The notes beneath the pieces were generated by a model that saw only the letters and a list, made by a program, of their open reading frames with translations, was not told the DNA's origin and made no database searches. From assembly GCF_006352065.1 (NCBI RefSeq), contig NZ_CP040915.1:2542001-2606000 (forward strand): DNA of 64,000 nt. The letters run 5' to 3'. Shown one piece after another: positions 1 through 64,000 of this stretch (within the stretch, counting starts at the first letter, position 1; the number at the start of each line of letters is the position of its first letter). Made by a program: the position numbers and the translations under genes. This DNA is from Georgenia yuyongxinii (GTDB lineage Bacteria; Actinomycetota; Actinomycetes; Actinomycetales; Actinomycetaceae).

Positions 1-21
1 GGGACGGCGAGGTCACTCAAC

Positions 22-1272
22 TCAACTCGCGTCACCCGTCATGCCGGTTCGTAGCGAGCGCCGGACGAGACCTGACGGCCCCCGGAGCGCCCCGATGAGC
101 ACCGCCGTGCCGAGCAGGGCGACGCCGCCCGCGAGCCACGGCAGCGCCGGCACCCCGAGGCGGTCCACCACGCCGCTGCCGGCCGCCGTCCCCAGGGCGA
201 TGCCGAGATTGAACATGACGGGGATGATCGTCCCGGCCACCGACCGCAGAGCCGGACCAGCGGCGCCCATGATGACGGTCTGCGCGAGCGGAAAGGCGGC
301 CCCGCTGGCCAGGCCCCAGATCGCCACGATGACCACGTCGCCGCCCGCCGAGGCGCCCACCACCGCCAGCGTGAGGAGCGTCGCGGCGAGCAGCGCCGCG
401 TCCGCGAGGAACACCTGCCGGGGCCGCAGGTCCGCGAACCGCCCGACGACGACCACCGCCAGGCCCGACGTCACCCCGAACACCACGAGCAACGCACCGG
501 TGTCCACCGTCGACGTCGCGAAGAGTGCGGTGACGAACGTGAACGCCGCGAGGTGCCCGGCCGCGAGCGTGGCGCTGGCGGCCGTGATACCCACGACGAC
601 GCGGACCGGGGACCCGGCCACACGGGCGGGCGTCCCTGGCGTCGCCGCCTCCGCCGGACCGTCCGGCCTGCCGGGCACGACGGCGAGCACCACGGCGGCC
701 GCCCCTACGAGGCTCAGCGCCGCTAGGACGACGAAGACGGCGCGCCAGTCCCACAGCTCGGCGGCGGCGTTGGCGGCCGGCACCGCGACGACGGTCCCGA
801 GAGTGCCCCCGCCGAGGACGACGGCGACGGCACGGCCGAGCCGGTGCTCCGGGACGATGGCCGCGGTGTGCGCGTTCATCGTGGCCCACAGCAGCCCGCA
901 CGCGGCCGCGGCGACCACCCGCGACCCGAGCGCGGCGGTGAAGTTCGGCGACAGCGCGGTGAGCAGGCTCGCGCCGCCGAACACCACGAGGCCGACGGCG
1001 ACCGTCCGGCGGCGGTCCCGGCCGGCCATGAGCCGGACGAGCGGGAAGCTGGCGACCACGACGACGACAGCCCACAGCGAGACCAGGAGCCCGACCTGCG
1101 GGACCGGCACACGCAGGTCCGCCGCCATGAACGGCATCATCGCCGTGGGCAGCAGCTCGCCGGCGACGACGACGAACGTCACCGCGGCGAGGATGAGGAG
1201 GCTGGGCCAGGGCATGGCCGGGCGGGCTGCCACGGCCAGATCGAGTTCCGCGTAGGTGCACGAGGAATCCAT
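22..1272 (-). CDS. MFS transporter, DHA1 (AraJ-like) drug/sugar exporter family
   Basis: A predicted inner-membrane proton-coupled exporter of 416 residues with about 12 hydrophobic segments. The loop between helices 2 and 3 carries the MFS signature (GRDRRR, about residues 84-89). The helix 1 region AGELLPTAMMPFMAADL resembles AraJ/chloramphenicol-efflux type DHA1 proteins. A GTG four codons further upstream (1284) lies inside the predicted -10 box, so the ATG at 1272 is preferred and the mRNA would be nearly leaderless. It is divergent from a MerR regulator and shares its 60-bp promoter region, so the regulator probably controls it. The substrate cannot be told from sequence. Confidence 0.85.
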   Translation of the reverse strand: MDSSCTYAELDLAVAARPAMPWPSLLILAAVTFVVVAGELLPTAMMPFMAADLRVPVPQVGLLVSLWAVVVVVASFPLVRLMAGRDRRRTVAVGLVVFGGASLLTALSPNFTAALGSRVVAAAACGLLWATMNAHTAAIVPEHRLGRAVAVVLGGGTLGTVVAVPAANAAAELWDWRAVFVVLAALSLVGAAAVVLAVVPGRPDGPAEAATPGTPARVAGSPVRVVVGITAASATLAAGHLAAFTFVTALFATSTVDTGALLVVFGVTSGLAVVVVGRFADLRPRQVFLADAALLAATLLTLAVVGASAGGDVVIVAIWGLASGAAFPLAQTVIMGAAGPALRSVAGTIIPVMFNLGIALGTAAGSGVVDRLGVPALPWLAGGVALLGTAVLIGALRGPSGLVRRSLRTGMTGDAS

Positions 1273-1280
1273 GGCACGGG

Positions 1281-1312
1281 ACACTAAACTTTGACATCAG
1301 TGTGAAGGTCAA
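1281..1312 (-). promoter_or_regulatory. MerR-type promoter and operator of the MFS gene
   Basis: The shared intergenic region holds the inverted repeat TTGAC-N12-GTCAA (1291-1312). Read on the minus strand, TTGACC (1312-1307) is a good -35, and TAGTGT (1286-1281) is a -10 at a 20-bp spacing. An over-long spacer of 19-20 bp with a dyad inside it is typical of promoters activated by MerR-family proteins, and the adjacent merR-like gene is the obvious candidate regulator. The sequence features are seen directly; the regulatory role is inferred. Confidence 0.65.
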
Positions 1313-1333
1313 GCCCTCAAGCGGAGGCGATCG

Positions 1334-1711
1334 ATGAAGATCGGCGAACTCTCCAGCCGGACCGGTGTGGCGACCCGGCTGCTGCGGTACTACGAGGAGC
1401 AGGGGCTGCTGGCGCCCGGCCGGTCGGGGAACGGGTACCGCTCCTACACGGAAGACGACGTCGAGCTGGTGGACCGCATCGCCCTGCTCATCCGGTCGGG
1501 GGTGCCGACCCGCCTCGTCGGCGTGCTCCTCGAGCTCGAGGGCGACAGCTCCCCCGAGCTCGCCGCCACGTGCACCCGCGACGTCGCAGAGCTGCTCGTG
1601 GCCGAGCTCAACCAGCTCAACGCCCGCATCGACTGCCTGACCCGCACCCGCGAGACCATCACGCGATTCCTCGCGCGCACCGACCACGCCGCCCTCGTCG
1701 GGGCGATGTAG
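1334..1711 (+). CDS. MerR family transcriptional regulator
   Basis: This 125-residue protein starts with the MerR winged-helix motif (MKIGELSSRTGV, then LLRYYEEQGLL) and has a C-terminal helix (about 80-115) of the dimerising antiparallel coiled-coil type. A GGAGG ribosome site lies six bases before the ATG. It has no cysteine cluster of the metal sensors, only scattered cysteines, so a small-molecule or drug signal is more likely. It is divergent from the MFS exporter and probably controls both itself and the exporter through the dyad between them. Confidence 0.88.
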   Translation: MKIGELSSRTGVATRLLRYYEEQGLLAPGRSGNGYRSYTEDDVELVDRIALLIRSGVPTRLVGVLLELEGDSSPELAATCTRDVAELLVAELNQLNARIDCLTRTRETITRFLARTDHAALVGAM

Positions 1712-1762
1712 CACCCGCCCGGACAGGCGCCAGGGCACGTCCCAGACGCCGCGTCCCCGCCC

Positions 1763-2560
1763 TCAGCCGAACGCCGAGTCGATGACCTTTCGTGCAGGGA
1801 GCGCGCGGGCGAGGAACGCGGTGTCGCCGGCGAGGAGTTCCCGCGCCGCCTGGATGAGCCCGCTGAGCGCGTTCCAGGCGAAGGTGCCGCCGACCGAGAT
1901 GCGGGCGACGCCCGCGTCGGCCAGCTCCGCCGGTGTCGGCCCGCCCCTGACCAGCAGCACGTTGACCGGCCGGTCGACCTCCGCGCAGACGGTGCGGATC
2001 TGGCCGAGGTCGGTCAGCCCTGGTGCGTACAGCACGTCGGCGCCCGCCTCCTGAGAGCCCTGCAGGCGCGCGAGGGTGTCGTGCAGGTCCGGCCGGCCGT
2101 GCAGGTAGTTCTCGCACCGTGCCGTCAGCACCAGCGACCCGGCCGCCGCGGCGGCCGCCTGGATCCGCTCGCGCGCCAGTCCGGCGTCGTAGATCGGCTC
2201 CTCACGGCGGCGGGTGTAGTCCTCGATCGAGCACCCCGCGACCCCGAGCTCCCGCGCGGCGCTCACCGTCTCGGCAACGTCGGCCGGGGCGTCGGCGTAC
2301 CCGTTCTCCAGGTCCACCGACACCGGCACACCGACCGCGCGCACCAGGTCCGCCGCATTGGCCAGCGCTTCCTCCCGGGTGATGTCGCCGTCGTGCCGTC
2401 CTAACGTCGCGGCGAAGCCGCTGCTCGTCGACGCGATGGCCGCGAACCCCAGCTCGGCGAGGATCTTCGCGGACCCGGTGTCCCATGCATTGGGCATCAG
2501 CAGCGGCGAGCCGGGACGGTGCAGGGCGCGGAACTGCTCGGCGAGGTTCTCGGCGGACAT
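1763..2560 (-). CDS. Isocitrate lyase/phosphoenolpyruvate mutase family protein
   Basis: A 265-residue TIM-barrel enzyme of the ICL/PEP-mutase superfamily. It shows the conserved order LLMPNAWDTGSAKIL near the N terminus, the metal-binding region VSVDLENGYAD, then GCSIEDY and LTARCENYL. Members cleave or form C-C or P-C bonds of 2-oxo acids, such as methylisocitrate or oxaloacetate. This short stand-alone type, common in actinobacteria, usually has no assigned substrate. The open frame extends 47 codons upstream, but conservation and the internal ATG at 2560 favour the shorter start. It follows the SRPBCC gene on the same strand with a gap of about 130 bp. Confidence 0.85.
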   Translation of the reverse strand: MSAENLAEQFRALHRPGSPLLMPNAWDTGSAKILAELGFAAIASTSSGFAATLGRHDGDITREEALANAADLVRAVGVPVSVDLENGYADAPADVAETVSAARELGVAGCSIEDYTRRREEPIYDAGLARERIQAAAAAAGSLVLTARCENYLHGRPDLHDTLARLQGSQEAGADVLYAPGLTDLGQIRTVCAEVDRPVNVLLVRGGPTPAELADAGVARISVGGTFAWNALSGLIQAARELLAGDTAFLARALPARKVIDSAFG

Positions 2561-2693
2561 GGGCAGACGGTATCCGTCCGGGTGCTCGAACTCGCCGCGC
2601 TCGCTGCAACGAAGTCGGTGCCAGTCCTCCGGCTGGGCGGCGGTCGGCAGTCGGGCTGCGTGCAGTTTCCTGCTCGGACGACGGCGGGCCTGC

Positions 2694-3119
2694 TCACGCA
2701 ATGGGGCCGGCCTCGGCCGCGGCCTTGTGCCCGGCCGCCTCCATCTCGAGATAGCGGCGCGTGAGCCGACCGGTGGCCGCCCTGACGAGCGGGGCGAGGA
2801 GCCCGTGTTGACTCACGCCAAGCACCAGCCTGCTCCGGTCCGCACCGGCGGGCAGGACTGTGTGCGTGGCCACCGTCGTCACTCCGCCGGACTTCGCCGC
2901 CCACGTGAAGGAGCTCCCGGGCTGCCACGCGATGACCTGCCACTCCAGGGCAGGCAGCCGCGGCTGACGGATGCGCACCCGGGCGCCCGGCCCCAGCTCC
3001 GGCTGTCCGAGTGGCTCGACCGACGTCATCGAGGCCGTCCACGGCGGCCACCGCGTGGGGTGCGCCAGCACGTTCCACACCGCCGACGGCGGCGCGGAGA
3101 TCCCGATCTCGACGTCCAT
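2694..3119 (-). CDS. SRPBCC family protein (polyketide cyclase/dehydrase-like)
   Basis: A predicted 141-residue helix-grip (START-like) protein. The N terminus MDVEIGISAPPSAVWNVL is the usual first strand and helix, and TRWPPWTASM is the typical WPxWxxxxxxV region. Such proteins bind hydrophobic ligands in a deep pocket, and their function is mostly unknown. The start at 3119 was chosen because the upstream extension is basic and unlike the family. No operon partner is obvious. The ligand cannot be inferred. Confidence 0.75.
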   Translation of the reverse strand: MDVEIGISAPPSAVWNVLAHPTRWPPWTASMTSVEPLGQPELGPGARVRIRQPRLPALEWQVIAWQPGSSFTWAAKSGGVTTVATHTVLPAGADRSRLVLGVSQHGLLAPLVRAATGRLTRRYLEMEAAGHKAAAEAGPIA

Positions 3120-3293
3120 GTCGACCTCCCGACAGCTCGGTCCCGGCCCCCGCCGGATCCGTGCCCGCTCAGCAAGGGCCACTCGAGAAGACAACTGAAC
3201 TTATCAGGGACGGGACAAGCACGGCTGACGGGTCTGACGCCACCCGCCGCCGCAGCCCCCTCGCGTCAATGACCGCAGCCGCATTGCCGGCCG

Positions 3294-3334
3294 TTGCTCG
3301 ACACCCGAGCGGCGACGTACACTTTTACGTACGT
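3294..3334 (+). promoter_or_regulatory. Promoter and candidate operator of the YefM-YoeB module
   Basis: TTGCTC (3294-3299) and TACACT (3318-3323) form a plausible -35/-10 pair with an 18-bp spacer. Two ACGTAC boxes flank it (3315-3320 and, within the palindrome ACGTACGT, 3327-3334). YefM-type antitoxins repress their own promoters through short palindromes overlapping the -10, so these boxes are the likely operator. The match is by position and symmetry only. Confidence 0.45.
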
Positions 3335-3355
3335 TGGCGGAGGGAGAATGGGCTC

Positions 3356-3607
3356 ATGCGCACGATGTCCTACTCGGAGTCCCGTGCGAAGTATGCGGAG
3401 ACGCTCAACTCCGTCGTGGACAACCGCGAGGAAGTGGTCATTACACGAGCGGGTCACGATCCCGTGGTCATCGTCTCCCTCGACGACTACGAGTCGCTCA
3501 AGGAGACCGCCTACCTCCTCCGCAGTCCCGAGAACGCACGACGCCTGCTGACCTCGATCGAGAGGCTTGAGGGAGGCGCCGGCATCGTCCGGGACATCGA
3601 GGAATGA
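3356..3607 (+). CDS. yefM: YefM-type antitoxin (Phd/YefM family)
   Basis: An 83-residue antitoxin. The N terminus (MSYSESRAKYAETLNSV) and the following VVITRAGHDPVVIVSLDDYESL are the DNA-binding Phd/YefM fold, and the C-terminal third, from about residue 50, is the toxin-wrapping tail. The ATG at 3356 has a purine-rich GGAGGGAG about nine bases upstream; longer frames reaching 3011 cross the promoter and are not used. The stop overlaps the toxin start by four bases (ATGA), so the pair is translationally coupled. It neutralises YoeB and, with it, should repress the operon. Confidence 0.92.
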   Translation: MRTMSYSESRAKYAETLNSVVDNREEVVITRAGHDPVVIVSLDDYESLKETAYLLRSPENARRLLTSIERLEGGAGIVRDIEE

Positions 3608-3864
3608 GGCTCGTCTGGGACGAGCTGGCCTGGGCCGACTACATCTGGTGGCAGTCAGAGGACCGAAGGGTCCTCAAGCGAATCAACCTGGTCATCAAGG
3701 ACATCGCCAGAAACGGCAACGAGGGCCTCGGTAAGCCCGAGCCCCTGAAGCACGGGTTTCAGGGTTACTGGTCGCGGAGGATCACCGACGAGCACCGGCT
3801 GGTCTACAAGACGGTCGGCGAGGAGATCCGCATAGCGGCCTGTCGATACCACTACGGGCGGTGA
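3604..3864 (+). CDS. yoeB: YoeB-type ribosome-dependent mRNA endonuclease toxin
   Basis: An 86-residue toxin of normal YoeB length. It keeps the family signatures: W-x5-W-x2-YIWW at the N terminus, INLVIKDI, GKPEPLKHGFQGYWSRRI, and EHRLVYK. The catalytic trio (Glu, Arg, His) is represented by the E of KPEPL, the R of WSRRI and the terminal CRYHYGR, where the penultimate region His-Tyr is typical. YoeB enters the ribosomal A site and cuts mRNA after the start codon region. It overlaps yefM by four bases and looks intact. Confidence 0.93.
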   Translation: MRLVWDELAWADYIWWQSEDRRVLKRINLVIKDIARNGNEGLGKPEPLKHGFQGYWSRRITDEHRLVYKTVGEEIRIAACRYHYGR

Positions 3865-4262
3865 CGGGTGCCCGCGCCATCTTTGCCGCGGCCGCTGTAC
3901 TGGGGCGAACAGCTGTCGGCTCAGAGCAGGAAATAGCTCCCGGTGTCTGCGGTCATCGCCGAGCCTGCTCGAGTTGCTCGCCGAGAATGTCCTGCGCATA
4001 TTCGATCGTCGGGGCGAGATGTCCAGGCTCGCGGTTGTCGCCGACGAAGCGGACTACACCTGGCGAGTGCTGGCCGAAGTGCCGGACGACGAGGAGTTCG
4101 TGGTCCGCGGACCGCTCGCCGACCTTGCCGCCTGGCTGACCGGCCGGGGCGGCACGGCGCGGTTGCGGACTAGGGTGCGGAGCCGGTCCCGCCCCTCCCG
4201 CGCCTGCCACCGGCAGGAAGCGGGTGCGACTTGTCGCTCACGCGGTGATGGCCGTTTCGTGG
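3865..4262. other. Intergenic stretch between two toxin-antitoxin modules, with a possible gene fragment
   Basis: No complete gene is evident. One plus-strand frame, about 3962-4160, has coherent actinobacterial codon use and reads like protein (LLELLAENVLRIFD, then VVADEADYTWRVLAEVP). It has no good start or ribosome site and loses coding character after about 4160, where the frame becomes arginine/serine rich. It may be the remnant of a small gene broken by rearrangement near the vapBC module. I do not recognise it. Confidence 0.3.
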
Positions 4263-4727
4263 TCAGTACGCCGCGGTCTCGCCATCGATGGTCTCGACAT
4301 GGTGGCGGTCCGTCGGTGCCAACGCGGATGCGATCCGCGTATCGAACGTGGCCAGTACCGCTCCCGTGGCAGCCGCGAGGTTGACGAGGTGAAAGTCGGT
4401 CACCTGCTGATGTCCGACCAGGGCCGTCAGGTCGATGTGTGGCACTGCGAGGCTGGAGTCGTCCGGCACAAATACGTGATCGGGAACGTCGCGCATCTGG
4501 GCGAGGACGTCTAGGGCGGCGCTGGCCGTCACATCCTGACCAGCGACCGCCGGGTTCGTCATCAGCCTGATGAAGCTGGCCTCGGTCATCGGTGTGGTGG
4601 CCCAGCGCACGGAGTCTGGAAGTCGGGCCAACCATCGGTGTGCGCTCTCGTGCCGGATGTGCGTGGGGTTCGTCAGTGCGACGAGGACGTTCACGTCCAG
4701 CAAGCGCGTGGTCTCAGCGCCCGGCAT
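4263..4727 (-). CDS. vapC: VapC-type PIN-domain ribonuclease toxin
   Basis: A 154-residue PIN-domain protein. The acidic residues expected for metal binding are visible: D11 (LLDVNVLVAL), E49 (PMTEASFIRL), D111 (QVTDFHLVNLA) and D129 (TFDTRIA). The family cleaves specific RNAs such as tRNA or 23S rRNA. The start at 4727 overlaps the upstream antitoxin by 14 bp, so the genes are co-translated. The H-rich N-terminal segment (THIRHESAHRWL) is the TA_00-type VapC variant seen often in actinobacteria. Confidence 0.88.
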   Translation of the reverse strand: MPGAETTRLLDVNVLVALTNPTHIRHESAHRWLARLPDSVRWATTPMTEASFIRLMTNPAVAGQDVTASAALDVLAQMRDVPDHVFVPDDSSLAVPHIDLTALVGHQQVTDFHLVNLAAATGAVLATFDTRIASALAPTDRHHVETIDGETAAY

Positions 4728-4941
4728 CGTCGCGGAACCTATCGACGAGGTCGTCGGTAATGACGTGCCCGGAGGGCGGCGACTGGAACACGGGGAATCC
4801 CGCGCGGTGCGCGATACGCCCGGCAGCGAGCCCCTGGCGGACAAGGTCGGAGGCCGCGCGGCCCAAGGAGATGTTCTCGGACCGAGCCTTCGCTCGCACC
4901 GCAGCGAGAACGGCATCGTCTAAATCAAGCGTGGTGCGCAC
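4714..4941 (-). CDS. vapB: VapB-type ribbon-helix-helix antitoxin
   Basis: A 75-residue antitoxin starting VRTTLDLDDAVLAAVRAKA, which is the standard ribbon-helix-helix N terminus; ISLGRAASDLVRQGL is the second helix. The C-terminal half binds VapC. An ATG nine bases upstream (4950) overlaps the -10 hexamer TAGAAT, so it cannot be transcribed properly. The GTG at 4941, eight bases after the -10, gives a leaderless start and the family's usual N terminus. It overlaps vapC by 14 bp. Confidence 0.85.
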   Translation of the reverse strand: MRTTLDLDDAVLAAVRAKARSENISLGRAASDLVRQGLAAGRIAHRAGFPVFQSPPSGHVITDDLVDRFRDDAGR

Positions 4942-4948
4942 GCGACAC

Positions 4949-4954
4949 ATTCTA
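4949..4954 (-). promoter_or_regulatory. -10 element of vapBC (leaderless promoter)
   Basis: Minus-strand TAGAAT (4954-4949) is a near-consensus -10. Transcription would begin about seven bases downstream, at or beside the GTG at 4941. It decides the vapB start and implies a leaderless mRNA. No convincing -35 is visible. Confidence 0.6.
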
Positions 4955-5568
4955 ACATCAGCGCATCACCGCATCACCGGATCAGGTCTCAGAGAAGCCG
5001 CCGTTGGCCCAGCGGTTCGGAGCCCTGTCACGGCTATGAGCTCGAGGAGCGGGACAGGCAGGCCCGCTGTGCGCAAGCGGCACTCGTCGCGGGTCTGGCC
5101 TGCCATCCTCAATCGCGGTTTCACCCCCGTCGGCCCGACCACCGAGGAGAGCGATGCCCAAGAAGCACAAGAAGCGCAGGACCGGCCCTAGCGACGCCGC
5201 GCGAAGCCAGCCCGGTGCCGCCTTCGGGCTTCGGTCCGGACGGCAGGCCGGGCCTGTCAACGGCAGGTGAAAACTGACCCCCTGGCGGCAGACAGGGCCT
5301 TTCGATCGTGCCGGACCTGGATGACGTCGATGCTCGTCCACGCGGACCTCGTGAGGCTCGCGTCGGCCGGTGGCTGTTGAGGACCACCGCTACGAGCTCC
5401 TGCCACAGCTGCTCCCGGTGCTCGACGTCGTCATGCACCAGCTGGTGGAGGAGCTCCGTCCGTTCTGAGTGCCAGCCCTCGAGCCACGGCGTGAAAGGCC
5501 GCGCTCCTTCCTCGATCGGCTCCGCCCGGCGGCCCACGGCTCGATCCCGACGGGGAATGAGCTCGGCG
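4955..5568. other. Gene-poor stretch with IS-end-like sequence and fragments
   Basis: This stretch of about 600 bp holds no complete large gene. It contains one small basic ORF (5154-5270). It also has a segment around 5252-5300 (GGCAGGTGAAAACTGACCCC) resembling the repeated terminal sequences of IS21-like elements, with no transposase nearby. On the minus strand at about 5520-5370 there is a coherent but unrecognised frame (FTPWLEGWHSERTELLHQLV, then HREQLWQELVAVVLNS) without a credible start. It reads as an eroded site of past insertion next to the TA modules. Confidence 0.4.
5154..5270 (+). CDS. Small basic protein, hypothetical
   Basis: A 38-codon ORF with a very basic start (MPKKHKKRRTGPSDAARS) and a GAGGAG ribosome site six bases before the ATG. 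Its last dozen codons lie in sequence that looks like an insertion-element end, so the original C terminus may have been replaced. The family is unknown. The good ribosome site argues for translation, and the short length and damaged context argue against. Confidence 0.35.
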   Translation: MPKKHKKRRTGPSDAARSQPGAAFGLRSGRQAGPVNGR

Positions 5569-6948
5569 TCAGCGCTCGCAGACGATGCCGTCGCTGTCGC
5601 CGTCGCGGTACCAGCCGTACTCGGGGTCGACGCCGGAGACGTACGGGCCGAAGCCGTTCGACTTGGCCTCCTTACAGGTGCCGAACCGCGGGTCCGTGGC
5701 GCCACCCGCGGGCGCAGGGGCCGGAGCGGGTGCAGGAGCAGGTGCCGGAACTGGGGCAGGACTAGGAGCAGGCGCAGGCGCCGCCGGCGCCGACGCGCGC
5801 TCGGCGCCGGGCATCAGCGGCACGTTGGTCCGCTCGGGCAGAAGCTCTTCCGGGCAGGCGGAAAGCACACGCACCATCGCATCGCGCTCGGCCCCGGTGA
5901 CCCAGAGGTCGTACTCGGACTTCACCGCGACCTGCCGCGCGACGTAGGCGCACCGGAACGCCCCGCTGGGCGGCAGCCAGGTGGCGGTGTCGCCGTCGCC
6001 CTTCTGGGCGTTGAGCCCACCGTCAACGGCAAGGAGGTTGAGCGGGTCGTTGCCGAACTCGCGCATCGTCGCCGCATCCCAGGACTGCGCGCCTTTCTGC
6101 CAGGCGTCGCTGAGCGCCACGACGTGGTCGATCTGGACAGCGTTGGACGTGCCGGTCCCACGGGTGAAGGCGATCGCGGTGCCGCTGTACGGGTCGTCGA
6201 GGGTGCCGGTCTGCACCACGCAACCGTTGGTGCCCGGCTGGATGGAGATCCCGGTGAGGTCGCGACGGAGGATGTCGTTGCGGATGTCGCAGCCGTTGCG
6301 GTCCTGGTCGTACTGGCGGTAGGCGAACAGGTCGCGGTCGTAGCCGGTCTTCGGGGCCCGGCCCTTTACCTCGAGGTCACCGACGGCGGCCAGCGCGGTG
6401 CCCACCGCAGCGTCCGGCGCCGCCGGTTCCGCCGTCGGAGACGGGCTCGGCGTCGGGATGGGTGTCGGGGCAGGCGACGGCGTGGGCGACGGCGTCGTCC
6501 GCGTCTGGGTCGGGGCGGGTTCCGCCGTCGCCGAGGCGCCCTCCGCAGGGCGCGCCAAATCGGACTCTCCCGCCGGGGCGGCCGTGGCGCCGCCGGCCAG
6601 GGTCAGGACGAAGGCCGCAGCAAGGGCGGCCGCGCCGCCCTTGCGACCACGAACCCAGCGCGGCCACCGACCGGTCACCACGGCGAGCAGCCCGACCACG
6701 ATGGCGCCGAGCCCGAGCATCAGGAAGGCGCCGGAGAGGCCATCGATCACGAGACCAAGCAGAGCCAGGGCGCCGAAGACGACGGCGGGAACGAGCCAGG
6801 GCCGGGCTGGTCGCGGTGCCTTCGGCCGACCGGCGGGTCGGCGTGGTCGAGACGGTCTGACCGGCCGTCCATGAGGCGGGCGCGCGACGTGCGGGGCCGG
6901 TGGGCTCTCTGGGTGGTCGAAGGGCATGTGGTGAGGCGAGTTTTTCAC
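5569..6948 (-). CDS. Membrane-anchored HNH endonuclease-like protein with Excalibur motif
   Basis: A 459-residue protein. Residues 50-130 hold two or three hydrophobic segments, followed by a long Pro/Thr/Ser linker. An HNH (DUF1524/GmrSD-type) domain follows, with core IDHVVALSDAWQKGAQ, then FGNDPLNLLAVDGGLNAQKGD. A second Pro-Ala linker leads to a C-terminal Excalibur calcium-binding motif (DGDSDGIVCE). The layout implies a cell-surface or secreted nuclease working outside the membrane. The listed start is GTG; an ATG seven codons on (6927) is possible. It stands alone, with no restriction or TA partner beside it. Confidence 0.85.
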   Translation of the reverse strand: MKNSPHHMPFDHPESPPAPHVARPPHGRPVRPSRPRRPAGRPKAPRPARPWLVPAVVFGALALLGLVIDGLSGAFLMLGLGAIVVGLLAVVTGRWPRWVRGRKGGAAALAAAFVLTLAGGATAAPAGESDLARPAEGASATAEPAPTQTRTTPSPTPSPAPTPIPTPSPSPTAEPAAPDAAVGTALAAVGDLEVKGRAPKTGYDRDLFAYRQYDQDRNGCDIRNDILRRDLTGISIQPGTNGCVVQTGTLDDPYSGTAIAFTRGTGTSNAVQIDHVVALSDAWQKGAQSWDAATMREFGNDPLNLLAVDGGLNAQKGDGDTATWLPPSGAFRCAYVARQVAVKSEYDLWVTGAERDAMVRVLSACPEELLPERTNVPLMPGAERASAPAAPAPAPSPAPVPAPAPAPAPAPAPAGGATDPRFGTCKEAKSNGFGPYVSGVDPEYGWYRDGDSDGIVCER

Positions 6949-6974
6949 GTCGACGATCCAGGGGCAGTAACGGT

Positions 6975-7173
6975 GATGTCTGAGGCGGCACTGCCGGCCT
7001 CAGGGCGATCCCGCACGGCCGTGCCAGTGTCCTCAATATTCGGCCGGATCCCGCCGGAACTGAGTGACTTCCTTCCGGGACTTCTGGCCGAGTTCGCTCC
7101 ACCCACGGCCGCCGTCAACTTTCCGCTGCGGGCTGCGTTTGACATCACCCGGCTCACATGGCGCCACCCGTGA
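6975..7173 (+). CDS. Possible small hypothetical ORF
   Basis: A 65-codon frame in the gap between the HNH gene and the YdhR-like gene. The middle reads like folded protein (SSIFGRIPPELSDFLPGLL, then AVNFPLRAAFDITRLTW), but the ribosome site is weak and no family is recognised. The rest of this gap (6949-7317) shows nothing else convincing. It could be a gene fragment. Confidence 0.25.
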
Positions 7174-7317
7174 GCGGGTCAACGAGAATCGGCGCCGAAT
7201 GCGAGAGCGGGGACCGCACCCCGTCCAGATATGGGCGCCCGCCGTTCGCGCACCCTGCTCTCCGCCGAGGCTCACCGACAGTCGGTCACCGCTCGTGCGG
7301 CGGACCTGCCCACCAGC

Positions 7318-7626
7318 TCAGGCCGACAACGGCCCGCGGGTCGTAGCTGTCAGGGCGTGGTTGACGTCGAGCACCAGAGCACGGATGTCGCTGATCCCGA
7401 AGGAGCTCAACCTGGCCGTGTGCTCGGCGAGGTACGCGCGGGCGGAGGGTTCGTCGTCGAACAGATAGACGCCGCCCGAGATCCCGTCCTCCTCGCGCTC
7501 GGTCCAGATCTTCCAGCGCAGTCCCGGGGTCCGGCTGATGAGGTCGGCCAGCTCGGCGTAGGCGGCGGCCATCTGCTCTCCCCAGGGCCCGTCGGTCGGG
7601 AAGTCGACCTGCAGGAGTGTCGGCAT
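7318..7626 (-). CDS. YdhR-like putative monooxygenase (dimeric alpha/beta barrel)
   Basis: A 102-residue protein matching the YdhR family from end to end: MPTLLQVDFPTDGPWGEQ, then PGLRWKIWTEREEDGISGG, VYLFDDEPSARAYL and SFGISDIRA. The family forms a small ferredoxin-like dimer thought to act as a mono-oxygenase or isomerase on hydrophobic substrates. The start at 7626 matches the family N terminus; the 33-codon upstream extension does not. It is divergent from the SDR gene. Confidence 0.85.
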   Translation of the reverse strand: MPTLLQVDFPTDGPWGEQMAAAYAELADLISRTPGLRWKIWTEREEDGISGGVYLFDDEPSARAYLAEHTARLSSFGISDIRALVLDVNHALTATTRGPLSA

Positions 7627-7769
7627 GGCGTCATCTTCGCCGAGCGCGCGGTCCGATGACAAGAGACGCCGAGTGGCCGCCGAGCTGGTAGGTCCATGGT
7701 CCGATACCGATACCGCCGGTCGCACATACTTTTGAGGTGCTCGACCCCATCCCTACCGAAAGGGTCCTC

Positions 7770-8546
7770 ATGAGTACCTACGTCGTCACCGGCGCCGCCT
7801 CCGGCATCGGGCTCGTGACCGCCGAGATCCTCTCCGGGCGCGGCCACCGCGTCCTGGGTGTGGACCTGCGGGGTTCGGACATCGACGCCGACCTGTCCAC
7901 CACCGCCGGGCGGACCGCCATGGTGGAGCAGGTCACCGCTCGCACCGACGGACGCATCGACGCGATCGTCGCCTGCGCCGGCTTGTCCTCGCCCACCACG
8001 GACACGGTCCGCGTCAACTACTACGGCGCCGTCTCGACGCTCGAGGGGCTGCGGCCCTTGCTCGCCGGTTCCCACGCCCCGCGCGCTCTCGCCGTCGTCT
8101 CGATGGCGTCCATCTTCCCGCCGGACGAGCAGCTGCTGTCCCTCCTGCTCGACGGCGCGGACGAGGAGAGCGCCGTCGCCCGCGCGGCCGAGCTCGCCGC
8201 CGACGAGCGCGCCCCGCAGATCTACGGCACCACCAAGCGCGCCCTCTCCCTGTGGCTGCGCAGCCGCGCCCCGGAGCCGGCGTGGGCCGGTGCCGGTATC
8301 CCGCTGAACGCCGTCGCCCCCGGGATCATCGAGACCCCCATGACCACGGACCTGATCGCCACCGAGGAGGCCAAGACAGAGCTCCTCAAGACGGTACCCA
8401 TGCCGCTCAACGGCATCGCCAAGCCCGAGGTGGTCGGCAACCTGATCGCGTGGCTGACGGGTGAGGAGAACACCCACCTGTGCGGCCAGGTCGTCTTCGT
8501 CGACGGAGGCTCGGACGCGGTGCTGCGCGGCGCCAGCACCTGGTGA
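7770..8546 (+). CDS. Short-chain dehydrogenase/reductase
   Basis: A 258-residue Rossmann-fold oxidoreductase. It has the glycine motif TGAASGIG at residues 6-13, VACAGLS for the NAG region, the catalytic YGTTK, and the PGIIETPM segment after the active site. An in-frame start at 7737 would add 11 residues before the first strand, so ATG 7770 is chosen. SDRs of this type reduce or oxidise hydroxysteroid or 3-oxo substrates with NAD(P)H; the substrate is not predictable. The intergenic region with the divergent YdhR-like gene is short and may hold both promoters. Confidence 0.88.
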   Translation: MSTYVVTGAASGIGLVTAEILSGRGHRVLGVDLRGSDIDADLSTTAGRTAMVEQVTARTDGRIDAIVACAGLSSPTTDTVRVNYYGAVSTLEGLRPLLAGSHAPRALAVVSMASIFPPDEQLLSLLLDGADEESAVARAAELAADERAPQIYGTTKRALSLWLRSRAPEPAWAGAGIPLNAVAPGIIETPMTTDLIATEEAKTELLKTVPMPLNGIAKPEVVGNLIAWLTGEENTHLCGQVVFVDGGSDAVLRGASTW

Positions 8547-8615
8547 CACCTCGACGACGCACCGTCGCCTCATGATTCCACGCGTCAGTTCGCCCGGGCA
8601 CGCGGCGCCGAAGGT

Positions 8616-9323
8616 CTACGACCTCGCGCCTCGGGCGCCGGGCGCTGCGTCTATCCCAGCGAGAACCGGAGACGGCTTGAACCCCTTGACGATGAGGTAG
8701 ATGCCGAACGACAGCTCCCAGACGAACTCCGGCGCGACCGCGAGGGTCCGCAGCGGGGATCCGGGTTCGATGACGTCGAACATGATGGCGACGGCCGTGA
8801 CGACGAGCAGTGGACCGCCGATGAGTCCGAGCACCGCCAGGCCTCGAGGCACCAGCCCGGACCGGAACATCAGGTAGCCCAGGATCATGCCGTTCGCGAC
8901 GCCGGCGAAGATGCCCGGCCCGATCAGGAAGGCCTGCCAGTAGATGGCGACGAGAGCCTCGCCAATTCCTGGATCGGTGGCCGTGCCTTCCTGGCGCATG
9001 AACACGAACGCGAGAGCGGCGATGATCCCGATAGCGATGAACATGGCCTCGATGAGGCGAGCGGCGACGTAGCTCAGGGCGAGGCCCTGGCTGTAGCGCT
9101 TGAAGACCACGTACGGCACCACCGCGGTGCCGACGTTCGCGACGATGAGGATCAGCTCGAGCAGAGCGGCCAGCGCCACGCTCGCGGTGGGGTCGGCGCC
9201 GGCTCCGGTGATGGAAGCGGGATTCTCCCGCATGGGGGCGTAGAGGAAGGCCGCGGGGATCGAGGTCACGAAGGTGACCACCATCAACCAGCCGGTGAGG
9301 GTGGCGATCCTCCTCGTAGTCAT
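8616..9323 (-). CDS. DUF4386 family integral membrane protein
   Basis: A 235-residue protein with six to seven transmembrane helices. The N terminus RRIATLTGWLMVVTFVTSIPA and the later SYVAARLIEAMFIAIGII are the hallmarks of DUF4386. Its role is unknown. In other actinobacteria the family often sits near regulators of stress or drug response. Here it is convergent with the SDR gene and divergent from the DHA2 exporter. The ATG at 9323 begins directly before the first helix and fits the family. Confidence 0.85.
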   Translation of the reverse strand: MTTRRIATLTGWLMVVTFVTSIPAAFLYAPMRENPASITGAGADPTASVALAALLELILIVANVGTAVVPYVVFKRYSQGLALSYVAARLIEAMFIAIGIIAALAFVFMRQEGTATDPGIGEALVAIYWQAFLIGPGIFAGVANGMILGYLMFRSGLVPRGLAVLGLIGGPLLVVTAVAIMFDVIEPGSPLRTLAVAPEFVWELSFGIYLIVKGFKPSPVLAGIDAAPGARGARS

Positions 9324-9457
9324 GCAGGGACCCTAGTTGGAGGCCGCCCGCGACCAACAGCCCCCATCTCTTCGGTGTCCAGCGACCGCGACCGCGGATG
9401 CGACTCTCGTCTCATCCGGTCCGTAAAGCGTTGCCAGGACTAGAACTGGACCGGTCG

Positions 9458-11005
9458 ATGGCGTACAACCGGGTCGTGAGCGACGACCCCAACCTGATCC
9501 GCGTGGACGGGACCGACCGCGTCTTCAAGCGCAGCCGCATCCTCGTCGTCCTGCTCATTCCCATCGCGATGGCGCTCGTCGCGGTCTCCTCGATCAACGT
9601 CGCGCTGCCGACGATCTCGCACACCCTCGGCGCCACGGACTCCGACCTGCAGTGGGTGCTGTCCGGCTACGCGCTGACCTTCGGGATCACGCTCGTGCCG
9701 GCCGGCCGCGTCGGGGACGTCCTGGGCCGCGGCACGTTCTTCGTGATCGGCCTCCTGGTGTTCTCCCTCGCCTCGCTCGCCTGCGGCCTGGCGCCGACCC
9801 CGGAGTTCCTCAACATCTCCCGCCTCGCCCAGGGCATCGGCGCGGGCCTGTACAACCCGCAGACCATGGGGATGATCCAGCAGTACTGGCGCGGCATGGA
9901 GCGCGCGAAGGCCTTCGGCCTCTTCGGCACCGTGGTCGCCGTCTCCGTGGCGGTCGGCCCGATCCTGGCGGGCGTCATCATCGACACGTTCGGTCCTGAG
10001 GCCGGCTGGCGCACCACGTTCCTCATCAACTTCCCCCTCGGTCTTCTCGGCTGCATCCTCGCCCTGTGCTGGTTCCCGTTCGGCAAGGAACGGGTCCGTC
10101 GCGCCGCCCGGAAGACGGCGAAGCTCGCCCGCCGGGCGCGGACGACGGCGGACGGCGCGACCGCTGTCGTGCGACAGAAGGTCGACCTCGACCCCGTCGG
10201 GGCCACGCTCCTCGCGGTCGCCGTGCTGTGCGTGATGCTGCCGTTCATGTCCGACGGCGGCAGCCTCGTCTGGCTGCTGCTCGCGGCCGGCGTCGGGCTG
10301 CTGGTCCTGTGGATCCTCTGGGAGCGCAGGTACAAGGCACGCGGGCGGGCGCCGATGGTGGACCTCTCGCTGTTCGCGTTCCCCTCGTTCTCCAACGGGA
10401 CGGCCGTGGCCGGCACGTTCTTCCTCGGCTCGACCTCGATCTTCGTGGTGGTCGCGCTGTACATGCAGAACGGCCTGGGGGCCAGCGCGCTCGAGACCGG
10501 CCTCGTCGGCTTGCCGAACGCGATCGTCTCCGCCTTCGCCGCCATCTGGGCCGGGCGTCGCGCGCTCTCCCGCGGGCGCACGATCGTCGCCGGCGCGCTG
10601 GGCTGCGTCATTCTCGGCGTCGTGCTCAGCGTGGGCGTCGTGCTGCTGATCGAGGCGTTCGGCATCAGCTTCTGGTGGCTGGCCCTGACGCTGACCTTCG
10701 CCGGCGTCGGCCAGGGCGCGCTCGGCTCGGCGAACCAGACCCTCGCCCTGGAGAACGTCCCCACCGCCTACGGCGGCACTGCCGGCGGGGTGAAGTCGAC
10801 GGCGGAGCGCATCGGCACCGCCGTCGGCAACGCGATGATCACGGCGGTCTTCTTCGGTGTCGTCGGTGCCGGCAACTGGTCGACGGCGTTCGCCGCCGCG
10901 TTCGGAGCCGTGTCCGTGTGCCTGCTGATCTCGCTGATCGTCGCGCTGCACGACCGCCGGGTCACCGGTGACGGGCCCGCCGCCCCGGCGGTGCCGGCCG
11001 GCTGA
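9458..11005 (+). CDS. MFS transporter, DHA2 (14-TM drug efflux) family
   Basis: A 515-residue exporter with 14 predicted helices. Helix 1 reads LVAVSSINVALPTIS, followed by DSDLQWVLSGYALTFG and GRVGDVLGRGTFF (motif A), the DHA2 pattern of EmrB/QacA-type pumps. A long basic cytoplasmic loop (about residues 205-240, RRAARKTAKLARRAR) separates the two halves. The ATG at 9458 is preferred to the ORF start at 9398; a GTG at 9476 is also possible. No regulator is adjacent. The substrate is unknown; drugs or lipids are usual. Confidence 0.88.
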   Translation: MAYNRVVSDDPNLIRVDGTDRVFKRSRILVVLLIPIAMALVAVSSINVALPTISHTLGATDSDLQWVLSGYALTFGITLVPAGRVGDVLGRGTFFVIGLLVFSLASLACGLAPTPEFLNISRLAQGIGAGLYNPQTMGMIQQYWRGMERAKAFGLFGTVVAVSVAVGPILAGVIIDTFGPEAGWRTTFLINFPLGLLGCILALCWFPFGKERVRRAARKTAKLARRARTTADGATAVVRQKVDLDPVGATLLAVAVLCVMLPFMSDGGSLVWLLLAAGVGLLVLWILWERRYKARGRAPMVDLSLFAFPSFSNGTAVAGTFFLGSTSIFVVVALYMQNGLGASALETGLVGLPNAIVSAFAAIWAGRRALSRGRTIVAGALGCVILGVVLSVGVVLLIEAFGISFWWLALTLTFAGVGQGALGSANQTLALENVPTAYGGTAGGVKSTAERIGTAVGNAMITAVFFGVVGAGNWSTAFAAAFGAVSVCLLISLIVALHDRRVTGDGPAAPAVPAG

Positions 11006-11060
11006 GGGCCGCCCGCCGTCGCACATTGACCCGTCGAGGCCGGGCGGGGAGCATGCCCGC

Positions 11061-11372
11061 GTGACGTATGAGTTCGACGCCAAGCTGTGGATCTGGGACG
11101 CCCGGCAGGCCGACAGCTGGACGTTCGTCGACCTGCCTCCCGACGTCGCGGACGACGTCCTCGAGCTCGCCGGGCCCTTCACCCGCGGCTTCGGGTCCGT
11201 GCGGGTCGAGGTCGCGGTCGGCGGCACCGTGTGGCGCACCTCGATCTTCCCGAGCAAGGCCAAGCGCACCTACGTGCTGCCGATCAAGAAGGCCGTGCGG
11301 CGGGCGGAGCAGCTCGCGCCCGGGGACACCGCGCGGGTGCGGATCGAGCTGGTCGACGTCTCGCCGCGCTGA
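11061..11372 (+). CDS. DUF1905 domain-containing protein
   Basis: A 103-residue protein covering the DUF1905 domain: YEFDAKLWIWDA, then WTFVDLPPDVADDV, FGSVRVEVAVGGTVWRTSIF and YVLPIKKAVRRA. The domain is a small beta-barrel found alone or before a YdeI-like C-terminal part, which is absent here. The GTG at 11061 matches the family start, whereas the upstream extension overlaps the exporter stop region. The function is unknown. Confidence 0.8.
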   Translation: MTYEFDAKLWIWDARQADSWTFVDLPPDVADDVLELAGPFTRGFGSVRVEVAVGGTVWRTSIFPSKAKRTYVLPIKKAVRRAEQLAPGDTARVRIELVDVSPR

Positions 11373-11393
11373 TCGCGATGATTCAGCCGAGAA

Positions 11394-11450
11394 CCTGACG
11401 CCTCGCGGAGCAGATGACATCTCACGGAGAACTTGACGTCTCGGCGGGGT
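11394..11450. repeat. Tandem 19-bp intergenic repeat, three degenerate copies
   Basis: Three consecutive 19-bp units (11394-11412, 11413-11431, 11432-11450) fit a consensus close to GATGACATCTCGCGGAGCA, the middle unit best. They lie between two convergent genes. Near-identical units occur at 16.8 kb and 24.5 kb and a related form at 32.35 kb, so this is a dispersed repeat family and not chance similarity. Confidence 0.8.
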
Positions 11451-11467
11451 CGGGGGTCGGTGCGGCG

Positions 11468-11902
11468 TCAGCCCCCGTCCGGCTCGAGCAAGATCACCGG
11501 GATCTGCCGAGCGGTGCGCCGCTGGTATGCGGCGTAGTCCGGAAACGCAGCCACCGCCCGCTCCCACCAGAGCGCCCGCTCCTCGCCGTCGAGCTCGCGG
11601 GCCGTGGTAGCGACGACGTCGGCCCCGTCCTGGACCCGGGCATGCGGGTGCGCGCGCAGGTTGTGGTACCACTCCGGGTGCCGCGGCGCCCCGCCCAGCG
11701 AGGCGACCGCGAGGAAGCGACCGTCGTGCTCGACCCGCATGAGGGGGACCTTGCGGACCTTCCCACTGCGCGCCCCCAGCATCGTCACCACGACGATGGG
11801 GTAGCCGCGCATGGTGTTCGCCCGCGTGCCGCCCGAGGCCTCGAACTCCGCGACCTGCTTGCGGGACCGCGCAGACGTGCTCGGCGCGTACTCCCCGTCC
11901 AC
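11468..11902 (-). CDS. Nitroreductase/deazaflavin-dependent oxidoreductase family protein (Ddn-like)
   Basis: A 144-residue split-barrel protein of the F420-dependent Ddn family. It has the conserved TMRGYPIVVVTMLGARSGK (substrate and cofactor loop), VRKVPLMRVEHDGRFLAVAS, and APRHPEWYHNLRAHP. Members reduce quinones, fatty acids or nitro compounds with reduced deazaflavin F420. The start is GTG with an AGGGAGG ribosome site just upstream. It is the last gene after the epimerase and LLM-type genes on the same strand, suggesting a redox operon. Confidence 0.87.
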   Translation of the reverse strand: MDGEYAPSTSARSRKQVAEFEASGGTRANTMRGYPIVVVTMLGARSGKVRKVPLMRVEHDGRFLAVASLGGAPRHPEWYHNLRAHPHARVQDGADVVATTARELDGEERALWWERAVAAFPDYAAYQRRTARQIPVILLEPDGG

Positions 11903-11913
11903 TGCCCCCCTCC

Positions 11914-12912
11914 CTAGGTCCGGCCCAAGCCGGGTCGCGCCTGCGCACGGGCCTGGGCGTCACCCTGCGCACGGGCCCGCCGCCAGTCCTCGGTGACGGC
12001 GGCCAGGCCCTGGTGGATGTCCGGGTAGGCGGGCGACCAGCCCAGATCCCGTTTCGCCAGGGTGTTGTCCAGCCGGATGCTCGCGCGCGTCATCAGTGCC
12101 CCGAGGTAGGGCGAGACGAGGGAGAACGCGGCGTTCGGCAGCCGCCACGGCGGCGGCGCGCCGGCTGCCGCGGCATAGGCGTCGAGGTACTCGGTCCAGG
12201 TCAGCGGGTGGTCGTCGGCGACGTTGTACGCGTGGCCCGGGCGGCCGCGCTCGAGGGCGGCCACGGTCGCGGCGGCGGCGTCCTCGACGTGGACGGCGGA
12301 CAGTGCGGTCCCGCGCGCCGGTGCCGGCAGCCGGCGCTTCGTGGCCATGTCGAGCAGGCCGAACGTGCCGGGCTCGGAGCCGTAGAAGAACGCGTAGCGC
12401 AGGGCGATGCCGTCGAGCCCGCGCGCGGTGAGGACGTGCTCCTCGTTGGCCCGCATGGCGGCGACGTGGACGTCGAAGCTGCCGCCCCCGGCGGCGCCGA
12501 GCGGCGCGTCCTCGGTGAGCGGCTCCGCGCCGTGGTCGACGAAGCCGTAGACGTACAGGAAGGACTGGGTCACGAACCGCCCAGCGCCGACCTGCCGAGC
12601 CGCCTGGAGGAGGTTGGCTGTGCCGCGGGTGCGCAGGCGGTCGGTGGGGTACAGGTCGCGGTGAGCCATCGGCATCCGCGCCAGCGCCGTGCCCTCGTGG
12701 ACGACGGCGTCCGCGCGCACGCCGTCGAGCGCCCGCAGCAGTCGGTCGTGGTCGAGGATGTCGGCGACGACAGCCTTCGCCCCGGCGTCCCGGAGCCGCT
12801 GGGCCCCGGCCTCGGACCGCGTGAGCCCGACAACATCGTGCCCGGCCGCGTGCAGCCGCTCGACGAGCGGTCGGCCGATCACGCCGGTCGCACCGGCAAG
12901 CAGGACCCTCAC
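11914..12912 (-). CDS. NAD-dependent epimerase/dehydratase family protein
   Basis: A 332-residue extended-SDR protein. GATGVIG at residues 7-13 is the dinucleotide motif, and RYAFFYG and VHVEDAAAATVAAL are typical of the extended SDR core. The canonical YxxxK is not obvious in SFLYVYGF, so catalysis may be altered. The GTG start at 12912 overlaps the stop of the upstream LLM gene by four bases (GTGA), so the two are coupled. The C terminus has an Ala/Gln/Arg-rich tail. The substrate is unknown. Confidence 0.83.
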   Translation of the reverse strand: MRVLLAGATGVIGRPLVERLHAAGHDVVGLTRSEAGAQRLRDAGAKAVVADILDHDRLLRALDGVRADAVVHEGTALARMPMAHRDLYPTDRLRTRGTANLLQAARQVGAGRFVTQSFLYVYGFVDHGAEPLTEDAPLGAAGGGSFDVHVAAMRANEEHVLTARGLDGIALRYAFFYGSEPGTFGLLDMATKRRLPAPARGTALSAVHVEDAAAATVAALERGRPGHAYNVADDHPLTWTEYLDAYAAAAGAPPPWRLPNAAFSLVSPYLGALMTRASIRLDNTLAKRDLGWSPAYPDIHQGLAAVTEDWRRARAQGDAQARAQARPGLGRT

Positions 12913-13979
12913 TTCCCCTCCAGTGCAGGCGACCACCCGATCGCGGGGGCCACGTGCGCGGCGATGCTCTCGAGCAGGTGGAGGTTGTAGTCGACGCCGA
13001 GCTGGTTCGGCACGGTGAGCAGCACCGTGTCGGCGGCCTGCACGGCGGCGTCCTGCGCCAGCTCCTCGGCGAGAACGTCTGGCTCCCCCGTGTAGCTCTT
13101 GCCGAACCTGGCCCGGACCCCCTCGAGGATCCCCACCTGGTCGTGCCGCTCGTCCTCGCGCCCGCCGAAGTAGGCGCGGTCCAGGTCGGTGGTGAGCGGG
13201 ATGACGCTGCGGGACACCGACACGCGTGGCTCGCGCTGCCAGCCCGCCTCCCGCCACGCCTGCCGGAAGACCTCGATCTGCTCGGCCTGGAGCTCGTCGA
13301 ACGGCACCCCGGTGTCCTCGGTGAGCAGGGTCGAGCTCATGAGGTTCATGCCCTGCTCGGCGGTCCACCGGGCGGTGGCGCGGGTGCCGGAGCCCCACCA
13401 GAGCCGGTCGCGCAGCCCTGGCGACTGTGGCTCGATCCCGAGCGGCCCGGGCGGGTTGGGGAACATCGGCCGCGGGTTCGGTTCGGCGAACCGCGCCCCC
13501 TCGACGGCGCGAAGGAGGACGTCGGTGTGTTGCCTGGCCATGTCGGCGTCGCTCTGCCCTTCGGCGGGATGATAGCCGAAGTACCGGTAGCCCTCGATCA
13601 CCTGCTCCGGCGAGCCGCGGCTGATCCCCAGCTGCAGGCGGCCGCCTGCGATCAGGTCGGCGGCGGCGGCGCTCTCGGCCATGTAGAGCGGGTTCTCGTA
13701 CCGCATGTCGATCACGCCGGTGCCGATCTCGATGCGTGATGTGCGGGCCCCGATGGCGGCGAGCAGCGGGATCGGCGACGCGAGCTGCCGGGCGAAGTGG
13801 TGCACCCGCACGTAAGCGCCGTCGACACCCAGCTCCTCCGCGGCGACGGCGAGCTCGATCGTCTGCAGCAGGGCGTCGGCCGCGGAGCGGGTGTGTGAGC
13901 CCGCGGCGGCCTGGTAGTGCCCGAACGAGAGAAACCCGATCCGCTTGCGCGAGCTATCCCCCGCCGTCGTGTCCGCCAT
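12909..13979 (-). CDS. LLM class flavin (FMN/F420)-dependent oxidoreductase
   Basis: A 356-residue luciferase-like TIM-barrel protein. It has the N-terminal RIGFLSFGHYQ strand, GAYVRVHHFARQLASPIPLLAAIGARTSRIEIGT split over the second helix and strand, and GGRLQLGISRGSPEQVIEGY, the flavin-phosphate binding region. Members oxidise or reduce small organics with FMNH2 or F420H2. It is the first gene of the three-gene group LLM, epimerase, Ddn-like, and overlaps the epimerase start. The ATG at 13979 is well placed. Confidence 0.88.
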   Translation of the reverse strand: MADTTAGDSSRKRIGFLSFGHYQAAAGSHTRSAADALLQTIELAVAAEELGVDGAYVRVHHFARQLASPIPLLAAIGARTSRIEIGTGVIDMRYENPLYMAESAAAADLIAGGRLQLGISRGSPEQVIEGYRYFGYHPAEGQSDADMARQHTDVLLRAVEGARFAEPNPRPMFPNPPGPLGIEPQSPGLRDRLWWGSGTRATARWTAEQGMNLMSSTLLTEDTGVPFDELQAEQIEVFRQAWREAGWQREPRVSVSRSVIPLTTDLDRAYFGGREDERHDQVGILEGVRARFGKSYTGEPDVLAEELAQDAAVQAADTVLLTVPNQLGVDYNLHLLESIAAHVAPAIGWSPALEGK

Positions 13980-14026
13980 GTCTGTCCGTCCCTAAATCGA
14001 CCGCCGTCCGGTACGGAGAGGACAAC

Positions 14027-14060
14027 CGGGGCGGGCGCGGGGTATTCCGCGCCCGCCCCG
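14027..14060 (-). terminator. Strong GC hairpin downstream of the SRPBCC/membrane gene
   Basis: CGGGGCGGGCGCG (14027-14039) pairs perfectly with 14048-14060, extended by one inner G-C pair around a six-base loop. It starts ten bases beyond the stop of the 14070-14822 gene, so it should terminate that transcript. The U-tract is short (TTG), as is common in high-GC actinobacteria. Confidence 0.7.
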
Positions 14061-14069
14061 TGGAGGGTG

Positions 14070-14822
14070 TCAGACGTTCTTGTCCTCGTCGGTCATGTAG
14101 GGCTCGGCCGCCCGAGTCCCGGGAACCGGCTCGACCGGCGTGACCGGCACGACAGGCGTGACCGGGACGACCGGCTCGACCGGCGTGATGGTCGTGTCGG
14201 CGACGTCGTCCTCGTCGTCCTTGGACCCGCTCAGCGCCGCAGCGGCGGCCACGCCGGCTGCGACGGCACCGACGCCGAGCGCGGCGGCCTTGCCGGAGAT
14301 GCCGGCCTTGCCCTTGTCGCCCTCGGTCCCGGCCGCAGCCTCGACGCCCGGTGTACCGACGCCGGCGCCCTCGTTGACGGAGCCGCGCCACGCGCCGGTC
14401 GCGTACCCCTCGGACTCGATGAAGGCCTTGAACCGCCCGAGGTCGCCCTCGGCCTGCTTCTCGACGATGTTGAGGGCGTCGCCCACCTTCTCGACCAGCC
14501 CCTCGGGCTCGTACTCCAGCGTGAGGTGGACGGCCGTCTGCCCGCCACCGACGTCTTCGAAGGTGACGGCACCGGCGTTGGTGGCCCCCTCCGTCGCGGC
14601 CCAGGCCACCTTCCTGTCCGGCACCTGCTCAAGGATTCGGGCCTCCCACCGGCGCTTGACGCCGGCGATCTCGGCCACCCACTCCAGGCGGTCGTCACTG
14701 AGCTGGGTCACGCTCTTGACCCCGCCCATGAACTGCGGGAAGTCCTCGAACTGGGTCCACTGGTTGTACGCCATCGCCGCCGGCACGTTCACCAGGATCG
14801 ACTTCTCCACCTTCGTGGTCAT
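14070..14822 (-). CDS. SRPBCC (coenzyme Q-binding/cyclase-like) protein with C-terminal membrane segment
   Basis: A 250-residue protein. Residues 1-145 are a SRPBCC domain (VEKSILVNVPAAMAYNQW, then FPQFMGGVKSV, KVAWAATEG and GRFKAFIESEG), of the type linked to membrane or stress functions. Around residues 185-210 is an Ala/Gly-rich hydrophobic helix (AAALGVGAVAAGVAAAAAL). The tail is acidic, then has Pro-Val-Thr repeats (EPVVPVTPVVPVTPVEPVPG). The ATG at 14822 has a GAGGAGTT ribosome site. The tail may anchor or present the ligand-binding domain at the membrane. Confidence 0.82.
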   Translation of the reverse strand: MTTKVEKSILVNVPAAMAYNQWTQFEDFPQFMGGVKSVTQLSDDRLEWVAEIAGVKRRWEARILEQVPDRKVAWAATEGATNAGAVTFEDVGGGQTAVHLTLEYEPEGLVEKVGDALNIVEKQAEGDLGRFKAFIESEGYATGAWRGSVNEGAGVGTPGVEAAAGTEGDKGKAGISGKAAALGVGAVAAGVAAAAALSGSKDDEDDVADTTITPVEPVVPVTPVVPVTPVEPVPGTRAAEPYMTDEDKNV

Positions 14823-14964
14823 CGCAACTCCTCGAGGTCGTCGGCGGGCCACCGCGCCCGCCGTGGGGGTTTTCCAGGATGACCCACGCGGTCCCGTCGC
14901 GCGCGCCGAGGCCTCTCCCGGACCGCGCGGCGGCGGGGCACCGTTCGTCGAGATCGGGCGTGCG

Positions 14965-15408
14965 ATGCTGGAGGACATGTTCAGAGAGGATGAGGTCGCC
15001 TACCTGCGATCCCAGCCGTTCGGCCGGATCGCGACGATGGGCGTGGACGACCAGCCCGACGTCGTCCCGGTCGCCCTCGAGTTCGACGGCACCTTCTTCT
15101 GGGTGGGCGGGGTCGGCGGCTCGGTGCTCACGACGCGCAAGTTCCGCAACGTGGCGGCCGGCCGGACCAACGTCGCGATCATCGTCGACGACATGGTCTC
15201 CTTCGACCCGTTCGTCGCCCGCAGCATCCGTGTGTACGGGGTGGCCGACGGCCCGGTCGAGCGGGTGGGCATGGTCGGCCCGGGTGTGTTCCTGCGCGTC
15301 ACACCCACCGTCTCGTGGAGCTGGAACATGGCCGGCGAACCGGTCGGCGAGACCTGGTACGCGGCGACTCGGAGGGAGCACGAGGCTCCGCCGTCGGGCG
15401 CGGACTGA
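14965..15408 (+). CDS. PPOX class F420-dependent oxidoreductase-like protein
   Basis: A 147-residue split-barrel flavin/deazaflavin-binding protein. The N terminus EDEVAYLRSQPFGRIATMG, then QPDVVPVALEFDG and RKFRNVAAGRTNVAIIVDD, are the standard PPOX/F420 pattern, and SIRVYGVAD follows. Two starts are possible: ATG 14965, or ATG 14977, whose ribosome-site-like GGAGG is only two bases away. The earlier one is used because the spacing is more normal. It is divergent from the SRPBCC gene and next to padR. Confidence 0.82.
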   Translation: MLEDMFREDEVAYLRSQPFGRIATMGVDDQPDVVPVALEFDGTFFWVGGVGGSVLTTRKFRNVAAGRTNVAIIVDDMVSFDPFVARSIRVYGVADGPVERVGMVGPGVFLRVTPTVSWSWNMAGEPVGETWYAATRREHEAPPSGAD

Positions 15409-15428
15409 CACAGGACCGACCCTTATGG

Positions 15429-15460
15429 TTGACAAGTCGACTAGGTGTCTTGTCTACTAA
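15429..15460 (+). promoter_or_regulatory. Autoregulated leaderless promoter of the PadR-hydrolase pair
   Basis: A consensus -35 TTGACA lies at 15429-15434 and a -10-like TACTAA at 15455-15460, five bases before the GTG start. Between them is the inverted repeat GACAAG-N12-CTTGTC (15431-15454) with an inner GTCGAC. A dyad covering the whole promoter is the expected PadR operator, so PadR probably represses itself and the hydrolase. The -35 to -10 spacing (20 bp) is long, which hints at a regulated promoter. Confidence 0.7.
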
Positions 15461-15465
15461 CCCGC

Positions 15466-15984
15466 GTGGTCCTCACCCGTTTGATCCTCGGCCTTCTCAC
15501 CCTGGCACCGATGACCGGCTACGACGTGAAGAAGCACGTCGACTCGAGCATCAGGCACTTCTGGGCCGCCGACAAGGCCCAGGTCTACCGGGCGCTCGCC
15601 ACCCTGGTGACGGACGGGTACGCGACCGTCGAGGTGATCCCGCAGCAGGGCCGGCCCGACCGTCAGGAGCACCGCATCACCGACGCCGGGCGCGCTGCCC
15701 TCCGGGAGTGGCTCGCCTCTCCCCTGCCGCTGCACGCCGACCGGGACCCCTTCCTCGCCCGACTCTTCTTCGCAGGCGAGCTCGACCGGGCCGAGGTGGG
15801 GACCCTCCTCACGCAGCGCCGCGCGCAGACCACACAGCTCCTCGCCGCACTGACCGCCATGCGGTCCGCTCCACCCACCACCCACCGTGCCACCTACCTG
15901 CGGACGGCCACCCTCGAGAACGGCCTCGCCCACGCGCGCGCCGAGCTCGAGTGGCTCGACGCCGTCGAAAGGGACCTGCCATGA
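15466..15984 (+). CDS. PadR family transcriptional regulator
   Basis: A 172-residue PadR (Vir-like) regulator. The winged-helix N terminus (LTRLILGLLTLAPMTGYDVKKHV split over two helices) and WAADKAQVYRALATLVTDGY are diagnostic, and RQEHRITDAGRAAL is the wing. The C-terminal part (about 90-172) is the helical dimerisation domain. The GTG at 15466 sits five bases after the -10-like TACTAA, implying a leaderless message. Its stop overlaps the hydrolase ATG by four bases. It likely senses a phenolic or toxic compound. Confidence 0.9.
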   Translation: MVLTRLILGLLTLAPMTGYDVKKHVDSSIRHFWAADKAQVYRALATLVTDGYATVEVIPQQGRPDRQEHRITDAGRAALREWLASPLPLHADRDPFLARLFFAGELDRAEVGTLLTQRRAQTTQLLAALTAMRSAPPTTHRATYLRTATLENGLAHARAELEWLDAVERDLP

Positions 15985-16778
15985 CCACCAACGCCACCGA
16001 CCGGCCCCGGACCTACCCCGTCGAGCACGCCGGCGCCGGCCGGGCCGAGGCCACGATCGTGCTGCTGCACGGCGGCAACGTGGCGAACTGGATGTGGGAC
16101 CCGCAGGTGAAGGGCCTGGCCGAGCACCACGTGCTCACCCCGCATCTGCCCGGCTTCGGCGCCCGCGCCGGCGAGCGGTGGACGTCCCTCGCGGCGACGG
16201 CGGACGATGTCGCCACCACGATCGCCGAACGCGCCATCGACGGCCGAGCCCACGTCGTCGGCCTCTCCCTCGGCGGTGTCGTGACGGCTCACCTGCTCGC
16301 CCGGCATCCCGAGGTGGTCGACTCGGCGATGATCACCGGCGTCCCGCTCACCGGCATCCACGGGGTGACCCGCTTCCTCAGCGAGCTCCAGCTAGGTCTG
16401 TGGGACAAGCGGTGGTTCTGGCAGCTTCAGTCCCGCGCCTTCGGCCTGCCGGCGGAGGACCGGGAGCTATTCGTCGAGCACGGCCTGAGCGTCACCAAGG
16501 ACAACGCGGTGCGCATGATGCGCGAGGTCTTCGCGGGCGGCGTGCCAGCCGGGCTGGCGGCCTACCAGGGCCGGCTGCTGGCCATCGCGGGCGAGAAGGA
16601 ATCGGCCTGGGTTCGCCGCTCCTTCCCCGAGCTGCGCCGTGCCGTCCCGCAGGCGGTGTGCCGGGTCGCGCCGGGCATGCACCACGCGTGGAGTATCGAG
16701 GCCGTCGAGCTGTTCAACGACGTCGTTCGCGCGTGGGTGCGCGGCGACGTGGACGGCCGCCTTCACCCCATCTCGTGA
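15981..16778 (+). CDS. Alpha/beta hydrolase
   Basis: A 265-residue alpha/beta hydrolase. LLHGGNVANWMWDPQ is the oxyanion-hole strand, GLSLGG holds the nucleophile serine, and the catalytic histidine is in GMHHAW near residue 240. It is translationally coupled to the PadR regulator by an ATGA overlap, so its level probably rises when PadR is released by an inducer. The natural ester, lactone or other substrate is unknown. The 3' end runs directly into a 56-bp palindrome. Confidence 0.87.
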   Translation: MTTNATDRPRTYPVEHAGAGRAEATIVLLHGGNVANWMWDPQVKGLAEHHVLTPHLPGFGARAGERWTSLAATADDVATTIAERAIDGRAHVVGLSLGGVVTAHLLARHPEVVDSAMITGVPLTGIHGVTRFLSELQLGLWDKRWFWQLQSRAFGLPAEDRELFVEHGLSVTKDNAVRMMREVFAGGVPAGLAAYQGRLLAIAGEKESAWVRRSFPELRRAVPQAVCRVAPGMHHAWSIEAVELFNDVVRAWVRGDVDGRLHPIS

Positions 16779-16832
16779 GATGTCATCTTCTCCGTGAGAT
16801 GTCATGACATCTCACGGAGAAGATGACATCTC
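16777..16832. repeat. 56-bp perfect palindrome made from the 19-bp repeat family
   Basis: The two 28-bp arms (16777-16804 and 16805-16832) match perfectly around GTCATGAC. Each arm contains the repeat core (GATGACATCTC and CACGGAGAAG). It begins at the hydrolase stop codon and ends 16 bp before the convergent DUF1918/DUF1876 gene. It could act as a bidirectional terminator, but its sequence is that of a dispersed repeat and the genome maintains it as an exact palindrome. Confidence 0.9.
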
Positions 16833-16848
16833 GCGCGCAACTTGTGGG

Positions 16849-17343
16849 TCACTCCGGGCGGATGTGGACGCCCGGCTCACCGGTGGCGCCCTCGACGTCG
16901 TGCCCGGCCATGGCCAGCATCTGGTCCGCCAGATGACGCAGCGCCCGCGCGACGGCGATCTCGTCACCGATCCGCCGCACGGTCGGGTCACCCTCGTGAC
17001 GCCGGCTGCCGCCGCTCGCGTTGAGACCGAAGATCGAGTCGGAGATGAGGGCGACCTTGGCGGTCGTCTCGTCACCGGACTCGAAGATGGACACCCGCAC
17101 CTGCCACTCGTGGATCGGCTCGGTCGTGGACCGCCCTGCGGCACCGCCGCCCGCCGCCGCGTCGGCCCCTCGCAGCTCGGCGTCCGGTCCGGGAAAGACG
17201 ATCCCCTCCCGCCCGTCGCTCCAGCGCACCTTGTAGGGCGGTGCGCCGTCCACGCCCTTCACCTCGAGAATCTCGCCGTCGCGGACCGCCTCCCCGACGC
17301 GCCCCGCCGCCAGGACGATGTGGTCTCCAAGATTCGCTCGCAT
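16849..17343 (-). CDS. DUF1918 plus DUF1876 (dsRBD-like) protein
   Basis: A 164-residue two-domain protein. The N-terminal DUF1918 (MRANLGDHIVLAAG, then DGEILEVKGVDGAPPYKVRW) is a small SH3-like barrel. The C-terminal DUF1876 (EWQVRVSIFESGDETTAKVAL, then GEPG-like end) resembles a double-stranded-RNA-binding fold. A Gly/Ala linker joins them. Such proteins are typical of actinobacteria and often belong to redox or dormancy stimulons; no biochemical role is established. It is convergent with the hydrolase. Confidence 0.85.
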   Translation of the reverse strand: MRANLGDHIVLAAGRVGEAVRDGEILEVKGVDGAPPYKVRWSDGREGIVFPGPDAELRGADAAAGGGAAGRSTTEPIHEWQVRVSIFESGDETTAKVALISDSIFGLNASGGSRRHEGDPTVRRIGDEIAVARALRHLADQMLAMAGHDVEGATGEPGVHIRPE

Positions 17344-17356
17344 GATCGCTCCCCGG

Positions 17357-17640
17357 TCACCGTGGTGCTTCTACTGTGACGCCGAACGGGGTCGAACGCT
17401 CGCGCAAGCCCGCGCATCGTCCGGCCGGCCTCACAAGCCATGGGAGCGCCACGACGTCAGCGCCGTCACGCGCGGCGCAGATGGCCGGCGCGTAGCCGGT
17501 ACCGGTCGCGACGTCGAGCACCCGGTGCCGGGTTGCACCCCCCGCGGCCGCGACCAGCGAACGGCCCAGGTTCGGGATGACCTCGCTGGCCACGGAGGCG
17601 TAGTCGCCGAGCGCCCACATGGCGGCGTGCTTGGCCTTCA
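17357..17640 (-). pseudogene. Truncated SAM-dependent methyltransferase
   Basis: The minus-strand frame reads AKHAAMWALGDYASVASEV and then HRVLDVATGTGYAPA, the N terminus and motif I of a UbiE-like class I methyltransferase. After GADVV the frame turns into unrelated sequence and stops, so most of the catalytic domain (roughly the last two thirds) is missing. No normal start is visible, and a short duplication (GGCCTTCAGC twice, about 17634-17655) lies at the 5' side. It is a decayed remnant. Confidence 0.75.
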
Positions 17641-17690
17641 GCGGCCTTCAGCGCCCGGGCGCCTCCACGCGGTTCCAGGATCGGCAACAA

Positions 17691-17722
17691 AGGTTGACGA
17701 TGTTACTTTGTCAACCTAGGCT
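17691..17722 (+). promoter_or_regulatory. Leaderless promoter with operator dyad for the HTH-Clp N operon
   Basis: A -35 TTGACG (17694-17699), an exact 17-bp spacer and a -10 TAGGCT (17717-17722) lie seven bases before the GTG start. The perfect inverted repeat AGGTTGAC-N11-GTCAACCT (17691-17698 and 17710-17717) covers the -35 and the spacer end. This is one of the cleanest promoters in the window. The dyad is the likely binding site of the HTH protein encoded directly downstream. Confidence 0.78.
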
Positions 17723-17729
17723 GACGACC

Positions 17730-17966
17730 GTGAGCAAGGAGAGCGACCTCGTCGCCGGTGGTACGAGCAACGACCCGGACGTGGGCCTACGCGCCGTTGC
17801 GGCGCTGCGCCGGCTGGTCGAACAGCTCGAGGACCTGCAGGTGCGCAACGCCCGGGAGCACGGCTGGTCCTGGGCGGAGATCGCCGCGGTCATCGGGGTC
17901 TCCAAGCAGGCGGTCCACAAGAAGCACGCCGGGCGGATCGTCCCCGGCACGAGCGGGAGGCAGTGA
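17730..17966 (+). CDS. Small helix-turn-helix protein linked to Clp N-domain gene
   Basis: A 78-residue protein. Residues 22-46 form a helix (LRAVAALRRLVEQLEDLQV) and residues 48-68 a clear HTH (GWSWAEIAAVIGVSKQAVHKK). The GTG at 17730 is seven bases after the -10, so the mRNA is leaderless. Its stop shares a base with the next ATG (TGATG), so it is coupled to the Clp N-domain protein. The small size and coupling suggest it acts together with its partner, most simply as an autorepressor at the dyad upstream. Confidence 0.8.
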   Translation: MSKESDLVAGGTSNDPDVGLRAVAALRRLVEQLEDLQVRNAREHGWSWAEIAAVIGVSKQAVHKKHAGRIVPGTSGRQ

Positions 17967-18523
17967 TGTTCGAGCGGTTCACCGACGAGGCGCGCACCGC
18001 CGTCGTGCAGGCCCAGGTGCAGGCCCGACGGCTGGGTCACGACCACATCGGCGGCGAGCACGTCCTCCTGGGCGTCCTCGCCGCGGACGACGGCGTCCCG
18101 GCCCGGGTGCTGCGGGACCTCGGCGTGGACCGGGCCGCCCTCGAGCACGAGCTGGCCGTCCTCGGGCACGCCGACGCGGACGCGCTCGCCAGTATCGGCA
18201 TCGACCTCGAGGCTGTCCGCCGCCAGGCGGAGTCCGCCTTCGGGCGCGGGGCGCTGGATCAGCCGCGGCACCGCCGTCGCGGGTTCCTGCGGCGCAAGTC
18301 GGGAGGTCACATTCCGTTCACCGCGAGCGCCCGCAAGGGGCTGGAGCAGTCCTTGCGGCAGGCGCTCGCGCTGGGGCACGGCTACATCGGTGCCGAGCAC
18401 CTCGTCCTCGGCCTCATCCCCGACGACAAGACCCCCACCGCCCGGACCCTGCGGCGGCTCGGCGTCACGCCGGCGGACCTGCGGGCCAGGCTTCGGGAGG
18501 AGCTCGGCCGGGCTGCCGGCTGA
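17966..18523 (+). CDS. Stand-alone double Clp N-domain protein (ClpC2-like)
   Basis: A 185-residue protein consisting only of a ClpA/ClpC N-terminal domain with its two pseudo-repeats: RLGHDHIGGEHVLLGVL at about 26-42 and LGHGYIGAEHLVLGLI at about 132-147. The ATPase modules and the ClpP-binding loop of true ClpC are absent. In established work short ClpC2 proteins of mycobacteria bind ClpC1-targeting toxins and shield the protease. A similar shield or adaptor role is an inference here. A GGGAGG ribosome site precedes the ATG. The C terminus ends in an Arg/Glu-rich helix. Confidence 0.85.
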   Translation: MFERFTDEARTAVVQAQVQARRLGHDHIGGEHVLLGVLAADDGVPARVLRDLGVDRAALEHELAVLGHADADALASIGIDLEAVRRQAESAFGRGALDQPRHRRRGFLRRKSGGHIPFTASARKGLEQSLRQALALGHGYIGAEHLVLGLIPDDKTPTARTLRRLGVTPADLRARLREELGRAAG

Positions 18524-18699
18524 GGTGCTCGGCGCGCCGCGGCCCGCGACGCAGGGCGTGCGCAGCGGCACGACGTGGGTTTGCGCAGCCGGCCCCGACG
18601 TGGCAGATGGCACAGCCAAAACCGGGCCATGGTCCCGGCTGCGGGCGCGGGAGGCGGGCCTACGGTGGGGCCGTCCCGACACCCAGGCCGAGGAGAGGC

Positions 18700-19575
18700 A
18701 TGTCCAACGTCCAGCCCCCCGAGATCGTCGACTCCATGGTCGCGATGGGCGCCAAGAAGGCCCATCTTGGTCGGGGGCAGCTGGTGCTGCGCGGCACCGT
18801 CGGCGGCATGTTCCTCGGTGTGGCCACCACGCTCGCGCTGACCGCGTCGGTGCAGACCGGTGTGCCGGTGGTCGGGGCGCTGCTCTTCCCGGTCGGGTTC
18901 GTCATCGTGCTGCTGCTCGGCTTCGAGATGGTCACCGGCTCCTTCGCCGTCGTGCCGCTCGCCGTCCTCGAGCGCCGCGCGACGGTTGTGGAGATGCTGC
19001 GCGCGTTCTGGTGGGTGATCGTCGGCCACCTGATCGGGGGCCTGCTCTACGGGGTACTGTTCGCCGCCGTCGCCACCCAGATGTGGACGACGCCGGAGGC
19101 CCCGGTGGCCCAGGCGCTGGTGGACCTCGCGGTGCACAAGACCCTCGACTACCGGGTGCTCGGCGGCGCCGGCATCGTGCTCGTCCTTGTCAAGGGCGTG
19201 CTGTGCAACTGGCTGGTCGGCACCGGTGTGGTGATGGGGCTGACCTCCACGTCCACCGGCGGCAAGATCGCCGCGATGTGGCTGCCGGTGATGACGTTCT
19301 TCGCGCTGGGTTTCGAGCACGGCGTGGTCAACCTCTTCGTGATTCCGGGTGCCATGCTGATCGGCGCCCCGATCGGCTTCGGCGACTGGTGGCTGTGGAA
19401 CCAGATCCCGGCCCTGGTAGGGAACTTCGTCGGGGCGTTGACCCTGGTCGCCATGGCGATGTGGGTGGCGCATCGGCCGAAGCCCGCACGCCCGAGCGGC
19501 ACGGGTTCCGCGCCGGGCTCGTCGGCGCGGGAGGAGTCGCCCGCGCCCGCGAGGGTCGGCGCCGGCGCCCGCTGA
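18700..19575 (+). CDS. Formate/nitrite transporter (FNT) family channel
   Basis: A 291-residue membrane protein with six helices, the FNT size. The signatures GVLCNWLVGTGVVM, FEHGVVNLFVIPG and FEMVTGSF are the conserved pore elements. FNT proteins form pentameric channels for formate, nitrite, acetate or hydrosulfide. The ATG at 18700 has an AGGAG site. The hydrophilic tail (about 260-291, Pro/Ala/Gly rich) is cytoplasmic. No formate or nitrite enzyme is next to it, so the substrate is open. Confidence 0.88.
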   Translation: MSNVQPPEIVDSMVAMGAKKAHLGRGQLVLRGTVGGMFLGVATTLALTASVQTGVPVVGALLFPVGFVIVLLLGFEMVTGSFAVVPLAVLERRATVVEMLRAFWWVIVGHLIGGLLYGVLFAAVATQMWTTPEAPVAQALVDLAVHKTLDYRVLGGAGIVLVLVKGVLCNWLVGTGVVMGLTSTSTGGKIAAMWLPVMTFFALGFEHGVVNLFVIPGAMLIGAPIGFGDWWLWNQIPALVGNFVGALTLVAMAMWVAHRPKPARPSGTGSAPGSSAREESPAPARVGAGAR

Positions 19576-19728
19576 CCTCTCGACCGCGATCGCGTCACAA
19601 ACTCCGCTTTCGCGCACAACATCGCAGGTGGCGCCTGCTCTGTCCCGGCGATTTGGGGGGACTTCGTGGCGCCATCCGGGTCGCCGCCTCCGCCGCGACC
19701 CGGCGCGGCGGTCGTGTTAGCCCGCCGG

Positions 19729-21237
19729 CTACCTTGGGGCGAGCCCGGGCACCGCGGTCCACCCGAACCCGCCGCCGCCAGCGGTCGAACTACCGGCCGG
19801 CCCCTCCGGCGCGCCACCGAGCAGCACCCGGGTCAGCGCCCCGCCGTCGGCCATCATCTCGGCCACGGAGCTGCGCAGGTCCTCGTCCCCCACGGTCCCG
19901 GCCTCCCCTCGCTCGACGGCGCGCAGCACGGCGCGGCGCACCAGCTCCTTGACGAACGAGGCGGTGGTGCCCGCCGCGGTCGCGGCGACCTCGTCCAAGA
20001 CCGCCGCCGAGAACGGCAGGTCCCCGGCGTACAGCGTCAGCAGGGCGCGCCGGGCCTCGGCGTCCGGCAGCGGGATCTCCACCGCGAGGTCCACCCGCCC
20101 CGGCCGCTGGGCGAGGGCCGGCTCGAGGATGTCGGCGCGGTTGGTGGTCAGGAGGAAGACGACGTCGGCGTCGGGAGCGAGCCCGTCGAGGGCGTCGAGC
20201 ACCTCGAAGAGCAGCGGGGATGAGGTGCGGTGGCTGCGCTCCTCAGCGACCAGGTCGCAGTCCTCGAGCACCACGATCGCCGGCTGGAGCGCCCGCGCCG
20301 CGTCCGCCGCCTGCGAGACCAGCTGCAGGGACATGCCGGAGAGCAGGATGACCGTCGCGTCCTGCGCCGCGCCCACGAGGTAACGCACGGTGTGCGTCTT
20401 GCCCGTGCCGGGCGGACCGTAGAGCAGCACCCCGCGCTTGAGGTGCTGACCGGCCGCCACGAGCGCGGCGCGGTGCCGCGCAATACCGAGCACGTGCCGC
20501 TCCACCCGCCCGAGCAAGCCGGCCGGGAGAACGACGTCCGCTGCACCGACGTCCGGACGCCGCACGAACGTCACACCACCCGTGCCGGGCTCGAACTGCG
20601 AGGCGGCGAACGTGACCACCTGTCCGCGCAGCACGCTGCGCGCGTTCATCGCCTCCCGGACCTCGGCGAGGACGGCGGCGGCGAGGCCGTCCGCCGGCGC
20701 GATCACCTCGAGCTGCGGCATCCCGCCGTAGTTCGGCTTGGCCGCACGCTGCAGCACCGCGACGGGTCGGCGGCCGTGCGTGCCGTCGTCGAACATGAAC
20801 AGGTGCAGCCCGAAGCTCACGCACGCCCGCTCGGCGTCGGGCCCCACTGGCACGGTGTGGTAGTCCACCGGGCCCACCGGGAACTGCCCGTAGTGCCCGG
20901 CCGACTGAAGGATCTCGGACAGGCCGGAGTGCCAGCGCTGGTCTCCCCCGCCGATCCCGATGAGCGTGCCACCGCCGTGGGCGGCGATGACGTGCTCCAG
21001 GGCGACGTCGGCGTCCGCGGCGCGGAATGGGCTGAGGATCTCGGTCAGGACCGGCAGGCTGCACGGGTCGACGCCCAGGTGCTCCTCGAGGACCGGCACG
21101 AGCGGCTCGCGGGTGCCGGCGCGGTATTCGTGGACGTGACTCGAGGCGAGCTCGGCGAGGCGGTTGAAGGCGGTGAGGAAGGCGCCGAGGTCGTCGTCGC
21201 CGGCGGCGCCGGCGGGTGGGGCGCTGGACCGGTTCAT
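19729..21237 (-). CDS. AAA family ATPase (CDC48/spastin-like core)
   Basis: A 502-residue protein. An unrecognised N-terminal domain of about 240 residues is followed by one AAA core: Walker A YGPPGTGKT, Walker B AIVVLEDCDLV, sensor 1 LLTTNR and the arginine-finger region QRPGRVD. The single ring domain with a substrate-like N domain suggests an unfoldase or remodelling ATPase. It is convergent with the FNT gene and divergent from the DMT transporter. The start at 21237 is chosen because the longer frame overlaps the divergent gene. Confidence 0.85.
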   Translation of the reverse strand: MNRSSAPPAGAAGDDDLGAFLTAFNRLAELASSHVHEYRAGTREPLVPVLEEHLGVDPCSLPVLTEILSPFRAADADVALEHVIAAHGGGTLIGIGGGDQRWHSGLSEILQSAGHYGQFPVGPVDYHTVPVGPDAERACVSFGLHLFMFDDGTHGRRPVAVLQRAAKPNYGGMPQLEVIAPADGLAAAVLAEVREAMNARSVLRGQVVTFAASQFEPGTGGVTFVRRPDVGAADVVLPAGLLGRVERHVLGIARHRAALVAAGQHLKRGVLLYGPPGTGKTHTVRYLVGAAQDATVILLSGMSLQLVSQAADAARALQPAIVVLEDCDLVAEERSHRTSSPLLFEVLDALDGLAPDADVVFLLTTNRADILEPALAQRPGRVDLAVEIPLPDAEARRALLTLYAGDLPFSAAVLDEVAATAAGTTASFVKELVRRAVLRAVERGEAGTVGDEDLRSSVAEMMADGGALTRVLLGGAPEGPAGSSTAGGGGFGWTAVPGLAPR

Positions 21238-21397
21238 GCCCGGATCGTCCCAGGCCGGCCCCGGAGACGCCAGCAATTTCAGCCGTCGTCGTCCGCCGCT
21301 CGTGGCGTGGGTTTGCGGGCGCCTTGCCCGGCACCGTTTGAACCGGCAAGGATGGCCGCCGGCAGGCGACGATCGTCGACGGCAGACAGGAGGCTCC

Positions 21398-22357
21398 ATG
21401 GCCCAGGGTGGCCCGCACACGGCGGCGAAGTTCGCCGCGGTGGCGCTGATGTGGGGATCAAGCTTCCTCTTCATCCGGGTCGCGGTCGAGGGCATCTCCC
21501 CCGCCCAGCTGGCCCTGGGGCGGCTGGTCGTCGGCGCCGCCGTGCTCACGACGATCATGCTCCTCACCGGGCGGCGCTGGCCGCGCGAGCGGCGCACGCT
21601 GGGCCACCTCACGGTCCTCGCCCTGGTGCTGTGCGTGGTGCCGTTCCTGCTCTTCGCGTGGGCGGGACAGCACATCCCGTCGGGGCTGTCGAGCATCTAC
21701 AACGCCACGACCCCTGTCATGACGCTCCTCATCTCGCTCGTCGCCCTGCCGCAGGAGCGGCTGACGGCGGTGCGCGCGGCCGCCCTCGCGCTGGCGGCGG
21801 CCGGCGTCGTCGTCATCGCCGCGCCGTGGACGCTGGTCACCGAGCCGGGCGGGGACCACTTCCTGCTCGGTCAGCTCGCGGCCCTCGGCGCCACCACGTG
21901 CTACGGCGCTGGCTACGTCTACATGCGCCGGTACCTGGCGGGCTCTGGCTACGACGCCGTGACGGTCTCGGCCACCCAGATCGGCATCGCCGCGCTGATC
22001 ATGGTCCTGCTCGCACCGTTCGTCGCGACCGACCCGGTTGCCCTGGACGGCGCCATCGTGGCCTCCGTCGTCGCGCTCGGCGCGCTGAGCACCGGCGTCG
22101 CCTACATCTGGAACTTCGACGTGGTGCGCGCCTGGGGCGCCACGCTCGCCTCCACCGTGACCTACCTGACGCCGGTGGTCGGGGTGGTGCTCGGCGTCGT
22201 CGTGCTGGGTGAGACCTTCACGCTCAACCAGCCGCTCGGGGCGCTGCTGGTGATCGTGGGGATTCTCGTGGGCCAGGGGCACCTGCGCCTGCCGCGAGAG
22301 CGGGCGCTCGAACCCGGCGTAGAGCGGCCTAGAGCGGCCCACGGAGAGGAGTCCTAG
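21398..22357 (+). CDS. EamA/DMT family transporter (RhaT-like)
   Basis: A 319-residue protein with ten predicted helices in two EamA repeats: ALMWGSSFLFIRVAVEGISP at the start and AYIWNFDVVRAWGATLAS in the second half. The CAGGAGG ribosome site and ATG at 21398 are clear. DMT proteins export amino acids, nucleosides or drugs. The polar C-terminal tail is Glu/Arg rich. It may be followed by the secreted protein gene, but the 93-bp gap gives no proof of an operon. Confidence 0.87.
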   Translation: MAQGGPHTAAKFAAVALMWGSSFLFIRVAVEGISPAQLALGRLVVGAAVLTTIMLLTGRRWPRERRTLGHLTVLALVLCVVPFLLFAWAGQHIPSGLSSIYNATTPVMTLLISLVALPQERLTAVRAAALALAAAGVVVIAAPWTLVTEPGGDHFLLGQLAALGATTCYGAGYVYMRRYLAGSGYDAVTVSATQIGIAALIMVLLAPFVATDPVALDGAIVASVVALGALSTGVAYIWNFDVVRAWGATLASTVTYLTPVVGVVLGVVVLGETFTLNQPLGALLVIVGILVGQGHLRLPRERALEPGVERPRAAHGEES

Positions 22358-22450
22358 AGCACCGTCTTGCAGGCTCTCGATCGAGGCACCGGAGCGACGG
22401 CGGAGAACCCACCCCGTCAGGCCGCCCGGCCCGACCGAGAGAAGGCCACG

Positions 22451-23029
22451 ATGAAACGCTCAGCCACGATGGCGGTGCTGGCCGCCGCCGGGATCCTGGT
22501 ATCGGTTACCGGCGCGCACGCCACCACCACGGACCTCGAGGGCACCGGCGAGACGACGATGCCCCAGGTCGAGACGGATACGCCGCGCACCTCCTGCGCC
22601 GCGCCCGACGCCGCAGCCGACGTCGCGCTCGCCCGGACCCTGGCACCTGCCGCGCACGGCGCCGCGGTCTTCGCCGCACTGCGCGGCGAGGACCTCTCCC
22701 GCGGCTGGGCCGCCGACGGTGCCCGGCTGGCGGCACGGGGCGCGGCCTATCAGGCGAGGTCCGCTCCTGTGGTGCGGGACGCCGCCGTGCCCACCGACCC
22801 GGTGGTGGACCTCGCCGCCTACGGGACTGCGGTGTTCACCGCGCTCGTGGAGCAGGGGGTCCCGCGGGGCTTCGCGGCGAGCGGCGCACGGTCCGCGGCG
22901 CAGGCGGCCGCGTACAACGCCTGGCGCGGCATCGAGACCGTGAGCTACGGGGTGACGGTGGCGCCGGCGACGTTGCGGCCCTTCGACGTACCGGAGGACA
23001 CCGACGAGGCGTGGTACTGCCTCCTCTGA
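22451..23029 (+). CDS. Secreted protein with an internal duplication, hypothetical
   Basis: A 192-residue protein with an N-terminal signal peptide (KRSATMAVLAAAGILVSVTG, cleavage near residue 24). Two similar segments follow, about 65-102 (HGAAVFAALRGEDLSRGWAA) and 120-157 (YGTAVFTALVEQGVPRGFAA), each ending in a GAR-x-AA-x-AAY motif. Only two cysteines, C49 and C190, lie near the two ends and could form one disulfide. I recognise no family. The repeat may be a small helical surface module. Confidence 0.7.
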   Translation: MKRSATMAVLAAAGILVSVTGAHATTTDLEGTGETTMPQVETDTPRTSCAAPDAAADVALARTLAPAAHGAAVFAALRGEDLSRGWAADGARLAARGAAYQARSAPVVRDAAVPTDPVVDLAAYGTAVFTALVEQGVPRGFAASGARSAAQAAAYNAWRGIETVSYGVTVAPATLRPFDVPEDTDEAWYCLL

Positions 23030-23093
23030 CCGGGGCACGGTCTGCCCGGCGCCGCTCCTTCCGCGGCGTCTCCGCGGTGCAACGCCGCGTCGG

Positions 23094-23483
23094 TCAGAAC
23101 GGCACCCCGCACCGCAGCACCACGTTGGCGTAGGGCGACGCCTCACCGGTCCGGACGAACAGCCGCGCCGTCCCTGAGAGGGCTTTGAGGTCCTCGTGAC
23201 GCACCCGGCGGGGGTCTCCGAAGTGCTCAGTGACCAGCCGCAGGGCGGCCGGGTTGGCCTCGCGAGTCTCGCTGGCCATGGTGGCCTGCTCCACGACGAG
23301 CTCGTCTGCGAGCAGATCCACGACCTGGGCAAACGTCGGCACGCCGAAGGTCACGGCGAGGTCCACGACCGGCACGCCCGGCGGGCGGGGCAGTCCGCAG
23401 TCCCCCACGACCACCAGGTCCGTGTGGCCGAGCCGGGCGATGGCCCCGGCCAGGGCGTCGTTGAGGATGCCGCGCCGCTTCAT
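23094..23483 (-). CDS. rbsD: D-ribose pyranase
   Basis: A 129-residue mutarotase that interconverts pyranose and furanose ribose, the last gene of the ribose operon. MKRRGILNDALAGAIARLGHTD is the diagnostic N terminus with the catalytic His, and VVVGDCGLPRP and the closing SPYANVVLRCGVPF complete the family. It overlaps rbsK by four bases (ATGA). The product feeds the ribokinase. Confidence 0.95.
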   Translation of the reverse strand: MKRRGILNDALAGAIARLGHTDLVVVGDCGLPRPPGVPVVDLAVTFGVPTFAQVVDLLADELVVEQATMASETREANPAALRLVTEHFGDPRRVRHEDLKALSGTARLFVRTGEASPYANVVLRCGVPF

Positions 23484-24388
23484 CGGGCCACCTCCGACCG
23501 GTCGGGGTAGGACGCCTGGGCGCCGCGGCGACCGACCGCGATTCCCGCGACGTCTGTGGCCAGCTCGACGGCGGAGCGCAGGTCGGCGCCGTCAGCGAGC
23601 TCGACGGCGAGCGCCCCGACGAACGCGTCGCCCGCCCCGGTGGTGTCTACCGCGGTGACCTCCCGGGCAGGCACGTGCCCGACGGACGCGTCCCGCTCGG
23701 CGTAGGCCGCGCCGTCGCCGCCGAGGGTGAGCACGACCGAGCGGGCCCCCAGGTCTAGCAGGGCGCGCGCCGTCGTCTCGGGTGCCGCCGTCGTCTCGGG
23801 AGCCTGGCCGAGGAGGAGGTCCGCCTCGGACTCGTTGACCACCAGCGGGTTCGCGACGGCGAGCACCTCGGGAGGCAGTGCGGCCGCGGGTGCGGCGTTG
23901 ACGATCACCCGGGCCCCGGCCGACGCCGCTTCGGTGGCCACGTGGGCGACGGTCTCCAGCGGGATCTCGAGCTGGAGCACCACCACCGCCGCTTCCTCCC
24001 AGGCCGGCCGGACCTTCTCGACCGCCTCGACGCTCACGTGCCGGTTGGCGGCCGGCGAGACGATGATCGAGTTCTCGCCGTCGGGCGTGATGAGGATGAT
24101 GGCGTTGCCGCTCGGTGCGTCCACCGCGCGAAGGTGGGTGACGTCGACGCCGGCGTCGGCGAGGGAGCGCCGCAGCATGTCACCGTAGGCGTCCTCGCCG
24201 ACGCAGCCGACGAAGGCGACGTCACCGCCGAGCCGGCCCGCCGCCACGGCCTGGTTCGCGCCCTTGCCGCCGGGGGTGACGACGAGGTCGGAACCGAGCA
24301 CGGTCTCCCCGGCTGTGGGCCGGTGGTCGATGTCGAGCACGAGGTCGGCGTTGGCCGAGCCCACGACCACGATCTTGCTGCCTGCCAC
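23480..24388 (-). CDS. rbsK: Ribokinase
   Basis: A 302-residue PfkB-family kinase. It starts IVVVGSANADLVLDIDHRP, then has GGKGANQAVAAGRLGG and the catalytic AVDTTGAGDAFVGAL. It phosphorylates ribose at O5 to feed the pentose-phosphate pathway. The GTG at 24388 matches the family start; the 27-codon upstream extension crosses a repeat array. It lies between rbsB and rbsD, coupled to rbsD by ATGA. The 164-bp gap before it holds the tandem repeats. Confidence 0.93.
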   Translation of the reverse strand: MAGSKIVVVGSANADLVLDIDHRPTAGETVLGSDLVVTPGGKGANQAVAAGRLGGDVAFVGCVGEDAYGDMLRRSLADAGVDVTHLRAVDAPSGNAIILITPDGENSIIVSPAANRHVSVEAVEKVRPAWEEAAVVVLQLEIPLETVAHVATEAASAGARVIVNAAPAAALPPEVLAVANPLVVNESEADLLLGQAPETTAAPETTARALLDLGARSVVLTLGGDGAAYAERDASVGHVPAREVTAVDTTGAGDAFVGALAVELADGADLRSAVELATDVAGIAVGRRGAQASYPDRSEVAR

Positions 24389-24461
24389 GGTGTTCTCTTC
24401 TCCTTGGTGTAACCCGGATGCGCGCCGAGACCTCGCCGCCCGCCAGATGCCGGCCGAGCCG

Positions 24462-24540
24462 GCCGACATCTGGCGGAGGAGATGACATCTCGCGGAGCAG
24501 ATGACATCTCGCCGCAGGGGGCGGGTGACATCTCGGCGCG
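24462..24540. repeat. Tandem 19-bp repeat array inside the rbs operon
   Basis: Units at 24462-24480, 24481-24499 and 24500-24518 and a diverged fourth unit to 24540 follow the GATGACATCTCGCGGAGCA consensus. The second and third are closest to the copies at 11.4 and 16.8 kb. The array lies between the rbsB stop and the rbsK start, so the repeat would be transcribed as part of the operon, where it could affect termination or mRNA stability. Confidence 0.82.
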
Positions 24541-24552
24541 CAAAGGTTCGGC

Positions 24553-25506
24553 CTAGAGGTTGTCCTTGGTCAGGACCACCACCGGCACGGAGATCGTCGC
24601 CTCGACGTCCTCGCCGTTGATGAGCTTCAGCGCCGTCTCGACGGCGCTCTTGCCGAGCTCCTCCGGCTGCTGGGCGATCGAGGCCTGCATCGTGCCGGCC
24701 TTGATGGCGGTCTGTGCGTCGTCGGTGCCGTCGAAGCCGACGACGAAGACGTCCTTGCCGGCCCGGTCGCCGAGGGCCTGGATGGCACCGAGGGCCATCT
24801 CGTCGTTCTCGGCGAAGATGCCGACGACGTCGGGGTTGGCCTGCATGAGGTTGGTGGCGACGTCGAGGCCCTGGGCGCGGTCGAAGTCGGCCGGCTGAGT
24901 AGCGACCACCTTGATGTCCGGGTAGGCGGCGATCCCCTCGGTGAAGCCCTGCCCACGCTCGCGGGAGGCGGAGGTGCCGGCCACACCCTGCAGCACGATG
25001 ATCTGGCCCTTCTCACCGATGGCCGCGGCGAGCGCGTCGGCGGCCTGCTTGCCGCCCTCGACGTTGTCCGACGCCACGAAGGCGTTCACCTCGGCGCCGT
25101 TGACCGCGCGGTCCACGGCGACGACGGGAACGTTCCCCGAGACCAGCGGCGAGACGATCGGCCCGGCGGCGTCGGAGTCGACGGGGTTGATGATGACGGC
25201 GTCGAGCTGCTGGGTCTGGAAGTTGGCCACCTGGTCGGCCTGCTGGGTGGCGTCGTCACGGGCGTCGGTGACTGTCAGCTTGGCCCCGGCCTCGTCGGCC
25301 GCCGCCTGGGCGCCGTCGCGCAGGGAGACGAAGAACGGGTTGTTCAAGGTCGACAGCGCCAGGCCGATGGTGGCACCGGAGGCCCCACCACCGCCAGACG
25401 TGGCCTCGTCACCGGTCGGGTTGTTGGAGTCCTGGCCGCCGCAGGCGGCCAGGGTGAGGGTGGCCGCCGCCGCGAAGGCGGCGAACCGTGCGATGCGCTT
25501 GTGCAT
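24553..25506 (-). CDS. rbsB: Ribose ABC transporter substrate-binding lipoprotein
   Basis: A 317-residue periplasmic-binding-type lipoprotein. The signal peptide ends in the lipobox LAAC (Cys at about 22), followed by a Gly/Ser/Asn linker. The type I sugar-binding core starts IGLALSTLNNPFFVSL, and DAVIINPVDSDA and VGFDGTDDAQTAIK are typical of RbsB. It delivers ribose to the RbsC/RbsA transporter at the outer face of the membrane. The order A-C-B-K-D supports ribose as substrate. Confidence 0.92.
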   Translation of the reverse strand: MHKRIARFAAFAAAATLTLAACGGQDSNNPTGDEATSGGGGASGATIGLALSTLNNPFFVSLRDGAQAAADEAGAKLTVTDARDDATQQADQVANFQTQQLDAVIINPVDSDAAGPIVSPLVSGNVPVVAVDRAVNGAEVNAFVASDNVEGGKQAADALAAAIGEKGQIIVLQGVAGTSASRERGQGFTEGIAAYPDIKVVATQPADFDRAQGLDVATNLMQANPDVVGIFAENDEMALGAIQALGDRAGKDVFVVGFDGTDDAQTAIKAGTMQASIAQQPEELGKSAVETALKLINGEDVEATISVPVVVLTKDNL

Positions 25507-25581
25507 TGCGGGTGTTCCTTTCTGGTGCGGCCGGGGCGTTCCGGCCGCGTGGGGGGGTTGGGGATGAAGGAGGCGCCGTCG

Positions 25582-26562
25582 TCAGACGCGACGACGGCGG
25601 AGGGTGTCGGTGAGGACGGCGAGGGCGATGACCACGCCGATGGCCACCTGCTGCCAGAACGAGGAGACGTTCAGCAGGTTCAGGCCGTTGCGGATCACGG
25701 CGAGCACGAGCGCGCCGACGAAGGTACCGAAGGCGCGGCCCTGCCCCCCGGCGAGGCTCGCACCGCCGATGACGACGGCGGCGATCGCGTCGAGCTCGTA
25801 GCCGGACGCGGCCTGGGGCTGACCGGAGGCGAGACGCCCGGCGAGCACCAGCCCGGCGACGGCGGAGTAGAACCCGGCCAGGGAGAAGATGATGAGCTGC
25901 TGCCGCTTGACGTTGATCCCCGACAGCCGTGCCGCCTCCTCGTTGCCGCCGATCGCGTACATCGCCCGGCCCGTGTAGGTCCGGTTCAGGATGAACGCCG
26001 CCAGCACGCCGAAGACGATCATGATGACCACCGGGACCGGCAGCCAGCCGCCGATGGTCTGCCCCAACCAGGCGACGGCGGGCGGTTGGGCCAGCGGCAC
26101 GCCGCCGGAGAGCACGAGCGCGAGCCCGCGGGCGATCGAGAGCATGGCCAGGGTGGCGATGAACGCCGGCAGCTTGCCGTAGGCGACCAGCGCGCCGCTG
26201 ATGAAGCCGGCCGCAACGCCGGTGATCAGGCCGGCGAGGATCGCGATGATCGGGTTGATGCCCATGGTGCTGGCCGTGTAGCCAGTGACGATGCCCGCCA
26301 GAGCGGCGACCGAGCCGACCGAGAGGTCGATGCCGGCGGCCACGATGACGAAGGTCTGCCCGAAGGCGAGGATCGCCACCACTGCGGCCTGCACGCCGAT
26401 GTTGAGCATGTTCTGGGTGCTGAGGAAGACGGGGCTGAGGAACGCCATGACGGCGCCCAGCACGATGAGCGCGACCAGTGCGCCGTTCTGGCTCAGCAGC
26501 ACCTGGGCGCGGGTGCCCAGCGCCCCGGCGCGGGCCTGACGGGTGGGGGTGTCAGTGGACAC
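25582..26562 (-). CDS. rbsC: Ribose ABC transporter permease
   Basis: A 326-residue membrane protein with eight to ten helices of the RbsC/BPD-transp-2 type. It has the conserved GQTFVIVAAGIDLSVGSVAA and the later GRAMYAIGGNEEAARLSGI coupling loop. It overlaps rbsA by 11 bp at its 5' end. It forms the membrane pore of the ribose importer with RbsA and RbsB. The 75-bp gap to rbsB contains only a ribosome site. Confidence 0.93.
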   Translation of the reverse strand: MSTDTPTRQARAGALGTRAQVLLSQNGALVALIVLGAVMAFLSPVFLSTQNMLNIGVQAAVVAILAFGQTFVIVAAGIDLSVGSVAALAGIVTGYTASTMGINPIIAILAGLITGVAAGFISGALVAYGKLPAFIATLAMLSIARGLALVLSGGVPLAQPPAVAWLGQTIGGWLPVPVVIMIVFGVLAAFILNRTYTGRAMYAIGGNEEAARLSGINVKRQQLIIFSLAGFYSAVAGLVLAGRLASGQPQAASGYELDAIAAVVIGGASLAGGQGRAFGTFVGALVLAVIRNGLNLLNVSSFWQQVAIGVVIALAVLTDTLRRRRV

Positions 26563-28174
26563 GGGTGGACTCCACTTCGGTGACGGCCAGGGACATGACG
26601 GCGTCCTGGGTGGCTTCTTCGTGGGTGAGCTCGCCGACGAGGCGACCTTGGGCCATGACGAGGATCCGGTCGCAGATGCCCAGGACCTCCGGAAGCTCGG
26701 AGGAGACCATGAGCACCCCCCGCCCGGACGCGGTGAGCTTGTTGATGAGCTGGTAGATCTCGACCTTCGCCCCGACGTCGACGCCGCGGGTGGGCTCGTC
26801 GAGCAGGAGGACGGCCGGGTCGGCGGCGAGCCACTTGCCCATGACGACCTTCTGCTGGTTGCCCCCCGAGAGGTTGCGCACCAGGGCGGCGACCGACGGC
26901 GTGCGGATGCTCAGGTCCTTGACGGTGCGGACGGCCAGGTCCCGCAGCCAGCCGCGGTTCACCACGCCGGCGCGGGTGGCCTTGGGCAGCGAGACGAGGC
27001 CGACGTTCTCGGTCACGCTGGCGCCGAGCATGAGCCCCTGGGCCTTGCGGTCCTCGGGCACCAGGCCGAGCCCCGCGCCGATGGCGGCGTGGACGTTGTG
27101 GCGTGGGAACGGCTTGCCGCGCACGGTGACCGTGCCGGAGCTGTACGGGTCGGCCCCGAAGACGGCGCGGAGCACCTCGGTGCGCCCGGCGCCGACGAGC
27201 CCCGCCAAGCCCACGACCTCGCCCGCACGGACCGTGAAGGTGATGTCCTCGAAGGTGCCGGGCCGGGTCAGATGCTCCACCCGGAGCAGCTCATCACCCA
27301 CGCTGGTCCGCTCACGCGGGAACTGGGCCTCGATGGAGCGGCCGACCATCATGCGCACGAGGTCGTCGGTGCTGGTGGTGGCGGGGACGGTACCGACCGA
27401 TCGGCCGTCACGCAGCACGGTGACGCGGCTGCCGATGCGGCGGATCTCGTCGAGGTGGTGGGAGATGAAGATCAGGCCCACCCCAGCGTCGCGCAGCTCG
27501 GTCATGAGGCCGAGGAGGCGGTCGACCTCGTCGTCGGTGAGGGCCGCCGTCGGCTCGTCGAGGATGAGGACCCGGGCCTCCAGGCTGAGCGCCTTGGCGA
27601 TCTCCACCAGCTGCTGACGGGCTACGCCGAGGCTGGCCACCGGGGTGCGCGGATCGACCTTGAGCCCCACGCGGGCGAGCGCCTTGCGCGCCACGGCGTT
27701 CATGCGGCGCTTGTCGATGACGCCGAGGCGGCGCGGCTGCCGCCCGAGGAGCACGTTCTCGGCCACGCTCAGCTGCGGGACGAGGTTGAACTCCTGGTGG
27801 ATGGTGGCGATGCCGTGGGCCTCGGCTGCGGCGGTCGTGGGCAGGTGCGTCCGCTCGCCGTCGACGTAGATGGCGCCGGCATCCGGCTGGTAGACCCCCG
27901 CCAGGCACTTGATGAGGGTGGACTTCCCGGCGCCGTTCTCGCCGAGGAGAACGTGCACCTCCCCTGCGTGCAGGTCGAAGGAGATCCCGTCCAGGGCGAC
28001 CACCCCGGGGAACCGTTTGCCGAGCCCCTCGACGCGGAGGAGCTCCGCGCCGGGTGGGCCGGCTGCGATCGCCCCGCCGGGTGCCGGCGCGTCGGGTGCC
28101 GGCGCGTCGGGTGCTGGCGCGCCAGGTGCCGGCGCGCCGGGCGTCGCCGAGGTCGGTGGGCCGTCATCTGTCAT
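26552..28174 (-). CDS. rbsA: Ribose ABC transporter ATP-binding protein, double ATPase
   Basis: A 540-residue protein with two ABC ATPase halves, each with Walker A and signature sequences: GENGAGKSTLIKCLAG in the first half and GLVGAGRTEVL plus NLSGGNQQKVVMGKWL in the second. Unusually, residues 12-42 carry repeats of GAPAPxAPAP encoded by 15-bp DNA repeats (about 28070-28140), an extra N-terminal linker not part of the family. It overlaps the repressor gene by ATGA. Alternative substrates such as other pentoses are possible but less likely given rbsK and rbsD. Confidence 0.93.
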   Translation of the reverse strand: MTDDGPPTSATPGAPAPGAPAPDAPAPDAPAPGGAIAAGPPGAELLRVEGLGKRFPGVVALDGISFDLHAGEVHVLLGENGAGKSTLIKCLAGVYQPDAGAIYVDGERTHLPTTAAAEAHGIATIHQEFNLVPQLSVAENVLLGRQPRRLGVIDKRRMNAVARKALARVGLKVDPRTPVASLGVARQQLVEIAKALSLEARVLILDEPTAALTDDEVDRLLGLMTELRDAGVGLIFISHHLDEIRRIGSRVTVLRDGRSVGTVPATTSTDDLVRMMVGRSIEAQFPRERTSVGDELLRVEHLTRPGTFEDITFTVRAGEVVGLAGLVGAGRTEVLRAVFGADPYSSGTVTVRGKPFPRHNVHAAIGAGLGLVPEDRKAQGLMLGASVTENVGLVSLPKATRAGVVNRGWLRDLAVRTVKDLSIRTPSVAALVRNLSGGNQQKVVMGKWLAADPAVLLLDEPTRGVDVGAKVEIYQLINKLTASGRGVLMVSSELPEVLGICDRILVMAQGRLVGELTHEEATQDAVMSLAVTEVESTRVH

Positions 28175-29181
28175 CGCGCGCTCCTCGGTTCGGTGGACTC
28201 ACGGAGGACGAGCCGGCACTCCAGCCGCTCGTCGGGGACGTCCTCGCCGCGGATCCGGGCGAGGAGCATGGCCAGCGCCCGCTCCCCCAGCGCGGCGGTG
28301 GGCTGCTGGATGGCGGTCAGGGTCGGGCGCAGCAGGGAGAACCACGGCATGTCGTCGAACACGGCGAGCGCGAGGTCATCCGGCACGCGCGGCGCTCGCT
28401 CGCCGGCCTCGGCCAAGTGCTGCAGCGCCCCGAGAGCCATCGGGCCGTTGGCGACGAACACGGCGTCCGGCGCGTCGTCCCCGGTCAGCAGCCCGGCGAG
28501 AGCGTCGTGGCCGGACCCGGCGCGGAAGTCGCCGTGGACGACTCGGGACTCCGGCAGGTCGAGGCCGTACCGTGCGACGGCGGCGCGGAAGGCGGCGAGC
28601 CGCTCCCGGGAGGAGCCCGCGAGGTCGGGCCCGGCGAGGATCGCCAGGCGACGCCGTCCGGTCGTCACCAGGTGGTCGACGAGCTGGTCGATGGCGGCCG
28701 CGCCGTCGGCGAGGGCGATCGGGGCGTCGACGCGCTCGGCGGGGCGATCCACCAGGACGATGTTGTGGTCGCTGGCGGCCGCCTCGTGCAGCAGGGGCGA
28801 GGTCTCCACCGTGGGCACGACGATGAGCCCGTCCACCTGCCGACCAAGCAGGATGCGCACGTAGTGGTCCTGCTGCTCCGGGCTCTCGTCGGCGTTCCCG
28901 ACGATGACGGCGTAGCCGGCGGCGCGCGCGGCGTCCTCCACCGCCCGGGTCAGCTCCGTGAAGAACGGGTTGAGCAGGTCCGAGACCACCAGCCCGATGG
29001 TGCGGGTGCCCGTGGAGCGAAGCGACCGGGCCACCGCGTTGGGGCGGAAGCGCAGCTCACGGGCGGCGGCGAGGACCCGCTCGCGCATCTCGGGTGAGGT
29101 GCGAGCGTCCCCGGACAGCACGCGAGAGACGGACGCGGTGGATACCCGCGCCCGCTGTGCCACGTCCTTGATCGTCGCCAT
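28171..29181 (-). CDS. LacI family ribose operon repressor
   Basis: A 336-residue LacI/GalR regulator. The N-terminal HTH is ATIKDVAQRARVSTASVSRV, followed by the hinge helix (PNAVARSLRS) and a periplasmic-binding-like effector domain (TIGLVVSDLLNPFFTELTRA). It is the first gene of the operon, 35 bases downstream of a perfect operator, so it should repress itself and all five downstream genes, with release by ribose or a ribose derivative. The longer frame upstream is rejected because it crosses the operator. Confidence 0.92.
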   Translation of the reverse strand: MATIKDVAQRARVSTASVSRVLSGDARTSPEMRERVLAAARELRFRPNAVARSLRSTGTRTIGLVVSDLLNPFFTELTRAVEDAARAAGYAVIVGNADESPEQQDHYVRILLGRQVDGLIVVPTVETSPLLHEAAASDHNIVLVDRPAERVDAPIALADGAAAIDQLVDHLVTTGRRRLAILAGPDLAGSSRERLAAFRAAVARYGLDLPESRVVHGDFRAGSGHDALAGLLTGDDAPDAVFVANGPMALGALQHLAEAGERAPRVPDDLALAVFDDMPWFSLLRPTLTAIQQPTAALGERALAMLLARIRGEDVPDERLECRLVLRESTEPRSAR

Positions 29182-29214
29182 CGACGTTGCCGCTCCGTTG
29201 CTGGTCTCTGTGCC

Positions 29215-29242
29215 GTGTAAACGATTGCGTAATCGTTTACAC
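29215..29242. promoter_or_regulatory. LacI-type operator of the rbs operon
   Basis: A 28-bp perfect palindrome, GTGTAAACGATT-GCGT-AATCGTTTACAC, holds two outward copies of the LacI-type half-site GTAAACG. The spread of the half-sites is wider than the classic 14-16 bp CG-centred LacI site, so one dimer or a pair of dimers could bind. It lies 34 bp before the repressor start and probably overlaps its promoter. Confidence 0.85.
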
Positions 29243-29409
29243 GGAGTATGGCGCGGGTCACGTCGGCCGTCAAGACGCCCGGGCGCGGCGGTGTGCACGG
29301 ACGTGGCGCCGGCAGTGACCGGCGCGGCTCCCGGCCCTGCCAAGTCGGCGGGGTCGTCCGTGGAACCGACCGCGTACAGGTGGCAGGCGCACCCGGGTAC
29401 GTCCTCCGA

Positions 29410-29722
29410 GTGACCTGCGAGGCCGACCCGTTCGACCCCCTCCTCTCCCGCGGGGCAGCTGACGACGGCTGGCCGCCGCTCGACTACGTCCCCCCTCGCC
29501 GGCACCACCGACACGCTCTACCTGGTCAGCCACCCGCACGGCGGCACGCTCAGCATCGTGGTGCGCGACGAGGACGTTAAGGACGCCGCCCCGTTCGAGG
29601 CCGACGCCGAGCAGCTCATCGAGCATCACGTTCGGTGGTTGAACGGGGCCCGCTGCGTGGCCGCTATCCCAGACCCGAGCCGCTTCCCACCGGCGGGTGC
29701 GTCCAGATCACCGCGACGATGA
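29410..29722 (+). pseudogene. Frameshifted small gene (poly-C indel)
   Basis: Frame 1 reads from about 29410 (CEADPFDPLLSRGAADDG, then WPPLDYVP) to a run of six C at 29490-29495. Directly after it frame 2 continues a protein-like sequence (LAGTTDTLYLVSHPHGGTL, then ADAEQLIEHHVRWLNGARC) to the TGA at 29720-29722. Removing one C joins them into a 103-residue protein. The break may be a real inactivation, phase variation or a sequence error. The last 59 bp overlap the 3' end of the opposite membrane-protein gene. The product is unrecognised. Confidence 0.6.
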
Positions 29723-29999
29723 CAGCGGCGCCTGCGACGAGGAGCAGGACCTCGGACCATGCCGGACTCCGTCGAGAGACGAGCCGGCGCACGAGCTGAA
29801 CCGCGCCGAGTCCACCGAGGATCATCGCCCAGACCAGGAGCGCCCAGCCGAGAATCCACGAGACGACGAAGAGCGCCTCGGCGCTGGCGCTCATGAACCC
29901 GATCGCGTCACCGACGCCGAACACGAGGGCAGCGGAGACAGCCAGAGCGAGCGTGGCCACCCCGACTGTCCCGACGGTCTGCGGCACGAGGGGTGTCAC
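29664..29999 (-). CDS. Small membrane protein, hypothetical
   Basis: A 111-residue protein with three predicted helices (VGVATLALAVSAALVFGVG, then LFVVSWILGWALLVWAMIL and VLLLVAGAAVIVAVIW). The GTG start at 29999 overlaps the stop of the upstream PLP-decarboxylase gene by four bases (GTGA), so it is the last gene of that operon. The function is unknown, and no partner suggests one. Confidence 0.6.
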   Translation of the reverse strand: MTPLVPQTVGTVGVATLALAVSAALVFGVGDAIGFMSASAEALFVVSWILGWALLVWAMILGGLGAVQLVRRLVSRRSPAWSEVLLLVAGAAVIVAVIWTHPPVGSGSGLG

Positions 30000-31375
30000 A
30001 CCCGCTCGAGCACCCGCCGGACCGCCGCCAGGCTGCGCTCGACGTCGTCCTCGCTCGTGGACCAGTTGCTCACCGAGATGCGCAGCACGTCCTGGTCGCG
30101 CCACCGCGAGCCGGTCATCCAGGCCGTCCCGTCCGCCAGCATGCCCTCGACCACCCGGCGGGTGCGCGTGTCGTCGCCGAACGTGGCGCACACCTGGGTG
30201 AACACCACGTCGTTGAGCACCTCAACGCCGTCCATCGCCGCCAGCCCGTCGGCGAACGCACGCGCGTGCCGGCAGAACCGTTCGACAAGCTCGCTGGTGC
30301 CCGAGCGGCCCAGGGACCGCAGCGCCGCCCAGACCGGCACCGCGCGGGCGCGGCGGGACAGCTCGGGGACGGTGTCCAGCGGGTCGCCGGCGTCGTCGGC
30401 GATGAGGTAAGCGGCGTGCATGCCCATCGCCGCCCGCAGCGCGGCCCGGTCCCGCACGACGGCTATCCCGCAGTCGTAGGGGACGTTGAGGGTCTTGTGG
30501 GCGTCGGTGGCCCAGGAGTCGGCCTGGTCGTACCCGTCGAGCAGCGGCCGGGTGGTGGGCGAGGCCGCGGCCCACAGCCCGAACGCGCCGTCGACGTGCA
30601 CCCACGCCCCGTGCCGGTGCGCGATCTCGATGGCCTCGGCGAAGGGGTCAAAGGCGCCGGAGTGCACGTTGCCGGCCTGCAGGCAGACGATCGTCGGTCC
30701 GTCCGGGCCGGCATCCAGGGCCGCCGCGAGCGCGTCCGGGCGCAGGCGGCCCTGGTCGTCGGCGGCGACCACCTCCGGCGCCCCCAGGCCCAGGTAACGC
30801 AGGGCGAGGTCGACGGTGTCGTGCCGCTCGGCGCCCACCACAACGCGCAGCCGCGGTGCGCCGGTCAGCCCCCGCTCGGCCACCGGCCACCCCGCCCACC
30901 GCAGCACCTCGTCGCGGGCGGCGGCCAGACAGGTGAAGTTCGCCATCGTCCCACCGGTGACGAACCCGACCGCCGACTCCGCGGGCAGCTCGAGCAGCTC
31001 GCGCAGCCAGGCGGCAGCGAGGTCCTCGAGCGCCGAGTGCGCGGGAGTGAGCTTGCGCAGCCCGGAGTTCTGGTCCCATGCGCTGACGAGCCAGTCGGCG
31101 GCCAGCGCCGCCGGCAGCGTGCCCCCGATGACGAACCCGAAGAACCGGCCCGAGGGCATCGCCGTCAGCCCCGCGTCGGCGACGGCGGCGAGATGGTCGA
31201 CCACCTCGACGGCGGGTGTCGGTGCCTCGGGGAGCTCGGGTCCGAGGGCGGCGACGAGCTCGTCGATGCCGGCCCGGGGCGGCACGGGCCGATCGGCGAG
31301 GGTGCCGAGCCAGGCGCGGACGTGGGCGTGCGCACGGTCGAGGGGTGCGTTGTACTCCTGCGAGGGCCAGTCCAT
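29996..31375 (-). CDS. Pyridoxal-dependent decarboxylase family protein
   Basis: A 459-residue group II PLP decarboxylase-like protein. It has RFFGFVIGGTLPAALAADWL, VGFVTGGTMANFTCL (phosphate and cofactor region), WVHVDGAFG (D262) and the Schiff-base lysine in DAHKTLNVPYD (K294). Close relatives act on aromatic amino acids, glutamate or 2,4-diaminobutyrate; the substrate is not readable. It is in the same direction as the pentapeptide gene (39-bp gap) and coupled to the membrane protein downstream, so they probably form one operon. Confidence 0.88.
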   Translation of the reverse strand: MDWPSQEYNAPLDRAHAHVRAWLGTLADRPVPPRAGIDELVAALGPELPEAPTPAVEVVDHLAAVADAGLTAMPSGRFFGFVIGGTLPAALAADWLVSAWDQNSGLRKLTPAHSALEDLAAAWLRELLELPAESAVGFVTGGTMANFTCLAAARDEVLRWAGWPVAERGLTGAPRLRVVVGAERHDTVDLALRYLGLGAPEVVAADDQGRLRPDALAAALDAGPDGPTIVCLQAGNVHSGAFDPFAEAIEIAHRHGAWVHVDGAFGLWAAASPTTRPLLDGYDQADSWATDAHKTLNVPYDCGIAVVRDRAALRAAMGMHAAYLIADDAGDPLDTVPELSRRARAVPVWAALRSLGRSGTSELVERFCRHARAFADGLAAMDGVEVLNDVVFTQVCATFGDDTRTRRVVEGMLADGTAWMTGSRWRDQDVLRISVSNWSTSEDDVERSLAAVRRVLERV

Positions 31376-31414
31376 GCCGCAGTATGGCGTGCGCGGGGGG
31401 CGCTGGTCTGCGGG

Positions 31415-32338
31415 TTAGCGACGTCCGGACGTCGGCGGGCCGGGCCGGTGACGCGGAACGCCGTCGCCGCGGTCGTCCCAGTGCGACGGCCGGGTGAAGG
31501 ACGGCGGCAGCCGGGTCGCGTCGTCGCCCTTCGCCGCGTTCAGCTGCGGCTGGGTGAGGAAGATGCTGCCGGTCAGGTCCGCGCCCGAGAGGACGGCGCC
31601 GCGCAGGTCGGCACCGAGAAGGTCGGTGACCCGGAGGTCGGCCGCCGTCAGGTCGGCGCCGATGAGGTAGGCCCCGCGCAGGTCCGCGCCCCGCAGGTCC
31701 GCACCGCGCAGGTTGGCGCCGATGCGGTCCGCGCCGCGCAGGCTGGCTCCCATGCCGCCGGCGCGCACGAGCTCGCTGGTCCGCCCGAGCAGCGCGCCGA
31801 CGGCGGTGCGGTGCGCCGCGACGTCGACGGCAAGCAGCTGTTCCGGGGAGCCGGTGGTGAGGAGCTCGATCTCGCGCCGCACCCGGGACAGCTCGTCTCG
31901 GAGCGGGCGGGCCGGTGGCAGGGCGAGCGCCTCTGTCAGGTACACGAGCATCTCGTGCAGCTGCCGCATGACCGGGAAGACGGCGAACATCTGCTCGGCC
32001 GTGGTGGGGTCTTCGCGCCAGCTTCGCCCACCGAAGGTCACCTGCGAGACATGCTGGCCGGCGCCGAAGCAGTCGTAGACCGTGCAGCCTGGGAAGCCCT
32101 CCTGCCGCAGACGGCTGTGGATCCCGCACCGGAAGTCCTTCCGCAAGTTCCGGCACGGCTCGCCGGCCGCCTTGTCGAACGCGAAGTCTGCGGAGGCGGT
32201 CAGCGGGAGCGCGACGCAGCACAGGCCGAAGCAGCTCGCGCAGTCGGCGCGGAGTGCGCCGACGGGGGGCTCGATACCGACCTGCTCGGACACCAGGGAC
32301 CCTTTCGGTGGGGTGCGGGGCTGCGCCGGGGTGGCCAT
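31415..32338 (-). CDS. Cys-rich pentapeptide-repeat protein
   Basis: A 307-residue protein. The N-terminal part (about 20-100) has a cysteine cluster (CASCFGLCC and later CRNLRKDFRCGIH, CTVYDCFG), which may bind metal. Residues 205-275 are pentapeptide repeats A(D/N)LxG (ANLRGADLRGADLRGAYLIG), which fold as a right-handed beta helix. Such proteins occur in actinobacteria without assigned roles; DNA-gyrase mimicry is known only for other pentapeptide proteins. The ATG at 32338 is chosen because the longer frame runs into repeats. Confidence 0.82.
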   Translation of the reverse strand: MATPAQPRTPPKGSLVSEQVGIEPPVGALRADCASCFGLCCVALPLTASADFAFDKAAGEPCRNLRKDFRCGIHSRLRQEGFPGCTVYDCFGAGQHVSQVTFGGRSWREDPTTAEQMFAVFPVMRQLHEMLVYLTEALALPPARPLRDELSRVRREIELLTTGSPEQLLAVDVAAHRTAVGALLGRTSELVRAGGMGASLRGADRIGANLRGADLRGADLRGAYLIGADLTAADLRVTDLLGADLRGAVLSGADLTGSIFLTQPQLNAAKGDDATRLPPSFTRPSHWDDRGDGVPRHRPGPPTSGRR

Positions 32339-32348
32339 TGTCCCCCGC

Positions 32349-32405
32349 GTCGTCTCGGCACGGTCAACCTCGCCCACGTCATCTCGGCACGGTCAACCTC
32401 GCCCC
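32349..32405. repeat. Two copies of a 29-bp direct repeat
   Basis: The units start at 32349 and 32378, differing by one central base (GTCGTCTCGGCACGGTC versus GTCATCTCGGCACGGTC) and sharing AACCTCGCCC. The CATCTCGGC core resembles the 19-bp repeat family, so this may be a variant. It lies in the gap between the amino-acid dehydrogenase and the pentapeptide-repeat gene, both on the minus strand. Confidence 0.7.
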
Positions 32406-32471
32406 GCTCGAGCTGGTGCACGAGGGTTGCCGGGACCTCGCCGGCAGCCACTGACGACGCCGGCGATGGGC

Positions 32472-33611
32472 TCACGACCGGTACGGCCGCGGGCTGCCCA
32501 CCGCGGCGATGCGCTCCTCGGCGAGGTGGTCCGCCGCCCGGGCGGGGCTGATGCCCTGCTCCGCGGCCCGGCGCAGCACGGCGAGGGTGGTGTCGAACAG
32601 CCCCTCGACGCGGTGCCGGGCACGCTCGAGAACGAAGCCCTCCTCCTCGTCGCTGACCTGGATCACGCCGCCGGCGTTGACGAGGTAGTCCGGGGCGTAG
32701 GTGATGCCCCGTTCGAGGAGCCGCTCCGCGAGGCCGCCCTCGCCGTCGTCCGCGAGCTGGTTGTTGGCCGAGCCGCACACCACACGTGCGCGCAGCGTCT
32801 CGACCGTGGTGCGGTCCAGCGCCCCGCCGAGCGCGCAGGGTGCGTAGATGTCGATGTCGGACCGCACTAGCGTGTCCGCCCCGTCGACGACTTCGACGTC
32901 CGGGTGCGTCGTGCGGACCCGGTCGATCGCCGTCGGGCTGACGTCGGTGACGACGACGTGCGCGCCGGCGTCGAGCAGGTGGTCGACGAGCAGGTGCCCC
33001 ACCTTCCCCACACCCGCGACGCCCACGGTGCGGCCGCGCAGCGAGTCGCTCCCCCACACGTGGGTGGCGCACGCGCGCATGGCGGTGACGACGCCGACCG
33101 CGGTCAGCACGGAGGAGTCGCCGGAGCCGCCGTGGACCTCGCTGCGCCCGACGACGTGGCTCGTCTCGCAGTGGATGAAGTCCATGTCCGCCACGTAGGT
33201 GCCGACGTCGCACGCGGTGACGTACCGACCCCCGAGGGACTCGATGAACCGGGCGTAGGCCCGCAGCAGCGCCTCGGACTTGAGGTGCGTGGGATCGCCG
33301 ATGATGACGGCCTTGCCGCCGCCGTGGTCGAGGCCCGCCAGGGCGTTCTTGTAGGTCATGCCCCGCGACAGGCGCAGGACGTCGGCGAGGGCGTGGTCCT
33401 CGGTGGGGTACGGGTAGAAGCGGGTGCCGCCGAGCGCGGACCCGAGGGCGGTGCTGTGGATCGCGATGATCGCGTTCAGCCCGGTGGCGGCGTCGTGACA
33501 GTAGACGACCTGCTCGTGCCCGTGGGCGGGGTCGAAGGGGCCAGGTACGCGGAAGGTGGTGCTATGGGGGCTGGTGGAGGGACTGGTGTCCGGGTGGGTC
33601 AGGAGGCTCAT
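32472..33611 (-). CDS. Leucine/phenylalanine/valine dehydrogenase
   Basis: A 379-residue Glu/Leu/Phe/Val dehydrogenase. The active-site lysines lie in [19 protein letters not shown] (K88 and K100), with the NAD fold at GVAGVGKVG near residue 200 and the closing [15 protein letters not shown]. It oxidatively deaminates branched-chain amino acids (valine in most actinobacteria) to the 2-oxo acid and ammonia, supplying branched acyl precursors. Valine is favoured by lineage; leucine or phenylalanine remain possible. Confidence 0.9.
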
Positions 33612-33754
33612 GACGACTCCCTGGTCATCTCGTGGATGAGCGGCGACCGCGCCGGGGGTGTGGTTCGGTTGCCACCTCCAGGGTAGGTCTGGCCCACCGG
33701 CCCGGCACCCGGGCGCGCTACCGCCTGTCAGGTCCCCTGCGGTAGACCAGCCCC

Positions 33755-34114
33755 ATGGACATCTCCGACGTGCTCACCCGGCTGCGCACCTTCGCCGACG
33801 AGCGGGACTGGCAGCAGTTCCACACCCCGCGCAACCTCACGCTCGCGCTGGTGGGCGAGGTGGGTGAGCTGGCCGAGCTGGTGCAGTGGCGCACGGACGA
33901 CGACGTGATCGCCCTGGCGCGCACCGAAGCCGGTCATGAGGCGCTCGCCGACGAGCTCGCGGACGTCTTCACCTACCTCGTCGAGCTGGCCGACACCCTG
34001 GGCATCGACCTCGACCGCGCGGTGCACGCGAAGATCGCCAAGAACGCCGTGAAGTACCCCGTGGAGCTCGCCCGCGGCTCGAACGCGAAGTACACCGAGC
34101 TCGGGACTCCTTAG
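33755..34114 (+). CDS. MazG-like nucleotide pyrophosphohydrolase
   Basis: A 119-residue protein of the small MazG/dCTPase type. It shows the metal-binding helix pattern [14 protein letters not shown], then [16 protein letters not shown], with the E-x2-E and E-x3-D carboxylates that bind magnesium. The family hydrolyses canonical or damaged NTPs to NMP and pyrophosphate. A leader with TAGACC about nine bases before the ATG is short. It stands alone between two minus-strand groups. Confidence 0.9.
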
Positions 34115-34274
34115 GTCCGCCCGCGGCGCCCGGGTGCGCGGCTGGGTACTCCTCCCAGAGCACCGGGCCCCCCACGATGGGCGGGCGTCCGGCGCTCCGG
34201 GGGCACCGTGTCGGGTGGCTCGGGCCTGCGCGCTGGCGAGACTCGGCCGCCGCAGCGTCGTGGAGGCGGTGCGG

Positions 34275-34760
34275 TCAGGCCTCCGCGAGGAGCGCGTCCA
34301 GCTTCTCGTAGCCCTCGTTGACACCAACCTCCATGCCGCTGGCCATGATGGCGTCGCGTCCCTCGATCGAGTCGACGACGGACGTCGAGGTGACTCGCGT
34401 GCGTCCGTCGCCGAGGTCCTCGAAGGTCATGATGTCCAGCGAGACTCCGTCGGGCATGCCCTCCCAGGTGAAGGTCTGCACGAGGCGTTCGGGCGCACGG
34501 ACCTCATGGAACGACCCGAAGAAGCGGGCGACCTCCTCGCCGTCCTCGAAGTCGGCGTAGCGGTAGCCGCCGCCGGTACGGGCCTCCCACGTGTCGATCC
34601 GCATCTCGCTCCTCTTCGGACCGAGCCAGCGGGCGACGAGGTCGCGGTCCACCCAGGCACGGAACACCCGCTCCCGCGCGGCGTCGAACTCCCGGATGAT
34701 GCGCACGACCGGCAGCTGCGGGTCCGCCTCGATGCGCGTCTGGTTCGTGGTTGCGGTCAT
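34275..34760 (-). CDS. SRPBCC (AHSA1-like) protein of an ArsR module
   Basis: A 161-residue helix-grip protein. VVRIIREFDAARERVFRAWVD is the first strand-helix, GYRYADFEDGEEVARFFG the hallmark of AHSA1-type proteins, and VNEGYEKLDALL the C-terminal helix. It is coupled by ATGA to the ArsR gene upstream, a very common actinobacterial pair in which the SRPBCC protein is the regulator's main target. It probably binds or modifies a hydrophobic ligand, but the ligand is unknown. Confidence 0.87.
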   Translation of the reverse strand: MTATTNQTRIEADPQLPVVRIIREFDAARERVFRAWVDRDLVARWLGPKRSEMRIDTWEARTGGGYRYADFEDGEEVARFFGSFHEVRAPERLVQTFTWEGMPDGVSLDIMTFEDLGDGRTRVTSTSVVDSIEGRDAIMASGMEVGVNEGYEKLDALLAEA

Positions 34761-35119
34761 GATGCTGCTCCTTGCCGGTTGGTGGGTTCCTGCTCAGCGT
34801 CATCCATCTCGGCCAGCACGGCGTCGAGGCGCTGGAAACGCTCCTCGGCCTGCCGGCGGTACCGCTCGATCCACTTCGTCATGAGGTCGAACACCTCTGC
34901 CTCGAGGTGGCGCGGCCGCCGTTGGGCGTCCTTGCTGCGGCTGACCAGGCCGGCGTCCTCAAGCACCTTGAGGTGCTTGGAGACGGCCTGCACCGTGACG
35001 TCGTAGGGCGCGGCCAGCTGCCCGACCGTGGCGTCGCCGACGGCGAGCCGCGCCACGATGTCGCGCCGCGTCGGGTCCGCCAACGCCGCGAACACCCGGG
35101 AGAGGCGCTCCTCAGTCAT
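34757..35119 (-). CDS. ArsR/SmtB family transcriptional regulator
   Basis: A 120-residue winged-helix regulator of the SdpR-like type. RVFAALADPTRRDIVARLAVG and VQAVSKHLKVLEDAGLVSRSK are the HTH elements, and PRHLEAEVFDLMTKWIERY is the wing and C-terminal helix. No metal-binding cysteines are present. A GTG one codon earlier (35122) is an alternative start. It has an AAGGGGGG ribosome site. It sits behind a promoter with three operators and is coupled to the AHSA1-like gene. Confidence 0.9.
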   Translation of the reverse strand: MTEERLSRVFAALADPTRRDIVARLAVGDATVGQLAAPYDVTVQAVSKHLKVLEDAGLVSRSKDAQRRPRHLEAEVFDLMTKWIERYRRQAEERFQRLDAVLAEMDDAEQEPTNRQGAAS

Positions 35120-35138
35120 CACACCCCCCTTACGTCAT

Positions 35139-35198
35139 CAACCCATCGGTTGTAGACGACGGTACGTCGCAATCCGCCGGTTGTCAACCATGTGGTTG
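35139..35198 (-). promoter_or_regulatory. ArsR-module promoter with three operator dyads
   Basis: Minus-strand -35 TTGACA (35187-35182) and -10 TACCGT (35164-35159) are 17 bp apart. Three copies of the dyad CAACC-N4-GGTTG surround them: 35139-35152 (at the transcription start), 35170-35183 (one mismatch, CAATC) and 35185-35198 (over the -35). CAACC-N4-GGTTG is the known type of operator for ArsR-SRPBCC pairs, so strong autorepression is expected. Confidence 0.8.
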
Positions 35199-35387
35199 AG
35201 GAGCAGCTGCTGCGCTGGTACGGCCCGACGCCGTGCCGGGCGGTGCGAGCGCCAGCCCGGGCCCCGGCCCGAAAGTCGGCACGCATGCTCCCGACAAACC
35301 CCTCGCGCTGACCCGTGCAGTCCTCAATACTCAGGGGCGCATCATGCGCAACCATCCACGCTCGCCCGACCAGTTGGAGGCCATGTC

Positions 35388-35825
35388 ATGACCGCACGTC
35401 TGAACCCCTACCTCGGGTTCCGCGACAACGCCCGCCAGGCGATGGAGTTCTACAAGTCCGTATTCGGCGGCGTGCTCAACATGAGCACCTTCGCTGAGTA
35501 CCAGGCCAGCGAGGACCCGGCCGAGCAGGACAAGATCATGCACGCCCAGCTCGAGACCGAGCGCGGCTACACGCTGATGGGCGCGGACACCCCAAACTCC
35601 ATGCCGTTCAACACGGGCGACAACTACTCGGTCTCGCTCAGCGGTGGGCCCGAGGACGACACCGAGCTGCGGGGTTACTGGGACAAGCTCGCCGACGGCG
35701 GCGAGATCGCGATGCCGCTGGAGACGGCGCCGTGGGGCGACTCCTTCGGCATGGTGACCGACCGGTTCGGTGTCTCCTGGTTGGTCAACATCGCCGGGGA
35801 GCAGAACGCCCAGGGCCAGCAGTAG
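35388..35825 (+). CDS. PhnB-like VOC family protein
   Basis: A 145-residue vicinal-oxygen-chelate protein. It reads NPYLGFRDNARQAMEFYKSVFGG, then IMHAQLETERGYTLMGAD and FGVSWLVNIAG, typical of the actinobacterial PhnB-like type related to glyoxalases and 3-demethylubiquinone methyltransferases. A TTGGAGG ribosome site and the ATG at 35388 are clear. The function is unknown, and it is often found next to ArsR-SRPBCC modules. Confidence 0.85.
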   Translation: MTARLNPYLGFRDNARQAMEFYKSVFGGVLNMSTFAEYQASEDPAEQDKIMHAQLETERGYTLMGADTPNSMPFNTGDNYSVSLSGGPEDDTELRGYWDKLADGGEIAMPLETAPWGDSFGMVTDRFGVSWLVNIAGEQNAQGQQ

Positions 35826-35903
35826 GTCACGGCACCGGCGCATACTTGGCCCGCGCACTCGCCAAGAGACCCGCGCGCACGCGCCAAGAGAGAGGACGAG
35901 CCG

Positions 35904-36791
35904 ATGATTCTTGTCGTCGGTGGGACCGGCCAGCTGGGCGGGCGCGTCGTCCGGCTCCTTCGCGATCGCGGCGAGAAGGTCCGGTGCCTCGTGCGGGCCG
36001 GGAGCGACGATGCGCCCCTTCGTGCGGTGGGCGCGGAGATCGTGCAAGGGGACCTCATAGATCCCGCGACCTTGCCGGGCGCCTGCGAGGGGGTCGCCAC
36101 AGTTGTGGCGACCGCGACGGCGATCACCGGGCGGCTCGCCGGCGCCCGCCATCCCTCGATCGTCGAGGTCGACGGACGCGGAATGGCTGCACTTGTGGGC
36201 GCCGCCGCGAGGGCGGGGGTGGAGCGGTTCGTGTACCTCTCGTTCGCCGGCGCGGAGTCCGGCCTCGGCAGCCCGATGGAACGCGCCAAGCTGGCCATCG
36301 AGCGACGGCTGCGGGCATCGCAGCTTCGCGCGGTGATCGTGCGGCCCGACGCCTACCAGGACATCCACCTTGCACCGCTGGGCCGGTTCGACGTGGCCGG
36401 CGGGAAGGCCGCGGTCATCGGTAGGGGCGACACGAGGCGGCGGCCGGTGGCGGTCGACGACGTCGCCGCTCTCGTGGCCGCCGTCGCCCTGGAGCCCGAT
36501 CCGCCCGAGGTGGTCGAGTTCGGCGGCCCCGAGGCGATCAGTCGCAACCAGGCGATCGCCGTCGCCGAACGGGCCACCGGCCGCCCGATGAAACGGCGGC
36601 GCACGCCCGCCGTGGCCGCCCGGCTCGGCATGCGCCTCCTCGCGCGGAGGAACGACGCGCTCGCGTCCGTGTTCGCGGCCGGCCTGCACCAGGATCGCGT
36701 CGAGGCGCGCTGGGATGACGGCCCGCTCCGCGAGCGCGGGATCGCGGGCAGGTCGGCTACGCAGTTCATCCAGGAGCAGGCCCTCGGGTGA
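35904..36791 (+). CDS. NmrA-like NAD(P)H-binding protein
   Basis: A 295-residue atypical SDR. VVGGTGQLGGRVVRLLRDRG is the Rossmann motif, with RFVYLSFAGAE and VIVRPDAYQDIHLAPLG following. The usual YxxxK catalytic pair is not apparent, consistent with an NmrA or NADH-dependent regulator-like role in redox sensing. A GAGAGGACGAG ribosome site precedes the ATG. It is followed by a hairpin and tRNA-Ala. Confidence 0.82.
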   Translation: MILVVGGTGQLGGRVVRLLRDRGEKVRCLVRAGSDDAPLRAVGAEIVQGDLIDPATLPGACEGVATVVATATAITGRLAGARHPSIVEVDGRGMAALVGAAARAGVERFVYLSFAGAESGLGSPMERAKLAIERRLRASQLRAVIVRPDAYQDIHLAPLGRFDVAGGKAAVIGRGDTRRRPVAVDDVAALVAAVALEPDPPEVVEFGGPEAISRNQAIAVAERATGRPMKRRRTPAVAARLGMRLLARRNDALASVFAAGLHQDRVEARWDDGPLRERGIAGRSATQFIQEQALG

Positions 36792-36858
36792 GGGTCCCGT
36801 TGGAGCGGCGACTGACGGCGACCGCCGGGCGATGACGCGTCGAACCCGGCGAACGAGT

Positions 36859-36888
36859 GAGGCCCGGATCCGTGCGGATCCGGGCCTC
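36859..36888. terminator. Perfect 13-bp hairpin between the NmrA-like gene and tRNA-Ala
   Basis: GAGGCCCGGATCC (36859-36871) pairs exactly with 36876-36888 across a GTGC loop. It lies just downstream of the tRNA on the minus strand and of the NmrA-like gene on the plus strand, so it may serve both. There is no long U run, as is usual in this type of genome. Confidence 0.7.
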
Positions 36889-36893
36889 GAACG

Positions 36894-36966
36894 TGGAGCT
36901 AGAGGGATTCGAACCCTCGACCTCTTCCATGCCATGGAAGCGCGCTACCAACTGCGCCATAGCCCC
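36894..36966 (-). tRNA. tRNA-Ala (anticodon GGC)
   Basis: The minus strand folds into a full cloverleaf: acceptor GGGGCTA with TAGCTCC, D-arm GCGCAGTTGGTAGCGC, anticodon stem CTTCC/GGAAG with loop ATGGCAT (anticodon GGC, reading GCC and GCU) and T-arm GAGGGTTCGAATCCCTC. The discriminator base is A73 and CCA is not encoded. Length is 73 nt. Confidence 0.97.
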
Positions 36967-37110
36967 GTACTTTGCCCCGTGGGGCGTGGACTACTTTAGG
37001 GCATCGCCGTCCGCGAGTGCCAATCCGTTCGCCTGTCCGACGGCGTGAGCCTCACCACCCCGGCCCGCCCGGCGGGTCACCTTGACCGCCGCCTTAACCA
37101 CGATCGCACC

Positions 37111-37116
37111 TACCCT
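37111..37116 (+). promoter_or_regulatory. -10 element of the ankyrin-repeat gene (leaderless)
   Basis: TACCCT lies six bases before the ATG at 37123. No good -35 is found at the usual spacing. It fits the leaderless arrangement seen in other genes of the window. Confidence 0.5.
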
Positions 37117-37122
37117 CTGACC

Positions 37123-37548
37123 ATGAATACCCCAGGGCCCGACGACGCCGCGCTCGAGTTCGCGCACCGACTCTTCGACCACGCACGCGAGGGCGGCACG
37201 GCCGAGCTGGTCAGCGCCGTCGACGCCGGGGTGCCGGTGAACCTCACCGACGCCAAGGGCGACACGCTGCTCATCCTCGCCGCGTACCGGCAGCAGGCCG
37301 CGACTGTGCAGGCCCTGCTCGCCCGCGGCGCCGACGTCGAGCGCCTCAACGACCGTGGCCAGAACGCCCTCACCTGTGCCGTCTTCAAGCAGGACCCCGA
37401 GATCGCGAAGCTCCTGCTCGACGCCGGGGCGGATCCCGACGCCGGCTCCCCGAGCGCCCGCGCCACCGCGCAGTTCTTCAACCTGCCGGAGATGGCTGCT
37501 CTCCTCGCCGGCGGCGGCCGAGCGCCCCACGACCCTGTGCGCTCCTGA
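37123..37548 (+). CDS. Ankyrin-repeat protein
   Basis: A 141-residue protein. Residues 20-120 form about three ankyrin repeats: VNLTDAKGDTLLILAAYRQQ, LLARGADVERLNDRGQNALT and LLLDAGADPDAGSP. Ankyrin proteins act as binding scaffolds; bacterial ones often pair with catalase or with toxins, but no partner is next to this gene. The ATG at 37123 is supported by the leaderless -10 six bases upstream; the frame upstream of it is less protein-like. Confidence 0.87.
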   Translation: MNTPGPDDAALEFAHRLFDHAREGGTAELVSAVDAGVPVNLTDAKGDTLLILAAYRQQAATVQALLARGADVERLNDRGQNALTCAVFKQDPEIAKLLLDAGADPDAGSPSARATAQFFNLPEMAALLAGGGRAPHDPVRS

Positions 37549-37555
37549 GCCCGGC

Positions 37556-38395
37556 TCACCCCTGGTGCGCGGCGCCGAGGAAGTCCTCGCTGATCGCCAG
37601 GCTTGCGCGCTGCATCCGCGTGACGATGAACGGCAGGCGGGCACGCGGCAGCCGCTCCGCCGGGGCGGCCAGCGCGATCGCCCCCACCGGCTGACGCTGC
37701 TGGTCCCGCACGACGACACCGAGCGCCACGACACCCTCGGCGCTCTCGCCGAAGTTCGTGGCGTAACCGGCGCGGGCCGCGTCCTGCAGATGACGCACGA
37801 TCTCGTCCACGGTCGGCAGGGTCGCCCCGGTCAGTGCCTGGACGCCCCGCGGGTACAGCGCTCGCACGGACTCCGGCGGCAGCGCGGCGAGGATCGCCTT
37901 GCCGCCGGCGGTCGCGTGCGCGGGCAGCACCAGGCCCACCCGAAGCCCGACGCGCACCGCCTGCGGGCTCGCCACGCCGTCGACGAAGCGGGCCCCGTTG
38001 CCCTCCAGCTGGACAAGGTGGACGGTCTCCCCCACCTCCTCGGCGAGCGCAGCGAGATGCGGCCGCGCCATCGAGCGCAGGTCGAGCCGGGAGACGGCGC
38101 GCATGCCGGCGTCCACGAGCGCCGGCCCTGGCCGGTATGACCGGTCCGGGCCGTCCTGCACGGCGAACCCGCGGAACCGGAGCGTGGCGAGGAGCCGGTG
38201 CGCGGTGGAACGTGCGACGCCGAGCAGCTCGGCCGCCTCCGCCACGCGCAGCCCGCCACGCTCGTCGAGCGCATGCATGAGCCTCAGCGCGTTGTCCACC
38301 GAGTCCAGGCTGTAGGGCGGGGCCGCCGCCCGCCACACGTCAGGGTCGTGCTGGACCCACGCGGTGCCCGCTCCACCGATGACCGGCTCAGTCAT
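37556..38395 (-). CDS. IclR family transcriptional regulator
   Basis: A 279-residue regulator. The winged HTH (about 28-90: YSLDSVDNALRLMHALDERG, then GVARSTAHRLLATLRFRGF) precedes an IclR effector domain (AHATAGGKAILAALPPE, SAEGVVALGVVV). It is convergent with the ankyrin gene and lies 22 bp behind the FAD-monooxygenase on the same strand. IclR regulators near flavin hydroxylases usually control degradation of aromatic compounds, so it may control the monooxygenase gene. Confidence 0.9.
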   Translation of the reverse strand: MTEPVIGGAGTAWVQHDPDVWRAAAPPYSLDSVDNALRLMHALDERGGLRVAEAAELLGVARSTAHRLLATLRFRGFAVQDGPDRSYRPGPALVDAGMRAVSRLDLRSMARPHLAALAEEVGETVHLVQLEGNGARFVDGVASPQAVRVGLRVGLVLPAHATAGGKAILAALPPESVRALYPRGVQALTGATLPTVDEIVRHLQDAARAGYATNFGESAEGVVALGVVVRDQQRQPVGAIALAAPAERLPRARLPFIVTRMQRASLAISEDFLGAAHQG

Positions 38396-38417
38396 GCCCT
38401 CCGCCCGTCCGTGCCTG

Positions 38418-39653
38418 CTAGTCCTGACTACGCAGGACATCCTTGTCGTACGCCGCCACCCGCTTGTAGTTGTCCGAGATGGTGGCCATCTCCTCCCGCG
38501 TGATGACGTCCTCGATCCGGGTGAACGGCTTGTCACCCGTTCGTTCGTAGACCTCCTTGAGGATCGTGTCCGGCGGATTACGACGATTGGTCTGGACCAC
38601 CGCGGACGTCGCGGGAAGCCGTTCCTTCTCGTAGCGCACGAGCGCGTCCGCTGGGTCGTCGACCTCCTCGAGCGCCACGCGCAGGGCATGGGCGTCCAGG
38701 ATGGCCTGGCCGGCTCCGTTGGACCCGCGCGGGACCATCGGATGTGCGGCGTCGCCGAGGAGCGTGGTGTGCCCGAAGGTCCAGCGCGGCAGCGGGTCCT
38801 GGTCGACCATGGGGTACTCCAGCACCTTCTCGGCGCCGCGGATGAGCGCGGGCACGTCGAGCCAGTCGAAGTGCCAGTCGTCGAAGACGTCGATGAAGTC
38901 CTCGAGCCGGCCCTCCCGGTTCCAGTCACGACGCGCCGGCCGCGGCCGCTCCACCTCGGCGACCCAGTTGACCAGCTGGGTGCCATGGCCGTCGATGTCG
39001 TCGCGAACCGGGTAGATCACCATCTTGCCGGACGTCAGCCAGCCGGCTCGGACCATGCTCGCGCCGCTGAGGAACGGTTGCCACGGGGTGACACCGCGCC
39101 ACATGGTCACGCCGGAGTACAGCGGATCACCCTCGTCAGGGTAGAACTGCGCCCGGATCGCCGAGTGCACGCCGTCGCAGCCGACCACCACGGTGGCTCG
39201 CTCCTCGCCGGTCCGGCCCGCCGCGTCCACGGTGGTGACCACGGCGCCGTCGCCGTCCTCGGCCACGCCGGTGGCCCGCGCACCCAGCACCACGGCGTCG
39301 GCGCCGAGGCGGTCACGCATGACGCGCAGGAGCGTCAGCTGGGCATCGGCGCGGTGGATCGACAGCTGGGGGTGCTCGTAACCAGCGAGCCGGCCCGCAG
39401 GCTCCCGGTAGACGAGCTGCCCGAACCGGTTGAAGAAGACCGACTCCCTTGTTGCGATCGAGCCGGCCTCGAGGTCGCCTGCCACACCGAGCCGGTCGAG
39501 CACCCGCACGGCATGCGGCAGGAGGTTGATACCGGCCCCGATCGGCTCCAGGCGCGCCGCGGCCTCGAGAACCTTGCACGGGATACCGGCCTGGTGCAGC
39601 TCCAGCGCGAGCGTGAGCCCACCGATCCCACCGCCCACGATGAGCACGTCCAC
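38418..39653 (-). CDS. FAD-dependent aromatic monooxygenase-like protein
   Basis: A 411-residue PheA/UbiH-type flavoprotein hydroxylase. The N-terminal VLIVGGGIGGLTLALEL is the FAD Rossmann motif, VVVGCDGVHSAIR is the DG motif, and TLLGDAAHPMVPRGSNGAGQ is the GD motif. It starts at GTG 39653. Such enzymes use NAD(P)H and O2 to hydroxylate phenolic rings, for example 3-hydroxybenzoate or salicylate. Coupling with the IclR gene suggests regulated aromatic catabolism; ring-cleavage genes are not in this window. Confidence 0.88.
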   Translation of the reverse strand: MDVLIVGGGIGGLTLALELHQAGIPCKVLEAAARLEPIGAGINLLPHAVRVLDRLGVAGDLEAGSIATRESVFFNRFGQLVYREPAGRLAGYEHPQLSIHRADAQLTLLRVMRDRLGADAVVLGARATGVAEDGDGAVVTTVDAAGRTGEERATVVVGCDGVHSAIRAQFYPDEGDPLYSGVTMWRGVTPWQPFLSGASMVRAGWLTSGKMVIYPVRDDIDGHGTQLVNWVAEVERPRPARRDWNREGRLEDFIDVFDDWHFDWLDVPALIRGAEKVLEYPMVDQDPLPRWTFGHTTLLGDAAHPMVPRGSNGAGQAILDAHALRVALEEVDDPADALVRYEKERLPATSAVVQTNRRNPPDTILKEVYERTGDKPFTRIEDVITREEMATISDNYKRVAAYDKDVLRSQD

Positions 39654-40051
39654 GTGAGTCTCCCGTCGTCCTCGGTGACGGCGCGTCTGCCGCCGCGACC
39701 ACGCTAGGTGACCGGCGCTTCACGCCCGTCGCTGCACGACCACCTGTTCGTCAGGGCGGAACACCCACCTCCGCTCGATACAGCCACTTCCATCAATCCA
39801 GGACGGGCGTCGGCCGCGAGCGCGTCTGCGCGCACGCCGCCGCTCCGGAGCGGGTCGAGAACGGGCACCGTTCGCCATGAAGGAATCCTGCGTCTCTGCC
39901 ATCTCCGCCGCGACCTGGCGGCCCTACGGTGACCACATCCGGGCAAGGGACGAAGGTCCCGTCCGGGCACCGAGCCCGCTCGGGCGTGGCCCCGAACCCG
40001 GCACGGAGAGTCCGCGGACCACAGGCCGGTCCGCCGTCAGGAGGGACGTTC
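39654..40051. other. Intergenic region between divergent monooxygenase and lipoprotein genes
   Basis: No gene was identified in about 400 bp. There are GC-rich inverted stretches near 39960-40000 (GGGACGAAGGTCCCG), which could fold in a leader RNA, but no known riboswitch core is recognised. A short frame from 39877 (MKESCVSAISAATWRPYGD) has no ribosome site. Confidence 0.4.
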
Positions 40052-41047
40052 ATGAGGCGCAGTGTGATGGTGACCGGAGCGACGGTCGCCGCGATGACGA
40101 CGTTGGCGGCCTGCGGCTCGGGTGGCACGCCGGAGGGCGAGCAGGGCTCCGGCACCGCCACCGAGGCCGGGGCGACTGCCACGGTGCGGATCGGTGAGAC
40201 AGCGGGCATCCCCTCGGGATTCCTCGCGTACGGCAAGCAGATCGGCGCGTTCGAGGACCGCGGGCTCGACCTGGAGATCGACACGTCGGCCGGCGGTGCC
40301 GCGGCCATCCCCGCCCTGGTCAGCGGCGAGTTCGACCTCGCCGGCTCCAACACCGTCAGCGCGCTGCTCGCCGGCGCCGAGGGCCTGCCGCTGCAGATCG
40401 TCGCGTCCGGGACCTTCGCCACCACCGATCCCGAGAACGACTTCTCGGCCGTGCTCGTCCGGCCGGACGGCGAGATCACCGACGCCGCCGGGCTGGCCGG
40501 CAAGACCATCGCGGTCAACACGCTGGAGAACATCGGCGACATCACGATCACCGCCGCGCTGGAGGAGCGCGGGGTCGACACCAGCGGGATCAACTTCGTC
40601 GAGATCGGGTTCCCGGACATGCTCGGTGCGCTCGCCGGCGGGAACGTCGACGCGGCTTGGGTCATCGAGCCCTTCCTCGCCATCGGCAAGCAGCAGGGCA
40701 ACCTGCCGGTGCTATATCCCTACGCCGAGGCCAAGGAGGGCCTGCAGGTGGGCTCGTTCGTGGCGACCGGCCAGTACGCGGACGAGAACGCGGACGTCAT
40801 CGAGAGCTTCCGGGCAGCCGTCGCCGACACCGCGAAGGCGATCGCCGACGATCCCGATGCGTTCCGCCAGGCGCTCTCCGAGGTGCAGGACGTCGACCCT
40901 GCGGTGGCGGCCGAGATGGTACTGCCCGTGTGGAAGGGGCCCGTGGAGATGGAGTCCCTGACCTACCTCGCGGAGCAGATGGAGCACCAGGGCGTCGTCG
41001 ACCAGCCGATCGACGTCGAGCCCCTGGTGCCGCAGGACGCCCGCTGA
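40052..41047 (+). CDS. ABC transporter substrate-binding lipoprotein (NMT1/SsuA type)
   Basis: A 331-residue lipoprotein with lipobox LAAC (Cys at about residue 21) and a Gly/Glu/Thr linker. The type II binding core reads GIPSGFLAYGKQIGAFEDRG, then GGAAAIPALVSGEFDLAGSN, like binding proteins for sulfonates, nitrate or thiamine precursors. The CAGGAGG ribosome site is strong. No permease or ATPase is next to it, so it is an orphan. The neighbouring flavin monooxygenase suggests an aromatic or sulfonate ligand, but that is speculative. Confidence 0.85.
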   Translation: MRRSVMVTGATVAAMTTLAACGSGGTPEGEQGSGTATEAGATATVRIGETAGIPSGFLAYGKQIGAFEDRGLDLEIDTSAGGAAAIPALVSGEFDLAGSNTVSALLAGAEGLPLQIVASGTFATTDPENDFSAVLVRPDGEITDAAGLAGKTIAVNTLENIGDITITAALEERGVDTSGINFVEIGFPDMLGALAGGNVDAAWVIEPFLAIGKQQGNLPVLYPYAEAKEGLQVGSFVATGQYADENADVIESFRAAVADTAKAIADDPDAFRQALSEVQDVDPAVAAEMVLPVWKGPVEMESLTYLAEQMEHQGVVDQPIDVEPLVPQDAR

Positions 41048-41154
41048 CGGCGATCGGCCCCGGCAGGCCGCGATGACGATCTGGCCGCGGGTTCGGTGCG
41101 CAGCGCGAGGCTCTTGTGCGGTGCTGGTCCGCCGCGCCTGGCGGTCGTGCGGGG

Positions 41155-41775
41155 TTATCCCTCCGCGCCGATGTTGTAACCGGCGAGCCGCCACGAGGGC
41201 GCCCGCCCGCCGTTCGGGTGCAGCGAGCTCCACCGGCAGTTCTCCAGACCGGTCAGGCCCAGCCACCCCGAGGGGTCCAGGCCCAGGAGGACGGTCTGTC
41301 CGCAGGTGATGGCGGCGCCGTGAGCGACGACAACGAGCACGTCGTCGCGCTCGAGCTCCCCGGCCGCCTCCTCGACGGCCTCGGCCACCCGCTGCCCGCA
41401 TGCGGAGCGGCTCTCGGTCCCCACGCCGACCGGTTCCCGGCCGGCCCGCCACGCGGCGTACTCCTCGGGCCAGCCTGCCTGGATCTCCGCGCCGGTCAGC
41501 CCCTCCCAGATCCCGAAGCTCCGCTCGCGCAGCCGCGAGTCGGGCGCGGCCTCCACGCCAGTCAGGGCGGCGAGCACGTCGGCGGTCTCGCTGGCCCGGA
41601 GCAGGTCTGAGGTGACGATCCGGGCGGGCTCGAGGGTGGCGAGCACCTCGGCCGCACGGGCGGCCTGCCGGCGGCCGACGGCGTTCAGCGGGACGTCCGA
41701 CTGGCCCTGGAGCCGCTTGGTGGCGTTGAACTCGGTCTGTCCGTGCCGCCAGAGGATGATGGTGCCCGCGGTCAT
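41155..41775 (-). CDS. Histidine phosphatase superfamily protein
   Basis: A 206-residue phosphoglycerate-mutase-like phosphatase. The catalytic LWRHGQTEFNATKRLQG contains the RHG motif (His at about residue 11), with the second His in VVVAHGAAITCGQ. It is the last gene of the nadD-rsfS group and overlaps rsfS by four bases (ATGA). In actinobacteria this position often holds a phosphatase related to glucosyl-3-phosphoglycerate or alpha-ribazole phosphatases. The substrate is not assigned. Confidence 0.9.
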   Translation of the reverse strand: MTAGTIILWRHGQTEFNATKRLQGQSDVPLNAVGRRQAARAAEVLATLEPARIVTSDLLRASETADVLAALTGVEAAPDSRLRERSFGIWEGLTGAEIQAGWPEEYAAWRAGREPVGVGTESRSACGQRVAEAVEEAAGELERDDVLVVVAHGAAITCGQTVLLGLDPSGWLGLTGLENCRWSSLHPNGGRAPSWRLAGYNIGAEG

Positions 41776-42170
41776 GCGCCCGCGGGTTCCGCCCCCTCGG
41801 CGGGGGCGTACAGGTCGGCGGGCAGGTCGACCACGGGGCAGTCCTTCCAGAGCCGCTCCAGCGCGTAGAACTCGCGATCCTCCTCCTGCTGGACGTGCAC
41901 GACGATCTCGCCGAAGTCCAGCAGCACCCAGTGCGCCTCGCTGAGCCCTTCCTTGCGGACGGCCTTGGCGCCCTCTTTGTGCAGGGCCTCCTCGACGGCG
42001 TCGACGATGGCCTTGACCTGGCGGTCGTTGGCGCCCGAGGTCACGAGGAAGACGTCGGTGAGCACCAGCCGCTCGCTGACGTCCAGGGCGATGATCTCCT
42101 GGGCCTTCTTGTCGGCTGCGGCGCGCGCCGCGACGACGGCGAGATGGCGGGAACGGTCGTCAGCGGGCAC
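41772..42170 (-). CDS. rsfS: Ribosome silencing factor
   Basis: A 132-residue protein. KKAQEIIALDVSERLVLTDVF, then LVTSGANDRQVKAIVDAVEEAL and SEAHWVLLDFGEIVVHVQ are the diagnostic RsfS (DUF143) sequences. RsfS binds ribosomal protein uL14 on the 50S subunit and blocks joining with 30S when nutrients are low. The GTG at 42170 has a GAGGAG ribosome site. It is in the classic nadD-rsfS neighbourhood, coupled to the phosphatase gene. Confidence 0.95.
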   Translation of the reverse strand: MPADDRSRHLAVVAARAAADKKAQEIIALDVSERLVLTDVFLVTSGANDRQVKAIVDAVEEALHKEGAKAVRKEGLSEAHWVLLDFGEIVVHVQQEEDREFYALERLWKDCPVVDLPADLYAPAEGAEPAGA

Positions 42171-42208
42171 GGGACTCCTCGTGGGGTGCGGGAACGGTCG
42201 CGGCGATC

Positions 42209-43642
42209 CTACGCGAACGACGCCGTGCCACCTGGCGTCCCCAAGTAGGCCAGGAGGGTCGGCACCAGGCCGGCGGCGCCGTCCTCCGCCCCGCCGCCGA
42301 AGGCGAGCAGGCCGATGAGCAGGCCGATGACGATGGCCGCGAAGACCAGGATGACGATCTTGATGACCGAGGTGGCGGGGTTCTCCGGCTCCTCCTCGTA
42401 GTCGTCGTCCTCGTCGTAGGCACCGTCCTCGTAGGCGCCGTCCGGGGAGTGCGCCGACGCACCGCCGACCGCGCGGGCCGTCTCGGTGACCCGGGCTCGC
42501 AGGGGACGTCGCTCCGCATCGCGCTGGCTGCGGCGACCGACCGCCTCTCCGGCCTCGTCCGGGGACGTGCCGGCGGCGACGTCGGGTGAGGCACCGGTCG
42601 CAGCGCTGTACTCGGCGAGCGTGGTCCACTGCGGCCGCGGCGGCTCGTCGTCGTACTCGTCGTCCTCGAGGACGGCGTCAGAGCTGTCGGCGCCGGCCCA
42701 GTGCTCGACGTCGGCCGTCGGCTGGGCGAGCGCCCCTCTGGGCAGGGCGGGGGTCGCCGGAGCCATCCGGTGCGGTGCCGTGGCGTCCCGGATCGGGGAC
42801 ATGGCAACGGTCTGCTCGAGCTCGGGCTCGGCGGGCACGGCGAAGGCGGGCTCGTCGGGGACGGTGAAGGTGCGCTCGTCGGAGTCGGTGACGGGCCGCT
42901 CTTCGCTGATGACCGGCAGGTGCACGGCCGACTCCCACTCGGTGGGGTCGGTGGGCGCGTCCGGTGCCGGCAGCGAGGAAGGCGGTGCGGCCGCCGGCAC
43001 CGGCTGGATGCCGGTGAGCGTGCCGGTGGCGTCGAGGCTGCGCATGCCCTTCGCCGCGTGCGGGGCGCGCACCACGGGGCGCCGGGTGACCCGGGTGGGC
43101 TCCGCCGTCGCGCCGGAAGAGACGTCCGGACGAGTCAGCGCCGCAGGGCGCGAATCGTTGGCCGGCACGGGGGGCGGGGACTTCTTGACCGGCGCGGCGG
43201 TGTCACCCGGCGCCACCTCGGCGACCGGCGCGGCGGTGTCACCCGGCGCCACCTCGGCGACCGGCGCGGCGGTGTCACCCGGCGCCACCTCTGCGACCGG
43301 CGTGGTGGTGTCACCCGGCGCCATCTCGGCGACGGGGGCCGGACGTCGCTCGCGGCGGCGCAGCGGAGGCTGCGCGCCGTCACCGGTGCCGGCAGCCGTG
43401 GCTGCGCGGGTGGCGCTCTGCTCCACCGTCATCGCGTTGCCACGCTCGTCTCGCAGCTGCAGCTCCCCGGTGGCGATGGCCTCGCGGCGCGCCTCTTCCT
43501 CGAGCTGGCGTCGGCGGAGCTCCTTCCGGGTCAGCGGCTCGCCGGCAAGCTCGGCGGCGCGCTCGGCGGCCCGGGCGGCCTCACGTCGGCGGCGTCGCTC
43601 CCCCAGACCACCGGTCTCGGTGCTCTCGTAGTTCTCGCTCAC
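42209..43642 (-). CDS. Membrane protein with charged coil and tandem repeats, hypothetical
   Basis: A 477-residue protein. Residues 13-60 are a highly charged coil ([20 protein letters not shown]). Residues 102-150 contain about four copies of [12 protein letters not shown], encoded by 36-bp DNA repeats at 43190-43339. A disordered acidic/proline region follows, then a single transmembrane helix near the C terminus (about 425-448, [20 protein letters not shown]). It overlaps nadD by GTGA and lies before rsfS, so it is transcribed with both. A cell-envelope role is possible but not shown. Confidence 0.75.
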
Positions 43643-44331
43643 TGCGCTGCTCCCGCGAGGGGCGCCGGTGCGCGGGTGGCGGCGGCGTCCTTGGCTGAGG
43701 TGTGCTGGCCCACCACAGTGGCCTTCCCACCCGCCGTGTACAGGCCGTACTTGGCGATGTACTGCACCACCCCGTCGGGCACGAGGTACCAGACGGGCTT
43801 GCCCTGCTTCACCCGGGACCGGCAGTCGGTGGAGGAGATCGCCATGGCGGGCACCTCCATGAGCGAGACACCGGTGGCGGGCAGGCCCTCGGGATCGAGC
43901 TCGTGTCCGGGCCGCGTGACACCGATGAAGTGGGCCAGCGACCACAGCTCGTCAGCGTCCTTCCACGTGAGGATCTGCGGGAGGACGTCGGCACCGGTGA
44001 TGAAGAACAGGTCTGCGTCGGGCAGCTGCGCGCGCAGGTCGCGCAAGGTGTCGATCGTGTACGTCATGCCGGGGCGGTCGATGTCCACCCGAGACACGGT
44101 GAAGTTCGGGTTCGACGCCGTCGCCACCACCGTCATGAGGTAACGGTGCTCGGCGTGGGTGACGTCGCGATCCTGCTTGAACGGCTGCGCACTGGCAGGG
44201 ACGAAGATGACCTCGTCGAGCTTGAAGGCGTCACGCACCTCGCTCGCGGCCACGAGGTGGCCGTGGTGCACCGGGTCGAAGGTGCCACCCATGACACCGA
44301 TCCGCCGCCTGTGCTGTCTTCCCCACGCCAT
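43639..44331 (-). CDS. nadD: Nicotinate-nucleotide adenylyltransferase
   Basis: A 230-residue enzyme that adenylylates nicotinate mononucleotide to form deamido-NAD in NAD synthesis. [20 protein letters not shown] holds the nucleotidyltransferase HxGH motif, [10 protein letters not shown] is the second ATP-binding motif, and [14 protein letters not shown] the substrate loop. The start MAWGRQHRR is slightly longer than the minimal family start. It is coupled to the repeat protein by GTGA. Confidence 0.95.
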
Positions 44332-44352
44332 TGGCTCCGTACCCCGCGTAAG

Positions 44353-44529
44353 TCAGCGGGCGGGCTTGTTCGCCGCGTGCCGGTGGTAGGTGTTCCGGAA
44401 CGAGTAGGTGAGCAGCAGGAGCAGCACGAAGACGGAGAACGCCACGAGGCCCAGCACCCAGGGGTTGACGGCGGCGGCCTCGGCGCCACTCTCGGCCTCG
44501 GCGGCGAACTGCGCGAGTGCGATCTTCAT
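44353..44529 (-). CDS. Small single-pass membrane protein, conserved near nadD
   Basis: A 58-residue protein with one transmembrane helix (about 25-43, WVLGLVAFSVFVLLLLLTYSF) and a basic end (RNTYHRHAANKPAR). The ATG at 44529 has an AAAGGAA ribosome site. A small protein at this position, between proA and nadD, is common in related actinobacteria, so it is probably real. The function is unknown. Confidence 0.75.
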   Translation of the reverse strand: MKIALAQFAAEAESGAEAAAVNPWVLGLVAFSVFVLLLLLTYSFRNTYHRHAANKPAR

Positions 44530-44730
44530 CGGGTTCCTTTCGTCGAGCGCCCGGCGGTCAGGCCCCAAGTGTGGCACGAGCCCCTCGCGTGCGCGGAACC
44601 GGCTCGCCCGGTGAGAGGGTCGCCGTCCGGCCCCCACGGACGGCCCGTCATGGCCGTGGACGTCGGGGGCCCCGATCACGATCGGCACCTGCCGCCTGGG
44701 TGCGGAGCGTCTTCCCGCTCCGGTGCGGGC

Positions 44731-44958
44731 ATGATCCGCAAGACCCGCGTGCTGATGGTGCTCGGCCTGGTGCTGCTGATAGGCGGCGTCGCCGTCGCGC
44801 GACGGCCGCGGTCGTTTGGGTGGACCGCCTGCATGCCGCTCGCCGATGCCGTGTACTCCCCGTGGATGGTTGTCCTGGACGCGCCGCGCGCTACCGGTGA
44901 CCCGACCCTCCGCCGTCGTGCGGTCAGGCTGGTAGTACAAAACTCGGGCATAGCCTGA
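44731..44958 (+). CDS. Small membrane protein, possibly truncated by a palindromic insertion
   Basis: A 75-codon frame with a signal or transmembrane segment (RKTRVLMVLGLVLLIGGVAVA) and a coherent stretch GWTACMPLADAVYSPWMVVL. Its last ten codons fall inside the AT-rich palindrome at 44927-44975, so the original C terminus was probably lost. The ribosome site is weak. The rest of 44530-45207 shows no other gene. It may be a degrading gene. Confidence 0.4.
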   Translation: MIRKTRVLMVLGLVLLIGGVAVARRPRSFGWTACMPLADAVYSPWMVVLDAPRATGDPTLRRRAVRLVVQNSGIA

Positions 44959-44975
44959 GTTTTGTACTACCAGCC
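44927..44975. repeat. Long AT-containing inverted repeat
   Basis: GGCTGGTAGTACAAAACTC (44927-44945) pairs perfectly over 19 bp with 44957-44975. An inner GGC/GCC pair extends the stem inside the 11-base middle. AT-rich arms are unlike the surrounding DNA. The hairpin is next to a truncated gene and lacks a U run, so it could be a mobile palindromic unit or a terminator. Confidence 0.9.
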
Positions 44976-45207
44976 CGTGGCACGACTTCACGCGCCCGAC
45001 GACGTCTCGCACCCACCCGACGAGCCCTCGCACCCCCAGCACGCGACCTCTCGAGCCTGCACACGAGTTCTCGCGCTCATCCGTCGCCAGACCGCACCCG
45101 TGCCGGGGGCAACCGCCGCCAGCACCGCCGCCACCAGCGACGGCGGTACGCTCGCCCGGACCTGCCGCCCCACGCCGGCCGGCCGGACGCGCGCCCGGAG
45201 GCTTCCC

Positions 45208-46695
45208 ATGTCCCGCATCCTCAGACCGGTCCTCGCCATGCTCTCGGGCGGCGGCGTCGTCCTCTCGCTGGTCTTCTCCTACCTCACGAACCCGTTCACG
45301 CGGTTCACCATCGTGCGGCCCACCTTCGAGGCGCGGCTGGCCGACGGCGTCCTGGAGGCGGTGGACCGCAACGACCGGCTCGTGCTCCGCCAGTCCCTCT
45401 TCTGGCGCCTGCTGGCCATGTACACGTGCGGCCTGTACATCCTGACGTCGCGCTACCTGCACAGTCCACGCTCGGCGGCCCGCACGGTGGACGGCATCAT
45501 CGCCGACATCCACGCGCTGCGGTTCGACCCGGACAAGCTGCTGCTCATCTCGGGCGACCACTTCTCCGCGCTGTTCGTGCGCAACCTCGGCGTCTTCTAC
45601 TACCCGATGCTCGACCGGTCGATCCCCGGAAGCGCCCAGGACTGGCAGGACCGCGAGACCACCTACCTGCAGACGCTCGGCTACGCCCTCGGGGCGTTCG
45701 CGAAGCAGGCCGAGCTGACCACGACTATCGTCTCGGCCGGCCGGCACGCGGCCACGTGCGTGAACTTCTACGCCTACCCCTCGGACACGCTCTACGGGAT
45801 GCTCTACGCCCTCGCGGCGCTGCGCGGGCTCGAGCCGGCCCGCGCGGCCTCGTACGGCGCGGAGGTCCACGAGCTGCACACCACCGAGGCCGCCGCCGTC
45901 CTGCTGGACCGCTACGGCGACAGCCTGCGTCACCACTACCGCGACTACCGGAACCGGGTGCTGGACGAGGACGCCCTGATCGTCACACCCACCATCCACC
46001 TCTCCGGCGCGAAGGACATCACCCGGCGCCGGTCGGCGTTCTACGACAACGTCGTGTTCTGGAAGACCACACAGCTGGCCATGCGGCTCGGTCTTGTCGC
46101 GGACGACCCGGAGTTCCTGGCCGTGCTGAAGGCCTCCATCCTGGACCGGTTCTGGCTGCCCGAGGAGGGATACTTCCTCGAGGACCTCTCCCCCGAGGGC
46201 GTCGCCCGCCGGTACTACTCCTCCGACTGGCTCATCGTGCTGGCCACCGGCTTCCTCGACCCGGCCGACGCCCGCGAGCGCGAGTACTACGCCCGCTCGG
46301 TCGCGCACATCCGCGCCACCGGCGTCGCCCGGCCGTTCGCCATCAAGTACCAGGGCGACACCCGTGCGCACCGGCAGTTCCTGGTGGTCCGCCTGGCGGT
46401 CGCCTCCTACGGCGGGGACGCGATCTGGAGCTTCTGGGGCATGGAGTACGTCAAGACGCTCCTGCTGCTCCACCGCGCGACACCTTGGAGCGACGCCAGC
46501 TACCTGGACGAGGCCCGCTACCACCTGGAGCAGTACGAGGCCGCGATGCTCGAGCACGGCGGCTTCCCCGAGGTCTACGACGCCGACGGCGGCATGCTCA
46601 CCACGCCGTTGTACCGCAGCATCCGACAGACCGGCTGGGTGATCGGGTTCGAGCAGGCACGCCAGATGTACCGGGCGGCCGTGACGGAGCAGTAG
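45208..46695 (+). CDS. Conserved hypothetical protein, possible alpha/alpha-barrel
   Basis: A 495-residue protein. A hydrophobic N-terminal segment (ILRPVLAMLSGGGVVLSLVF) suggests membrane attachment. The rest is rich in helices with many Tyr/Trp residues, including YYSSDWLIVLATGFLDP and AIWSFWGMEYVKTLLLLH, a pattern like six-hairpin glycosidases. No catalytic motif is certain. The ATG at 45208 follows GGAGG. It is convergent with the amine-oxidase-like gene. I do not know its function. Confidence 0.65.
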   Translation: MSRILRPVLAMLSGGGVVLSLVFSYLTNPFTRFTIVRPTFEARLADGVLEAVDRNDRLVLRQSLFWRLLAMYTCGLYILTSRYLHSPRSAARTVDGIIADIHALRFDPDKLLLISGDHFSALFVRNLGVFYYPMLDRSIPGSAQDWQDRETTYLQTLGYALGAFAKQAELTTTIVSAGRHAATCVNFYAYPSDTLYGMLYALAALRGLEPARAASYGAEVHELHTTEAAAVLLDRYGDSLRHHYRDYRNRVLDEDALIVTPTIHLSGAKDITRRRSAFYDNVVFWKTTQLAMRLGLVADDPEFLAVLKASILDRFWLPEEGYFLEDLSPEGVARRYYSSDWLIVLATGFLDPADAREREYYARSVAHIRATGVARPFAIKYQGDTRAHRQFLVVRLAVASYGGDAIWSFWGMEYVKTLLLLHRATPWSDASYLDEARYHLEQYEAAMLEHGGFPEVYDADGGMLTTPLYRSIRQTGWVIGFEQARQMYRAAVTEQ

Positions 46696-46723
46696 CCCGC
46701 GACGGCGACGCTACCGCCGGGCG

Positions 46724-48091
46724 CTACCGCCCCGAGACCACGTCGGCCAGGCGCGCCACAGGTGACGTCGCGCCGCCGCGGCGGGTCTCCTGCCGGTCGG
46801 CGAACCGGTAGGCGGCGTACATGCCGTGCACGCCCAGCCACCGCAGCGGCTCGGGCTCCCACCGACGCACGTCCCGGTTGACCCACGGCATGGCGGTCAG
46901 CTCGGTGCCCCGCTCCAGCACCAGGTCGCACAGGGTGCGCCCGGCGAGGTTGGTCGCGGCGACGCCCGTGCCGACGTAGCCGCCGGCGAAACCTAGGCCG
47001 GTGCGCCGGTCCAGGGAGACGGTGGCCTTCCAGTCCCGCGGCACCGCGAGCACCCCGGACCAGGCGTGCGCGACGGCGGCCCCGCGGGTGGCGGGGAACA
47101 TCTCGTGGAGCATGCCGGTCAGCGCGTCCACCGTGCCGGGGGCGGTGACGCCGTCGACGTCGATCCGGGACCCGTAGCGGTAGGGCACGCCTCGGCCACC
47201 GAGCGCGATGCGGTCGTCGGCGGTGCGCTGGGCGTAGACGTAGGCGTGCGCCATGTCGGCCAGCGTCTCCCGTCCTTCCCAGCCGAGCTGCTCCCACACG
47301 GGTGCCGGGAGCGGCTCGGTGACGATCATCGAGGAGTTCATCGGCAGCCAGTCGCGGTGCTGGCGGGGCAGGTCGGCGGTGAAGCCCTCAGTGGCTCGCA
47401 GCACGAACCGTGCGGTAAGGGTGCCCCGGTCGGTGACCGCACTGCGCGGGGTGATGTCGGTGACCGTGGTGCCCTCGTAGATCGGCACCCCGAGCCGTTC
47501 GACCGCCGCGGCCAGTCCGCGCACCAGGGCGGCGGGCTGGATGCGGGCGCAGTGCGGGTGGAACAGGCCAGCGCGCGCGGCGGCGACGCCTACCCGGGCG
47601 GCGCACTCGGCCGCATCGAGCACCGTGGTGCCGGCCTCTGGCCAGCGGGCCTCGTCCGCGGCCCAGGCACGCAGGCGCTGCAGCTGGGCAGGGGTACGGG
47701 CGACGTTGAGCTCCCCGCCCTTGACGATGTCGGCGTCGATGCCCTCGCCGGCGCACACGGCGATGACCTCGTCGACGGTCTCGTTGAGCAGGGTCTGGAA
47801 CCGGCCGACGACGTCGCGGCCGTGGGTGCGCACGTAGCCGTCCCGGCCGCCGGTCATGGTGTTGGTCAGCCACCCGCCGTTGCGTCCCGACGCCCCGTAC
47901 CCGGCGAACCGGCGCTCGAGGACGGCGACGTTCAGTGCCGGCTCGGCGCGCTTGAGGTAGTACGCGGTCCACAGCCCGGTGAAGCCCGCGCCGACGATCA
48001 CGACGTCCACCTCGGCGTCGCCGTCAAGCGCCGGCCGCTGCGCCGGCAGCCCGTCGGCCTCGTACCAGAAGGAGACCTGCCCGTTGATCAT
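46724..48091 (-). CDS. FAD-dependent oxidoreductase, amine (gamma-glutamylputrescine) oxidase-like
   Basis: A 455-residue DAO-family flavoprotein. VDVVIVGAGFTGLWTAYYLK is the FAD motif, AGYGASGRNGGWLTNTMTGG the family SGRN loop and GGYVGTGVAATNLAGRTL the C-terminal FAD-binding motif. Related enzymes oxidise gamma-glutamylputrescine, glycine or sarcosine. The ATG at 48091 is preferred; the longer start runs into unlike sequence. No putrescine pathway genes are next to it. Confidence 0.86.
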   Translation of the reverse strand: MINGQVSFWYEADGLPAQRPALDGDAEVDVVIVGAGFTGLWTAYYLKRAEPALNVAVLERRFAGYGASGRNGGWLTNTMTGGRDGYVRTHGRDVVGRFQTLLNETVDEVIAVCAGEGIDADIVKGGELNVARTPAQLQRLRAWAADEARWPEAGTTVLDAAECAARVGVAAARAGLFHPHCARIQPAALVRGLAAAVERLGVPIYEGTTVTDITPRSAVTDRGTLTARFVLRATEGFTADLPRQHRDWLPMNSSMIVTEPLPAPVWEQLGWEGRETLADMAHAYVYAQRTADDRIALGGRGVPYRYGSRIDVDGVTAPGTVDALTGMLHEMFPATRGAAVAHAWSGVLAVPRDWKATVSLDRRTGLGFAGGYVGTGVAATNLAGRTLCDLVLERGTELTAMPWVNRDVRRWEPEPLRWLGVHGMYAAYRFADRQETRRGGATSPVARLADVVSGR

Positions 48092-48159
48092 GGGCACATT
48101 CCTACCGCGCCGACGCCTCCGCGCCCCGGCGCGCCGCGCACGCACCCTGGTGCGACACC

Positions 48160-48251
48160 GCGTAGCGGGTCACCCGAGGCCTGCGTGGCGGGTCACCCGA
48201 GGCCTGCGTGGCGGGTCACCCGAGGCCTGCGTGGCGGATCACTCGAGCACC
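48160..48251. repeat. Tandem 23-bp repeat at the 3' end of the GH13 gene
   Basis: Three nearly identical copies start at 48160, 48183 and 48206 (unit GCGTGGCGGGTCACCCGAGG plus CCT). A diverged fourth unit (48229-48251) overlaps the GH13 stop codon. Each copy contains TCA, which reads TGA on the gene strand, so the stop codon itself has been multiplied. It looks like local slippage or duplication at the gene end. Confidence 0.85.
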
Positions 48252-49561
48252 GCCCAACCGTGCCCGGGCACCCGCACGCGCCCGTCGTGCACCTCGGCGC
48301 TGCCGGCCACCACCTGGGTGACCTGCGCGGTCACCTCGGCTGCGCCGTCGGCCAGGTTGAGGACGACGACGAGGCGCCCGGCCGCACCGGTGCCCGCCGA
48401 GCCGGCGGGCCCGGTGGACGCGTAGGCGAGGAGCTCGTTGGCCAGTTCGAGGGTGCGGGTACGGGCCCGGTGCAGCCAGGGGTAGCGCCGGCGCAGGGCG
48501 ATGAGCTCGCGGTGCACGTCCAGGACGGGCAGGCCCGCGGGCGGCAGGTCGGCCGGGGTGTCGGGGAACGCCGGGCGGATGGCGTCGTCGCCGCCCAGGC
48601 GCTCCTCCTTCAGGCCGGTCAGGCCCACCTCGTCGCCGTAGTAGACGCTCGGGGTGCCGGCGACGGTGAGCAGCACCACTAAAGCGTGCGGGAGGTGCCT
48701 GGGGTCGGTCAGCCGGGTGGCGAGCCGGGTGACGTCGTGGTTGCCCACGAACGTCTGTGGCACGAAGGTGTCGAGCATGGCGCCGTGCCGGCCGAGGGCG
48801 TGGTCGAGCTCGTAGAGGTTGCGGTCGTTCAGCGAGCTCCAGATCGCTTTCCAGAGCTCGTACTGGGTGACGGCGTCCACGCCCGACGCCGTCACGAAGC
48901 CGGCGTAGTCGCCGTGGATCACCTCCCCGACCACGTACGCCTCGGGGAAGTCGGCACGCACGGCCGGCAGCACTCTCGCCCAGAACTGCGCCGGCACGGC
49001 GTACGCGGCGTCCAGGCGCCACCCGTCGGCGCCGGCGGCGAGCCAGTGCCGCATCACGTCGGTGACCAGGGCGATCACGCGGTCGTCGTCGTGGTTCAGG
49101 GCCACGAGGCCCTCGTGGCCCTCGAAGGTGCGGTAGCCGGGTGGCTCTCCCGGCTGATTCCACGTCAGGTGGAACAGGTCGCCCTCGGGGGCGCCGGGCC
49201 CGGCGTCGACGGCGCGCCGGAACGCGGGGTGGTCGCGGCCGACGTGGTTGAACACGCCGTCCAGGACGATGCGAAGGCCGCGGGCGTGGGCCTCCTCGAC
49301 GAGGAGGTCGAAGTCCGCGCGGTCGCCCAGGCGCGGGTCGATCGTCAAGTGGTCGAGGGTGTCGTAGCCGTGGCTGCGGGCAGCGAAGATGGGCCCGAGC
49401 AGCAGGCCGGAGGTGCCCAGCTCGACGGCGTGGTCGAGCCAGTCCACCAGGCTCCGCAGCCGGTGGGTGGTCTCCCGGCCGGGCTCGAGGACCGGCTCGG
49501 CGCCGAGGAAGCCGAGGGGGTAGACATGCCAGAAGATGGCGTGCTCGGTCCAGGACGTCAT
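48239..49561 (-). CDS. Glycoside hydrolase family 13 protein
   Basis: A 440-residue alpha-amylase-family protein. The four GH13 regions are visible: DGVFNHVG (region I), GWRLDAAY (II, nucleophile D184), GEVIHG (III, acid/base E213) and FVGNHD (IV, D276). The short loops suggest an exo- or oligo-glucosidase such as an alpha-glucosidase or trehalose-type enzyme. The ATG at 49561 is clear. It is on the same strand as the amine-oxidase-like gene, separated by the tandem repeats. Confidence 0.92.
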   Translation of the reverse strand: MTSWTEHAIFWHVYPLGFLGAEPVLEPGRETTHRLRSLVDWLDHAVELGTSGLLLGPIFAARSHGYDTLDHLTIDPRLGDRADFDLLVEEAHARGLRIVLDGVFNHVGRDHPAFRRAVDAGPGAPEGDLFHLTWNQPGEPPGYRTFEGHEGLVALNHDDDRVIALVTDVMRHWLAAGADGWRLDAAYAVPAQFWARVLPAVRADFPEAYVVGEVIHGDYAGFVTASGVDAVTQYELWKAIWSSLNDRNLYELDHALGRHGAMLDTFVPQTFVGNHDVTRLATRLTDPRHLPHALVVLLTVAGTPSVYYGDEVGLTGLKEERLGGDDAIRPAFPDTPADLPPAGLPVLDVHRELIALRRRYPWLHRARTRTLELANELLAYASTGPAGSAGTGAAGRLVVVLNLADGAAEVTAQVTQVVAGSAEVHDGRVRVPGHGWAVLE

Positions 49562-49730
49562 GGCGCCGTCCCTCGTTCCACGGGCCGTGTCCGTGTCACT
49601 GCGGCCGCTGTGACGATGATGCGGCGCGGCTCGAACGCGCCCGGCGGCGCGGTGGGGGCCGGCGTGGCAGGCATCTGACCACGGTATGAGGCCCGGTTGA
49701 CACCCGCACCCCGGGGCCGTCGTCCGAGAG

Positions 49731-50069
49731 TCACAGCGTGGAGCGCTCCGTCACGACTATCCCGCGCGGCAGGACCCGGATCACCTCCGGTGGCAGCTCG
49801 GTCGCGACCATCGCTTCCTCGAGGTGGACGAGGAGAAGCTGGTGCGCCCGGTCCTCTCCACGGCCGGGCGGCCCCAAGGCCTCGACCGCGTCCGGGCGCA
49901 TGGCGTCGAGCAGCGCGTGCAGGTGTTCCTCGGTCACCAGCAGCACCGTCGGCGCGTCCAGGGCGCGGCCCTGGAAGGTGGTGATCTCGTACCTGCCGGA
50001 CGCCGTCGCGTTCAGCACGGCACCGTCGGCGCGCAGCGCGGCAAGCAGGTCGGAGATGTCTGCGTCCAC
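49731..50069 (-). CDS. Hypothetical protein
   Basis: A 112-residue protein (DISDLLAALRADGAVLNATA, then LLVTEEHLHALLDAMRPDA and VIRVLPRGIVVTERSTL). It begins at GTG 50069 with a weak AGG site. It has no recognised domain and no membrane segment. It could be a small regulator or enzyme subunit. It lies between GH13 and a PcrA-like C-terminal-domain gene on the same strand. Confidence 0.55.
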   Translation of the reverse strand: MDADISDLLAALRADGAVLNATASGRYEITTFQGRALDAPTVLLVTEEHLHALLDAMRPDAVEALGPPGRGEDRAHQLLLVHLEEAMVATELPPEVIRVLPRGIVVTERSTL

Positions 50070-50205
50070 CTGTCGATCGTGGCACGGCGGTCTCGGACGC
50101 TGCGGTCGTTCGCGCGGTCTGAGGGGCGATTTCACCCGGCCTTCACCCGGAGCGGCGGCGCGGGTGCCGGCCCCGCCCACGGTCGCACTCAGCGACCGCG
50201 TCTGC

Positions 50206-50433
50206 TCACAGTCGCTCGAGTCGCGGGCTGTCGAGCGCGACCCGGCGACGGTTCCCGCTGCCGAAGTCAATGATCACGGAGTTGTGACCGTCGGAGGCGA
50301 TGACCTTGCCGAGGCCGTACCGGTCGTGGGAGACCTGCTCCCCGACGGGGATCGGCGCGCCGCCGGCGGCAGCTGCCTCTCGTGCCTTGTTGAACGGACT
50401 GTTGGCAAGGTGGGGGCGACTACCGGAGCTCAT
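50206..50433 (-). CDS. Small protein with PcrA/UvrD C-terminal-like domain
   Basis: A 75-residue protein. The segment VGEQVSHDRYGLGKVIASDG followed by SVIIDFGSGNRRRVAL resembles the Tudor-like C-terminal domain of PcrA/UvrD helicases, which contacts RNA polymerase. The ATG at 50433 fits. The domain alone may be an RNA polymerase- or nucleic-acid-binding adaptor; that is inferred. Confidence 0.7.
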   Translation of the reverse strand: MSSGSRPHLANSPFNKAREAAAAGGAPIPVGEQVSHDRYGLGKVIASDGHNSVIIDFGSGNRRRVALDSPRLERL

Positions 50434-50555
50434 ACCCCCATCGTCCGCTTTCCCGAGCCGGATGGGAACCCAAACGGCGAAGTTCGTGTCGAGGGGTGGC
50501 GTTTCTCTCACGACCGTCCTGTGCCGCGGCCGTGTGGACGCCCGGACCAGCGGAC

Positions 50556-50572
50556 GTTATCGGTTTGTTATC
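50556..50572 (+). promoter_or_regulatory. GTTATC direct repeat upstream of the CAP-domain gene
   Basis: Two GTTATC boxes (50556-50561 and 50567-50572) with an 11-bp period lie about 43 bp before the CAP gene start. A direct repeat of GTTA(T/C) with about one helical turn resembles sites of the MtrA response regulator, which controls cell-wall hydrolase and secreted protein genes in actinobacteria. The match is suggestive, not proven. Confidence 0.45.
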
Positions 50573-50614
50573 TTGGCCGGGCACTTCACCGCCAGTCTTT
50601 CGGAGGATTCCCTC

Positions 50615-51538
50615 GTGCCTGTTCTGACTCAGCGTCAGCGTCGTTCCGCCCTGGCCGCCATCGCCGCGGCGACCCTCTCCGTGCCGGTCGGCATCGCCGG
50701 CCTGGCGCCTGCCGCGGCCGCCGCCCCGGCCGGCGTCGCCCCTGCCGCGACGGCGCAGGCGACCTGGACCACCCAGCTCGAGACCGAGGTCTTCGAGAAG
50801 ATCAACGCCTACCGCGCCGCCCAGGGCGCCGGCCCGTTGACCCGCAACGCCTCGATCGACGGCGTCGCGCGGGCGTGGAGCCAGACCCAGGCCGGGCAGG
50901 GCCGGATGTCCCACAACCCCAGCTACGGCCAGCAGATGCCGGCCGGCGCGTCGGCGTGGTCGGAGAACGTCGCGTACCTCGCCGGGTACGACGTCGAGCA
51001 GATGGCCGCGATCTTCGTCGACGGGTGGATCAACTCCCCGGGCCACCGCCGCAACCTCCTCGATGCCGACATGACCCACACCGGTGTCGGGATCGCGCAG
51101 AACTCGGCCGGCGAGGTCTACGCCACGCAGAACTTCGGCCGTTACTCCGGCGCACTGTCGGGTGATGGGACCGCCGCACCGGCGCCCGCCCCGGCGGAGG
51201 CCCCGGCACCTGCCCCGGCGCCTGCACCGGCGCCCGAGCCGGCACCCGCCCCGAGCGAGGAGCCTGCTCCCGTCGAGGCTCCCACGGCACCCGCCCCGGC
51301 CGAGGACACGGCGCCCACGCCGGAGCCGGCGCCCGTCGAGACACCCACTGGCGACGACCCGACCGCCGAGCCCGCACCTGCGCCGACCGAGGACGCCGGT
51401 GCGAAGGACGACGCCGAGCCGCAGCGTCCCGACCGCGCCGAGGTCACGGACCGTGCGGACGACGTCCGCCCGGCCGACCGGCTCGGACGCTTCCAGCGCA
51501 TGGTCCTCGAGTGGGTCCTGAGCTTCTTCGACCGCTGA
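50615..51538 (+). CDS. Secreted CAP (SCP/PR1) domain protein
   Basis: A 307-residue secreted protein. The signal peptide spans about residues 1-35 (LAAIAAATLSVPVGIAGLAP). A CAP domain follows: INAYRAAQGAGPLTRNAS, then SQTQAGQGRMSHNPSYG and WINSPGHRRNLLDADMTHTG. A Pro/Ala/Glu-rich linker leads to an Arg-rich end. CAP proteins are cell-wall-associated; some bind peptidoglycan or lipids. The GTG at 50615 has a GGAGGA site at good spacing. A strong terminator follows. Confidence 0.9.
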   Translation: MPVLTQRQRRSALAAIAAATLSVPVGIAGLAPAAAAAPAGVAPAATAQATWTTQLETEVFEKINAYRAAQGAGPLTRNASIDGVARAWSQTQAGQGRMSHNPSYGQQMPAGASAWSENVAYLAGYDVEQMAAIFVDGWINSPGHRRNLLDADMTHTGVGIAQNSAGEVYATQNFGRYSGALSGDGTAAPAPAPAEAPAPAPAPAPAPEPAPAPSEEPAPVEAPTAPAPAEDTAPTPEPAPVETPTGDDPTAEPAPAPTEDAGAKDDAEPQRPDRAEVTDRADDVRPADRLGRFQRMVLEWVLSFFDR

Positions 51539-51580
51539 TGGAGTCGTGAACATCCTCGGCCGCTGACCGTGGCCGGTGAC

Positions 51581-51614
51581 GGCCCGCCCCGCGCATGCGG
51601 GGCGGGCCTTTTGT
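51581..51614 (+). terminator. Intrinsic terminator of the CAP-domain gene
   Basis: GGCCCGCCCCGC (51581-51592) pairs perfectly with 51597-51608 around a GCAT loop, followed by TTTTGT. This is the best-formed terminator in the window. Confidence 0.92.
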
Positions 51615-51665
51615 GTCGTGAGCGCCCGCCGGGGCCCGCGATGGGGGCAGGCGCGAGACGCCGAC

Positions 51666-51962
51666 TCAGGCGTGCGAGGGCGCGGGCGGGGCGTCGTCGA
51701 TCTCGAAGGTGAGCTCGTCGGGATAGCAGAAGTACCACCCCTCCCCCGGCTCGTAGGAGCGCACGATCGGATGCCCCACGCCGTGGCTGTGCCAGCGGGC
51801 GTGCTTGTTCGGCGAGGAGTCGCAGCACCCGATGTGGCCGCAGAACTGGCAGGCGCGCAGGTGCACCCACCTGGCGCCGATGGCCAGGCAGTCCTCGCAG
51901 CCGGGCGCGCCGTCCGCGGTGACCGTGTCGTCGATGGTCTCCAGATGCGTGCAGATGGCCAT
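51666..51962 (-). CDS. UBP-type zinc finger protein
   Basis: A 98-residue protein consisting of a ZnF-UBP domain: CTHLETI, then CEDCLAIGARWVHLRACQFC and GCCDSSPNKHARWHSHGVGH supply the Cys/His zinc ligands. The family binds the C-terminal tail of ubiquitin in eukaryotes; in bacteria it is a small stand-alone protein of unknown function. The ATG at 51962 is well placed. It is convergent with the CAP gene, with a terminator between them. Confidence 0.9.
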   Translation of the reverse strand: MAICTHLETIDDTVTADGAPGCEDCLAIGARWVHLRACQFCGHIGCCDSSPNKHARWHSHGVGHPIVRSYEPGEGWYFCYPDELTFEIDDAPPAPSHA

Positions 51963-52078
51963 GCCCCATCACACCGCACGAGCGCGACGCCGACCACAGG
52001 TGAGCAAGGCCACGGCCAGCGCGGAATGAATCCGGACCGGAGCGGAATGCTGGCTGGCACGGGCAGGTTGTACCGGTC

Positions 52079-52744
52079 ATGAGCCAACCGATCTCCGTGC
52101 ACGTCTGGTCCGACATCGCCTGCCCCTGGTGCTTCATCGGCAAGCGCCGCTTCGAGAAGGCGGCCGAGGCCTTCGACGGGAAGGTCACCGTCGAGTACCA
52201 CTCCTTCGAGCTCGCCCCGGACACCCCGGTCGACTTCGAGGGCAGCGAGGCGGACTTCCTCGCCGGCCACAAGCGGATGCCGAAGGATCAGGTCACCCAG
52301 ATGCTCGCCCAGGTGACCCAGATCGCCGACGGCGAGGGGCTGGACTACGACTTCGACAACGTCAAGCACACCAAGACTCTCAAGGCCCACGAGCTGCTCC
52401 ACCTCGCCAAGGCCAAGGGCCTGCAGCTCGAGCTGATGGAGCGGTTGTTCTCGGCGTACTTCGAGCAGGGCAGGCACGTCGGGCACGAGGACGACCTCCT
52501 GGCCGTGGCCGCAGAAGCCGGCCTGGACGTGGAAGAGGCACGCAAGGCCCTGGCCGACGGGACCTACCGCGCCGCCGTGCAGGCCGACATCGCCGCTGCT
52601 CAGCAGATCGGCATCCAGGGCGTGCCGTTCTACATCATCGGTGAGAAGTACGGTGTCTCCGGCGCCCAGAACCCCGAGGTCTTCGGCGAGGCCCTGCGCC
52701 GCGCGAGCGAGGACAGCACCGTCGAGCAGGCGGCCGCCCGATGA
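52079..52744 (+). CDS. DsbA/FrnE-like thiol oxidoreductase
   Basis: A 221-residue protein. VWSDIACPWCFIGKRRFEKA has the CPWC active site at about residues 15-18, followed by a long helical insert and the closing IQGVPFYIIGEKYGVSGAQ, with the cis-Pro. FrnE-like proteins are cytoplasmic, thiol-dependent, and linked to oxidative stress or polyketide modification. No signal peptide is present. It is coupled to a small cysteine-containing protein by ATGA. Confidence 0.92.
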   Translation: MSQPISVHVWSDIACPWCFIGKRRFEKAAEAFDGKVTVEYHSFELAPDTPVDFEGSEADFLAGHKRMPKDQVTQMLAQVTQIADGEGLDYDFDNVKHTKTLKAHELLHLAKAKGLQLELMERLFSAYFEQGRHVGHEDDLLAVAAEAGLDVEEARKALADGTYRAAVQADIAAAQQIGIQGVPFYIIGEKYGVSGAQNPEVFGEALRRASEDSTVEQAAAR

Positions 52745-52959
52745 GCGAGCCGTCGCTCGCGCGCTCGCCCGGCACCGAGGCGCCCACCTCGCCACAGCCG
52801 GTGGCGGACGGGTCGCCGGTCGGCCTGGCCGGCCTGGTGGGCCTTGGTGCCTTGCAGGCGGTCGGCGACGCGGACGCGGGCTACTGCGTCGACGGCGCCT
52901 GCTACGTGCCGAGCACCGTCGACGCTGCGCCGACGGACGCTCTCGTGGACCGCGCCTGA
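52741..52959 (+). CDS. Small hypothetical protein coupled to the FrnE-like gene
   Basis: A 72-residue protein with Pro/Ala-rich ends and one CVDGAC motif (ADAGYCVDGACYVPSTV). Its ATG overlaps the FrnE-like stop by four bases, so they are co-translated. The cysteine pair may be a substrate of, or thiol partner to, the oxidoreductase. No family is recognised. Confidence 0.65.
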   Translation: MSEPSLARSPGTEAPTSPQPVADGSPVGLAGLVGLGALQAVGDADAGYCVDGACYVPSTVDAAPTDALVDRA

Positions 52960-53060
52960 CACCGCCCCGGCGGAGGAGCCTGCCGGAGGGGCGGCGGTAG
53001 GCTCACCCCCCAGGTTTCTGGTGATTCCCGAGTGGTCCTGGCGGCCCTATTCTCGCCGCC

Positions 53061-53723
53061 GTGCCCTCTCGTTCTTTCGCGGTACTTGCCGCCCTCGCCG
53101 GACTGGTCTCGATGGCCGTCCTCGTCACCGTCCCGTCCCTGCAGTGCCTGGCGTGCGAGACGTCGCTGGGCGCACCCGACGAGCAGATCGAGCGCGTGTT
53201 TCGCGACTGGGCGTCGACGTTCTACTGGGGCGCCTACGCGGAGCTGCTCGCCGTGTTCCTCTTCACCTGGTTCCTCGCCCACCTGGTCGGTGAGCTGCGG
53301 CGCGTGGCACCCGGACAGGTCTATGCCACGGTCGCGCTGCTCGGTGGCGGCCTGTTCGCCGCCGGCGTGCTCGTCCAGCTCGCCCTCACGCTCGCGGCGA
53401 CGACGGTCGCCGAGGGCAGCGGGGCCACCGTCGCGCACCTGGTGCTCGCGGTGGCCTACAACTTCGCCTTCGTCTACGCGGCACCCGTGGCCGCGCTGGT
53501 GATGGCGACGAGCCTCGCCGTCGTACGGACCCGGTGGCTGCCCCGCCCGCTCGGCTGGGCCGGCTTCGTCGCCGTCGTCGTCGCGCTGGCGTGGATCACT
53601 CCCGGCATCGGTGCGGTGGCCGGGATGGTGTGGATCGCGGCGCTGTCCGTGTGCCTGGCCGTGCGCGCCGTCCGGCCGTCCGGCCAGCGGCAGGCGGCAG
53701 TGGACGCCGTCGTCATGGAGTGA
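53061..53723 (+). CDS. Integral membrane protein, hypothetical
   Basis: A 220-residue protein with six predicted helices (FAVLAALAGLVSMAVLVTVP, ELLAVFLFTWFLAHLVGEL, then others). A CLAC motif lies near residue 30 in the first outer loop. The GTG at 53061 starts directly before helix 1. It resembles DUF4386-type proteins loosely, but the assignment is weak. It follows the FrnE pair after about 100 bp, on the same strand. Confidence 0.65.
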   Translation: MPSRSFAVLAALAGLVSMAVLVTVPSLQCLACETSLGAPDEQIERVFRDWASTFYWGAYAELLAVFLFTWFLAHLVGELRRVAPGQVYATVALLGGGLFAAGVLVQLALTLAATTVAEGSGATVAHLVLAVAYNFAFVYAAPVAALVMATSLAVVRTRWLPRPLGWAGFVAVVVALAWITPGIGAVAGMVWIAALSVCLAVRAVRPSGQRQAAVDAVVME

Positions 53724-53738
53724 CGGGCCCGACCCGGC

Positions 53739-56111
53739 TCACCGCCCGCGAGAACGCTCCCTCGCCGCGGCGACGATCGCTTCCGCCCACCGGCGCGCCC
53801 GGCGCGCGACGTCGCGCATCTGGTCGGCGCCGCTGCGCGGCCACAGCGCCGCGCGCACCCGCGTACGCCACGGCAGGGCCCCGCGCGCCTGCCGGGTGAC
53901 CATTCGGACGTCCTCGACCATCGTGCCGACGCCGGTTCCGCCGGGCGCGTACCGCGCCGCCTCCAGCCGGCCGGCCGCGCGCGCGAGCGCCTCCGAGCCC
54001 GTCGGATCCAGGGCGGCCACCCGCTCGTAGTGGGCGAGGGACTGCCGCGGGGTGGCCGCCGGCGGCGCCGGCAGCCCGAGGTCTGCCAGGGAGGCGGTGA
54101 GCGCCCGCCACTCCCCCTCCACCCGGGCCGCATCGTCGGCGGCTCGACGGCGGAGCGCGTCGCGACGCCACCGGCCCGCCAGCGGGACCGAGGCGGCGAC
54201 CAGGGTGAGCAGCACGCCCAGCCCGATGCCGCCGAGGACGCGGCCGGCGCCCTCCTCCCACCAGGAGACCTGGTCGGCGCCGGACCCGCCGGTGAGGCCG
54301 TCGTCGGTGAGCTCGGGCGCCGGGGTGGGGGTCGCCGTCTGGCCGGGGGCCGGCGCGAGGGGGGCGCCCGGTGTGCGGTAGACGGGCGCGCTGCCGCTGC
54401 GCCCGCCCGGGGTGGGCTCGAACCGGGTCCACCCCAGCCCGTCGATGAACAGCTCGGGCCAGGCGTGCGCGTCGGCGGCCACGACCGTGCGGGTGCCGTC
54501 CTCGCCCTCGGCGCCGGGCAGGAAGCCCACCGCGAGGCGGGCTGGGATCCCGATGGCCCGGGACATCATGACCATGGTGGTGGCGAACTGGACGCAGTAG
54601 CCCACTTTGGTCGCGAGGAAGTGGCTGATCGGGTCCAGCGGGTTGCCGTCCGGGCCCGGCACCGGGTCAGCCAGGGTGAGGGAGTAGCTGAAGGCGCTGC
54701 CGCGCAGGTAGCCCTGGATGGCCATGGCGGCCTGGACCTGGTTCTCCGCGCCGCCTGTCACCCCCAGGACGACGGGGGCTATGTTCTCGGCGGACACGGG
54801 ATCGGCCTGCAGGGTGGCCGGGTCCACGCCTGCCACGTCGGCCACCTCGCCCTCGCCGGTGCCCGGCGGCAGCTCGCCGATGATCTTCCAGTACGTCGCC
54901 GCGTAGCTCGCCGGCTGGTCGGCCACGACGACGGCGCCGGTGAGCTGGTCCGTGCCCCAATCGAGCTGGCCGAAGTCCGCACCGGTGAGCGTGGCTGGCA
55001 CGGCGACCTGCGGGGCCCGCATCTCGTTGCGGAAGACGGTGAGGGAGAAGTCATCGGTCTCGACGCCAGACGGTCGCGGCGGCAGCTGGGGCGGGCCGGG
55101 CTGTTCCTCCCAGGGGAGCCAGCGGCCCCCGGCGTAGCTGGTCGAGACGGTCACTCGCAGCGGGGTGCCCTGCGGGTCGTCAGTGCGGTACTGCAGCACG
55201 GGTCTGGTGCTGCGGCTCCCCAGGTCGGCGGCCAGGTCGAGGGAGTCGGTGAACGTCACCCCGTCCTGGTCGGCCGGGCCGGCGGCCCGGACCAGGCCCT
55301 GGACCACGACCGTCGGCGGCAGATGCGGCAGCGCCAGGGGCACCACGACGGCCAGCACGACGGCGGCCGCCCCCACCGCGCGGGCCCAGCGGGCGTATCC
55401 GCGTGCGCCTCGGCCCACCGCCCGGTCGGCGCGGGCATGACCGTAGCTGAACGTCTCGGTGTCGTCGTCGGTGTGTGCGTCGCCGTGGCGCCACCCGCGC
55501 ACCCCCTCGACACCCTGGTGGGCGACCAGGAGGAGCCAGGCGACCGCCCCGGCCAGGAAGAACTTCGGGTGCAGCGCGTTCCCGGTGCCCGAGGCACCGA
55601 TCGTGACCACGGCCAGCAGCGGCAGCCCCGCCAGCGCCGGCGCGCGGCGGCCCACGGCGATCGCGTCGACGGCCAGCCCGACCACGGTCGCCGCCGTCAC
55701 CACCAGGAACACCATCCCCGGTGTGGCGGAGACGGGCACCGCCTCGTCGCGGATGGTCGCGATGCCCTCGGCGACCAGGCGGACCGACTCGACGAGCGCC
55801 GTCGGGCGGGGCAGGAGGAACCAGTGGTGGCCGGGCAGCAGCACCCACGACACCACGAGGGCGACGGCGGCCGTCTGCACCGCGAGCACGGCGACGGCGC
55901 CGAGCCGGGCGCCGCGGGCCAGCGCTCCGGCGACGGCGACCACCGCGAGGGCGAGGAGCGTGGGCGGTACCCAGGACTCGTCCGCGAGGAGGAGGGTGAT
56001 CGGCCAGGTGGCCACCGTCGTCGCCAGGGCTGCCAGGGCGCCGTCGGCCCAGCGGGCGCGGGGTGACCCGGCTCCTGCGACGACGGCCCGCAGGCCGCGG
56101 GCCGGGCTCAC
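53739..56111 (-). CDS. Transglutaminase-like membrane protein (TgpA-like)
   Basis: A 790-residue protein. The N-terminal half holds about eight transmembrane helices, and the soluble part is a transglutaminase-like domain with GYCVQFATTMVMMSRAIGIPA (catalytic Cys) and VVAADAHAWPELFIDGLGW (His and Asp). A further helix and a DUF4129-like tail follow. The GTG start at 56111 overlaps the stop of the DUF58 gene by four bases. It is the third gene of the MoxR-DUF58-transglutaminase operon, probably acting on the cell envelope. Confidence 0.9.
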   Translation of the reverse strand: MSPARGLRAVVAGAGSPRARWADGALAALATTVATWPITLLLADESWVPPTLLALAVVAVAGALARGARLGAVAVLAVQTAAVALVVSWVLLPGHHWFLLPRPTALVESVRLVAEGIATIRDEAVPVSATPGMVFLVVTAATVVGLAVDAIAVGRRAPALAGLPLLAVVTIGASGTGNALHPKFFLAGAVAWLLLVAHQGVEGVRGWRHGDAHTDDDTETFSYGHARADRAVGRGARGYARWARAVGAAAVVLAVVVPLALPHLPPTVVVQGLVRAAGPADQDGVTFTDSLDLAADLGSRSTRPVLQYRTDDPQGTPLRVTVSTSYAGGRWLPWEEQPGPPQLPPRPSGVETDDFSLTVFRNEMRAPQVAVPATLTGADFGQLDWGTDQLTGAVVVADQPASYAATYWKIIGELPPGTGEGEVADVAGVDPATLQADPVSAENIAPVVLGVTGGAENQVQAAMAIQGYLRGSAFSYSLTLADPVPGPDGNPLDPISHFLATKVGYCVQFATTMVMMSRAIGIPARLAVGFLPGAEGEDGTRTVVAADAHAWPELFIDGLGWTRFEPTPGGRSGSAPVYRTPGAPLAPAPGQTATPTPAPELTDDGLTGGSGADQVSWWEEGAGRVLGGIGLGVLLTLVAASVPLAGRWRRDALRRRAADDAARVEGEWRALTASLADLGLPAPPAATPRQSLAHYERVAALDPTGSEALARAAGRLEAARYAPGGTGVGTMVEDVRMVTRQARGALPWRTRVRAALWPRSGADQMRDVARRARRWAEAIVAAARERSRGR

Positions 56112-57496
56112 GAGACCCGCACCCGGGCGCTGGTGGGGCTGCGGTGGACGGCGGTGGCGCGCTGCCAGCTGGACTTGACGGGGTCGCCGGCGCGCACGAC
56201 GGCGGTGCGCCAGCCGGCCACCCTGGCCAGGCGCGCGTGGTGCTCGGCGCGGGCGTCGGCGTCGTCGTCGCTCGGGTCGCCGAACCGGCCCAGGGTGCCC
56301 GAGCCGTCCGGGGCGCTGCGGTTGTCCCGGCCCTCCCGGACGTCCCGGACGTCCCGGCCCTCCCGGCCCGCCCTGCTCCCCCTGCCCTCCCGGACGCTGC
56401 GGACGTCCTCCGCGAACGTCTCGGCACGCAGGAGGAGCAGCACGCCGACGGCCCCGGGGGGCCGGGCCGGGGTCAGGCGGCCCAGGGCCTGCTCGTCGTG
56501 ATCGGTGAAGGCCGCGACCACCGCGCCGGCCGGCAGCTCGCGCGCCGCCCGCAGGACGGGATCGAGGTCGCCCCAGCTGATCGTCGCCCGCGCGAGCTCG
56601 TTGAGGACGGCGTCGGCGGTGAGCACCTTGGCGGCGGTCCCGTCCCGGACGGTCTCGGCCGTCACGAGGGAGAGGGACCAGCCCTGGGCGCCGAGGTGGA
56701 CGGCGACGGACGCCAGCGCGCTGACCGCCCACTCGAACGAGCCGTCGGCGGTGCCCCAGTGCGCCCGGGCGCGGGAGTCCAGGACGAGCGCCACGCGGCG
56801 CCGGGCGGGCCGCTCCTCCTGGCGCACCATGAGCTGGCCGCGGTGGGCGGTGGCGGGCCAGTGCACGCGGCGCAGGTCGTCGCCGTAGCGGTACTGCCGG
56901 GTGCTGAGGTCGTCCTCGCCCTGGGGGGCGATGCTGTGCGGGACGGGCCAGTCACCGGCGTCGCCCTCCCGGCGCAGCCGGGTGCGGCCGAGCTCGTGCA
57001 CCTCGGGCAGCACGAGCACCTCCGCCTCGTCACCCTGGCGAATGCTGGCGCCGGCCAGGCCGAACGGGTCCTGCAACCGCAGGGCGAGGGGACCGAGCCC
57101 GTACGCGCCGCGCAGCGCCGGCCGCAGCGGGTACGTGACGGTGTACCACTCCCCCGGTGTCAGGCGCGGCAGCACGAACCGGCCGGGCTCGCCGAGGGCG
57201 GGGTCGACGTGGTCCTCCGCGAGGAACGGCAGGGTGGGGCGCCGGCCGGCGTTGCGCACGGTCAGCCGGACGACGCCGTCGGTGCCCGGCCGCAGCCGGT
57301 CGGGGGCGACGGCGCGCCGCACCTCCAGGTGCGGGGTGCGCCGTCGACCGGAGAGCACGGCGAGGAGGGGCAGGACGGCGAGCAGCACCCCGATCCGGGT
57401 GATGTCCGGATAGCCCAGGACCATCGCGAGCAGCGCGGCCGTGACCCCGGCGGCGAGGAACGCCAGCCCGCGGGTGGTCAGGCCGGGCAGCTTCAT
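56108..57496 (-). CDS. DUF58 domain-containing protein
   Basis: A 462-residue protein. An N-terminal pair of helices (FLAAGVTAALLAMVLGYPDI) is followed by the DUF58 core (TLPFLAEDHVDPAL, then STRQYRYGDDLRRVHWPATA, a vWA-like fold). Between residues 355 and 390 is a charged Arg/Glu/Gly-rich insert (AGREGRDVRDVREGRDNR) encoded by imperfect DNA repeats. DUF58 proteins work with MoxR ATPases in metal- or cofactor-dependent maturation. It is coupled to both neighbours by ATGA/GTGA overlaps. Confidence 0.9.
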   Translation of the reverse strand: MKLPGLTTRGLAFLAAGVTAALLAMVLGYPDITRIGVLLAVLPLLAVLSGRRRTPHLEVRRAVAPDRLRPGTDGVVRLTVRNAGRRPTLPFLAEDHVDPALGEPGRFVLPRLTPGEWYTVTYPLRPALRGAYGLGPLALRLQDPFGLAGASIRQGDEAEVLVLPEVHELGRTRLRREGDAGDWPVPHSIAPQGEDDLSTRQYRYGDDLRRVHWPATAHRGQLMVRQEERPARRRVALVLDSRARAHWGTADGSFEWAVSALASVAVHLGAQGWSLSLVTAETVRDGTAAKVLTADAVLNELARATISWGDLDPVLRAARELPAGAVVAAFTDHDEQALGRLTPARPPGAVGVLLLLRAETFAEDVRSVREGRGSRAGREGRDVRDVREGRDNRSAPDGSGTLGRFGDPSDDDADARAEHHARLARVAGWRTAVVRAGDPVKSSWQRATAVHRSPTSARVRVS

Positions 57497-58473
57497 CGCG
57501 GGCGGGACGGGACGGGGACCTCGGCGAGCACGGCGCCGAGGACGTCCTCGGCGCTGAAGCCGCCGAGCTCGGCCTCGCTCGACAGGAGCACCCGGTGGGC
57601 CAGCACGGGCAGCAGAAGGTGCTGGACGTCGTCGGGCAGCACGTGGTCGCGGCCCTCGAGTGCGGCGTGCGCACGCGACGCGCGCAAGAGCTGCAGCCCC
57701 GCCCGCGGCGAGGCCCCGAGGCGCAGGTGGCGGCTCATGCGGGTGGCCGTGACCAGGTCGACGACGTATTGGCGCACCGCGGGGCTGGCGTACAGCCGCT
57801 CGACCACCTTCACCAGCGCACCGACGGTGACGGCGTCGGTGACCGGGTGCATGTCGTCCAGCGGGGAGCCGGCGCCGTGGGCGTCGAGCATCTCCAGCTC
57901 GGCGGCCGCCGAGGGATAGCCCATGGAGATGCGCGCCATGAACCGGTCGCGCTGGGCCTCGGGCAGGGGGTACGTGCCCTCCATCTCCAGAGGGTTTTGG
58001 GTGGCCATGACGATGAACGGGTCCGGCAGGGCGTAGGTGCGCCCGTCGACGGTGACCTGGCGCTCCTCCATCGACTCCAGCAGCGCCGACTGGGTCTTCG
58101 GGGAGGCGCGGTTGATCTCGTCCCCGACGACGACGTTGGCGAAGATGGCGCCGTACCGGAACTCGAAGGCGTGGGTGTCCTGGTTGAACACGCTCACGCC
58201 GGTGATGTCCGAGGGCAGCAGGTCCGGGGTGAACTGGATGCGCCGCACGGTGGAGTCGATCGAGCGGGCGAGGGTCTTGGCCAGCAGCGTCTTACCCACC
58301 CCGGGCACGTCCTCGATGAGGAGGTGCCCGCCGGCCAGCAGTACCGTCAGGGCGGTGCGGACGGCGCCGTCCTTGCCCTGGATCACCGTGGTCATGGCGC
58401 GGTGCGTCTCGTCCACGACGGCGTGCAGGTGCTCGAGGTCGCTGTCCACGTCATCCATGACGACCGGGTCCAT
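57493..58473 (-). CDS. MoxR family AAA ATPase
   Basis: A 326-residue AAA ATPase of the MoxR type. Walker A is LIEDVPGVGKTLLAKTLARS, Walker B is FANVVVGDEINRASPKTQSA, and QNPLEMEGTYPLPEAQRDRF is the sensor/arginine region. MoxR ATPases act as chaperones loading metal or remodelling partner vWA proteins. It is the first gene of the three-gene operon. The start at 58473 is preferred; an ATG at 58458 is also possible. Confidence 0.92.
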   Translation of the reverse strand: MDPVVMDDVDSDLEHLHAVVDETHRAMTTVIQGKDGAVRTALTVLLAGGHLLIEDVPGVGKTLLAKTLARSIDSTVRRIQFTPDLLPSDITGVSVFNQDTHAFEFRYGAIFANVVVGDEINRASPKTQSALLESMEERQVTVDGRTYALPDPFIVMATQNPLEMEGTYPLPEAQRDRFMARISMGYPSAAAELEMLDAHGAGSPLDDMHPVTDAVTVGALVKVVERLYASPAVRQYVVDLVTATRMSRHLRLGASPRAGLQLLRASRAHAALEGRDHVLPDDVQHLLLPVLAHRVLLSSEAELGGFSAEDVLGAVLAEVPVPSRPR

Positions 58474-58642
58474 GCGCCGATCGTGCCTCATCGACGCGTC
58501 GGACGGAACCGGAACGCCCATGTCCCGGCGGCAGCTTGCCGCGTGCGGTTTCCCTCGGTGAGTTGTGCGCGCCGACCAGGTGACGCCGCTGATGGGACCC
58601 CGTGTCGTCGCGACCGTGCGGGACGCCGTCGCGCCCTCCCGA

Positions 58643-58648
58643 TAGCGT
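58643..58648 (+). promoter_or_regulatory. -10 element of the quinone-reductase-like gene (leaderless)
   Basis: TAGCGT lies exactly seven bases before the ATG at 58656, the ideal leaderless spacing. No strong -35 is visible. Confidence 0.55.
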
Positions 58649-58655
58649 GCGCGCC

Positions 58656-59630
58656 ATGAGAGCAGCGGTCGCCACCCGGTACGGCCCACCCGACGTCGTG
58701 CGGATCGCGCAGGTGGATGCGCCGACCGTCGGGGAGCACGACGTGCTCGTCAAGGTCCACGCCACCACCGTCAACCGGACGGACTGCGCCTACCGGGCGG
58801 CGCACCCCTTCTTCATGCGCGCGTTCACCGGCCTGCGCCGGCCCAGGCGGCAGATCCTGGGAACGGAGCTGGCCGGCGTGGTGGCGGCCGTCGGGCCGGC
58901 CGTGACGACCTTCGCGGTGGGTGACCGGGTGTTCGGGTACAACGAGGGCGCATTCGCATTCGGTGCCCACGCCGAGTACGTGGCCCTGCCGCAGGACGGC
59001 CTGCTCGCACCGATCCCGGCGAATGTCGGCTTCCCCGAGGCCGCGGCCGGCACCGAGGGGTCGCACTACGCGCTGTCGTTCATCCGCGCGGCCCGTGTCG
59101 AGGCCGGACAGGCCGTGCTCGTCTATGGCGCCACCGGCGCGATCGGCTCCGCGGCGGTCCAGCTGCTCAAGAGCGTCGACGCCACCGTGACCGCGGTCTG
59201 CGACACCGCCCACCTCGACCTCGTGCGACGCCTCGGTGCGGACCGGGTCGTCGACTACACGGCCGAGGACTTCACCCGTGACCCGCGGCGCTACCACGCG
59301 GTGTTCGACGCCGTCGGCAAGAGCACGTTCGGCCGGTGCCGACGGCTCCTCGAGCCGGGCGGCGTGTACCTGTCCTCCGAGCTGGGCCCGCTGTGGCAGA
59401 ACCTCTACCTGCCCCTGCTGACCCGCTGGTCGCGCGGCGCGAAGGCGAGGTTCCCGTTCCCGCACGAGTCCCAGGAGATGGTGCGGCACCTCGCCCGGCT
59501 CATGCAGTCCGGGCAGTTCCGTCCCGTCATCGACCGGACCTACCCGCTCGCCCAGATCGTGGACGCGTACCGCTACGTCGAGACCGGGCGGAAGACCGGC
59601 AACGTCGTGATCGAGGTCGTCCCGGGCTGA
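58656..59630 (+). CDS. NAD(P)-dependent medium-chain dehydrogenase (quinone reductase-like)
   Basis: A 324-residue zinc-independent MDR protein. VKVHATTVNRTDCAYRAAHP and LGTELAGVVAAVGPAVTTF form the GroES-like domain, and VLVYGATGAIGSAAVQLLKS is the NADPH-binding Rossmann motif. Members reduce quinones or enones with NADPH. The start is set by the leaderless -10. The last seven codons, including the stop, are duplicated directly after the gene. Confidence 0.88.
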   Translation: MRAAVATRYGPPDVVRIAQVDAPTVGEHDVLVKVHATTVNRTDCAYRAAHPFFMRAFTGLRRPRRQILGTELAGVVAAVGPAVTTFAVGDRVFGYNEGAFAFGAHAEYVALPQDGLLAPIPANVGFPEAAAGTEGSHYALSFIRAARVEAGQAVLVYGATGAIGSAAVQLLKSVDATVTAVCDTAHLDLVRRLGADRVVDYTAEDFTRDPRRYHAVFDAVGKSTFGRCRRLLEPGGVYLSSELGPLWQNLYLPLLTRWSRGAKARFPFPHESQEMVRHLARLMQSGQFRPVIDRTYPLAQIVDAYRYVETGRKTGNVVIEVVPG

Positions 59631-59650
59631 TCGAGGTCGTCCCGGGCTGA
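59611..59650. repeat. Exact 20-bp tandem duplication at a gene end
   Basis: TCGAGGTCGTCCCGGGCTGA occurs at 59611-59630 and again at 59631-59650. The first copy ends the reductase gene and the second lies just beyond its stop, so the stop codon is duplicated too. Confidence 0.9.
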
Positions 59651-59720
59651 CGGCGTGCGCGGTCCGGGCTTCTCGCCCCGGGATGACCCGCCGTCGCGAG
59701 GGCGACGGCGTGCCGTCGCG

Positions 59721-61055
59721 CTACTCCCGGATCTGGCCGTCGCCCTCGACGATCCACGTGGTCGTGGTCAGCTCGCCCAGGCCCATCGGGCCGCGGGCGT
59801 GCAGCTTCTGGGTGGAGATGCCGATCTCCGCACCGAGGCCGAACTGGCCGCCGTCGGTGAACCGCGAAGAGGCGTTGACGATCAGCGCCGCGGCGTCCAG
59901 CTCGGTGGTGAACCGGCGGGCGGCGGTGAGGTCGCGGGTGCAGATCACCTCGGTGTGGCCGGAGGAGTACCGGCTGATGTGCTCCAGCGCCTCGTCCAGG
60001 GAGTCCACCACCTTCACGGCCAGGTCGAGCGAGAGGTACTCGGTCTCCCAGTCGGTCTCGGTGGCGGGTTCGAACTTCAGGTCCGCCGGGGCCGCGGCCC
60101 GGGTGGCGTCGTCGCCGTGGATGGTCACGTCCTTCTCCCGCAGCGCCGCGAGGACGGCGGGCAGGAACTCCGCGGCAACCGCGCGGTGCACCAGGAGCGT
60201 CTCGGCGGCGTTGCACACGCCGGTGCGCTGGGTCTTGGAGTTCAGCACGATGGGCACCGCCTGCGCGATGTCGGCGCCGGCGTCGACGTACACGTGGCAG
60301 TTGCCCACGCCGGTCTCGATGACCGGCACCAGCGACTCGCGCACGACCGTCTGGATCAGGTCGGCGCCGCCGCGCGGGACCAGGACGTCGACCAGTCCGC
60401 GGGCGCGCATGAGCTCGACGGCGCCGGCGCGGCCATAGGCGTCGATGGACTGGACGAGCTCGCGCGGCAGCCTCTGCGCAGCGAGGGCGTCGCCGAGGAT
60501 CTCCACGATGACCTCGTTGGAGCTCGCGGCGGCGGAGCCACCGCGCAGGATGACGGCGTTGCCGGACTTCAGGGCCAGGCCGGCGGCGTCGACGGTGACG
60601 TTGGGCCGGGCCTCGTAGATCATGCCGACCACGCCCATCGGCACCCGCACCTGGCGCAGGCGCAGCCCGTTGGGCAGCGTGGAGCCACGGACGACCTCAC
60701 CGACGGGGTCGGGCAGAGCGGCGAGCTCGCGCAGCGCATCGGCGATCGCCGCGATGCGCGCCTCGTCCAGCGCGAGCCGGTCGAGGAGCGAGGTCTTCAT
60801 GTTGTTGGCACGGCCGCGCTCGAGGTCGACGGCGTTGCCCGCGATGATCCGGGCGGCGTCGGCGACCAGCGCGTCCGCCATGGCGTGCAGGGCGGCGTCC
60901 TTGGTGGCGCGGGTGGCGGTGGCCAGTACTCGGGAGGCCTTCTTTGCGGCGCGGGCGATGTCCACGACGGCGGTGGCGACGTCGGCTGTCTCGGGTGCGC
61001 TGCCGACCGCGGCCGAGGCGGGCTCCTGCGCGGGGGTGACGAGGGTCTCGCTCAT
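59721..61055 (-). CDS. proA: Glutamate-5-semialdehyde dehydrogenase (gamma-glutamyl phosphate reductase)
   Basis: A 444-residue enzyme of proline synthesis, reducing gamma-glutamyl phosphate with NADPH. The N-terminal [37 protein letters not shown] and [15 protein letters not shown] (catalytic Cys) are diagnostic. The ATG at 61055 is preferred over the upstream one because it begins six bases after a -10. proA normally neighbours nadD; here it is about 15 kb away. proB is not in the window. Confidence 0.95.
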
Positions 61056-61061
61056 AGCCCC

Positions 61062-61067
61062 AGCGTA
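61062..61067 (-). promoter_or_regulatory. -10 element of proA (leaderless)
   Basis: Minus-strand TACGCT (61067-61062) ends six bases before the ATG at 61055. It sets the proA start. A clear -35 is missing. Confidence 0.55.
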
Positions 61068-61188
61068 GATGGGTCCCACGGTCGGGTAGCACCCCGCTCA
61101 TCTGGTGGTCGGCCCACGCCGCCCGACGCCGCCACATCCCACGCCGCCCGACGCCGCCGCTTCCAGGGGTCCGGAGCGGGAAGTTCGT

Positions 61189-61194
61189 TAGATT
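61189..61194 (+). promoter_or_regulatory. -10 element of the alpha/beta hydrolase gene (leaderless)
   Basis: TAGATT is followed by six bases and the ATG at 61201, with no room for a ribosome site. It marks a leaderless transcript. Confidence 0.6.
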
Positions 61195-61200
61195 CTCCCC

Positions 61201-62019
61201 ATGTCATCGATGTCGGACGGCGGCGAGACCCTGTGGGTGGCAGGCTGCGGCCTGCGCTACTGGAATCACGGCGACGGCACGACCGTGGTCCTCACGCACG
61301 GCGCCGGCACGGACCACACCATCTTCGACGCGCAGCTCAGATTCCTCACCGAGGCCGGGCACCGCGTCATCACGTGGGATCTGCGCGGACATGGCCGATC
61401 GGTGCCCTGGGACGAGCCGTTCGACCCGGCCCAGGCGGTGGAGGACTTGGCCTCGCTGCTCGAACGGCTGAGCATCGTCCGTACCGTGCTGGTCGGCCAC
61501 GGCCTGGGCGCGAACATCAGCCAGGTGCTCGCCCGCCGCTACCCCGAGCGGGTCCGGGCGCTCGTGGTCATCGGCGGCTCCTCGAACGCCGCGCGGGTCA
61601 CGCTCCGCGAGCGCCTGGGCCATCTGGTGCGCACCGCCCTCCTGCGCCGCACCCCGGCACGGGCCCTACCCGGCCGGCTCGCCGACCTCAGCGCCACCAC
61701 ACCGGGTGCTCGGGACTTCGCCAGCCGGGCGTTCGCCCGAATGAGCAAGGCGCGCCTGCTCGACCTGTGGACGGCGCCGAGGCAGCTGCACCGCCGTCGG
61801 CGCTGGTACCGCTCTCGTGTGCCGCTGTGCCTGGTGCGGGGAGAGCACGACCGCTCGGGCGTCGCCTCGTCCATGCGACGGTGGGCGCCACGCGAGCTCA
61901 TCCGTGAGGTAGTGATCCCCGGTGCCGGGCACCTGGTCACGCTCGACGCACCAAAGGCCGTGAACGGGGTGCTCGGCACTTTCCTGCAGGAGCTTCAGCC
62001 CGCCGTGCGGACGCTGTGA
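61201..62019 (+). CDS. Alpha/beta hydrolase-fold protein lacking the nucleophile serine
   Basis: A 272-residue alpha/beta hydrolase-fold protein. The oxyanion region LTHGAGTDHTIFDAQ, the GHG loop RGHGRS and the catalytic His of GAGHLVTLDAP are kept. The nucleophile elbow reads GHGLGANIS, with Gly101 (codon GGC at 61501) where Ser is expected. It may be a non-catalytic binding protein or use another residue. The leaderless -10 fixes the ATG at 61201. It is divergent from proA. Confidence 0.85.
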   Translation: MSSMSDGGETLWVAGCGLRYWNHGDGTTVVLTHGAGTDHTIFDAQLRFLTEAGHRVITWDLRGHGRSVPWDEPFDPAQAVEDLASLLERLSIVRTVLVGHGLGANISQVLARRYPERVRALVVIGGSSNAARVTLRERLGHLVRTALLRRTPARALPGRLADLSATTPGARDFASRAFARMSKARLLDLWTAPRQLHRRRRWYRSRVPLCLVRGEHDRSGVASSMRRWAPRELIREVVIPGAGHLVTLDAPKAVNGVLGTFLQELQPAVRTL

Positions 62020-62096
62020 CTGGTCCCTTTCGCGCGGCGGAATGATTCCGCACCTGAGACGTTGTATCTCTCAGCAACCAGCAAAGGAGACGCAGC

Positions 62097-62471
62097 ATGG
62101 CGACCAAGAACCTCACCACCGAGGAGTTCGAGAACGCGATCAGCGGCGAGGGCATCACCCTGGTCGACTTCTGGGCCGACTGGTGCGGCCCGTGCAAGAT
62201 GTTCGCGCCGATCTACGAGCAGGCGTCCGAGACGCACGACGACATCACCTTCGCCAAGGTCGACACCGAGGCCGAGCAGCAGCTCGCCGCCCAGCTGCAG
62301 ATCACGGCGATCCCCACGCTCATGGCGTTCCGCGACGGCATCCTGGTGTTCTCCCAGGCCGGCGCGCTCCCGGCGAAGAGCCTCGAGGAGCTGGTCCAGG
62401 GCGTCAAGGGACTCGACATGGAGGACGTGCGCAAGCAGATCGCCGAGCACCAGGCGACGCACTCGCACTGA
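62097..62471 (+). CDS. trxA: Thioredoxin
   Basis: A 124-residue thioredoxin with the classic WCGPC active site (Cys30 and Cys33) and the TAIPTLMAF cis-proline loop. A longer C-terminal helix (LEELVQGVKGLDMEDVRKQI) and a His-rich end extend it slightly beyond E. coli TrxA. It keeps cytoplasmic proteins reduced with thioredoxin reductase. An AAAGGAG ribosome site precedes the ATG, and a strong terminator follows. Confidence 0.93.
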   Translation: MATKNLTTEEFENAISGEGITLVDFWADWCGPCKMFAPIYEQASETHDDITFAKVDTEAEQQLAAQLQITAIPTLMAFRDGILVFSQAGALPAKSLEELVQGVKGLDMEDVRKQIAEHQATHSH

Positions 62472-62488
62472 CCCGCTCCACCAGCTCT

Positions 62489-62530
62489 CGAAGGGCGCCC
62501 CGTCGTCGACGGGGCGCCCTTCGTCTGTCG
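62489..62530 (+). terminator. Intrinsic terminator of trxA
   Basis: CGAAGGGCGCCCCGTC (62489-62504) pairs perfectly with 62508-62523 around a three-base loop (GTC), a 16-bp stem. The tail is TCTGT. Confidence 0.88.
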
Positions 62531-62574
62531 GCGGGCTGCTCGTCTGTCGCCGGGCTGCGCCAGCCGAAGCTCCG

Positions 62575-62844
62575 CCGTCGGGCATCACAGGGCGAGCGGG
62601 TCGGCGCCTGCGGGCCCTCCAGCCACGTGGTGACGACGGTGTCGCTGGCGTGGATGTTGGTCGACTCGAACACCCCGCCCTCCAGCACCGAGGACTTGTG
62701 CGGTGTATAGGCGGGTACCACCAGCACCTCTCCCGCGGTCCCGACGAGCTCGCGTTCCCCCACCGTGAACCGTGCGCGGCCGCGGTGGATGACGAAGGTC
62801 TCGGAGCAAGGGTGCTCGTGCAGGTACGGCCGGCACCGGGCGGC
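62575..62844 (-). pseudogene. 5'-truncated cupin gene remnant
   Basis: The minus-strand frame contains PYLHEHPCSETFVIHRGRAR, then FTVGERELVGTAGEVLVVP and AYTPHKSSV, a recognisable cupin core. It has no start: the frame begins directly after the TAG of the CGNR gene, in the same reading frame. After about 62600 it becomes a low-complexity Arg-rich frame that runs into the trxA terminator. It is a remnant of a larger cupin protein. Confidence 0.7.
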
Positions 62845-63441
62845 CTAGTACTTCTCCCCGGCCTCTCTATCCTGCTGCTTCTCGTTCTCGTCGTGCTTCG
62901 TCTTGTGCTCGTCCTGCTTCTTCTCGGCGGCCCGACGTCGGTACGCCGCCACCTTGTGGCGGTTGAGGCACACCGCGCCGCAGTACTTGCGCTGCCCCGC
63001 CGCCGAGCTGTCGGCAAAGGCGTCGGCACAGCGGATGCCCTCGCACAGTCCCAGACGGTCGGCGCCGCGCGCATGCACCCAGTCCAGCAGCGCGATGGCC
63101 AGTGCCGCGCGTAGGGGATCGCCGTCGTCGCCCACCTCCCACATCACCGCCCCGTCCGGGCCCAGCCGCGGCGTGGGCCGGGCCGCGGCGAGGAGCGCGT
63201 TGAGGGCGGGGGCGACGTCGTGGCCGGTGTGTGCGTCGAGGAAGACCTGGTACGCGTCCTCGGCGGCGGCGTGCAGCGCGCCCTCGGAGCTGGCCGGAAA
63301 TGTGGACGCGAGGTCGCCCAGCACCGCACCCAGGTCGCGGTACCCCTTCGACTCGTCCTGCGCAGCCGCACGTGGGCGGGGCGCGTAGTGGTTGACCAGG
63401 TCGAGCACCTGGTCCATCTCCATCTGTGGCACCGCACTCAC
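62845..63441 (-). CDS. CGNR-type zinc-finger transcriptional regulator (ABATE domain)
   Basis: A 198-residue regulator. The N-terminal ABATE domain (about 1-130) ends in the zinc-finger segment CEGIRCADAFADSS, then KYCGAVCLNRHKVAAYRRR, with four cysteines and CLNR in place of the family's CGNR. A very charged, Lys/Glu-rich tail follows. The GTG at 63441 lies six bases after the -10 TACACT, so the ATG at 63471 is not used. Strong palindromes upstream suggest autoregulation. Confidence 0.82.
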   Translation of the reverse strand: MSAVPQMEMDQVLDLVNHYAPRPRAAAQDESKGYRDLGAVLGDLASTFPASSEGALHAAAEDAYQVFLDAHTGHDVAPALNALLAAARPTPRLGPDGAVMWEVGDDGDPLRAALAIALLDWVHARGADRLGLCEGIRCADAFADSSAAGQRKYCGAVCLNRHKVAAYRRRAAEKKQDEHKTKHDENEKQQDREAGEKY

Positions 63442-63447
63442 GGAATA

Positions 63448-63517
63448 AGTGTAACCCCACGAGGGTTCCATCGAGGTTACGATCGTGGTAACCTGACGAA
63501 CACAACCAACAGGTTAC
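63448..63517. promoter_or_regulatory. Paired GTAACC-N18-GGTTAC palindromes and leaderless promoter
   Basis: Two dyads of identical size, GTAACC at 63451 with GGTTAC at 63475 and GTAACC at 63488 with GGTTAC at 63512, are spaced 37 bp apart. The second has 8-bp arms (GTAACCTG and CAGGTTAC). The first overlaps the -10 TACACT (63453-63448) of the CGNR gene. The symmetric pair is a strong candidate for a multi-site operator. Confidence 0.8.
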
Positions 63518-63652
63518 AAGCACCGTTGACACTGAGGTCCGGGAGCTCATTCCCCGCACTGGGCCGACATGCCGGCGGACTACGCGGCAGCAGCCGCCAC
63601 GAGACAACTACCCAGAACCACCCACCACATGAGGACCGGGAGAAGGATCTCC

Positions 63653-63856
63653 ATGCTGTACCTGTCAGACGCCAACCTCATGCTCTTCCAGGTGCGCCAC
63701 GACGACCTCGTCGCCGAGGCGGAGCGGCACCACCGACGACAGGAGCTGCGGCAACACGATCGGTCCGGTCGCCGTCCCTCGGGCCTCGGTGGGATCCGGT
63801 ACGCACTTCGCCAGGTTCGCCGTGCCTCGTTCGGCTCCACGATCCGACCCGCCTGA
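63653..63856 (+). CDS. Small conserved actinobacterial protein, hypothetical
   Basis: A 67-residue protein (MLYLSDANLMLFQVRHDDLV, then a basic Arg/His-rich end). Similar short proteins with a pattern of SDA-LM--Q-RH-DLV occur in other actinobacteria, though no function is assigned. An AGAAGGA ribosome site lies seven bases before the ATG. It is divergent from the CGNR gene and may share its operators. Confidence 0.65.
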   Translation: MLYLSDANLMLFQVRHDDLVAEAERHHRRQELRQHDRSGRRPSGLGGIRYALRQVRRASFGSTIRPA

Positions 63857-63910
63857 AGAGATCAGCGTGTCCACGTCGGATGCCCTCGCCCGCCTGAGGA
63901 GGCCTCCGAC

Positions 63911-63928
63911 GTCGGGGTTCGCCCCGAC
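63911..63928 (+). terminator. UUCG-capped hairpin after the small gene
   Basis: GTCGGGG (63911-63917) pairs with CCCCGAC (63922-63928) around a TTCG loop, an especially stable tetraloop. It likely ends the small-gene transcript. No poly-U follows. No gene start is recognised in the final 70 bp. Confidence 0.55.
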
Positions 63929-64000
63929 CCGTCGGCCCGCCCCTCTCAGGGGAAGCGAGGACCGGCTCAGGGGCCAACCGGGGCGAACCCCCATATCCGG

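Follow-up and report, generated by a model that had tools for sequence, protein, structure and literature searches.

The CGNR/ABATE proteins were proposed to be DNA-binding regulators from a 2009 crystal structure (PMC2954205). The sole solved ABATE/CGNR relative (PF07336 plus PF11706), Jann_2411 (PDB 3h0n), is a dimer, its treble-clef zinc finger is proposed to bind DNA and its ABATE domain is proposed to bind a ligand (PMC2954205). A search of open-access papers found no operator or binding site for any member of the CGNR family. In the TetR/TetA layout, an autoregulating dimeric repressor controls a divergent gene.

The window, that is, the whole 64,000-nucleotide stretch of Georgenia DNA that was analysed, encodes a protein with the same two domains as Jann_2411. 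Whereas the passages of the structure paper considered here give no operator or target gene for Jann_2411, a specific site, a target and a span that many members of the family share can now be proposed. With a probability of about 0.83, two inverted repeats beside the CGNR gene are the operator of the CGNR protein, a dimer of which would repress both its own gene and a divergent small gene. This exact putative operator, with its two-gene predicted regulon, would be the first predicted DNA target for an almost unstudied regulator family. The elements concerned are the following:

62845..63441, minus strand: CGNR regulator gene (ABATE plus CGNR zinc finger), 198 aa, predicted leaderless GTG start
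62932..63057, minus strand: CGNR zinc finger (here C-LNR), from the PF11706 match G000:C1:2604932-2605057 converted to window coordinates
63448..63453, minus strand: predicted CGNR -10 TACACT, overlapping three outer-arm bases of dyad 1
63451..63480, no strand assigned: dyad 1, GTAACC-N18-GGTTAC, exact match, proposed CGNR dimer site at the CGNR promoter
63466..63471, plus strand: predicted small-gene -35 TTCCAT (weak), inside the gap of dyad 1
63475..63493, no strand assigned: inner dyad GGTTAC-N7-GTAACC, made up of the second arm of dyad 1 and the first arm of dyad 2
63488..63517, no strand assigned: dyad 2, GTAACC-N18-GGTTAC, exact match, proposed CGNR dimer site at the small-gene promoter
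63489..63494, plus strand: predicted small-gene -10 TAACCT, overlapping the first arm of dyad 2
63653..63856, plus strand: divergent small gene of 67 aa, predicted as the sole target besides the CGNR gene

The CGNR zinc finger scores 43.1 bits against PF11706 (cut-off 24) and the ABATE domain, marginally, 26.1 bits against PF07336 (cut-off 24.4), while a phmmer comparison with 3h0n covers query residues 66-172 at an E value of 2.2e-9. Four cysteines are invariant in the alignment of the six CGNR orthologues described below, where the signature reads CLNR or CGNR. All six share a TANNNT hexamer that is overlapped by the outer arm of a dyad and followed after 6 nt (7 in genome G108) by the start codon, and because of this distance of 6-7 nt from the -10 the CGNR mRNA is predicted to be leaderless. 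The preliminary description had placed the dyads over a leaderless CGNR promoter, which this shared geometry of arm, -10 and start codon bears out at the level of prediction; no clear -35 was seen at the CGNR promoter. GTG at 63441 is the best-fitting start, and the longer ATG open reading frame from 63471 is unlikely. Two further features of the gene are that the window protein ends, at its C-terminus, in a charged stretch of some 20-25 residues that the orthologues lack, and that its stop codon is directly followed by a cupin gene remnant (62585-62836, minus strand), which lacks roughly the first 40 codons of the cupin genes found near the CGNR orthologues of G108 (L031 10655-11017) and G189 (L029 6748-7128).

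Both dyads are exact, with 18-bp gaps and a 37-bp period, as had been described from the letters of the window; of the region first delimited, 63448-63517, the left edge lies 3 bp too early, 63448-63453 being the CGNR -10 hexamer. Dyads 1 and 2 are the only exact matches to GTAACC-N18-GGTTAC in the 4.17-Mb Georgenia genome, where about 0.07 would be expected by chance from the base composition of the window; a search of the whole genome allowing one mismatch gave no extra copies, and dinucleotide shuffles of the window gave no matches to the pattern. Duplication could yield two copies of equal geometry, and the dyads might accordingly be read as a recombination or attachment scar, as a repeat or as a product of chance. 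The low expected number and the lack of exact copies elsewhere in the genome speak against this, as does the fact that the gap sequences of the two dyads differ.

Comparison with other genomes bears further on this point. The three-arm pattern GTAACC-N18-GGTTAC-N7-GTAACC occurs in 5 of 213 genomes of the same family, namely the window's own (G000), three of the same genus (G102, G106, G107) and one of another genus (G189), and each of the five matches continues with N18-GGTTAC to form a tetrad of arms; among 396 genomes sampled from the order, the window's own genome was the sole match. Across the five tetrads all 24 arm positions are invariant and all spacings unchanged, including the 7-bp inner gap, while only 6 of 43 spacer positions are invariant, and the window and G189 tetrads agree at just 14 of 43 spacer positions. 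Fixed arms with drifting spacers are the pattern that would be left by protein contacts kept while the intervening DNA changes. A scar, repeat or chance origin, to which we assign next to no probability, is refuted by this conservation, the geometry being kept across genera despite the divergence of the spacers.

Orthologues of the CGNR protein (58-62% identity) were found in six of ten closely examined genomes, G000, G102, G106, G107, G108 and G189; the other four, of the same genus, hold only a distant CGNR paralogue. Each of the six genomes with the orthologue has exact N18 dyads, and 16 tested genomes that lack it, four of them from the same genus, have none (Fisher test 1.3e-5 for the full 22 genomes and 0.008 for the genus; the orthologue sample is small, n=6, from two related genera). 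All exact dyads in the six genomes are placed either at the start of the CGNR gene or before the small gene, which lends comparative support to the earlier suggestion of a putative CGNR-protein site. An N18 dyad stands at the CGNR start in all six orthologous loci, in G108 with a single mismatch (GTAACC-N18-AGTTAC), and a site of the dyad 2 type is kept before the small gene in 6/6. The two genes are separated in G106 (by about 4.3 kb) and G108 (by about 1.6 kb), each retaining its own dyad, with a single one at the CGNR gene; G102 and G107 have 88 bp between the tetrad and the CGNR dyad, and the arrangement therefore varies.

Many regulators characteristically use gapped inverted repeats, so that an unlinked protein, for example of the TetR or GntR type, might bind the dyads, with the CGNR gene and the small gene merely its targets. 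We consider this improbable in view of the joint presence of dyads and CGNR orthologue in six genomes and their joint absence from 16, and inspection of the six loci showed no further DNA-binding gene that all of them have close to the sites; unrelated CGNR genes, moreover, have similar dyads at their own promoters (see below). A different reading accepts the CGNR protein as the binder and takes the inner 19-bp dyad GGTTAC-N7-GTAACC as the functional unit, with the outer arms as accessory half-sites. Its fixed 7-bp gap in five of five tetrads fits this reading, but the CGNR promoters of G102, G106, G107 and G108 each have a lone N18 dyad without an N7 partner, as does the small gene of G108, and the family-wide enrichment is highest at a span of 29 bp; it seems to us about as doubtful as an unlinked regulator.

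The divergent small gene, named in the preliminary description, is real, with homologues in five other loci. Its predicted -10, TAACCT, is identical in all five tetrads, 17 bp from a -35 that lies inside dyad 1. Four tetrads have TTGNCA as this -35, and the window has TTCCAT, a weaker box; the -10 itself falls within the dyads in the five tetrads and in G108. The dyads thus cover the predicted small-gene promoter in addition to that of the CGNR gene, and since they overlap predicted promoter elements of both genes, a protein on them would block both promoters.

On the preferred reading, in which the CGNR protein binds the 30-bp dyads, one CGNR dimer would span one dyad, its two zinc fingers placed on GTAACC and GGTTAC, respectively, with 24 bp from arm centre to arm centre; the window would accommodate two dimers at a distance of 37 bp. 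The dimer at dyad 1 would cover the -10 of its own leaderless promoter, and dimers at dyads 1 and 2 together would cover both promoter boxes (-35 and -10) of the small gene; the outcome would be autorepression together with repression of the small gene, probably relieved by a ligand of the ABATE domain. What the sequence shows is the dyads, how they are conserved, that they co-occur with the CGNR gene and that they overlap predicted promoter elements, and from these we infer binding, dimer stoichiometry, repression and signal; the transcription start points of both genes are predictions. Repression rather than activation is read from the position of the sites by itself. The double site is always placed toward the small gene in the intergenic region, which would also suit a CGNR protein that activates the small gene while repressing itself. 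This is unlikely, if somewhat less so than the two alternatives above, given that dyad 2 overlaps the small-gene -10 and continues beyond the expected start point, as sites for repression typically do. Like TetR/TetA, the locus would thus have a regulator and its target in divergent orientation, inverted-repeat sites over both promoters and, as predicted here, autorepression. It differs from that system in the unrelated fold of the regulator, in arms 18 bp apart within a 30-bp site, in two dyads in series, in the predicted leaderless regulator mRNA and in a target that is a small protein.

Neither Pfam nor NCBIfam gave a match for the 67-aa small protein. Where a genome lacks this CGNR, its small-gene paralogues adjoin another regulator, as do second copies in G106 and G108; we take this regulator from its appearance to be of the GATase1/AraC type. 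Six Georgenia loci (L183-L186, L188, L189) have small-protein paralogues divergent from such a GATase1/AraC-like regulator, which suggests a recurrent pairing of the small-protein family with divergent regulators. The GTAACC arm is absent from the one paralogue upstream region inspected, and no exact dyads occur in the genomes without this CGNR. In three of the six loci the small gene is followed downstream by a lipoprotein gene (DUF2807-like by eye; L026 6075-6785, L028 7553-8314, L030 11108-11830), and the window has a perfect 13-nt inverted repeat, GGGGTTCGCCCCG / CGGGGCGAACCCC, at 63914-63926 and 63979-63991 with 52 nt between the arms. An RNA family search of 62800-64000 found none. Folding of the window's small-gene leader is no stronger than that of shuffled sequence (z -0.9); among the leaders, only that of G107 stands apart (z -2.8).

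Beyond the orthologues, the upstream regions of 150 further CGNR (PF11706) genes were collected, nearly all from a phylum-wide search; after redundancy had been removed (protein identity <70%), and without the orthologues of the window protein, 112 genes remained. Dyads were counted under a strict criterion, a perfect inverted repeat of 6 bp, close to where the promoter is expected, whose arms each contain three or more A/T, the A/T filter having been chosen after the first 32 genes had been seen. At spans of 27, 28, 29, 30 and 31 bp, respectively, 10, 9, 22, 12 and 13 of the 112 genes have a dyad, compared with about 1.5 per span (maximum 7) in dinucleotide shuffles and 0 in coding sequence. 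At least one dyad of 27-31 bp is found at 44 of 112 CGNR promoters, against a mean of about 6 (maximum 12) in shuffles, 0 of 112 in coding sequence and 12 of 109 far-upstream segments (Fisher 9e-7); the promoters of other genes in the window have such dyads in 4 of 40 cases. Many unrelated CGNR genes thus have dyads of similar span at their own promoters, which adds to the case for a putative CGNR site. Spans of 17-26 and 32-36 bp also exceed the shuffles, though less, for which overlapping half-sites are likely one cause, and if each gene is represented by no more than its best dyad of any span, the peak becomes broader and weaker. About 60% of the CGNR genes lack a dyad that satisfies the strict criterion. 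A second set, of 27 genes that include near-duplicates, gave 13 with a dyad versus 3 far upstream (p 0.003) and 5 in coding sequence, several of the 28-bp matches extending into the coding start; the strict dyad is absent from about half of this set and from a close CGNR relative (L193).

The sequence of the arms appears to follow, moderately, the subtype of the zinc finger:

CGNRxxVAAYR-type fingers: arms GTCATGA, GTCAGGA or GTCACGA
CG[SA]RAKMR-type fingers: arm GTTACC
CSSR/CATR-type fingers: arm GTAAT
CGNRTKT-type fingers: arm ACACCAGT
CLNRHKVAEHR-type finger (window): arm GTAACC

When proteins are clustered at 70%, the more alike two fingers are, the more alike their half-sites tend to be (r 0.14, 1 of 5000 permutations), and at 50% clustering the correlation is not significant (580 of 5000 permutations). 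The correlation hints at a recognition code linking finger and arm and does not amount to proof, because common descent adds to it. We lean slightly towards the wider view that CGNR family members are dimeric single-zinc-finger repressors, each using a long-gapped operator of about 27-31 bp with 6-8-bp arms, and that a readable code relates subtype to arm (GTAACC, GTTACC, GTCATGA, GTAAT, ACACCAGT, GTGACTG). If true, such a code would make the operators and regulons of many CGNR family members predictable from sequence. With sites of similar span across the family accompanying the predicted operator, binding, signal and recognition code become directly testable.

A second CGNR paralogue occurs in the genus. 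In the window's genome (L003, G000:C1:3043885) its promoter dyad is imperfect, and in three loci of relatives within the genus (L021, L022, L023) its promoter has near-perfect dyads such as TGTCATGAGT-N12-ACTCATGACA.
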